Shown here: positions 1-39,539 of the stretch, in pieces
Position numbering within the stretch: position 1 is the first letter of the stretch
How the letters are laid out: the number at the start of each line of letters is the position of its first letter
Source: Chitinophagaceae bacterium
GTDB taxonomy: Bacteria; Bacteroidota; Bacteroidia; Chitinophagales; Chitinophagaceae
Direction: 5' to 3'
Assembly: GCA_947451985.1 (NCBI GenBank)
Contig: CANGBQ010000003.1
Coordinates: 1-39,539 of the forward strand
DNA length: 39,539 nt
Translations under genes and position numbers: made by a program
The notes under the pieces: model-generated
The model's database searches: none
What the model saw: only the letters and a program-made list of their open reading frames with translations
What the model was told of the DNA's origin: nothing

Positions 1-1442
1 ATAAACCATTGCATAACCCAGGCCACGATCAACGACATGATGGTTCCAAAAAGATACAACCCCATCATGACCATTCCTTGCAAACTCAAAAAGCCAATAT
101 AGATAGCTGGCGGAATCACCAGAGAAATCAGAATTGTATACACCGGCAACCGAGCACTGCAACTCATGAGTGGTGTAATCATGATGGTCAACAGTCTTTC
201 TTTCTTGTTTTCAATGTTCCGGGCGCTCATAATAGCTGGAACTGCGCAGGCAAAACCACTGATCATCGGCATCACGCTTTTGCCATTGAGGCCCACTTTT
301 CGCATCAGCTTATCCGTTAAAAAACTGATTCTTGCCATATAACCCGTGTCTTCCAACAACGTAATCAATCCAAACAGAATCATGATTTGAGGAATAAAAA
401 CCATAATGCCGCTGAGGCCTGCTAAAAAACCATTGACAAACAAATCGGTGAATCTATTGTCAGGAAGTGCGCTGGTGGCAAGGCCGGCAAGTTGGCCAAA
501 AAACCATTCTATCCCATCCATCGGAAACCTTGCCAACCAAAAAACACTCTGAAAAAGGACAAACAAAACCACCAACAATATCAAGTAGCCCCATTTTCTG
601 TGCAGCAGCACATTGTCTAGTTTTTCTGTGAACAAAGATTTTTGAAGCGGGTCCGACTCTACAACGGTTTGTTGCATCACATGCTTGATTCGCGCATAGC
701 GCTGCATGATTTCTTCTGCTTGGGTTCGGGTGGCGTTGAATTTATTGCGGTGAATGATGTCTGCAATTTGCGCTTGTTGATGGTTGTCAAAAGCACAATA
801 CGCGTGATTGATTAAATAATGAATTGCCATGTAATCGCTGGCAGTGGGAATCATTGCCTGTACCTCCTGAATGGCCTTGGGAGCTAGCATAGAAGTGTAG
901 ATAAATGAACGGTTTGTTTGTGAGGATCGATTTTCCGTCACCCATTCAATTGTCTTTTTTAATTCGGCAATCCCTTTGTTTTTGCGAGGGTTCACAGGCA
1001 CAATAGGAACACCGAGTTCCCTTTCCAATCCAGACACATCAATTTTAGTTCCGCTTTTTTTGGCAATATCCGTCATGGTGAGTGCCACCACCACCGGAAG
1101 GTTCAGGTCGATGATTTGAGAACAGAACAACAGATTGCGCTTCAAATTGCTGGCATCTGCTACCAACAAAATCATGTCGGGTTGAATGGTGCTGTCTTGG
1201 TTGATTAATACTTTATAGGAAACCCATTCATCGGCTCTTTTCGGATATACACTATACATACCCGGAAGATCTATGAAATTGGCAGTGAGTGAAGGGGAAA
1301 GCTTTGATAGGCCGGTCTTTTTATCAACCGTAACTCCGGGAAAATTACCCACTTTCTGTTGAAGACCCGTGAGGGCATTGAACAACGAACTTTTGCCACT
1401 ATTGGGATTGCCGACAAACGCTATATTGACTGTTTTGTTCAA
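1..1442 (-). CDS. feoB: Ferrous iron transport protein B (FeoB), C-terminus cut off by window edge
   Basis: Minus-strand translation read by hand: NKTVNIAFVGNPNSGKSSLFNALTGLQQKVGNFPGVTVDKKTG...FIDLPGMYS (G1 and G3 GTPase motifs), then multiple TM segments including SGFACAVPAIMSARNIENKKERLLTIMITPLMSCSARLPVY. Not in the ORF track because it runs off the edge. Start is probably TTG at 1442; start uncertain. Confidence 0.93.
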   Translation of the reverse strand, partial: MNKTVNIAFVGNPNSGKSSLFNALTGLQQKVGNFPGVTVDKKTGLSKLSPSLTANFIDLPGMYSVYPKRADEWVSYKVLINQDSTIQPDMILLVADASNLKRNLLFCSQIIDLNLPVVVALTMTDIAKKSGTKIDVSGLERELGVPIVPVNPRKNKGIAELKKTIEWVTENRSSQTNRSFIYTSMLAPKAIQEVQAMIPTASDYMAIHYLINHAYCAFDNHQQAQIADIIHRNKFNATRTQAEEIMQRYARIKHVMQQTVVESDPLQKSLFTEKLDNVLLHRKWGYLILLVVLFVLFQSVFWLARFPMDGIEWFFGQLAGLATSALPDNRFTDLFVNGFLAGLSGIMVFIPQIMILFGLITLLEDTGYMARISFLTDKLMRKVGLNGKSVMPMISGFACAVPAIMSARNIENKKERLLTIMITPLMSCSARLPVYTILISLVIPPAIYIGFLSLQGMVMMGLYLFGTIMSLIVAWVMQWF

Positions 1443-1638
1443 AGGAGCAAGGTAAATAAGGGGTTGCTACAAAAGTACTATGATTACAGGTGACTTGGTT
1501 TACGAATTAAAGAAAGATATGGTTGATTACCTTTGTGATTAAAGAAAGCAACCTAAAGTCGCCACAAGAGTGACTCATACCAACCGGGTGAAATAACGGA
1601 GGCTATAACAGGTGACCAAAATCAAATCAGATTAACGC

Positions 1639-3267
1639 ATGAAAAAAATATTCTCTTTGTGGATGATACTCGCCTCGATAACGACAGGGATATCACAAAC
1701 CCATCCAAAGACAATTAAAAACATAAAGCAAACTGTCTACTATTTGGCCAGCGATCGTTTGGAAGGCCGACGAACCGGAACAGAAGGCGAACGTTTGGCC
1801 TATGAATATATTCAAAAGGAGTATCGCAAAGCGGGCTTGGCTACCATCCTAGAAAACAACAGCTACATTCAACCTTTCGAGGTAAAAGAAGGCAGAACAA
1901 TCGGTACTGAAACCAACGTAAAAATTCTTGGAAAAAATCTTGAAGTCGATACAGATTTTTTTCCTTTTGCATTTTCGGGAAACTGTACTAACCTGTCTTT
2001 TGCAAGCGTTTGGAACGATGACAGAATAGTAGTTGCAGATTTAAAAGAGACTATTGAATTAAATAAAGCCAATCCGCATTTTGATAGCAAAGAATATATT
2101 ATTGAAATCAGTAAAAAAGCTATAGAAGGAAAGAAATCGATGGTCATTGTATATAACACATCTGAAAATAAAGACAGTTTGTTTTTTGATTCAAAAGACA
2201 AAACCACCCCTTTAAATATTCCGGTTGTTTATTTTACCAAAAAGACAGTTGACGAGATTAAAAACATGTCTAGTATAAAAGCCGTTCCCTGCAACCTGTC
2301 TATTAATGTTGCAGAAAAAAACAGCATAGGCCACAATGTGGTGGGATATATTAATAATGACGCGGCTTATACAGTGGTGGTGGGGGCGCACTATGATCAC
2401 CTGGGTTATGGACAAGATCACAACTCACTGTACACAGGAGTAACTCCTATGATCCACAACGGTGCAGATGACAATGCCAGCGGTACGGCTGCCATGATTG
2501 CGATGATAAAATATTTGCGAAAAAAATCCTACCGGTCATTTAATTATTTATTTGTTGCTTTTTCGGGAGAAGAGTTGGGTTTGTTTGGGTCTAAATATTT
2601 TACAGAGCACACTCCCGTAGACCTTAAAAAAATAAACTACATGGTGAACATGGATATGGTGGGTCGATTAAACGACAGCACTCGAGGCCTCACCATTGGG
2701 GGGTATGGTACTTCTCCCGCATGGGGAAAATTAATCGACCTACACAACCGCTCGTTTGCCATCAAAATAGACAGCGCCGGAAGCGGCCCGAGCGATCATA
2801 CTTCTTTTTACAGAAAAGATTTGCCGGTGTTGTTTTTCTTTACCGGTACACACAGCGATTACCACAAGCCCTCTGATGATGCAGAAAAAATAAACTACAA
2901 AGGCGCGGGGGATATTGTTCAATATATTCTGTCTGTCATTAAAACAACCACGCAACAAGAAAAACTAGTGTTCACCAAAACAAGAGAAGCGGCAAATACT
3001 GGCAAGAGTTCATTTAAAGTTACGATGGGGATTATGCCGGACTATACTTTTAGTGGAATAGGTGTGCTGGTGGATGGCATCAGCGAAGGACGACCCGCTC
3101 AAAAAGCAGGTGTTCGAGTGGGAGATATTATATTGCAGTTGGGTGAATTCCCCGTTCAGGATGTACAAAGCTATATGCAAGTGTTGAATAAGTTTAACAA
3201 GGGCAACGAAACGTTGGTAAAAATAAAAAGGGGTGCTGAAACGATAGAGGTAAAAATTACGTTTTAA
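1639..3267 (+). CDS. M28-family metallopeptidase with C-terminal PDZ domain, exported
   Basis: Signal peptide; VVVGAHYDHLG, NGADDNASGTAAMI, FSGEELGLFGS metal/catalytic motifs; C-terminal PDZ (GRPAQKAGVRVGDIILQLGEFPV). Confidence 0.93.
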   Translation: MKKIFSLWMILASITTGISQTHPKTIKNIKQTVYYLASDRLEGRRTGTEGERLAYEYIQKEYRKAGLATILENNSYIQPFEVKEGRTIGTETNVKILGKNLEVDTDFFPFAFSGNCTNLSFASVWNDDRIVVADLKETIELNKANPHFDSKEYIIEISKKAIEGKKSMVIVYNTSENKDSLFFDSKDKTTPLNIPVVYFTKKTVDEIKNMSSIKAVPCNLSINVAEKNSIGHNVVGYINNDAAYTVVVGAHYDHLGYGQDHNSLYTGVTPMIHNGADDNASGTAAMIAMIKYLRKKSYRSFNYLFVAFSGEELGLFGSKYFTEHTPVDLKKINYMVNMDMVGRLNDSTRGLTIGGYGTSPAWGKLIDLHNRSFAIKIDSAGSGPSDHTSFYRKDLPVLFFFTGTHSDYHKPSDDAEKINYKGAGDIVQYILSVIKTTTQQEKLVFTKTREAANTGKSSFKVTMGIMPDYTFSGIGVLVDGISEGRPAQKAGVRVGDIILQLGEFPVQDVQSYMQVLNKFNKGNETLVKIKRGAETIEVKITF

Positions 3268-3276
3268 TCAAGAGCC

Positions 3277-3711
3277 ATGAAATTAAAAATTGACAACGAA
3301 TTACTGGCCGAAGAGTTTTTTGAAGGAGCTCACCTGTTGGGTATTGTGGCGCCCATTAAAGAATATCAGTTTACCTGGCACATCAATCAAGTTATGGGCT
3401 ACCAATTCAGAATCAACAACAGTCTTGAAATACAATTAAAAAAGAAAAACAGAAATTATTTTTTTTCCATTTATGATTATACGATTCCGGGTACATCGAT
3501 GACGCATTATTTATATCACAATCATTACGATGGAGAGTACCTGTTACCAGAATTTAAACACCTCGATTTTTTATGGCTCATCAAAGGAGAGGAGGTGAGT
3601 AAAGAAGAAATCAGTGATTTACAAAATACCCTCAAGTCGCTGCCGGCAGTTCAGTTGGTGAATGAGATGACGAACGAAAAAATTAAAAACAAACAACACT
3701 TGATTTTTTAA
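3277..3711 (+). CDS. IPExxxVDY-like family protein (Bacteroidota)
   Basis: 144 aa with [15 protein letters not shown] resembling the IPExxxVDY signature; immediately downstream of the peptidase. Confidence 0.6.
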
Positions 3712-3713
3712 GA

Positions 3714-3950
3714 TTGCTTATGTGGAAAGAAGAAAACAATCGGCTGTATAAAAAATTTCAATTTGCGGATTTTGTATCGGCATTTGCTTTTATGGAAAAG
3801 GTGGCTGTATTAGCCGAAACAATGAATCATCATCCACTTTGGACCAATGTGTATAATACAGTGGAGATTTGGCTAAGCACCCATGACGCCGGCAATATCG
3901 TCACAGAAAAAGACCACACCCTGGCCTCGGCCATTGATGGACTTCTTTAA
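3714..3950 (+). CDS. phhB: 4a-hydroxytetrahydrobiopterin dehydratase (pterin-4a-carbinolamine dehydratase)
   Basis: [31 protein letters not shown] matches the PCD/DCoH active-site region; TTG start at 3714 or ATG at 3720. Confidence 0.88.
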
Positions 3951-5017
3951 ATTTTCACTTCAATTGTTTTAGGTTGCTGTGCCATCATTTTACCAATGGG
4001 CCGAACAAATTGTCCGTATCCATGCAGTTTTAATAATTCTATTGCTTCTTCCGCGGCGGCGGGTGAAACTGTAAACAGCAACCCCCCGTTCGTTTGAGGA
4101 TCGGGCAGCAAGCTGAATGCTTCCATCACATTGACGCCTTTTTCAAATTGTACTTTTTCGCTGTAGCTATTCCAGTTGCGATAAGTGGCATCGGGGACCA
4201 TTCTTTGCGCCAAGTATTCTTTACAGCTTTCTATCACAGGAATGGTAGCGTAATATATTTCTGCCGAAAGGCCAGCGCCTTCTGTCATTTCAATTAAGTG
4301 ACCCAATAAGCCAAACCCGGTCACATCTGTCATCGCGGTAACTCCTTGAATCAACCCAAGCGATTGACCAATGCTATTGAGTTGGCTCATCTGTTGAATC
4401 ATGGTATCGGTGGCGGTAGATGAAATAACGCCTCTTTTTTGTGCGGTAGATAAAATACCTACTCCGATTGGTTTGGTAAGAAAAATAAGATCGCCCTCTT
4501 GCGCCGTGTGGTTTCTTTTGAGGTGCTGAATGTTAACCATGCCCGTCACCGCCAAGCCAAACAAAGGCTCTGCAGTATCCACACTGTGACCCCCTGCTAA
4601 AGAAATACCGGCTTCTGTACAAGTTGCGCGCGCGCCCTCTAATACTTGTTGAGCGATGGAAGGTGATAATTTTTCTACGGGCCATCCTAGAATAGCAATA
4701 GATAAGAAGGGTTTGCCGCCCATCGCATAGACATCACTAATGGCATTAGCGGCCGCAATTTTTCCAAAATAAAACGGATCGTCTACGATGGGAGTAAAAA
4801 AATCGGTAGTGGAAATGGTCGCCATGCCATTTCCAATATCATATACAGCAGCATCGTCGTTGGTGTGATTACCAACAAGCAACTTTTTGTCTAACACGCC
4901 CACTTGTTCTGTTTGTAGAATAGATGCCAATACAGCGGGGGCTATTTTACAGCCGCAACCGGCGCCAGAAGAATATTCGGTGAGTCGCATAGGTGTGGAT
5001 GTGGGAGATGATGGCAC
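3947..5017 (-). CDS. selD: Selenide, water dikinase (SelD), Cys form
   Basis: [16 protein letters not shown]-terminal motif; [49 protein letters not shown]. Confidence 0.96.
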
Positions 5018-5020
5018 GAT

Positions 5021-6091
5021 TTAGGATTTAATATGGGAAAGTAATTTTTTAGCATTGGTAAACGAATCAACAGATGCTAGAGAAATATTTTGTAGTAACT
5101 GATTTAGCTGGTCTCTTGAATGCAGTGCCTTGGTATAGGTTTTATCATAATAGCGAAGCAACAAAGAGAATGCCTCTTTTAGATTGTTTTCTTTTATACA
5201 CAGAAGGGTTTGTTTTGTTTCGAAGGGACCAAGCCTTTTTTGAATACGTAAGACTGCTTCACATAGTTTTTCTTTATCCAGTCCAGCATACTCTTCTAGT
5301 ATGTGTTCAAGTCTTTCTTCAAATGGAATATCTAGAAAAAAAACGGGTTGCTGACGAATGGTTTTCCATAGTGCATGCGGAATGTTCAACTTGCCGATTC
5401 TCTGGCTTTCATCTTCTATCCAAAAAAATGGCTGCTCTTCGTTGGTAGCAAGATTGGTTTGATACAATGCCAGTGCCAATTTATTTTCAAACATTTCCTG
5501 AGAAGGTTGTGTAGGTTGTCCAATGCCGCCAAAAGCGGAACCCTTATGGTGAGCCAGTGCTTCGAGGTCAATGTTTTTTTCTCCGAGTGTTTGCAGGGCT
5601 TGTAGTAAAGGGGTTTTGCCGCTGCCCGTATAACCACCTAACACCTTCATCTGATAGGGCTGTTCAAATTGCTGTAGGGTCCAGTTTCGATAAGCTTTAT
5701 ATCCGCCAATCAGTACATGCACATCAAAACCATAGAGATCTAGGAGCCAAGCCACGCCTGCGCTTCTCATGCCCCCTCTCCAGCAATGAACAATGATGGT
5801 GTTGGATTTGGATGTGGCGACATTGTGTTGCTCAATGAGCCGCTCCGCTTCTTCCACCATACTCTTCATCTTGACACCAAAAAAATCAAGACCTTTTTTT
5901 ATTGCTATTTGCTTTCCTTGTTGTTTATAGGCCGTCCCCACAATTTTTCTTTCTTCGTCGGTAAACAGGGGCAATGAATAAGCATGGGGTATATGCGCGT
6001 GTTGGTGTTCGCCCGGGCTTCGCACATCAACAATAGGATGGGTGGGTGCCGCTGCCAAAAATTCTGATATGGTTATTCTTTTTATAGACAA
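5021..6091 (-). CDS. mnmH: tRNA 2-selenouridine synthase (MnmH/SelU)
   Basis: N-terminal rhodanese domain with VHCWRGGMRSAGVAWLL, followed by P-loop GGYTGSGKT; adjacent to selD. Confidence 0.95.
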   Translation of the reverse strand: MSIKRITISEFLAAAPTHPIVDVRSPGEHQHAHIPHAYSLPLFTDEERKIVGTAYKQQGKQIAIKKGLDFFGVKMKSMVEEAERLIEQHNVATSKSNTIIVHCWRGGMRSAGVAWLLDLYGFDVHVLIGGYKAYRNWTLQQFEQPYQMKVLGGYTGSGKTPLLQALQTLGEKNIDLEALAHHKGSAFGGIGQPTQPSQEMFENKLALALYQTNLATNEEQPFFWIEDESQRIGKLNIPHALWKTIRQQPVFFLDIPFEERLEHILEEYAGLDKEKLCEAVLRIQKRLGPFETKQTLLCIKENNLKEAFSLLLRYYDKTYTKALHSRDQLNQLLQNISLASVDSFTNAKKLLSHIKS

Positions 6092-6100
6092 CAGTTAAAA

Positions 6101-6127
6101 ATAAAAAGCCACAGTAACACCGTGGCT
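6101..6127 (-). terminator. Rho-independent terminator downstream of rho
   Basis: On minus strand AGCCAC-(9 nt)-GTGGCT followed by TTTTTATTTTT; lies after the rho stop codon at 6151. Confidence 0.65.
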
Positions 6128-6150
6128 AGTTAAGTTAATATTCTTTTTGA

Positions 6151-7584
6151 TTATCCATTCATAGAAGTTAAAAACTCTGCATTGTCTTTTGTTCCTTTCA
6201 TGTTTTTAAGCAACACATTGATGGCTTCTTCCGGATTCATATCCGCCATGTGTTTGCGCAACACCCACATTCTTTGGAAAGTGTCTTTGTCTAGCAACAA
6301 ATCGTCTCTTCTGGTAGAAGAAGAAACAATATCAATGGCAGGATAGATACGGCGGTTGGAAAGCTTGCGCTCTAATTGCAACTCCATATTACCTGTTCCC
6401 TTGAACTCTTCAAAGATAACTTCATCCATTTTGCTTCCTGTATCTACAAGCGCTGTTGCGATAATGGTCAACGAGCCGCCATTTTCAATTTTACGCGCCG
6501 CACCAAAGAATTGTTTTGGTTTTTGCATGGCGTTGGCCTCCACACCACCCGACAATACTTTTCCGCTGGAAGGCGCTACGGTATTATGGGCTCTTGCCAA
6601 ACGGGTAATAGAATCTAATAAAATCACTACATCGTGGCCACACTCTACCAGTCTTTTCGCTTTTTGAAGCGCAATGGTAGAAACCTTTACGTGCTTTTCG
6701 GCAGGCTCATCAAACGTAGAGGCAATCACTTCTGCCTTTACACTGCGCTCCATATCTGTTACCTCCTCTGGTCTTTCATCCACCAACACAATCATCAGGT
6801 AACATTCAGGATGGTTTTCTGCAATGGCATTTGCCAGCTCTTTCAAGAGCATCGTCTTACCTGTTTTAGGCTGAGCCACAATCAATCCACGCTGTCCCTT
6901 TCCGATGGGTGTGAACAAATCCATGATACGAGTACTGAAATGATCTGGCTTGGTCGTCAGGTTTAGTCTTTCGAATGGAAACAATGGTGTCAGGTAATCG
7001 AAGGGAACACGGTCTCTTACTTCTTCGGGACTTTTTCCATTGATGGTTTCCACCTTTAGCAACGCAAAATATTTTTCACCTTCTTTAGGGGGACGAACCG
7101 AACCATATACGGTGTCACCAGTTTTTAGACCAAATAATTTTATTTGAGAAGGAGACACGTATACATCATCAGGGCTAGATAAATAATTATAGTCGCTGCT
7201 TCTGAGAAAACCATATCCATCCGGCATCATCTCCAATACACCTTCACCAAGAATCACGCCGTCAAATTCAATATTAAAAGCGGGTGGTTCTTTTCTGTTG
7301 GGATGAACCGGCCTGTTTTCTTTTGCGGGCAAAGGACTTTCGGTTTGAGGCTGTTGCACATCTTCTTGTTGTAACAATTGGGCGATAGCTGGCGGAACAG
7401 AAGATGCTTCTGATGTAATCGGCTGCAATTCCTCTTCCTCTAGTTGTTCTAGTTTTGATTTTTTGGGGAGAGGCTTTTTTTCGGATTCTGCCTTTTTTGT
7501 TTTAGAAACGGCTTCCTCTGTTCCTTTTACAATGCGCTTCCGCTTGGGTTTTTCTCCATCAGGAGATTTTTTTTCTAGTGCCAT
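6151..7584 (-). CDS. rho: Transcription termination factor Rho
   Basis: [135 protein letters not shown]. Confidence 0.97.
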
Positions 7585-7940
7585 AAGTTTTTTTCTGTAT
7601 GTGTTCCCGGACGTTATTTAAAAGATTTTGTGTTGATTGATTCTGTGTGTCGGGATAAGATCGAGTGGATTGATTAAAAAATTGCGTTAATGAATACTGA
7701 TACGCTTGTCAAAAAATTGGAGTGGTGAAAAATTAATGCTGAAGGTATGACTTTCGAAGCGACTAGATTGGGATAATCATATCTGTCATATCCAATGCAA
7801 TATTACAGGGATTTTTTGAAAAAAAATATTTTTTTTACGCTACGATTAAGACGCTCATTATCATGAAAGTAGTGTGTTAAACACCGAAAGAATGAGTATG
7901 AAGAAGAATAGCGCGTTTCGGAGCATAAATAAAATTCACC

Positions 7941-7948
7941 TACCTTTG
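7941..7948 (+). promoter_or_regulatory. Candidate Bacteroidota -7 element (TACCTTTG)
   Basis: Exact TAnnTTTG match; a TTTC at 7916-7919 gives a 21-nt spacer to an imperfect -33 element; upstream of the helicase. Confidence 0.4.
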
Positions 7949-8073
7949 TTGTATTCTGCGGCACAAATGCCGGTATTTATTGATAATATTTCATTCCAAT
8001 AAAGGCCTACAGGCCACTCCGTTTTTGATGATGAGGTTCGCTTCATTTCCGCACTCATTTTAATATTTTTATT

Positions 8074-9339
8074 TTGCTGTTTAAAGATTTGCAAATTATT
8101 GAGCCCATTTTGCGTGCGCTCGAACAAGAAGGGTATTCCAACCCCACACCAATTCAAGAAAAAGCCATTCCCATTGTATTGTCCTCTAAGGATCTTTTGG
8201 GATGCGCTCAAACCGGAACCGGAAAAACAGCCGCCTTTGCGATTCCTATTTTACAATTACTGAGCAAACCCCATGCGGCAAAACCTAAAGAAAAAGCTAT
8301 CCGTGCGTTGATTCTTACTCCCACTAGAGAGCTGGCTATTCAAATTGAAGAAAGCTTTAATGCCTACGGAAAAGGTTTGCGCCTACAGCATTTGGTTGTT
8401 TTTGGAGGAGTAAGCCAACATCCTCAAACCGCCGCGTTACAAAGAGGAGTGGACATATTAGTAGCTACCCCTGGTAGACTTTTAGATTTAATGAGTCAAG
8501 GATTCATCAACCTGAAAGATGTAGAAATATTTGTATTGGACGAAGCCGATAGAATGCTTGATATGGGTTTTGTTCATGATGTGAAAAGAGTCATCACCAA
8601 GCTGCCTTCCAAAAGACAAACCTTGTTTTTTTCGGCCACGATGCCCACAGAAATTCAATCTTTGGCGTCGGCTATTTTAACCAATCCTGAAAAAGTTACC
8701 ATCACGCCCGTTTCATCGACAGCCGAAACCATTCAACAAACTGTTTATTGTGTAGACAAACAACAAAAAAGATCCTTGTTGGCGCATTTACTGCAAGATT
8801 CATCAATTGCTTCGGCGCTGGTGTTTACGCGTACCAAGCATGGGGCTGATAAAGTAGTGAAAGACCTGACCAAGGTAGGAATACGGGCAGAAGCGATTCA
8901 TGGAAACAAGTCTCAAAATGCTCGACAACGCGCATTGGGAAACTTTAAAAATCGTCACACGCGGGTATTGGTGGCTACTGATATTGCTGCTCGAGGAATT
9001 GATGTAGATGAGTTAAGCCATGTAATCAATTATGAACTGCCCAATATTCCCGAAACCTATGTCCATCGAATTGGACGGACGGGACGGGCGGGATTGAGTG
9101 GCACAGCTTTTTCGTTTTGTGAAAATGAAGAATTGGCTTACTTGCTCGATATTCAAAAATTGATTGGTAAAAAAATTCCGGTTCAGACCGATCATCCTTA
9201 TCATGTTGAGCTGGTAATGGCTTCCGCCAAAAAAGCCCCCAGCGGCGGAGCGACAACACAAAGAAACCGGAACAATCGTTTTGTGCCTAGAAACAAAAAA
9301 AATACCGGTAATTTTTCAAATCAAAAGAGACAGAATTAA
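8074..9339 (+). CDS. DEAD-box RNA helicase, RhlE-like
   Basis: [11 protein letters not shown] (Q motif), [46 protein letters not shown] start likely. Confidence 0.95.
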
Positions 9340-9385
9340 AATATCCGTCAATCTGTTTTTATCTTTACAGGGTAAATAGTAAAAG

Positions 9386-10828
9386 ATGTTCAATACACGC
9401 ATAAAAATCAAAGAGGTAATACAATCTGATCGAGTGGATTATAGCGCAACCGTGATGGGATGGGTAAGAACCTTTCGGAACAACCAGTTTATTGCGCTCA
9501 ATGATGGTAGTACCAATCAAAATATTCAAGTAGTGGTGGCGCTGGGAATGTTGGAGGAGACCACCCTAAAAAGAATCACCACGGGTGCTTGTATCAAAGT
9601 GGTAGGCGAAGTAATCGCTTCGCTTGGCAAAGGACAAAAAGTAGAACTAAAAGCTACCAGCATTGAAGTGCTGGGAGATAGTGATGCAGAAAAATTTCCA
9701 TTGCAGCCCAAGAAACACAGCTTGGAATTTTTAAGAGAAATTGCACATCTTCGATTCAGAACCAATACGTTTGGTGCTGTATTTAGAATTCGTCATTCTT
9801 TGGCTTTTGCCATTCATTCTTTTTTTAACCAAAAGGGTTTTGTGTATGTGCACACACCCATCATTACTGCCAGCGATGCAGAGGGCGCTGGTGAAATGTT
9901 TCGTGTAACAACCCTTCCGCTGGATGGGTCTGCTCCTAAAAACGACGATGGTTCTATTAATTTCAAAGAAGATTTTTTTGGAAAGAGCACCAATTTAACA
10001 GTGAGTGGACAATTAGAAGGAGAGTTGGCCGCTATGGCCTTTGGAGATGTATACACCTTTGGGCCTACGTTCAGAGCAGAAAACAGCAACACCACCCGAC
10101 ACTTGGCAGAGTTTTGGATGATAGAGCCCGAAATGGCTTTTTGTGATCTGGAAGACAACATGAATTTGGCCGAAGCGTTTATAAAGTATATCATTCGATA
10201 TACCATGGAGCACAACCAAGAAGATTTGGCCTTTTTGAGTCAACGTTTGGAAGAAGAAGAAAAACAAAAGCCTCAGAGCGAAAGAAGCGAGATGAGCCTG
10301 CTGGAAAAATTGGCATTTGTAGTGAACAATGATTTTGAAAGAATCACTTACACAGAAGCGATTGATATTTTAAGAGAGAGCAACCACAATAAGAAAAAGA
10401 AATTTCAATACCTCATCGACAAATGGGGAATTGATTTACAAAGTGAGCACGAAAGGTATTTAGTTGAAAAGCATTTTAAAAAGCCCGTTATTTTAACCAA
10501 CTATCCAAAAGAGATTAAGGCTTTTTACATGCGTCAAAACGACGACGGAAAAACAGTAGCCGCAATGGATATTTTAGCGCCCGGCATTGGTGAAATCGTT
10601 GGAGGCTCTCAAAGAGAAGAGCGTTTGGATAAATTAACCGAAAGAATGAAAGAGATGCACATTCCTACCGAAGAGTTGGATTGGTATTTGGATACCAGGC
10701 GCTTTGGCGCTTGTCCGCATGCTGGTTTTGGTTTGGGCTTTGAAAGGATGGTGCAGTTTGTTACCGGCATGGGAAATATAAGAGATGTGATTCCTTTCCC
10801 ACGGTATCCGAAGAGCGCTTCGTTTTAA
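9386..10828 (+). CDS. asnS: Asparaginyl-tRNA synthetase
   Basis: Class II aaRS with N-terminal OB-fold; [51 protein letters not shown]. Confidence 0.97.
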
Positions 10829-10849
10829 AACCAATCATATTTTTCTGTC

Positions 10850-11941
10850 ATGCCGAAGAAAAAATACCTGGACTATTTAATGAATCCTTTTGAGCTGATA
10901 CGAAACAAACGCATTTTACAGGTAAACCCTACTGTGGCGCCTGATAGAAAAGAGATTGCGGATGTGCTCGTTTTTTTATATGAATATGACAACAATGGTT
11001 GTGACTTCAACGAACTGAATACTATCGAGGATAGTTTTAAACACCTTCACACGCCTCAAATTAGCTGGATCAATATTGATGGAATAAAAAAAGAGTCAGT
11101 TGAAAAAATCTGCACTCATTTTGGGGTCCACCAATTGATTGTAGAGGATATTCTAAGTATCGGTCAGCGTCCAAAAACAGACGAAATCAATGGTCTGCTT
11201 TTTTGTGTTCTTAATATGCTTTACTTCAACGAGAAGGATTCTTCTGTTGAGACAGAACAGATAAGTATACTACTGGGAAAAGATTTTGTGATAAGTTTTC
11301 AGGAAGACGCATCCAGAGATGTTTTCAACCAACTAAGGGATAAGTTAAAAATTAATGGAAGCAAGGTCAGACAAAACCGTGCTGATTTTTTGTTCTATAT
11401 GCTGATAGACTCGATTGTGGACCATTATTTTCTTGTTATGGAAAAGCTGGGTAACCGAATAGAAGAGCTGGAAGAAGATATTATTAGACAGGCAAATAAA
11501 AGGGCGCTGGCTAATATTAATATTTTAAGAAAGGAAATGATTGTATTAAAAAGAAGTATTGGGCCGGTTAGGGATCTTGTAAACGGAATTTTAAGAAGCG
11601 AAAGTGTTCTTATTGAAGAGCGGACCGAAAAATATTTCAAGGATGTGTATGATCATATTACCCAGGCAAATGATTTAGCAGATAACTACAGGGATATGCT
11701 GATAAATCTTCAGGATCTATATATGAGCAATGTGAATTTAAAAATGAATGAGGTGATGAAGGTGATGGCTGTTGTTACCTGTTTACTTGCTCCCGCCACT
11801 GTAATAGGTGGGATATTTGGAATGAACTTTGAGCGCATTCCTCTGCTACATAACCATTGGGGATTTTTTATCTCAGTAGGGCTTATGTTTACTATTCCCG
11901 CTGGAATGATGGTTTACTTTAAAAAGAAAGACTGGTTTTAA
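10850..11941 (+). CDS. corA: CorA-family magnesium/cobalt transporter
   Basis: C-terminal two-TM region with GGIFGMNFERIP and the preceding coiled helices typical of CorA. Confidence 0.93.
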   Translation: MPKKKYLDYLMNPFELIRNKRILQVNPTVAPDRKEIADVLVFLYEYDNNGCDFNELNTIEDSFKHLHTPQISWINIDGIKKESVEKICTHFGVHQLIVEDILSIGQRPKTDEINGLLFCVLNMLYFNEKDSSVETEQISILLGKDFVISFQEDASRDVFNQLRDKLKINGSKVRQNRADFLFYMLIDSIVDHYFLVMEKLGNRIEELEEDIIRQANKRALANINILRKEMIVLKRSIGPVRDLVNGILRSESVLIEERTEKYFKDVYDHITQANDLADNYRDMLINLQDLYMSNVNLKMNEVMKVMAVVTCLLAPATVIGGIFGMNFERIPLLHNHWGFFISVGLMFTIPAGMMVYFKKKDWF

Positions 11942-12456
11942 GGGGTTGTTTTTTCTTTCTTGAATACCGGTACTGTACTACAAGGCTCTCCATACATCAC
12001 GCTTTTCACAACCGGGCGTAATTTTTTCGTGATTTCTAGATACGCTTCTTCTGGTATTGGCGTGTCTCCACATCCCTTTATCACCACCCTTTTATCAGCA
12101 AATTCAAGTGGGTCGATTTTTTGAATATTCTCGATTAATATTTTCGTCGTTGCTGTTTGGGTGTTGCCTAAAATAATTTCCTGTGCTACCGGCTGTAAGG
12201 CACTTACTACCAGCATATAGGCCCACATGGGTATAATGGCGTCGGCACTACAGGTAACCGCAACAATCGCGCTGGTATAGGATTCTTTATTGAGCTGTTG
12301 AAGGTTTTGTCTGAATTCTTTTTCTTTTAATATCAAGCCCATGAACAAATAGTCTTTTAAATCAAAGAGCACAACGGGGGCTTTTGGAAAATAATTTTCC
12401 AAATCAATGGTTATAATACCGCTTTCTGCAACTTTGTTCACGAATGGCTTATCCAT
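11938..12456 (-). CDS. DUF2480 family protein
   Basis: MDKPFVNKVAESGIITIDLENYFP resembles the Bacteroidota DUF2480 family. Confidence 0.8.
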   Translation of the reverse strand: MDKPFVNKVAESGIITIDLENYFPKAPVVLFDLKDYLFMGLILKEKEFRQNLQQLNKESYTSAIVAVTCSADAIIPMWAYMLVVSALQPVAQEIILGNTQTATTKILIENIQKIDPLEFADKRVVIKGCGDTPIPEEAYLEITKKLRPVVKSVMYGEPCSTVPVFKKEKTTP

Positions 12457-12474
12457 GCTTCAAAATTAAAATAA

Positions 12475-12501
12475 AAAGCCGGCCCATTGTGAGCCGGCTT
12501 T
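12475..12501 (-). terminator. Hairpin terminator between ppiD-like gene and DUF2480 gene
   Basis: AAAGCCGGC-(9 nt)-GCCGGCTTT, perfect 9-bp stem, with further T residues on the minus strand (TTTTTAT). Confidence 0.65.
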
Positions 12502-12529
12502 GTAAAATTCTTTACTATATAAGAAATAT

Positions 12530-14662
12530 CTAAAAATGTTTGCTTCTGTTGTCTTTTATGTTCGCTTGTTTTTTAAGCCCCTCAAACCAGCCATTGGTTT
12601 GGTTTCTGATGGCAGTCTTTCTAGTGGCTTCGTTTTGAACAATCGCATCCGGTGTTTCTGCGGCTTTTGATTGTATGCTATTTACTTTAACCAAAAACAC
12701 GCCGGTGGTGCCTTCTATTACAGGAGATACTTTGTTTTGAAATTCTTTGTTAAAAGAGGCCCCAATTAATTTGGGTTCAACTCCCACGCCGTTCACAATT
12801 TGTGCTGTAAACGTAAGGGTTGAATCTTGTCCCGCAGTTTGAATAGGCTTTTTATAGATAGAGGCAACTTTTTCAAGTGTTGGTTGATCACCTAATTTTT
12901 TAATAATAATCTCCGCCTTTTTCTTGTTGCGAATAGTGGCTTCGCAACCAGACCTTGCAGTAGCGGCATCCTGTGTGCCCTCTTCATTAACCTTATCAAG
13001 GGTGGCTACAATAAATTGTTCGCCAATACTAAAAGGCTCGCTCACTTCTCCTACAGAAGCCTCGAAAGCCCATCTTACAAGGCCCCTGGCGTCTTGTAAC
13101 GCGCCTACCGAAAAATCATTTTCTTTTATCAGATTGGGCACAGATGTAAGGCTAAGGCCGTTTTTGGCGGCATATTTTTCCAAGCGGTCTTTGGTTTTTT
13201 CTGCAGAAGCTTTTGTAGCAGAAAGGCTCGCTTTATTAACTGTAGCGTCGCTGGGTATAATTTCTTTGGCAACAAACGCAATTTTATACGCTGGCTTAAA
13301 GTTGATTTGTTTAATAATATCCACTACGTGATAACCAAACTGTGTTTTCACCACTCCCTTGGTCCCAGTTGATTTACTAAAACAAAAATCATTAAACTCA
13401 GGAACCATTGTTCCGTAACCAAAAGTTCCTAAATCGCCGCCCTTGTCTTTGTTGCTGGCATCGGTAGAATAACGTTTTGCCAACTCGCTGAAATCAGCCC
13501 CTGTTGTTATGGCCTTGTAAATACTGTCGGCAAGTTTTTTCGCTACTTCTTCTGATGCGATGGGTTGTCCTGTTCTTGGATCATTGGTTCCGATCAAAAT
13601 ATGTCTTGCTTGCACACTGTCGGGTAGTTGTTTGGTTCCGATCATTTTAGCGAGCACATAGTTTTGTTTGTCAACATATGGACCAAACACAGTACCAGGG
13701 CTTAGTTTAATAAGGCTGTCTGGTATAGAAGTATTTAATTTTTCTTTCGGTAAGTATTGGTCTGTAAATTCAATACTCGATACATTTCTTGCAACAAAAG
13801 CTACCGCATTGGTATCTGTTGTAAATGATGCTTTTAAAGCAGTCAACTGGGATTGCGCAACCGCGCTGTCTTCTGAACTGGGTAATAAACTAAAGGTTAT
13901 ATAAGATAGATTTCTACCTGCCTCTTGTTTGAATAGTAGTTTGTTTTTGCTTACATAATCAACTACCTCTTCGTCTGACACCTTTATGGTGCTGTCAGAA
14001 ATTTCATTATAAGAAACGGTGGCAAAAGAAATGTTTGCAAATTGTAGTTTATCGGAGGTTTCTCTTTCTTGCATCCAGGTTGGATAATAGGCGCTTGCGT
14101 TTAATAGGCCTGTATATTTAGAAACAGCCGTACTGATTTTAAGCGGGTCCACAATTTGTGTATTAACGCCCTCTCTTTGTTCTCCCTTCAGCTTTTGAAT
14201 ATTTTTTAGGGCCGCTTGCGCTTTTTTAAGATCTAACTTTCCTGTGATAGAATCCCGAAGGCCTTGTTCCTGTAATAGCGGGTTAGAGGGTTCGTTGCTT
14301 AATAATATATAGGAAAGCTCTTTGGCTGTTAGTTCAATGCCCAATTTTTTTACCTCCGCAAAGAACACTTTTTCTGCTACCACCTGGTTCCACATCTGTT
14401 CTCTGATTTGGTAAGTTTGGGTGCTGTTGGGCGCCTGTCCTGTTCTTTGAGTTTGTTGGTCTTCGGCTTGTTTAACCCGCTTATTAAATTCGGCTAACTC
14501 TATTTTATCGCCATCGACAGATCCTACGCTGGTTGACATAGAGCCAAATAGCCTATTATTGCCTTGTTTGGCGTCCATTAAAATAAAGCCTATTAAACTG
14601 AGCGCAATCACCACAATTACAATGGCTGCACCTTTTTCGCGGATACTTTGAATAATTTGCAT
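12530..14662 (-). CDS. SurA N-terminal/parvulin-type peptidyl-prolyl isomerase (PpiD-like)
   Basis: Single N-terminal TM then FNKRVKQAEDQQ; rotamase segment ARHILIGTNDP...FSELAKRYSTDASNKDKGGDLGTFGYGTMVPEFNDFCF...TQFGYHVVDI. Confidence 0.93.
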   Translation of the reverse strand: MQIIQSIREKGAAIVIVVIALSLIGFILMDAKQGNNRLFGSMSTSVGSVDGDKIELAEFNKRVKQAEDQQTQRTGQAPNSTQTYQIREQMWNQVVAEKVFFAEVKKLGIELTAKELSYILLSNEPSNPLLQEQGLRDSITGKLDLKKAQAALKNIQKLKGEQREGVNTQIVDPLKISTAVSKYTGLLNASAYYPTWMQERETSDKLQFANISFATVSYNEISDSTIKVSDEEVVDYVSKNKLLFKQEAGRNLSYITFSLLPSSEDSAVAQSQLTALKASFTTDTNAVAFVARNVSSIEFTDQYLPKEKLNTSIPDSLIKLSPGTVFGPYVDKQNYVLAKMIGTKQLPDSVQARHILIGTNDPRTGQPIASEEVAKKLADSIYKAITTGADFSELAKRYSTDASNKDKGGDLGTFGYGTMVPEFNDFCFSKSTGTKGVVKTQFGYHVVDIIKQINFKPAYKIAFVAKEIIPSDATVNKASLSATKASAEKTKDRLEKYAAKNGLSLTSVPNLIKENDFSVGALQDARGLVRWAFEASVGEVSEPFSIGEQFIVATLDKVNEEGTQDAATARSGCEATIRNKKKAEIIIKKLGDQPTLEKVASIYKKPIQTAGQDSTLTFTAQIVNGVGVEPKLIGASFNKEFQNKVSPVIEGTTGVFLVKVNSIQSKAAETPDAIVQNEATRKTAIRNQTNGWFEGLKKQANIKDNRSKHF

Positions 14663-14682
14663 ATAAAAATTGATAAGGTTGG

Positions 14683-14713
14683 CAAAAATAAGATAAAAAT
14701 AGGGATTCGCAAA
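14683..14713 (-). promoter_or_regulatory. Bacteroidota primary sigma promoter of the ppiD-like gene
   Basis: On minus strand TTTG-N19-TATTTTTG, matching the -33/-7 consensus TTTG-N19-21-TAnnTTTG; 20 bp upstream of the ATG. Confidence 0.65.
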
Positions 14714-15182
14714 CAGGATAAAATAGCTTAAATCTCATTATAAATCAACCTATTAAGAAAAAAATAAGCTTAATTTTTACATAATTCACATAAGTCTTGT
14801 TGATAAATAAAAATATTGTGGAAAGGTGGCTTTTTGTAAAAATGTAAGATGAATAATTGGTGAAGAAAAAACACTAAAGATGATTTTTATCATACACTGA
14901 GTGAATAAACCGGTTTTTATACCCAGCAATTAACATTTGTATCAAAAAAAATGTCTCTTTTATTTTTCCACTATTTCATTTAATCAAAAGTTGTTGATTA
15001 AATATTAAAAGAATTGATATTAAAGCATTGTTTATTATTTAAAACATGTTAATTAAATGTTTACACCTGTTAATAACCGATTAGTTTTAATTTTACAGGG
15101 TTATTATTTTGTAGAATATCCACTAATTAACAGACATAATAGTAATAGGTGATTATATAAATAAATAGTATTAATACTTATT

Positions 15183-16196
15183 ATGGTAGATATACACAAT
15201 ATCGAATTACAAAAATTAAATCTTTTAGAAAAAGGTTTTCTTGATATAAACATCGATATTACACTCGATTTATTTGCTGAAATAGAAAAATTAAAAAGAG
15301 AAAAAAATGCGATTATACTAGCTCATTATTATCAAGAACCAGATATCCAAGATATTGCGGATTATATCGGTGATAGTCTTGGTTTATCACAAAAGGCAGC
15401 TTCTACCGATGCGGATATCATTGTTTTTGCCGGTGTTCATTTTATGGCAGAAACAGCCAAAATTTTAAACCCCAATAAAAAAGTATTATTACCTGATTTG
15501 CGTGCAGGTTGCTCTTTAAGTGATTCTGCCCCACCTGAAAAATTTAAAATATTTAAAGACCAGCATCCAGATCATTTGGTTATTTCTTATATCAATTGCA
15601 GTGCTGGTATGAAAGCCCTTAGTGATATTATTTGTACTTCTTCTAACGCCCAGAAAATTGTTGAAAGTTTACCTATTGAGCAACCTATTATTTTTGCCCC
15701 CGATAAAAATCTAGGCGCTTTTATTAATAAAAAGACCGGAAGGAATATGTTGTTATGGAACGGTTCCTGTATGGTTCATGAAATATTTAGCGAAGAAAAA
15801 ATAACCAAGTTAAAAATCCGTCATCCCCATGCTTTATTAATTGCACACCCTGAATGTGAAGAATCTATTTTAGCCCTAGCAGACTATATAGGAAGCACCA
15901 CAGGCCTTTTACAATTCGCCGAGACTCATCCTTCCAAAACATTTATTGTGGCCACAGAATCGGGGATATTGCATCAAATGCAAAAAAATTGTCCTGATAA
16001 AATTTTTATACCCGCACCCCCCAATAATCAGTGTGCTTGTAATGACTGTCCTTATATGAAACTTAATACATTAGAAAAATTATATCTATGTATGAAATAT
16101 GAATTACCAGAAATTACAATGGATGAAGAATTAAGAATAGCTGCAAAAAAGCCTATAGACAGAATGTTGGCTATTAGCGCACAATATGGATTATAA
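15183..16196 (+). CDS. nadA: Quinolinate synthase
   Basis: [63 protein letters not shown] Fe-S ligand region. Confidence 0.97.
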
Positions 16197-16198
16197 GA

Positions 16199-17230
16199 TC
16201 AAAGGTTGTTTTGAATATACGTATTTAAGCGTTCTTGAATATTTGCTCTAATATTCATATAAAACAAATTAATATCTCCTATATGAAAGTTTTTTTGTCT
16301 GATAAATATTTTTCCAAAAACATTTGGTTTGCACGCCCATAAAATATGGCCACTGATTTTGGCATTCACTACGCCTGGAATAATTTTATTAAAATTCTTT
16401 AATACACCCCCTTTATTTAAGGAGGAGGGCGCTTTTGAAGAATCTGTTGTCCAGGTTAGCGGATTCACTACTACCGACTCATAAGATTCCTTTTTTATAT
16501 ATTCTGGTACATACCCATTTTTATACGTTCTCCAACTTACGAAACAGCCTGTTGCGTTTGCATCTTTACAAACAGGAATGGATGTAAAATAATTTTTTGG
16601 TATTGGCATCCCAACAATGTATGCGCAAATTAATTTTTTACTTAACTCCTTCCCCTCAAAATAATTTTTTAATAACCTCGCTGCATGCACTGTTCCCTGG
16701 CTATGGGAGGCGATGATAATTGGACGCCCTTCATTATAGTGAGCTAAGTAATATTGAAAAGCGGCGTCAATATCTGCATAAGCCGTATCAAAGTATGGCT
16801 CAGCTGTTTTTTTGTCTATATAAAAGGATTTAATATGCGCTTGCCTATACCTGGGTGAAAAAACCCTGCACCTTGCATTAAATGCACTTGCCTGATATAA
16901 TATTGAAGTTTTATCTGTTTTATCATTTATTACCCCATCATTCACAGACGCATTCCAACTTGTAAAATTATCATCTGTATAGGTGGTGGGATAAATAAAG
17001 AACACGTCTGCCACAGAGTCTTTAATATATTGATTCCTTATAGGGGCCGGAACACTATCAGAGGGGTCTTGTTTCCAAGGGTGTGCCGCCCAATAGTATA
17101 AATTTGAATAATCAGGAGCTTGATTCACTTTTGAGCTATAAACCGTTACATTGGGTTGGGCTTTGCCTCCTATCATTATCAATAACAGGCTTATTATAAA
17201 AATTACATTTTTCGATTTGTTTTTTTGCAT
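16199..17230 (-). CDS. DUF3089 alpha/beta-hydrolase-like protein
   Basis: DVFFIYPTTYTDDNFTSWNA and ASHSQGTVHAARLLK nucleophile elbow, typical of DUF3089. Confidence 0.85.
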   Translation of the reverse strand: MQKNKSKNVIFIISLLLIMIGGKAQPNVTVYSSKVNQAPDYSNLYYWAAHPWKQDPSDSVPAPIRNQYIKDSVADVFFIYPTTYTDDNFTSWNASVNDGVINDKTDKTSILYQASAFNARCRVFSPRYRQAHIKSFYIDKKTAEPYFDTAYADIDAAFQYYLAHYNEGRPIIIASHSQGTVHAARLLKNYFEGKELSKKLICAYIVGMPIPKNYFTSIPVCKDANATGCFVSWRTYKNGYVPEYIKKESYESVVVNPLTWTTDSSKAPSSLNKGGVLKNFNKIIPGVVNAKISGHILWACKPNVFGKIFIRQKNFHIGDINLFYMNIRANIQERLNTYIQNNL

Positions 17231-17343
17231 TTTTCAAATCTACGCCCCCCAACCGAATAATTAAAATATTAAAACCTAACCTTTATCATCTTGTCTAATC
17301 TTTTCTGTATTTTTAATATGTACCTATAATTATTAATATCCCT

Positions 17344-18588
17344 TTGATTTTTTTCAGGCACATATCCTTTCTAAAGCAAGTTTTGTTGTATACCCTAACA
17401 GCTTTTGGGGGCCCGCAAAGTCATTTTGCGATGATTCTAAAAACCTTTGTAAAGAAAAGAGCCTATTTAACAGAGCAAGAACTCATTGAATACAATTCTT
17501 TTTGCCAAATATTACCCGGCGCCTCCAGCACCCAGTTGATTACCCTGATTGGTTATAAACGAGGCGGTGTCCCCCTGGCAATTGTTACACTTATTATTTG
17601 GATACTTCCTGCTTGTCTACTTATGGGCGCTCTTTCTTTTGTGGTGAGTGCCCTTCAATACACACCCTCATCCAAAACGCCTTTCGGATATATAGAACCA
17701 ATGACTATTGGTTTTTTGTTGTTTTCTACTAGTCGCGCATTTGTGTTGTCTATTAAAAATTACATTACCAGGGTGATTATGCTTTTATCCGCAGCCTTGA
17801 CCTTCTGGTTTTTTAAAACCCCATGGATTTTTCCTATTCTTATTATTATTGGTGGGATAGCCACTAATTTTAGCAACAAGCGTATTGTTGAACAAACCCA
17901 GGTAAAACCCCGACAAATCAGGTGGACGAATATCTGGTTGTTTGTGTTGATTTTTGCCATTGCTGGTTTTCTCAGTGAAAACGCACGAAAACAAGAATGG
18001 GAAAGCAGAAAAGCATATAATCTTTTCGAAAATTTTTACCGCTTTGGAAGTTTTGTTTTCGGAGGAAGCGACGTGTTATTGCCCATGATGTTGGATCAGT
18101 ATGTAGCTCGACCACACTTACAACCTGCTACCGACTCTTCTAGTATTAAAATTGAAAAAGGAGCGTTATTAACCGGATACGGTATTGTTCGCTCTATTCC
18201 CGGTCCGGTTTTTTCGGTAGCTTCTTATGTTGGCGGGTTGGCTCTATCAAAAGAAGGCAAGAAAAGCCAACTTATAGGTACCATAATCGGCTCCATTGCT
18301 ATATTCTTACCGAGTGCTTTATTGGTGTTGTTTTTCTTTCCGGTTTGGCAATATTTAAAGAAATATGTCGTGGTGTATCGGGCCCTTGAAGGAATCAACG
18401 CAGTAGTCGTGGGTGTAATGATTGCAGCAAATGTCTATTTGTTTTCTATTTCTTCTTTTTCTTTCAGCAACCCCCAGTCGTACCTTTCTTTTTTGGTTAC
18501 CGGTTCTGTGTTTGTATTGTTGAAATATACGAAATTACCAGCCCCCCTATTAGTGGTTCTTTGTTTATTGTTGGGGTGGATTTTCTAG
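17344..18588 (+). CDS. chrA: Chromate transporter (bidomain ChrA family)
   Basis: Two CHR-like halves: [13 protein letters not shown]...[23 protein letters not shown] and [16 protein letters not shown]...[21 protein letters not shown]. Confidence 0.92.
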
Positions 18589-19170
18589 TGCAGATAGGTA
18601 ATACCCATTTTTCTCTATAGATTCTTCCACAGTTGGAGGCACTAAAAACCGAATTGATTTTCCCGCCCGCAGTAAATTACGTATATGTGTAGACGAAATA
18701 TCAAGCAGTGGCGCTTCTAGTAATGTACAATTAGGATAATTATCTATTTGCACTTCAAAACCCGGACGTTTATAAATATAAATTGGATACCCAACAGCAA
18801 TTACCTCTCCATTTTTCCATTTATGGATGTTCTGAAATCCATCACTCCCTAATAAAATACAAAAAGTGGTGGCGGGGTGCTTTTCTTTTAAATAGGCGAG
18901 CGTGTTAATGGTGTAAGAGGGCTTGGGTAGTGAAAACTCTACATTGCTAGCCCGAAGGCTCTTACACCCCTCAATTACCTCTCGAATCATATTTAATCTA
19001 TGTTGTTCGTGTAAGAGCGCTTGGCCATTTTTGAAGGGGTTCTGTGGGGATACCACAAACCACACTTCATCCACATCGGTGGATTGCGCTACATGCTGGG
19101 CAATGATTAAATGCCCGATGTGAACAGGATTAAAAGATCCAAAATACAGCGCCACTTTCATATTAAACAA
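18565..19170 (-). CDS. nadD: Nicotinate-nucleotide adenylyltransferase
   Basis: [40 protein letters not shown]. Confidence 0.95.
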
Positions 19171-19176
19171 AATAAT

Positions 19177-19413
19177 CTATATAATCTCTTCTACTATAAT
19201 ATGTTCTGCCTCATCCAAACGAAGACTCAATGTATAGCCAGCCACATGAACAGATATAGGATCTTTTAAGGGGGCTATCTTTTCCACCACGATCCTTTCT
19301 CCTGGGATACACCCCATTTCCATGAGTTTTATAAACAATTCATCGCTTTCAAAAGACTTAATAACCGCCTGTTGACCCACCCCTAGGTTTGATAACTTCT
19401 TAAATTCACCCAT
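19177..19413 (-). CDS. feoA: Ferrous iron transport protein A (FeoA)
   Basis: 78-aa SH3-like FeoA: LSNLGVGQQAVIKSFES...LMEMGCIPGERIVVEKIAPLKDPISVHVAGYTLSLRLDEAEHI. Confidence 0.9.
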   Translation of the reverse strand: MGEFKKLSNLGVGQQAVIKSFESDELFIKLMEMGCIPGERIVVEKIAPLKDPISVHVAGYTLSLRLDEAEHIIVEEII

Positions 19414-19488
19414 AATTGCTATTCATCGAATGTTTTGTAAAGATAAATCAATGATAATCTTATTATTTTCGAATACAGAAATAAGTAT

Positions 19489-19911
19489 ATGAATATTTCC
19501 TTTCATTTTTTAAAACCCATTAGTCTTTCAAATAGACAGCAGCTTAAAAGATTTATTGAGAAGCTTTCAAAAAAGGAAAAGAAGAAAATCAACTCTTTAA
19601 CCATTGTTTTTTGTGCTGACGATTATTTATTACAAATCAATCGTTCTTTTCTATCTCATAACTACTACACAGACATTATCACTTTTGATCTATCGGATAA
19701 AGACAGCCAACTCATTGATGCTGAAATATATATAAGCGTAGATCGAGTTAGGGAAAATGCCGAATTACACCAAACCAATCTTAAACAAGAGATTCACAGG
19801 GTTGTATTTCATGGTGTATTACACTTGTGTGGCTACAAAGACAAGAGTGCTAGCCAAAAGAAGACCATGAGAAGTAAGGAAGACCAATACTTGGCTCTCT
19901 ATTTTAAATAA
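19489..19911 (+). CDS. ybeY: Endoribonuclease YbeY / rRNA maturation factor
   Basis: YYTDIITFDLSD, AEIYISVDRVRENA, HRVVFHGVLHLCGYKDKS. Confidence 0.93.
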   Translation: MNISFHFLKPISLSNRQQLKRFIEKLSKKEKKKINSLTIVFCADDYLLQINRSFLSHNYYTDIITFDLSDKDSQLIDAEIYISVDRVRENAELHQTNLKQEIHRVVFHGVLHLCGYKDKSASQKKTMRSKEDQYLALYFK

Positions 19912-19915
19912 ACCA

Positions 19916-19931
19916 TGTTCCACGTGGAACA
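19916..19931. promoter_or_regulatory. parS-like ParB/Spo0J binding site
   Basis: TGTTCCACGTGGAACA: perfect 16-bp palindrome matching parS consensus TGTTNCACGTGNAACA. Confidence 0.85.
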
Positions 19932-19967
19932 ATTTCATTAAAAAAAGGGGGGGGTGTTTCTAGGCTA

Positions 19968-19983
19968 GGTTCCACGTGAAACA
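19968..19983. promoter_or_regulatory. Second parS-like site
   Basis: GGTTCCACGTGAAACA: matches TGTTNCACGTGNAACA except the first base. Confidence 0.78.
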
Positions 19984-20018
19984 CAATAGCTTTCCTTATT
20001 ATAATCCCTTACCTGTAT

Positions 20019-20026
20019 TAACTTTG
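20019..20026 (+). promoter_or_regulatory. Candidate Bacteroidota -7 element (TAACTTTG) for mnmG
   Basis: Exact TAnnTTTG match ending 10 bp before the mnmG ATG; no clear -33 TTTG at the right spacing. Confidence 0.4.
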
Positions 20027-20036
20027 CGGGCTACCT

Positions 20037-21902
20037 ATGTTCAAAAAATACGATGTTATAGTTGTGGGAGCTGGCCATGCAGGTTGTGAAGCCGCCGCCG
20101 CTGCCGCTAATATGGGCAGCAAAGTTTTGCTGGTTACCATGAACATGCAGACCATTGCACAAATGAGTTGTAATCCCGCTATGGGGGGAATAGCCAAGGG
20201 ACAGATAGTAAAGGAGATAGATGCCATGGGGGGATACAGTGGGATTGTTACCGACAAAAGCATGATTCAGTTTAGGATGCTGAACCGATCCAAGGGACCG
20301 GCCATGTGGAGCCCGCGTGCCCAAAGCGATCGCATGTTGTTTGCTTCCACTTGGAGAGAAATGCTTGAGAATACCCCAAATGTTGATTTTTATCAAGATA
20401 CGGTTACCTCTCTCATCATAAAAGACGGAAAAGTTGCTGGGGTAGTAACGGGCATGGGCCACCAAATACCCTCCAAAACAGTGGTTTTAACCAATGGCAC
20501 CTTTCTAAATGGCATTATACATATTGGTGAAAAGAACTTTGGTGGTGGCCGGGTAGCTGAAAAAGCAGCAACCGGTATTACCGAACAATTGATTTCGCTG
20601 GGTTTTGAAAGTGACAGGCTAAAAACCGGAACGCCCCCCAGAATAGACGGCAGAAGCCTGGATTACTCTAAAATGGAGGAACAAAAAGGGGATGATGAAA
20701 TAGTGGGTTTTAGTTTTTTATCTCATCCTCCCTTACTACCCACCCAACAAAGAAGCTGTTGGATTACCTATACCAACCAGGCGGTTCATGATATTTTGAA
20801 AGACGGTTTTGATTCTAGTCCTATGTTTAAGGGTAGGATCCAGGGCACGGGCCCTAGGTATTGCCCAAGCATTGAAGATAAAATCAATCGATTTGCAGAT
20901 AGAGATCGTCACCAGTTATTTGTAGAGCCAGAGGGTTGGAATACGGTGGAGATTTATGTCAATGGTTTTTCCACCTCCTTATCAGAAGACATTCAGTATC
21001 AAGCACTTAGAATGGTTCCCGGTTTTGAAAACTGTAAAATGTTCCGGCCCGGCTATGCCATTGAATATGATTATTTTCCTCCTACGCAACTACAATTTAG
21101 CCTAGAAACCAAGGGGGTTGAAAACCTCTTTTTTGCCGGACAAATAAATGGTACCACCGGATACGAAGAAGCGGCTTGTCAAGGATTAATGGCCGGAATC
21201 AACGCCCATCAAAAGTCCATTCAACAAGCGCCACTGGTTTTAAAGCGAAGCGAAGCGTATATCGGCGTGTTGATCGACGACCTCATCAACAAGGGAACCG
21301 ACGAGCCATATAGAATGTTTACCAGCAGGGCAGAATACAGAACGCTTTTAAGACAAGACAATGCAGATATGCGCTTGACGGAAATAAGCTACAAATTAGG
21401 ATTGGCCAGTCAAGAGCGCATGGATCGCCTGCAGACCAAAAAACAACAGGTCGAAACCATTAAGGAGACGCTTTATCAAACCAACCTTGAGTCGACAGAA
21501 ATCAATGACTATTTAGAAAGCGTTTATTCTTCACCGTTATCAACCAAACAAAAAGCTGCCCAAGTTTTATTAAGGCCCGGTATAGACCTTCGCTCCATGA
21601 TAGCAGCAGCCGATTCTATTCAATCGCTGGGCACTTATGACCCAGAAGTGTTGGAGCAAGCAGAGATTCAAATAAAATACGACACCTATATTGAGAAGGA
21701 AAAAGAGTTAGTGGAAAAAATGAGTCAACTTGAAAACCTGTTGATTCCTGAAAATTTTAATTATGCTAAATTGGTTTCGCTGAGTACAGAAGCCAGACAA
21801 AAATTTACTAAAATACAACCCCGCACGCTCGGACAAGCCTCCAGAATATCGGGCGTAAACCCAAGTGATGTGCAAATATTGATGTTGTATATGGGCAGAT
21901 AG
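20037..21902 (+). CDS. mnmG: tRNA uridine-5-carboxymethylaminomethyl(34) synthesis enzyme MnmG (GidA)
   Basis: DVIVVGAGHAGCEAAAAAANMG, CNPAMGGIAKGQIVKEIDAMGG, TGTPPRIDGRSLDYSKME, GQINGTTGYEEAACQGLMAGINA. Confidence 0.98.
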   Translation: MFKKYDVIVVGAGHAGCEAAAAAANMGSKVLLVTMNMQTIAQMSCNPAMGGIAKGQIVKEIDAMGGYSGIVTDKSMIQFRMLNRSKGPAMWSPRAQSDRMLFASTWREMLENTPNVDFYQDTVTSLIIKDGKVAGVVTGMGHQIPSKTVVLTNGTFLNGIIHIGEKNFGGGRVAEKAATGITEQLISLGFESDRLKTGTPPRIDGRSLDYSKMEEQKGDDEIVGFSFLSHPPLLPTQQRSCWITYTNQAVHDILKDGFDSSPMFKGRIQGTGPRYCPSIEDKINRFADRDRHQLFVEPEGWNTVEIYVNGFSTSLSEDIQYQALRMVPGFENCKMFRPGYAIEYDYFPPTQLQFSLETKGVENLFFAGQINGTTGYEEAACQGLMAGINAHQKSIQQAPLVLKRSEAYIGVLIDDLINKGTDEPYRMFTSRAEYRTLLRQDNADMRLTEISYKLGLASQERMDRLQTKKQQVETIKETLYQTNLESTEINDYLESVYSSPLSTKQKAAQVLLRPGIDLRSMIAAADSIQSLGTYDPEVLEQAEIQIKYDTYIEKEKELVEKMSQLENLLIPENFNYAKLVSLSTEARQKFTKIQPRTLGQASRISGVNPSDVQILMLYMGR

Positions 21903-21934
21903 TGTGTACTCAAAAAATCAAATAGACCGTATTT

Positions 21935-22426
21935 ATGCTTGAAAAAGAAAAAAAATTCAAAGACATAGAAAGCTGGTTGCTTTCAAAAGGATTAAACATT
22001 GAGGCCAAAGACGAATCGCGTCCTTGGGGAGGTTTTTTTGTCATTACCGAATCGACCGCAGCCTTGTTTATTGATTGTTTTTTTTCCAGCTTGGACAAAA
22101 ACAGCCTTTTATCCGGTAAAATCAGCCCGAAGATTTTGCTAGTGGCTCCTCATAAAAAACTGAGTTGGCAATATCACCATCGTCGTGCGGAATTGTGGAA
22201 GCTGGTAGACGGATCGGCGGCCATTGTAAGAAGTCAAACCGATCAAGAAAACGAAGCCCAACCCATGACCATCGGATCCATTGTTTCGCTTCAACAAGGC
22301 GAAAGACATCGTTTGGTTGGAGCAGAAGAGTGGGGTATTATAGCGGAGATCTGGCAACACACCGACCCTGCCAATCCCAGCAATGAAGACGACATCGTTC
22401 GTATTCAAGATGACTTTGGAAGATAA
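21935..22426 (+). CDS. Cupin protein similar to the type II phosphomannose isomerase cupin domain
   Basis: ESRPWGGFFVI, KKLSWQYHHRRAELWKLVDGSAAI, GERHRLVG...IAEIW, typical of M6P-isomerase-like cupins. Confidence 0.75.
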   Translation: MLEKEKKFKDIESWLLSKGLNIEAKDESRPWGGFFVITESTAALFIDCFFSSLDKNSLLSGKISPKILLVAPHKKLSWQYHHRRAELWKLVDGSAAIVRSQTDQENEAQPMTIGSIVSLQQGERHRLVGAEEWGIIAEIWQHTDPANPSNEDDIVRIQDDFGR

Positions 22427-22538
22427 GATATCTGCGAAGGGTATTGTGCAGAGGAGGAAACAATACATTCGTTTTTTATCATTCAGTCGACAGTGTTTCT
22501 ACCGCCACCAAACGCCTCCCCCGCACCACCCAACACAC

Positions 22539-22883
22539 CTAATCACTAACCCTACCGCCCAATAAGAGTAGCTCGTTCACCTGTACTTCGGTAATATATT
22601 TTTTGTTTCCTTCCTTGTCGGTATAATCTTTGGTGATCAATTTTCCCTCCAACGCAACCTCGCTTCCTTTATCAAGATATTTTTCGGCTACTTCAGCCAG
22701 CTTTCCCCAGGCAATAATATTGTGCCACTGGGTTTCTTTTACTTTTTCGCCCTGTTGGTTGGTATACATTTCATTGGTTGCAATGGAAAACTTCACCAGT
22801 TTTTTACCAGAATCTACATTTCTTATTTCTGGCGCTTTTCCTAGGTTTCCAATTAATTGAACCTTGTTTCTGAGAGAGTACAT
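22539..22883 (-). CDS. ssb: Single-stranded DNA-binding protein, short form
   Basis: NKVQLIGNLGKAPEIRNVDSGKKLVKFSIATNE...TQWHNIIAWGKLAEVAEKYLDKGSEVALEGKL; ends at the OB-fold with no acidic tail. Confidence 0.93.
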   Translation of the reverse strand: MYSLRNKVQLIGNLGKAPEIRNVDSGKKLVKFSIATNEMYTNQQGEKVKETQWHNIIAWGKLAEVAEKYLDKGSEVALEGKLITKDYTDKEGNKKYITEVQVNELLLLGGRVSD

Positions 22884-23075
22884 ATTGATTTGTTTATGGT
22901 TTAAAAATAAATTCTGCAGACAATCGACGTCAATTGTTCACACCACAAATATGGGCTTCGCTAAAACCGGTAGTCGGTTTTTATTCGTTTGTTGTTGAAA
23001 ATAACCGAATGTAAGAGGGAAAAACCCCGTTTATAAAAGAACTCCTCGAAGCAATTTTGATAAAACAAAACACCT

Positions 23076-23450
23076 ATGATTCCTTCAGCAGAAAAAAAAT
23101 GTGTCGCTTGTCAAAAAAGCATCCGGGGCAGAACCGATAAAAGGTTTTGTAATGATTATTGCAGGAACAGCCACAACAACCAGCTAAAGGCGCCCTCCAA
23201 CAACCTGGTTAGAAACATCAACCACATTCTCGCTAAAAACAGGCGCATACTGGAAAGCCACGTTCCAACAACCGCCGAGATGATTAAAATTAAAAAAGAG
23301 CAATTATTACAAGAGGGATATTACTTTAGGTATACCACCCACCAGTACCAGCACCCCAAAGGATCGGTGTATCATTATTGTTATGAATTCGGATATCTTT
23401 TATTGGAAAAAGACTGGTGCTTGATTGTCAAAGACAATAATATATTATAA
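23076..23450 (+). CDS. Small zinc-finger-like hypothetical protein
   Basis: 124 aa with N-terminal CVACQKSIRGRTDKRFCNDYCRNSHNN (CxxC...CxxxC) putative zinc-binding module. Confidence 0.6.
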   Translation: MIPSAEKKCVACQKSIRGRTDKRFCNDYCRNSHNNQLKAPSNNLVRNINHILAKNRRILESHVPTTAEMIKIKKEQLLQEGYYFRYTTHQYQHPKGSVYHYCYEFGYLLLEKDWCLIVKDNNIL

Positions 23451-23475
23451 ATCCAACCGGAGCCGCGAAATTTAA

Positions 23476-24957
23476 TTAGTGTTGATTTTTTTCTCTTAAG
23501 GTTACAGAATTTCCGGCCGTTCCGGTAATCAATCCTTTGCAATTTTTGCTACCACAAGAGCAGTTGAATGGCTCCATGTGTTCATCTAGAAAATCTGCAT
23601 AATCGAGGGTAAGCTCTTCCCCGTTTTTGATGGGTTGTATTGATACTACATCCAAGCCCCGATAAGCGGTATTGGGATTGCAACTGTGATTCTGAGGAGC
23701 CCATTCTGCGGGATGATTGTCCCACAATAAAAACACTTCATTGCTGACCGGATAGGCATATCGTTTAAAGTTTTCAATTTCTTTAGCCCCCCAGTTTTTG
23801 TGAATATAGGATTTGGTAGCCATGCGTTGTGGCCGCTCTTCTCCTTTAAAAATCACTTCATTGACCGCAATATCCCGGTTGGCATAAATACCATATCCAG
23901 CAATCGCATTGCCGCGCATGGTATATTTTTTTTGTTTTTGTCGATGTCTTTCAATGCCCTCTGCTATAATGTGATGCAAAAAAGACTGCTGGCCGGTGCC
24001 ATCATACAGAAGAATATGATCGGCCGAACCCTCATATCCGCTGGAGTAAAACACAGAACAGGTAAAATTAATTTCTAAAAAATACAATACACCCTCTCGG
24101 TTCATTCTGAAATCCAATCGGGCATATCCAACCCCGCCAAACCCTTCAAAAATATCGGTGGCAGCTTTTTGCAGTGTTTCACAAAGCGAAAAATCTTCTA
24201 CCGGTACATTGGCTTTTGGATGCAACTCTGATGTTTTGAGCGCATAGGTTTTAAATTTCCTTCCTTCCGGAAAAACATATTCTACCGGTCTGAAAACCGT
24301 GGTGCCGGATGCATTACCCGGGTTGGCCGCCAACATCACCGTAAACTCTCTGCCGTCCACATATTCTTCTATGAGAAGCGGACCAAACTCTTCTATAATA
24401 TCAGCCACTTTTTGTTTGAGCCCTTGCTCGTTGTGTACCAACGAGGCCTCATCTATACCCAAACTATCACCTGCTTTTGCGGGTTTAACAAAAAGCGGGT
24501 ATTGCAAACCGATGGTTTTTGAACCAATCTCCTCCATTGAATCAACCAACACATAACTCGGACTAGACACACCTTGTGTATAGGCTACGTATTTCATGAG
24601 TTCTTTGGGTGGATCATATAAATTGCTGGTGGGTCCTGTAAAAGGAAGATTCAATAATTCTAAAAAATATATCACATCAATAGAAGGCACTTCCCACTCT
24701 AAATACCCCTCACAAAGATTTACATAAACATCGTATCCTTTCTTACTAGATTCTTTCAACTGCTTAAACGTAGTCAGCTTATTTAAAAAGATATGATCGA
24801 CCGCAGCGTTTGGTAGCAGTGCGGAAAGATTTCTGGGTGGGTCATAATGCTGGTAATCTACACCAGAAGTAGAGTAGTCTGGCTGCAGCACACACACCTG
24901 AAGGGGCTTGCCGTCTGTTCGGCTTGGCAAAGAAGTCAATTGTTTTTTTTCTCCCAT
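23476..24957 (-). CDS. ATP-grasp ligase (D-Ala-D-Ala ligase-like) fused to a C-terminal SET domain with post-SET Cys motif
   Basis: ATP-grasp: YPLFVKPAKAGDSLGIDEAS, LLIEEYVDGREFTVML, YARLDFRMNREGVLYFLEINFTCS. SET: GNAIAGYGIYANRDI, QNHSCNPNT, GEELTLDYADF, CSCGSKNCKG. Confidence 0.88.
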   Translation of the reverse strand: MGEKKQLTSLPSRTDGKPLQVCVLQPDYSTSGVDYQHYDPPRNLSALLPNAAVDHIFLNKLTTFKQLKESSKKGYDVYVNLCEGYLEWEVPSIDVIYFLELLNLPFTGPTSNLYDPPKELMKYVAYTQGVSSPSYVLVDSMEEIGSKTIGLQYPLFVKPAKAGDSLGIDEASLVHNEQGLKQKVADIIEEFGPLLIEEYVDGREFTVMLAANPGNASGTTVFRPVEYVFPEGRKFKTYALKTSELHPKANVPVEDFSLCETLQKAATDIFEGFGGVGYARLDFRMNREGVLYFLEINFTCSVFYSSGYEGSADHILLYDGTGQQSFLHHIIAEGIERHRQKQKKYTMRGNAIAGYGIYANRDIAVNEVIFKGEERPQRMATKSYIHKNWGAKEIENFKRYAYPVSNEVFLLWDNHPAEWAPQNHSCNPNTAYRGLDVVSIQPIKNGEELTLDYADFLDEHMEPFNCSCGSKNCKGLITGTAGNSVTLREKNQH

Positions 24958-24975
24958 GAATATTATACGCTCGAC

Positions 24976-26133
24976 TTATGCGCGCGCGTCAATCGATTTG
25001 TTAAGATAAGACAGTTTTTTGATGGCGGCTCTTTTGAGTGCGTCTGTAATGATTTCTTCCACCAATTGGGTGAAGCTTTTTCCAGATGCTTTTAAAATGG
25101 CCCCAATAGAGGTGTAGTTTTCATCTTCACTGATACCACATTGCGCATTTACTTCCAAAACATACAGCTCTTTGGTGTTGGCATCCATGCGAATATCCAC
25201 TCTAGTATATCCTTTTCCTTTGGTAGCACAATAAGCATCCCAACTGAGTTGCTGAATCGAATCAATCAATGCTTCGTCCGGTCTTTTGTATTCATAAAAA
25301 CTATCTCCATTGGGCATGGCGCTTTCGTTTTCATAAATTTCCCAAAGCCGATCAAAGGACAAAAACTTTTCAGTTTCGGGTAAAGATGCATGAAACACTC
25401 TTTCCACGGGTTTATACACAACAGCCTCATCGGGTCTGTCATAGGAACCACTGATAAATACTGTGTATTCCGGACCGGTAACAAATCGTTCTGCTATCAT
25501 TCCATCAGCAGCTAGGTTCCACCCCCGGTACCCATCAAACAAATCCTGCAACAGTGTTGCTAACTCCTCTTCGTTGTGTACCACATTTTTAATCCCTACT
25601 CCCATGCTGCCACCCGAAATAGCTGGTTTAATAATCAATGGAGTGCCCAGTTTATTGATTAAATGGATTCGATCAATGTCTTTTGTATGAATGCTTTCCC
25701 AAGGAGCGTTGCGAACGCCCGCCGCATCAAAAGCTTTTTTCATGGGAATTTTAGAAGTGGTAATGGTATAGAAGTATTCGTCTGCACCTGTGTAAACCAA
25801 TTGTTTTTCTTCCAACAGTTTGACCACCGACACCCCGGGCGTTCCGTTGACTTCGTCTCCATCACAAAGATTGAGTACTATCGGAAACATTTCCCCCTGC
25901 TTCATTTCGGTTTCAATTTGTTCGATGATTGCAGCATAGGTTTCCATGCTTAGCGGTTGCCAGGCCCAGGGCATTTTCAACCCTTCAAACACTTTTGTGT
26001 ATTCTGCAATGCTTTGAGTAAAGTCGTAATAATAATCAATGTTTTCGTCTGTTGATTCAATCGAAGGCGCCAATACCCACACTTTGATGGCGCGGTCGTT
26101 GATAGCAGCAAAGGATGTAGATTCTTCTTGCAT
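24976..26133 (-). CDS. ATP-grasp ligase (D-Ala-D-Ala ligase-like)
   Basis: TPLIIKPAISGGSMGVGIKNVV, MIAERFVTGPEYTVFISG, YTRVDIRMDANTKELYVLEVNAQCGISED. Confidence 0.88.
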   Translation of the reverse strand: MQEESTSFAAINDRAIKVWVLAPSIESTDENIDYYYDFTQSIAEYTKVFEGLKMPWAWQPLSMETYAAIIEQIETEMKQGEMFPIVLNLCDGDEVNGTPGVSVVKLLEEKQLVYTGADEYFYTITTSKIPMKKAFDAAGVRNAPWESIHTKDIDRIHLINKLGTPLIIKPAISGGSMGVGIKNVVHNEEELATLLQDLFDGYRGWNLAADGMIAERFVTGPEYTVFISGSYDRPDEAVVYKPVERVFHASLPETEKFLSFDRLWEIYENESAMPNGDSFYEYKRPDEALIDSIQQLSWDAYCATKGKGYTRVDIRMDANTKELYVLEVNAQCGISEDENYTSIGAILKASGKSFTQLVEEIITDALKRAAIKKLSYLNKSIDARA

Positions 26134-26144
26134 ACAGGTTTTGA

Positions 26145-26648
26145 CTATTTCCTACTCGCGAGTTGTTGTTGAATAAAATCAGTTAGTTTATAATGATCAA
26201 GTTGTTCATCCGAAAGAAAACGTGCGCCCTTGATTTCAAGCAAACATTCCGGCTGACCGCAAGCACATGGAAAAGCCTCCGCCATTTCCCATTCGGTAGA
26301 AGGATAAAAGAAACACAGCTCTTCGCCCGCTTCAATATCCTGTAGGGCAATGAATCCCATCAGCGTAGTGTCAAAAAACACATTCGGCCGACAACTGTGA
26401 TTGGTATATTGTAAAAAAGACGGCGCCAATGAGATGTGTTTGTTTTCTCCCGTTTGAATGGTTAGATAAGTAGGCTCGTTGAAGGTTTCCGCAGCGCTAA
26501 AAGATACGAGCACTTCATTTTTTTTATACGCTACGGATGCATGCAAGGCTTTTTGTTGTCTTTGAGAATGGTATGCCACAAAGCATTCGGCATGCCTGCT
26601 GATGATTTCGTGTGCGCCCGCGACAAGTGTAGAATGTGTCATATTCAA
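26145..26648 (-). CDS. Stand-alone SET domain protein with post-SET cysteines
   Basis: YTNHSCRPNVFFD, IEAGEELCFFYPS, CACGQPECLLEIKG: SET NHSCxPN core, GEEL, and post-SET CxCxxxxC. Confidence 0.82.
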   Translation of the reverse strand: MNMTHSTLVAGAHEIISRHAECFVAYHSQRQQKALHASVAYKKNEVLVSFSAAETFNEPTYLTIQTGENKHISLAPSFLQYTNHSCRPNVFFDTTLMGFIALQDIEAGEELCFFYPSTEWEMAEAFPCACGQPECLLEIKGARFLSDEQLDHYKLTDFIQQQLASRK

Positions 26649-26721
26649 GCACGACGGTTAAATGGACGTGCCGCTTTTTTTAATAATGTTTGAAAGGTAA
26701 AAACAATCATTATTATAAATG

Positions 26722-26743
26722 GAAAACTTATAAGTAAGTTTTC
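26722..26743. other. Intergenic hairpin between the cupin gene and the SET gene
   Basis: GAAAACTTA-TAAG-TAAGTTTTC: perfect 9-bp stem, 4-nt loop. Confidence 0.7.
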
Positions 26744-26767
26744 AACAATACACAATAGACAATGCGC

Positions 26768-27283
26768 TTATCGGGTGAGCTGTGTAATCAGCTTCTGGTG
26801 TTGTGGAAATTGATCAATCAATTCTTGTCGATTGGCCAATTCAAAATCGGCAAAGTCAAACGCCGGCGCTACAGTGCAACCCACAAATGAAAAGGAGCTA
26901 TTGTGGGCGGGAATACTGGCAAACCAGGTGTTGGCGGGCACAACATATTGAAAACGGTCGCCATCGGCTGTGTTCGGTCCGAGCGAAACCACTTCTAAAG
27001 AGCTATTGTGATGAATGATATAAATCAATAAACTACCGCCCGCATAAAAATGCCAGCATTCATCGCTTTTGATTTGATGAAAAGCAGAAAACTGACCCTG
27101 TTCCAATAAAAAATAGATGGCACTGGAAAAGAAACGCTCTCCTTCAAACCGAGCAGGCAAGCCACTCGTCGGAATAGATTCATCGCTTTTATAGGTTTCG
27201 GTGTACCACCCTCCTTCCGGATGGGGCTGGAGCTGGTATTGTTGAATGAGGTCTTTGGGATGATGCATGATGGGGGAGCCCAA
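26768..27283 (-). CDS. Cupin_5 / DUF985 family protein
   Basis: LIQQYQLQPHPEGGWYTETYKS...SAIYFLLEQGQFSAFHQIKSDECWHFYAG. Confidence 0.88.
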   Translation of the reverse strand: MGSPIMHHPKDLIQQYQLQPHPEGGWYTETYKSDESIPTSGLPARFEGERFFSSAIYFLLEQGQFSAFHQIKSDECWHFYAGGSLLIYIIHHNSSLEVVSLGPNTADGDRFQYVVPANTWFASIPAHNSSFSFVGCTVAPAFDFADFELANRQELIDQFPQHQKLITQLTR

Positions 27284-27288
27284 TCCAA

Positions 27289-27924
27289 TTAGAGATTATC
27301 GTATTCGTACAAAGGGTCGATGTGTGCACCGGGTTCCATTTCACAAACCGGCTTAATGATACCATTTTCAAGGCCATATACCCACCCGTGTAAATGGGGT
27401 CTTTGTTCGTGTTTCCAGGCTTTTTGAATGATGGATGTTTTGGCCAGGTTCATAATTTGTTCTTGAACATTCAACTCCACCAATCGATTGGTTTTTTCTT
27501 CTTCTGATGAACAGGCATCTATTTCAGTCCGGTGCATGTGGTAGATATCTTTGATGTTTCTTAACCACTTGTTGATGATCCCCATAGAATGGTTTTCCAT
27601 GGCCGCCCGAATCCCCCCGCAACCATAATGTCCACAAACAATAATGTGCTTTACTTTCAGCGTAACCACCGCGTATTCCAACACGCTTAATAAATTGATA
27701 TCGGTGTGAACCACCAGGTTGGCGATGTTTCGGTGTACAAATATTTCACCCGGCTGTGTACCGGTGATTTTATCTGCAGGCACCCGGCTGTCGCTGCAGC
27801 CGATCCACAAAAACTCAGGCGTTTGAATATGAGAAAGTCTTGAAAAAAAGGCAGGATCTTTTTCAAGTTGTTCTTTTGCCCAGGCTTTGTTTTCGGCCAA
27901 TAATTTTTCGTAAGGGTGTCCCAT
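27289..27924 (-). CDS. can: Beta-class carbonic anhydrase
   Basis: LWIGCSDSRVPADKITG, GEIFVHRNIAN, HIIVCGHYGCGGIRAA. Confidence 0.96.
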   Translation of the reverse strand: MGHPYEKLLAENKAWAKEQLEKDPAFFSRLSHIQTPEFLWIGCSDSRVPADKITGTQPGEIFVHRNIANLVVHTDINLLSVLEYAVVTLKVKHIIVCGHYGCGGIRAAMENHSMGIINKWLRNIKDIYHMHRTEIDACSSEEEKTNRLVELNVQEQIMNLAKTSIIQKAWKHEQRPHLHGWVYGLENGIIKPVCEMEPGAHIDPLYEYDNL

Positions 27925-27951
27925 ATGGTATTGCGAATCCGCGTTGTGTGT

Positions 27952-28707
27952 TTAAATATTCAAACCGCCACAGGCGCTGATGGTTTGTCCGGTAATATAA
28001 CCGCTCCACTCGCTGGCCAAAAACAGCGCCACATTGGCAATATCTTCTCCGCTGGCAAACCGACCCAGCGGAATGCCTGCTTTGTATTTGTCAGCACCCT
28101 CGCCTTCTTTCAAGTAACTGGTCATATCGGTTTCTACAAAACCGGGCGCAATGGCATTGCAACGAATATTCCTGCTGCCCAATTCTTTGGCCACGCTTTT
28201 TGTAAAGCCAATGATCCCCGCCTTGCTGGCCGCATAACTGCTTTGCCCGGCGTTGCCCATTTCTCCAATCACGCTGCTCATATTAATAATACTGCCACTT
28301 TTCGCTTTCATCATTGGTTTGATGACCTGTTTGGTCATATTGAACACGCTCTTTAAGTTGATTTCCATTACCTCGTCCCATTGTTCGGGCGTCATGCGTA
28401 ATAAGAGATTGTCTTTTGAAATGCCCGCATTGTTCACACAGATATCAACTTGTTTGAAAGTAGCCAATACATCATTTACCAACGCTTCGCATGCCCCAAA
28501 ATCACCCGCATTGCTTCTGTAAGCTTTGGCGGTAACACCCATTGAAATCAGTTTTTGTTCTAACTCAGCGGCTTTGTTGGCGCTGCCTTCGCTTACATAG
28601 GTAAAAGCGACGTGTGCACCGTGTGTGGCAAATTTCAGTGCAATGGCTTCGCCAATTCCCCTGGCGGCTCCTGTTACAATGGCCACCTTGCCTTCTAACA
28701 ATTTCAT
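27952..28707 (-). CDS. fabG: 3-oxoacyl-[acyl-carrier-protein] reductase
   Basis: SDR motifs VTGAARGIGEAIA, CVNNAGISKDNLLLRM, SSYAASKAGIIGFTKS, IAPGFVETDM. Confidence 0.92.
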   Translation of the reverse strand: MKLLEGKVAIVTGAARGIGEAIALKFATHGAHVAFTYVSEGSANKAAELEQKLISMGVTAKAYRSNAGDFGACEALVNDVLATFKQVDICVNNAGISKDNLLLRMTPEQWDEVMEINLKSVFNMTKQVIKPMMKAKSGSIINMSSVIGEMGNAGQSSYAASKAGIIGFTKSVAKELGSRNIRCNAIAPGFVETDMTSYLKEGEGADKYKAGIPLGRFASGEDIANVALFLASEWSGYITGQTISACGGLNI

Positions 28708-28783
28708 GTTGTATGTGTTTTAGTGAAAATCAGTTGGAACAAAAGTAAATAAAAAACAATGGCGCCCACCAAAAGACGCCTAT

Positions 28784-30289
28784 TTATTGTAAAGCCAACA
28801 CCTCCTCTACAATGGTTCTCTCGTTGCTCAATCGTGGAATTTTATGTTGCCCCCCGAGTTTGTTTTTAGATTGCAACCAACGATTGAATGTTCCCTTTCG
28901 AATGGCACGAACCGTGGGCAGACCCAGCGCAATGTCCTTAAACCGCTTGGCTTCATAATCACTGTTGATATTTTTTAGTTCCTGATCGAGCGTTGCTACA
29001 AAGTTTTCAAGGCTGTCGGGTGCTTGTTCAAATTCTACCAGCCATTCGTGTGCGCCGTTTCGTTGATCAGAAAAATAAATCGGAGCAGCGGTATAGTCTA
29101 ATACCACCGCCTTTGTTTTGAAAGCCGCTGCGGCGATGGCTTGGTCTGCATTGTCAACAATAATTTCTTCTCCAAACGCATTCATATAATGCTTTATCCG
29201 CCCCGTCACTTTTATCCTGTAAGGATTGATGGAAGTAAACTTAATCGTATCTCCAATCAGATAGCGCCACAAACCACCAGTGGTACTGATGACCATTGCA
29301 TAGTTTTTATTCACTTCCACCTTGTCTAGCCCAACGGTTTCGGGTGTTTCTTTTTGGTATTCCTCGGCAGGCATAAACTCATAAAAAACACCATGTTCTG
29401 TAAACAGGGTCATACCATCATCTTCGGGTTTTTCCTGTGCGGCAAAAAAACCCTCGCTCGCATTGTAAATTTCAAGGTAATTGATGGGCGCCCCGATGAT
29501 TTTTTCAAATTGCTCACGATAAGGCACAAACGAAACCCCGCCATTGATATACAATTCCAGGTTGGGCCACACTTCTTTGATGGTTTTCTTTCCTTTGATC
29601 TCCAGTATCCGCTTCAGCAACAAGAGTGTCCAGGTGGGAACCCCTGCAAGCGAAGTGACATTTTCTTTGGCGGTGGTTTGCGCCAGCTGTTCTAATTTTT
29701 GGTCCCACTCATCCAGCAGGGCCACACTCAATTCGGGAGTTCGTAACCACTGTCCCCAAAAAGGCGTGTTTTGCATCAGCACGGCACTCAAGTCGCCGTA
29801 TTGAATGGCTTCATTCACCTGGTGTATTTGGTGTGATCCACCCACCACCAAACCTTTTCCTGTCAACAGGTCGCTCGAAGGAAAGTTTTTATAATAATTG
29901 GTCAACACATCCTTGCTTGCCTTGAAATGATTTTCCTGTAGGCTTTCTTCGCTGATGGGAATAAACTTGCTTTTATCGTTGGAGGTCCCACTGCTTTTAG
30001 CAAACCACCCAATAGGCGAATCCCACAAAACATTTTCTTCTCCATCCATCATGCGCTGGATGTAGGGACGAAGGGAATCGTATTCTTGAATGGGAACCGT
30101 TTTTTTAAAGTCCTTTACGGAAAAAAGAGAAGAGAAGTGATGTTGTTTTCCAAAAGCTGTGTATTGTGCCTCTGTAATCAGCGACTGCAACACTTCTCGC
30201 TGGGCCGACACCGGATAATTGGTCCAGTTGTTGATTCGCCACAGGCGCATCCTTGCCAATTTTGATATAGCAGCGGACAAGAGCTTCAT
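28784..30289 (-). CDS. GH3 auxin-responsive promoter family protein (acyl-adenylase superfamily)
   Basis: FAKSSGTSNDKSKFIPIS, EIYNASEGFFAAQ, GLWRYLIGDTIKFTSINPYRIKVTGRIKHYMNAFGEE. Confidence 0.92.
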   Translation of the reverse strand: MKLLSAAISKLARMRLWRINNWTNYPVSAQREVLQSLITEAQYTAFGKQHHFSSLFSVKDFKKTVPIQEYDSLRPYIQRMMDGEENVLWDSPIGWFAKSSGTSNDKSKFIPISEESLQENHFKASKDVLTNYYKNFPSSDLLTGKGLVVGGSHQIHQVNEAIQYGDLSAVLMQNTPFWGQWLRTPELSVALLDEWDQKLEQLAQTTAKENVTSLAGVPTWTLLLLKRILEIKGKKTIKEVWPNLELYINGGVSFVPYREQFEKIIGAPINYLEIYNASEGFFAAQEKPEDDGMTLFTEHGVFYEFMPAEEYQKETPETVGLDKVEVNKNYAMVISTTGGLWRYLIGDTIKFTSINPYRIKVTGRIKHYMNAFGEEIIVDNADQAIAAAAFKTKAVVLDYTAAPIYFSDQRNGAHEWLVEFEQAPDSLENFVATLDQELKNINSDYEAKRFKDIALGLPTVRAIRKGTFNRWLQSKNKLGGQHKIPRLSNERTIVEEVLALQ

Positions 30290-30340
30290 GTGTGGAAGAT
30301 AAAAAAAATATGGTAATTCTTTTCTGACAACAGGACGGAA

Positions 30341-31105
30341 TTAGCCTTCTTTGGCTTCCTGGTGCAAGTAGTCTTTTCTTTTCAACTCGAAGTTGCGGCC
30401 CAAATACAGTCGACGCACCTGATCATCGCTGGCGAGCTCTTCGGCCGTTCCGTGTTTAAAGATGGTGCCGTCAATCAACAGATAAGCCCTGTCGCAGATA
30501 GACAGGGTTTCGTTTACGTTGTGATCGGTAATGAGGATGCCGATGTTTTTGAATTTTAATTTGGCAATAATGGCCTGGATGTCTTCCACCGCAATAGGGT
30601 CTACACCGGCAAAGGGCTCGTCCAGTAAAATAAACTTTGGATCCACTGCCAACGCGCGGGCTATCTCTGTTCGCCTTCTTTCACCACCGCTCAGGGTATC
30701 TCCATTGTTTTTTCTGACATGTTGCAACCGAAACTCATCCAACAGCGCTTCCAACTTGTTTTTTTGTTCTTCTTTGGATAGCCGCGTCATTTCCAGCACA
30801 GCGGTGATATTGTCTTCCACGCTCAACTTTCTAAATACGCTTGCTTCTTGCGGCAAATAACCAATACCCATCTGCGCCCGCTTGTACATGGGTAGTTTGG
30901 TAATGTCTGTGTCGTTCAGGTAAACCGATCCGCTGTCAGGCTTCACCAAGCCCACTACCTGGTAAAAGGAAGTGGTTTTACCGGCACCGTTCGGACCCAA
31001 CAAACCCACAATCTCTCCTTGTTGCACGCGGAAAGACACGTTGTTGACAACGGTCCTGCTGCCATATATTTTGACCAGGTTGTTGGTTTGAATGGTAAGA
31101 TTCAA
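30341..31105 (-). CDS. lptB: LPS export ABC transporter ATP-binding protein
   Basis: [95 protein letters not shown]. Confidence 0.95.
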
Positions 31106-31203
31106 GGCGAATGGTTTGTTGACAAAAATACATGAATTGCCCGTAAATCATTTTTATTTAGCTCCCCGCGCATGCAAGCGAGCCTTTGTTTTTAATTTGG
31201 GGT

Positions 31204-31211
31204 TATCTTTG
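31204..31211 (+). promoter_or_regulatory. Candidate -7 element (TATCTTTG) for metF
   Basis: Exact TAnnTTTG match 17 bp upstream of the ATG at 31228; -33 spacing is not ideal. Confidence 0.4.
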
Positions 31212-31227
31212 CCCCCATTCCAAGCAC

Positions 31228-32181
31228 ATGAAAGTCATTGATCACATCCAACAGGCCAAAGAGACCCTGATCTCTTTTGAAATTCTTCCCCCGCTGAAGG
31301 GAAAGGGAATTCAGTCTTTGTATCAACACCTGGATCAGCTCGTGGAATTCAAGCCTTCTTTCATCAATGTCACCTATCACCGCAGTGAACATGTGTTTAA
31401 AAAGAAATTCGACGGTACGTTTGAAAAAGTAGTGGTTCGCAAAAGACCAGGTACTGAATCCATTTGCGCAGCCATCATGAATAAATATAATGTGGACACT
31501 GTTCCACACTTGATTTGTGGCGGATTTGGCATCAACGAAACAGAAGACGCGCTTATCAATCTGCATTATTTAGGCATCGACAACGTACTGGTGCTGAGGG
31601 GAGACGCCGCCAAAAACGAATCCAGCTTTGAACCGGAACCCGGTGGACACAAATACGCCATCGACCTGTTGAAGCAAGTCAACAACCTAAATGCCGGTAT
31701 TTACCTAGAAGAAGATTTGAAAAACAGTTCCAAAACAAAATTTTGTATTGGTGTAGCGGGCTATCCCGAAAAACATTTCGAAGCCCCGAATATGGAAAGC
31801 GACCTACGTCATTTAAAAGCAAAGGTAGACGCAGGTGCCGACTACGTAGTTACTCAAATGTTTTTTGACAATGAAAAATACTTTTCATTTGTAAAAGCTT
31901 GCAGAGAGATGGGCATCACAGTGCCTATTATACCAGGCCTGAAGCCGGTGTATACCAAAAAACAGTTGACCGTTCTGCCCAAAACCTTCCATATTGATTT
32001 GCCTACACCGCTTTCTGAGGCGGTCCAGGCTTGTAAAACCGACCAAGACTTGGAAAAGGTAGGCGAGGAATGGCTCTTGCAACAATCCAAAGAACTTAAA
32101 AAAGCAGGGGTTCCGGTGCTTCATTATTACACCCTTGGCCGCCCCCAGATAGTGGCCAATGTGGTAAAAGAGCTGGTCTAA
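31228..32181 (+). CDS. metF: Methylenetetrahydrofolate reductase
   Basis: SFEILPPLKGKG, FINVTYH, HLICGGFG, NVLVLRGD, GADYVVTQMFFDNEKYFSFV. Start placed at 31228 (MKVIDH) rather than the ORF-track 31186. Confidence 0.95.
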   Translation: MKVIDHIQQAKETLISFEILPPLKGKGIQSLYQHLDQLVEFKPSFINVTYHRSEHVFKKKFDGTFEKVVVRKRPGTESICAAIMNKYNVDTVPHLICGGFGINETEDALINLHYLGIDNVLVLRGDAAKNESSFEPEPGGHKYAIDLLKQVNNLNAGIYLEEDLKNSSKTKFCIGVAGYPEKHFEAPNMESDLRHLKAKVDAGADYVVTQMFFDNEKYFSFVKACREMGITVPIIPGLKPVYTKKQLTVLPKTFHIDLPTPLSEAVQACKTDQDLEKVGEEWLLQQSKELKKAGVPVLHYYTLGRPQIVANVVKELV

Positions 32182-32294
32182 ACCCCCGAACGTCTTCCCA
32201 ATCTTCCTTTTTCACTCCAAAAAAGCCCCCCGTTACATACTAAAAAGACCCTTTGCTGCGTTTTATACTAAATAATAAGTAAAAACACGTACAA

Positions 32295-32609
32295 ATGGCG
32301 CTTCAAGAAATTACAATAGTGACAAATACCGCTTTCATGGATCGCCAGCCAGCCGCTTCTGTTTCTCGTCAAGCAGTCCTGAATTTGTCAGATCCCTCTT
32401 GGAGAGATGCTTCCGACAGTGGTACTGTTGCCTTGGAAGCTGTTCCGCACTTGTTTGGCAACCACTCTTTTTATCAGGAAGACAATGTGTTGCAACTTCG
32501 CAAATCCACCCATACCATTCAAATAGAGTTCGGCGAAGACACCCCCCATATTGATTTCAGGGCTTCTATTGATCCTCTTTTTTTCATGGAGCTGTTGGAA
32601 TGCAATTGA
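32295..32609 (+). CDS. Hypothetical protein
   Basis: 104-aa ORF followed by a terminator hairpin; no recognised domain. Confidence 0.55.
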   Translation: MALQEITIVTNTAFMDRQPAASVSRQAVLNLSDPSWRDASDSGTVALEAVPHLFGNHSFYQEDNVLQLRKSTHTIQIEFGEDTPHIDFRASIDPLFFMELLECN

Positions 32610-32641
32610 TATTACTGTTTACCATCAATACCTTAATAATA

Positions 32642-32668
32642 AAAAACCCCGGATGACCCGGGGTTTTT
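32642..32668 (+). terminator. Rho-independent terminator
   Basis: AAAAACCCCGG-ATGAC-CCGGGGTTTTT, perfect 11-bp stem. Confidence 0.88.
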
Positions 32669-32951
32669 ATGTTGGCTTCTGAAGGTTGTCTGGTTACTGT
32701 TTTGTAGGATTTGGAAGCCTTGGTTTTTTCGTTGGATTGGATTTGGATATAGGTATTGTTGGTTTTAGTAGGGTATTGGATGCTTTCTGAAGTAAAAATA
32801 GATCACCCCACACTTGCTTCCTATTTTTGATCTTTCTTTTTGGTAAAATTGGGTTTAAATACGGCAATTGGGTACGTGTTGATACGTATTGGTTATCCAT
32901 TCGTGGCCTTTCTGCTGTAATATTGCAGTGAAACAATCAACTCTAAACGAT

Positions 32952-33188
32952 ATGAAAAAAATACTTTTACTCCTTTCTTTGTTCATCACCCTCGGTGCAA
33001 GGGCACAAGAAGCAAAACCTGTGGTCAAACAACATCCACGCATAGACATTCAAAACAAAATACCCAAAAGCAAACGAGTTCCCAGGGCTAAAATGGAAGA
33101 GCGATTGGCGCCCAAAGTGGAGGCAGATAAAAAGAAAAGAGCCGCTGCTAAAAAGAAACGCAAATCAAAAGGCGGTAAAACGAATTAA
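32952..33188 (+). CDS. Small exported Lys/Arg-rich protein
   Basis: Signal peptide MKKILLLLSLFITLGARAQ followed by a strongly basic tail (KKKRAAAKKKRKSKGGKTN); start trimmed from ORF-track 32889. Confidence 0.6.
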   Translation: MKKILLLLSLFITLGARAQEAKPVVKQHPRIDIQNKIPKSKRVPRAKMEERLAPKVEADKKKRAAAKKKRKSKGGKTN

Positions 33189-33193
33189 AATAA

Positions 33194-33219
33194 AAAACCC
33201 ACGAGAGATCGTGGGTTTT
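33194..33219 (+). terminator. Rho-independent terminator
   Basis: AAAACCCACGA-GAGA-TCGTGGGTTTT, perfect 11-bp stem, immediately after the stop codon. Confidence 0.87.
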
Positions 33220-33485
33220 GTTTGTGGTGTGGGCCGAAAAGGAACCACCCTATTTGCTGATAATTTAAATCACTTTTTATCATCTTCTGAAACCATTATG
33301 AATAAAGAGTTTCAGCGATTTTTGTTTGCAGAAAAATGGTTTTTTTCTGCTGCATAAAGAACTATAATATTTTTCGGTGCTCCGAAAGTGCTCTTCTGCA
33401 GTGGTTCGTACGAAGTTGAACCTACTTTTGAAGAGAAAATGAAGGTAGGAAAATTCACACAAAAAAGAAAATATTTAGCTGTTAA

Positions 33486-33586
33486 ATTTCGCCAAAACAT
33501 TCCTATATTTCATAGTTTTGGCGAAATATAAATTTATATAACTCGCCAAATCTAATATAATTTTGTAGTTTTGGCGAAATATAAAT
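33486..33586. repeat. Alternating inverted/direct repeat array (GTTTTGGCGAAAT) upstream of the ATPase gene
   Basis: ATTTCGCCAAAAC (33486-33498) inverted to GTTTTGGCGAAAT (33515-33527); exact 21-bp direct repeat TAGTTTTGGCGAAATATAAAT at 33513-33533 and 33566-33586; partial inverted CGCCAAA at 33544-33550. Confidence 0.9.
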
Positions 33587-33590
33587 CAAC

Positions 33591-35024
33591 ATGGCCTTAA
33601 ATGTTATAGGTAGAACAGAGGAAAAGAAACTATTGCTTGACATCGTCAATTCAACTGATCCGGAATTAGTAGCCATGTATGGAAGACGTAGAGTAGGCAA
33701 AACTTTTCTGATAAGAAATTTTCTGGAAAAGCAATTGATATTTGAGTTTTCAGGTATCCACAATGCGTCGCTAAATCAACAGCTTGAAAATTTTACTTTG
33801 GCAATGACTAAAGCAACCGGAAGTAAAATGCCATTAGCAAAACCTAAAAACTGGCAAGAGGCATTTAAATTATTGACAGACTACATCACTCCTCTTATTA
33901 ATAAACAAAAAAAGGTTGTTTTTTTTGATGAATTTCCTTGGATATGTTCTCCAAAGTCTGGCTTCATGCAAGCCTTTGAACATTTCTGGAACACCTGGGC
34001 CTCCAAACAAAAAAATCTGGCTGTCATCATCTGTGGTTCCGCAGCAGCATGGATGATTAATAATATCATTAATAATAAAGGTGGACTGCATAACAGAGTC
34101 ACAAAACGTATTCGTTTATTACCATTCGACCTTCAGGAAACGGAAATGTTTTTGAAAGATAGAAAAATCAATTTAGACAGATACCAAATTTTGCAACTTT
34201 ACATGGCAATGGGCGGTATTCCACATTATTTAAAAGAAATAAAAAAAGGAGAAAGTGCCATACAATCTATTGACAATATTTGCTTTTCAAAGAATGGTTT
34301 ATTGAACGAGGAATTTAAAAATCTTTACAATTCTTTGTTTGATGATGCGGGTAATCATAAACTGGTCATTAAAGCATTAGCAAATAATGGGAAAGGATTA
34401 ACGAGAAAAGAAATTATTGATACATGCAAAATCTCCTCCGGTGGCGGAACTACTCAGCTATTGGAAGAACTCATGGAGTCAGGATTTATAAGCTCGTATA
34501 TACCTTTTGGCAAAAACTCAAAAGATGTTGTTTACAAACTCACTGACGAATACTCTTTATTTTATTTAAAATTTATTGAACATAGCAGATCTAATGGAAA
34601 AGGCACATGGCTAAAACTTTCTCGCGAATCAAAATGGAGGAGTTGGAGTGGAATTGCTTTTGAAAGTATTTGTTTAAAACATACACAGCAAATAAAAAAA
34701 GCGTTAGGTATCGAAGGAGTATATACCGAGACTTCGGGTTGGCGATACCATCCCCAAAAAGGAGAAAAGGGTGCACAAATAGATTTATTAATTGATAGAC
34801 AGGATTTCTGTATAAACATTTGTGAAATGAAATTTTCAGTTAATGAATTTATAGTTGACAAAAACTATGCTGGGGAATTGGAAAATAAAGTGTCTGTATT
34901 TAAATCACAAACAAAAACAGCTAAAACATTATTCTTAACGTTGGTTACTACCTTTGGGATAAAGAAAAACGAACACGCAACCAGGCTTATTCAAAATGAA
35001 ATAACTATGGATGCTTTGTTTTAA
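33591..35024 (+). CDS. Archaeal-type/DUF234-like P-loop ATPase with C-terminal PD-(D/E)XK-like domain
   Basis: VAMYGRRRVGKTFLIRNFL (Walker A), KKVVFFDEFPWI (Walker B), CGSAAAWMI, C-terminal AQIDLLIDRQDFCINICEMKFS (D...ExK). Confidence 0.85.
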   Translation: MALNVIGRTEEKKLLLDIVNSTDPELVAMYGRRRVGKTFLIRNFLEKQLIFEFSGIHNASLNQQLENFTLAMTKATGSKMPLAKPKNWQEAFKLLTDYITPLINKQKKVVFFDEFPWICSPKSGFMQAFEHFWNTWASKQKNLAVIICGSAAAWMINNIINNKGGLHNRVTKRIRLLPFDLQETEMFLKDRKINLDRYQILQLYMAMGGIPHYLKEIKKGESAIQSIDNICFSKNGLLNEEFKNLYNSLFDDAGNHKLVIKALANNGKGLTRKEIIDTCKISSGGGTTQLLEELMESGFISSYIPFGKNSKDVVYKLTDEYSLFYLKFIEHSRSNGKGTWLKLSRESKWRSWSGIAFESICLKHTQQIKKALGIEGVYTETSGWRYHPQKGEKGAQIDLLIDRQDFCINICEMKFSVNEFIVDKNYAGELENKVSVFKSQTKTAKTLFLTLVTTFGIKKNEHATRLIQNEITMDALF

Positions 35025-35245
35025 TAAAAAGAATTAAAATAAGTAAAGACTTCAACTCTATTTAATATAGTACTTACGCTATATGAATACTTCGAAAAAT
35101 CGGAGAGTCGATATCTAAAAAATATACTTGTCAAATTCCTAATATTAAATTACGATACTCCCTTATATTTACATCTAAATTAAATCATGACAAATGACAT
35201 AACAGGGTAAGAAAATATCAATATAGTTTGTATTACACTTAATAG

Positions 35246-35359
35246 TGCTGCTCAAAATTGCAACATTGAAACCGCACTCAAACATTATCTGTATGTAATA
35301 CGCCGTATGGCGTAATCGCATTTTTTGTTTGAGTAGGCTGTTGCAAGCCTTGAGCAGCA
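35246..35359. repeat. Nested imperfect palindrome (four paired arms)
   Basis: TGCTGCTCAA/TTGAGCAGCA, TTGCAAC/GTTGCAA, ACTCAAAC/GTTTGAGT, and the central hairpin TACGCC-GTAT-GGCGTA nest in order. Confidence 0.85.
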
Positions 35360-35411
35360 AAAGATTGTTGATTACGTCTTTTTTTTTGCTCACATATAAA
35401 ACTCAAAACAA

Positions 35412-35876
35412 ATGAAAAAAAACAACCGAAGGCTATTTTTAGCAGCCATAATGCTAATTGGATTAACAACATTGCAAAGTTGTAGTAAAGAAGGACCAGC
35501 GGGACCTGCTGGAGCCCAAGGACCTGCTGGAGTAGGAAATCTGCAAAGCAAACAGGTAACCATTAATCCTTCAGATTGGCAATGGAATAGTTCTCAGTTA
35601 TCTTATTATGTTGATATTCCTTTTGATGCCATTAACTCAACATTACTATCTAATGGAATGGTATATGGTTATATGGATGGGAGCTTTGACAATGTAAGTG
35701 GTTGGTTCTCGCTGCCATTCACAAAATACCCGATTACTAATTCCAGCGTTTACCTTACCTATGAAATCAGTGTTATTTCATTAGGGAATTGCAGAATAAG
35801 ACTCATTTGGTCTGATGGAAGACAATCCATTCCAACATCTTCAAGGATATTCAGAATAACTGCAATCACTAATTAA
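35412..35876 (+). CDS. Collagen-like-repeat lipoprotein
   Basis: Lipobox TLQSCSKE followed by GPAGPAGAQGPAGVG. Confidence 0.75.
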   Translation: MKKNNRRLFLAAIMLIGLTTLQSCSKEGPAGPAGAQGPAGVGNLQSKQVTINPSDWQWNSSQLSYYVDIPFDAINSTLLSNGMVYGYMDGSFDNVSGWFSLPFTKYPITNSSVYLTYEISVISLGNCRIRLIWSDGRQSIPTSSRIFRITAITN

Positions 35877-35902
35877 TCCAATAAAAAACAAAAAACCAAA
35901 AA

Positions 35903-36433
35903 ATGAAAAATATACTAATACTAATCGTTTCTGTTTTTTTTGGAGCTAATCTTTTTGCCCAAACGGACAATAAAGATGTGTTTTCAAAAATGAGAACATC
36001 TACTATGGGCAATTCGGTTTACTACTATGATCAAAATTCTCCAAACACAACATACACTAAAGCATTTTACATTTATGTAGTAAAACCCAATATGGGTAAA
36101 CCATATTTGATGGTTCGATTTCAATATAGTGGTACCAGTGCAATTGGTGTTTATGCCTATAATGTAATGCCAGACAAACATTCATCATTTAATGTCACAC
36201 CACCAACAGGAATGATTACAAAACTTTCTGATAATAACTATAACGACTTTAGGAGTTATTGTGATTTACAAGTGGAGGAAAAGTTTTTAAATATGCTGCG
36301 TGAAATTGTTGGTTCAGAAAATCCAAAATTGGAATATCTGGGCACGATAGATAATCTTACGGTAAAAATCAGTAGCAGCCAAGTAAAATCAATTTCTAAT
36401 GTGCTTGATGTTTATGATGCATTGAGCAGATAA
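35903..36433 (+). CDS. Exported hypothetical protein
   Basis: Signal peptide MKNILILIVSVFFGANLFAQ; 26 bp after the preceding gene; followed by a terminator hairpin. Confidence 0.65.
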   Translation: MKNILILIVSVFFGANLFAQTDNKDVFSKMRTSTMGNSVYYYDQNSPNTTYTKAFYIYVVKPNMGKPYLMVRFQYSGTSAIGVYAYNVMPDKHSSFNVTPPTGMITKLSDNNYNDFRSYCDLQVEEKFLNMLREIVGSENPKLEYLGTIDNLTVKISSSQVKSISNVLDVYDALSR

Positions 36434-36445
36434 TTAAATAAGATC

Positions 36446-36483
36446 AATGAAGAAGCCATCTGAGAAAAGACGGCTTCTTCATT
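36446..36483. terminator. Hairpin terminator
   Basis: AATGAAGAAGCC-(14 nt)-GGCTTCTTCATT, perfect 12-bp stem downstream of the 35903-36433 gene. Confidence 0.75.
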
Positions 36484-36622
36484 TCTAAATTGAATTAAAT
36501 TATACTTCTCGAAGAAATAAATTTGATAAAAAAGGGAAAATAAAATACGAAAATTAAATTTCTAAAACCGGAAAAAATACCCCGGTATAAACACATGACA
36601 AGTTAAAATTCCCTAAAAAAAT

Positions 36623-37042
36623 TTACTCCCTATCAATCCTCACCCTCGTCTCGTAACTATTCCTTTTCTCTTTTCCATCGCATAAGAAAAATCGGCACTC
36701 ATAGATATCCAGCACTTTGCCTTGGTTATCCTTTTCAATAATTAAATCCATGTGTTTCTCAGAGTTGTTACCGGTGAAGGAATAGCCCCTGCATTGATAG
36801 TTGCATTTTACAGCATCACATTTGCCTGAGGCGCAGTTTAGCGAGGTTTCTCCGGAATCTATTAACTCATCGAAGGCATATCCTAGTTTTCGGACGAAAT
36901 TGTGCTTTTCCATATCCTGGTAGGTGCGTTCTTCATCAAGAAGTGTGTTAATCATATCAATGTCGAGTTTTTGTATGAAATAAATGACTGCATCTTCCTG
37001 TGTAATAAGCTGACTGGTTATTTTGTTTGTAGTAGTTGACAT
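36623..37042 (-). CDS. Hypothetical Cys-rich protein
   Basis: 139 aa, LNCASGKCDAVKCNYQCRGYSF and YECRFFLCDG; third gene of a tight operon. Confidence 0.6.
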   Translation of the reverse strand: MSTTTNKITSQLITQEDAVIYFIQKLDIDMINTLLDEERTYQDMEKHNFVRKLGYAFDELIDSGETSLNCASGKCDAVKCNYQCRGYSFTGNNSEKHMDLIIEKDNQGKVLDIYECRFFLCDGKEKRNSYETRVRIDRE

Positions 37043-37051
37043 AAATTTTGT

Positions 37052-37909
37052 TTAAATAGATTTAGCAATTAATCCTTGTATTTTTTTGGATGATGAGTTC
37101 ATGATCGGCTCTTTTACAATGGTTGCACCGGAAACTTTCAACCACTTCTTCCACAAATAACTCAATTTTTCTCCTTCCAATAGGTCGTTGTCACCGGCTT
37201 TGGATTGAATACCGCAGATTTGCCATACCGCCGGTACATTTAGTTTTACCGGTACTAATCCCAAATCAAGTGTATCGGCCTTTGCTTTCCATTCGTTACC
37301 AGTCATTTTGTTTAATAATGGAGTGGTCGTGGTAGAGTGTTGCTTGTCGGTGAATCCATGTTGCTTGTCCTCAAAATCAAAATAACCATCAGTCAGAACC
37401 AATACCATGTTGTTATATCCTCCATCCAAATCGCTGTTGATTTGTTCATTGAAATACTGCCAAATATCTACGCCAGCAAAATCACTGTTTTTATTGCCCA
37501 GAAATGCCTGCTGATAAAGTCCTCTCAGTTGGTTTGAAAATTCAGATTTGAAGGTCTCCAACTTTTTCAATTTTTCAGCAGCACTAAACTTTCCCATATC
37601 AATAGACAATGAATTTTCAAAATAACTAACCGGTAAAGAACTTTTATTTTGTGGGATGATTCTGACACAGAATTTATCCGCCGATTTTACGGTAAGGTTT
37701 CGCTGAACTGATTTTTCAAACTTCTCAAATACTGCTCTGATGGCCGTGGTGTCAATTTCCGTTTGGTCGGGTCTCTGAATGATTCTGTCACTCAAATCTA
37801 GTACAACTACATAATTGTTGTTGGCAGGAGTGGTCAGTCTTTCGCTTGCTTTTGAATCGCAAGATGTTATGGCTATAGTCAATGCAAGGATGGAAAGTAA
37901 ATTTTTCAT
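37052..37909 (-). CDS. Lipoprotein with vWA-like fold
   Basis: Lipobox ITSCDSK; VVVLDLSDRI (MIDAS-like DxSxR) and NNMVLVLTDGYFDF. Confidence 0.65.
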   Translation of the reverse strand: MKNLLSILALTIAITSCDSKASERLTTPANNNYVVVLDLSDRIIQRPDQTEIDTTAIRAVFEKFEKSVQRNLTVKSADKFCVRIIPQNKSSLPVSYFENSLSIDMGKFSAAEKLKKLETFKSEFSNQLRGLYQQAFLGNKNSDFAGVDIWQYFNEQINSDLDGGYNNMVLVLTDGYFDFEDKQHGFTDKQHSTTTTPLLNKMTGNEWKAKADTLDLGLVPVKLNVPAVWQICGIQSKAGDNDLLEGEKLSYLWKKWLKVSGATIVKEPIMNSSSKKIQGLIAKSI

Positions 37910-37923
37910 TGTTTTATATTTTA

Positions 37924-39162
37924 TTAGTTAAGTTGAGTGTTGATTGATTCTTGAAATCTTTTGTAAACCGCTTCGCATGGAACGAGCTTGGGATTATGTT
38001 CATTCATTCCGTATAAATAAGCCAACCAGCCGGCATAAAAATGTTCCATATTTCTTTTGAGCTCTTCGGGTCTTAAAGATGATTGCTCCATTTGTTTTCT
38101 GAGCTTTTCAATCTCAAGTTTGAGTGCGTCTATTTGCTTTTGCATCTCTTTCGCCATTTCTTTTTGAGTAATAATCTCTTTTTCTAATTCTCTGATTTTT
38201 TCCTTCAGACCGATGATTTCGATTTCAACCTTAGCGTTGATATTTTTCTTTTCATGCTCATGTAATGCAGCCTCGTAAATTAAACCCCAAAGCAAATAGG
38301 TTCCAAAGCCAAAGGCCAATACAAGGTAGAAGTTGATACTCTTATACCATACCCAGTCTTTATCGGCAATGCCTACCATTGTCTTTAAATCATGTATTCC
38401 ACTGTCAATTTTGAAGGCCAGTAAAGAATCCACCACTAAACAAACCAGAATGGCAGCCACCACTTTCAGTGTTTTATATTTTGAGCCATCAGCAACAAAT
38501 ATGTGTGGAAGAATTCCAAAGCCAAAAAAGATGAACGCTCCCAAATAAGTGAAGATTAGCTGGGTGTTCCATTGGAATATACCCTTTGTATCAAAAATAG
38601 AATTGAGCATCAAGGTCACATCGTCACTGTTTCCACTATTGACCATTTGCAGCATACTTCTGAAAAAGGAGGCATGAATCACAGAGGCATAAAAGAATAC
38701 TAAATAGAACGAAATAAAGGTGCAAAGTGTGGCATACAGCCAAAATCTCATTCCACTGTAATTGCTTTTAATCTTACCCTCTGCCAACTGAATCTTTTTA
38801 GCTTCAATTTGGGACTGATGTGAGGCGATTTGCTTTTCTTTGTCGGTAATGACCACCTCTTTAATGTGCTGTTTGTCTTTGTCGATGTCATTCTGCTCAT
38901 TCTCCTTTCTGGTAATTTCTTCGGCAGTCTTGTTTTTTCTGTTTTGCTCATCTTCAGCATTATGGGTTTCATCTACAATATGCCCTTGCTGAATCCAGCG
39001 TAAGTGACTTTCTAGGGCTGTTGGTGCTCCAAGATTGAGGCCTGCTACTTCAAACCCCCATTCTCTAAGGGGTTTTCTAGTTGATTTTCCGACTGTAAAT
39101 TCATTTTTTGGCTCGGGAATGGCTGTTTCCATTGCTTCCGGCTCGTTTATTATTTTTTCCAT
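37924..39162 (-). CDS. Multi-pass membrane protein with flanking charged and coiled-coil regions
   Basis: About four hydrophobic segments (e.g. FWLYATLCTFISFYLVFFYASVI, LIFTYLGAFIFFGFGILPHIFVA), then a long heptad-like KEKIRELEKEIITQKEMAKEMQKQIDALKLEIEKLRKQM. Confidence 0.7.
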   Translation of the reverse strand: MEKIINEPEAMETAIPEPKNEFTVGKSTRKPLREWGFEVAGLNLGAPTALESHLRWIQQGHIVDETHNAEDEQNRKNKTAEEITRKENEQNDIDKDKQHIKEVVITDKEKQIASHQSQIEAKKIQLAEGKIKSNYSGMRFWLYATLCTFISFYLVFFYASVIHASFFRSMLQMVNSGNSDDVTLMLNSIFDTKGIFQWNTQLIFTYLGAFIFFGFGILPHIFVADGSKYKTLKVVAAILVCLVVDSLLAFKIDSGIHDLKTMVGIADKDWVWYKSINFYLVLAFGFGTYLLWGLIYEAALHEHEKKNINAKVEIEIIGLKEKIRELEKEIITQKEMAKEMQKQIDALKLEIEKLRKQMEQSSLRPEELKRNMEHFYAGWLAYLYGMNEHNPKLVPCEAVYKRFQESINTQLN

Positions 39163-39177
39163 GATGATGTTGTTTAC

Positions 39178-39208
39178 TACTTATAAAAAAGTACTACCGA
39201 GGTAACCA
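39178..39208 (-). promoter_or_regulatory. Bipartite motif TGGTTACCT-N10-TTTTTATAAGTA upstream of the membrane-protein operon
   Basis: Same 9-bp and 12-bp blocks with identical 10-bp spacing as 39316-39346, in divergent orientation. Confidence 0.75.
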
Positions 39209-39315
39209 ATTTTTTGAAACTTTTTTAAATCGGCTACTTATATCAGATTATAGGCATTCGTATTTACCTTTGTTTTCATTGGAATTTGAGAGTGAAAAAA
39301 ATAAATCCGGATTCC

Positions 39316-39346
39316 TGGTTACCTTTTAAACAAATTTTTATAAGTA
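39316..39346 (+). promoter_or_regulatory. Bipartite motif TGGTTACCT-N10-TTTTTATAAGTA upstream of the sigma factor
   Basis: Exact copy of both blocks; ends directly before the ATG at 39347. Confidence 0.75.
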
Positions 39347-39539
39347 ATGAGAGTAGTAAGAAACAATGATGAGAACTACACTGATGCTGAAATAGTCAGA
39401 ATATTAAAAGAAAGCATAGATGGCATTGGAATATTATACGATCGACATAAAAGTTTTTGTATAAATCGTATGAAGACTATGTATAAAGATCATGAGGAAC
39501 TCAAGGATATTTATCATGATGCCATCATGAGATTCTATG
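39347..39539 (+). CDS. ECF-type RNA polymerase sigma-70 family factor, N-terminal fragment
   Basis: Hand translation MRVVRNNDENYTDAEIVRILKESIDGIGILYDRHKSFCINRMKTMYKDHEELKDIYHDAIMRFY: sigma region 2-like; runs off the window so not in the ORF track. Confidence 0.75.
   Translation, partial: MRVVRNNDENYTDAEIVRILKESIDGIGILYDRHKSFCINRMKTMYKDHEELKDIYHDAIMRFY

Follow-up and report, generated by a model that had tools for sequence, protein, structure and literature searches.

The routine annotation of a bacterial SET protein is protein-lysine N-methyltransferase. For ATP-grasp enzymes, the comparative genomics of Iyer et al. in 2009 reportedly predicted amidoligase/peptidase operons in which such enzymes make novel peptides. 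No description of a bacterial association between SET and ATP-grasp proteins, or of a ligase–SET fusion, was found in the open literature searched, outside which the main amidoligase survey lies. The SET-domain proteins BurB/MSMT serve DMSP biosynthesis as methionine S-methyltransferases (PMC12542666; PDB 9l4t, 9l4v), and BurB turns free methionine into S-methylmethionine, gripping its substrate mainly through main-chain contacts (PMC12542666).

The window (the whole stretch of DNA that was analysed, 39,539 nt) contains three ORFs that lie in the same orientation on the minus strand, span 26642/26648 to 23476 and encode, in order, a SET protein, an ATP-grasp protein and an ATP-grasp–SET fusion. 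The intergenic gaps, read from the ORFs of the window, are 11 and 18 bp; this is the layout that the original prediction had described, and it is borne out by the ORFs and by Pfam. The features are the following:

26649..26767, minus strand: upstream intergenic region, presumed promoter (read from the sequence)
26145..26648, minus strand: stand-alone BurB-like SET methyltransferase (Pfam SET, BurB match, invariant motifs)
24976..26133, minus strand: ATP-grasp ligase 2, D-Ala-D-Ala-ligase fold but not Ddl (PF07478, invariant residues, Ddl score below cut-off)
23476..24957, minus strand: ATP-grasp–SET fusion (PF07478 and SET, orthologues, AlphaFold)
23938..24903, minus strand: ATP-grasp domain of the fusion, residues ~19–340 (aligned to Ddl structures; invariant residues)
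23518..23925, minus strand: C-terminal SET domain of the fusion, residues ~345–480 (invariant motifs)

The intergenic region upstream of the cassette includes a perfect 8-bp inverted repeat, GAAAACTT-acttat-AAGTTTTC, a possible operator or terminator. The host genome is a 1.78 Mb draft that is 92% complete, and in a species-level scan the nearest named relatives of the window are Chitinophagaceae assemblies. An ordinary D-Ala-D-Ala ligase is encoded elsewhere in this genome, as are two more small SET genes, on other contigs. No Rfam features or tRNAs were found in the window. We note two further regions of it: the GH3-like protein at 28784–30289 matches OlsH (lyso-ornithine lipid synthetase) with E 1e-127 and 427 bits against a curated cut-off of 620, and is perhaps a related lipid-amino-acid ligase, and at 3947–6091 an AIR-synthase-like gene (SelD type) adjoins a gene for a 356 aa rhodanese-domain protein, possibly forming a selenouridine tRNA modification pair.

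The stand-alone SET protein is 167 aa long from a TTG at 26648 and 165 aa long from an in-frame ATG at 26642; the latter is the likelier start, because ATG begins 48 of 49 orthologues. It matches Pfam SET (PF00856, E 1.2e-9) above the curated cut-off. Its nearest solved relative by sequence, profile and fold is BurB, which is the best phmmer match (9l4t/9l4v, E 2.4e-10), has a profile E value of 1.2e-18 versus 6.7e-8 for the next match, the best histone methyltransferase, and is found by Foldseek with the predicted model (pLDDT 92.7) at E 2.4e-9 versus 2.0e-6 for the next structure. The NHSC motif, the catalytic tyrosine and the zinc or post-SET cysteines are all retained; N83, H84, C86, Y115 and the CxCx4C motif are invariant among 30 orthologues. 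In our SET tree, which sampled a single Bur-cluster SET (that of Eleftheria), the latter pairs with a Sphingomonas SET (99/94), and the cassette SETs fall in another, more weakly supported group (92/92) that excludes this pair. Because the tree splits off the Bur-cluster SET, and because the Asn of the NHSC motif is lost in BurB but present in the cassette SETs, methionine specificity should not be assumed for the latter. By analogy, BurB demonstrates that a small-molecule mode is open to SETs of such a kind, and does not make methionine the cassette substrate. None of the BurB pathway partners (SMM decarboxylase, aminotransferase and dehydrogenase) is found next to the stand-alone SET gene, whose neighbours are ATP-grasp genes, and the flanks of the cassette vary. 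BurB-like SET genes also occur on two plasmids. That of Sphingomonas paeninsulae (L178, 5797–7535) adjoins a diaminopimelate-decarboxylase-like gene, and that of Eleftheria terrae (L177, 5848–10316) lies in a PKS/aminotransferase/dehydrogenase cluster that resembles bur; both are annotated as protein-lysine methyltransferases and are probably misannotated small-molecule methyltransferases.

Ligase 2 (385 aa) matches Dala_Dala_lig_C (PF07478, E 4.9e-17), and the 493 aa fusion protein matches both PF07478 (E 3.6e-18) and SET (E 3.8e-9), in every case above the curated cut-off. The fusion has 67 full-length intact orthologues; its AlphaFold model has a pLDDT of 84.4 and a pTM of 0.82, and a fold search with the predicted structure matches its ATP-grasp part to Ddl structures at E ~5e-18. 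The ATP-grasp Arg and the Mg-ATP ligands Asp, Glu and Asn are retained throughout the alignments of both cassette ligases, R311, D313, E327 and N329 being invariant in ligase 2 (44 orthologues) and R280, D282, E295 and N297 in the fusion. The fused SET domain has an invariant GxG (G354/G356), N423, H424, C426, Y453, C466, C468 and C473 in 45 sequences, and its matches to BurB and to MLL-type SETs are of about equal strength. The Ddl/Van family models give the cassette ligases 74 and 90 bits versus cut-offs of 245.65 and 243 (ligase 2 is the one with 90 versus 243), and the Ddl acceptor motif NTxPG(M/Q)(T/S), which follows the LEIN/LEVN Mg ligands, is replaced in them by NFTCSVF and NAQCGLS. 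In a midpoint-rooted tree the two are sisters, apart from Ddl and from the tandem ligases linked to KamA genes (see below). They are, then, a non-Ddl sister pair with the D-Ala-D-Ala-ligase fold. Descent of the pair from the KamA-linked tandem ATP-grasps is ruled out by the tree, in which it is separate from both KamA-linked groups. A recent duplication as the source of both cassette SETs is likewise ruled out, as they fall in separate, well-supported clades of the SET tree.

The trio is a strongly conserved, co-inherited functional cassette. Our systematic search covered Bacteroidota genomes. At the order level, 20 of 199 genomes encode the fusion and the identical 20 encode ligase 2; the stand-alone SET is present in 17 of the 20 and absent from three. 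Only two genomes of this survey (G042 and G129) have an orthologue-grade SET but no ligases. Fisher tests that ignore kinship give p values of 7e-28 for fusion and ligase 2 and 1e-19 for the SET, and the distribution within the family is patchy. A species-level GTDB scan found 467 encoding stretches, from which 80 loci were kept; 66 of these have more than 2.2 kb of upstream DNA and so are testable, and in them ligase 2 adjoins the fusion in 66/66 and the SET is present in 57/66, such counts from public assemblies being lower bounds where contigs end. Median intergenic gaps across loci are 6 and 17 bp. The recurrence of the gene order in dozens of independent assemblies argues that the cassette is not a chance arrangement, and the evolutionary distances of its three proteins correlate (r 0.65–0.75, as raw values with no background gene as reference). 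Shared function is better argued by retention of the genes when they are unlinked than by the operon: the SET gene lies 1.7 Mb from the ligases in G114 and on a separate contig from them in G136, and G398, from another class, has SET and ligase 2 on one contig and the fusion on another. The physical fusion of ligase and SET is present in distant clades too.

Conservation of the trio and SAM-binding residues in the SET domains had been set as tests of the single-pathway idea. The genes proved to be co-retained even when unlinked, and the motifs for SAM binding and catalysis are intact in both SETs: NHSC, the catalytic Tyr and zinc-binding Cys residues, with GxG in the fusion. Together with the kept ATP-grasp motifs, these results leave the idea of a single pathway well supported. 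Other origins were considered. A viral one is rejected, since the viral contigs searched contain no cassette relative, and so are plasmid-borne copies, since plasmids yield only generic ATP-grasps and separate SETs.

The genes that flank the cassette vary among genomes, and this, with the near-zero gaps inside it, argues that it is a self-contained unit. The exception is an orphan PF13748 ABC-exporter membrane domain: 46 of 72 loci (for example L028, 8818–9753) encode one downstream of the fusion, at a distance of about 100 bp, and its pattern on the tree needs about 15 gains or losses. No LSGGQ-like motif that might mark an ATPase partner for this domain was found up to 2.5 kb downstream in 48 loci. 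The window's own genome is without the PF13748 protein, so export is not universal, and the data suggest export of the product for some of the lineages only. A distant clade (L156, L159 and L160) has a third SET gene, a complete ABC exporter, the fusion and a BurB-like SET gene in that order; ligase 2 is absent nearby, and the exporter is unrelated to the PF13748 domain. In a single genome (G397, locus L157) the fusion adjoins genes for an FGase, a MATCAP-type peptidase, a glutathione-synthetase-like ATP-grasp and a gamma-glutamyltranspeptidase, all of them amide-bond enzymes. The exporter and G397 contexts point to small-molecule amide chemistry and transport. Within 900 bp of the cassette no conserved precursor-peptide ORF was found on the sense strand at 67 loci, where the recurrent small ORFs resemble antisense shadows or pieces of neighbouring genes.

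We think it rather probable that the cassette is a self-contained pathway that joins and methylates amino acids, and that its product is a small, probably exported, charged peptide. The two paralogous ATP-grasps would link free amino acids or short peptides by amide bonds through an acyl-phosphate, a step that is expected from what is known of the family and from the conserved residues; the fold, which is of the Ddl type, and the negative search for a precursor gene point to free amino acids or short peptides as substrates. Since their catalytic residues are conserved, both SETs are expected to be SAM-dependent methyltransferases, and their target would be an amino acid or the ligated product. 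A free amino acid may be the substrate of the stand-alone SET, as it is of BurB, with S-methylmethionine or a basic amino acid carrying an N-methyl group as possible products, and the fused SET may modify the substrate or the product of the ligase to which it is attached; the fusion and the co-retention of the genes support such coupling of ligation and methylation. The product would be a small methylated peptide-like compound, probably permanently charged as a sulfonium or quaternary ammonium, that presumably crosses the membrane in many lineages. The lysine N-methylation proposed in the original prediction finds no support, as both profile and fold place the stand-alone SET nearest to BurB, an enzyme that methylates the sulfur of free methionine; that the SETs act on lysine or on a protein is no more than conceivable.

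The strongest competitor to this small-molecule pathway, though in our judgement an unlikely one, is a protein substrate, to which the ATP-grasps would attach amino acids in the manner of tubulin tyrosine ligases and whose lysines the SETs would methylate. Protein-lysine methylation is the classical activity of SET domains, and the fused one aligns over its full length with MLL-type enzymes, but BurB, the closest solved match to the stand-alone SET, uses free Met. Human TTLL12 joins SET-like and TTL (ATP-grasp) domains (PMC3520985), whereas the cassette ATP-grasps are of the Ddl type, a small-molecule fold class, and not of the TTL type. A MATCAP-type carboxypeptidase lies beside one relative; against the protein reading stand the absence of any conserved partner or target gene from the cassette and the recurrent exporter genes, to which a protein target gives no obvious role. 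It is also conceivable, but to our minds quite improbable, that the ligases make a modified peptidoglycan or other cell-surface peptide terminus, as VanA does, with methylation as a decoration. The fold is that of Ddl/Van and the top structural matches are Ddl, yet scores of 74 and 90 bits are far under the Ddl/Van cut-offs of about 245, the NTxPG acceptor motif is replaced in both ligases, the window's genome has a canonical Ddl gene at another position, VanH, VanX and Mur genes are absent nearby, and the cassette is patchily distributed.

ATP-grasp ligases and methyltransferases are common in RiPP clusters (PMC8939145), and the cassette ligases might act, as in graspetides, on a genetically encoded ribosomal precursor; the 67 loci without a conserved sense-strand small ORF near the cassette, and ligases of the Ddl type rather than the graspetide type, make this a very remote prospect. 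Just as hard to credit is that unrelated ligases and methyltransferases share an operon by chance. Three ligase-bearing genomes are indeed without the SET, and conversely the BurB-like SET genes of G042 (two, L197 and L198) and G129 (L199) have no ATP-grasp neighbour, so that the SET can function outside the cassette. However, the two ligases co-occur exactly, the order is conserved, the genes are co-retained when unlinked, and a ligase and a SET are physically fused, distant clades included.

From sequence comparisons, then, the cassette most likely builds and methylates a small amino-acid compound. We put forward more tentatively, as a possibility that we would not yet favour, that it represents a new natural-product or osmolyte-like class, made by coupling ATP-grasp ligation to SET methylation of free amino acids with one polypeptide holding both, whose members would be exported sulfonium- or betaine-type peptides. 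If that were so, SET enzymes would be general bacterial small-molecule methyltransferases; a cassette that has BurB as its nearest solved relative suggests in any case a whole SET branch that acts on small molecules. Hundreds of genomes from Bacteroidota common in soil and fresh water carry the cassette (the 467 relatives), so its product may be an abundant metabolite that has escaped recognition, and the three-gene unit is small enough for direct expression and product identification.

Among described systems, BurB and the cassette stand-alone SET are alike in being a single small SET domain of about 170 aa, with the common motifs (T/S)xQ...H...HSCxPN...YxSTE...FxCxCG...C...IxGA; the NHSC of the cassette SETs is LHSC in BurB, whose partners are a decarboxylase, an aminotransferase and a dehydrogenase, all three of which the cassette is without. 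With the Ddl/Van ligases the cassette ligases share the ATP-grasp fold and the ATP/Mg residues, but they differ in their N-terminal and acceptor motifs, their sub-cut-off scores, their separate clade and the SET fusion. TTLL12 likewise has SET-like and ATP-grasp ligase-like domains in one polypeptide, but it is eukaryotic, its ligase-like domain is of the TTL type and the searches that we ran found it unrelated to the cassette; the abstract of the TTLL12 paper reports no histone methylation activity (PMC3520985). In other Bacteroidota classes (L161–L169 and L175) we noted recurrent tandem Ddl-like ATP-grasp genes followed by genes for a GNAT acetyltransferase and a lysine 2,3-aminomutase-like (KamA) radical SAM protein, often adjoining a long gene (RecG-like in L164) and possibly forming a beta-lysine peptide pathway. 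Like the cassette, these clusters combine two neighbouring genes for Ddl-like ATP-grasps with enzymes that modify amino acids, but they have no SET, and because the ligases form separate clades the two tandem pairs arose independently. The amidoligase operons, too, are centred on ATP-grasp ligases, and one cassette relative sits in an FGase–MATCAP–GshB-like cluster; what distinguishes the cassette from them is that SETs are its fixed partners and that one of its ligases is fused to a SET.
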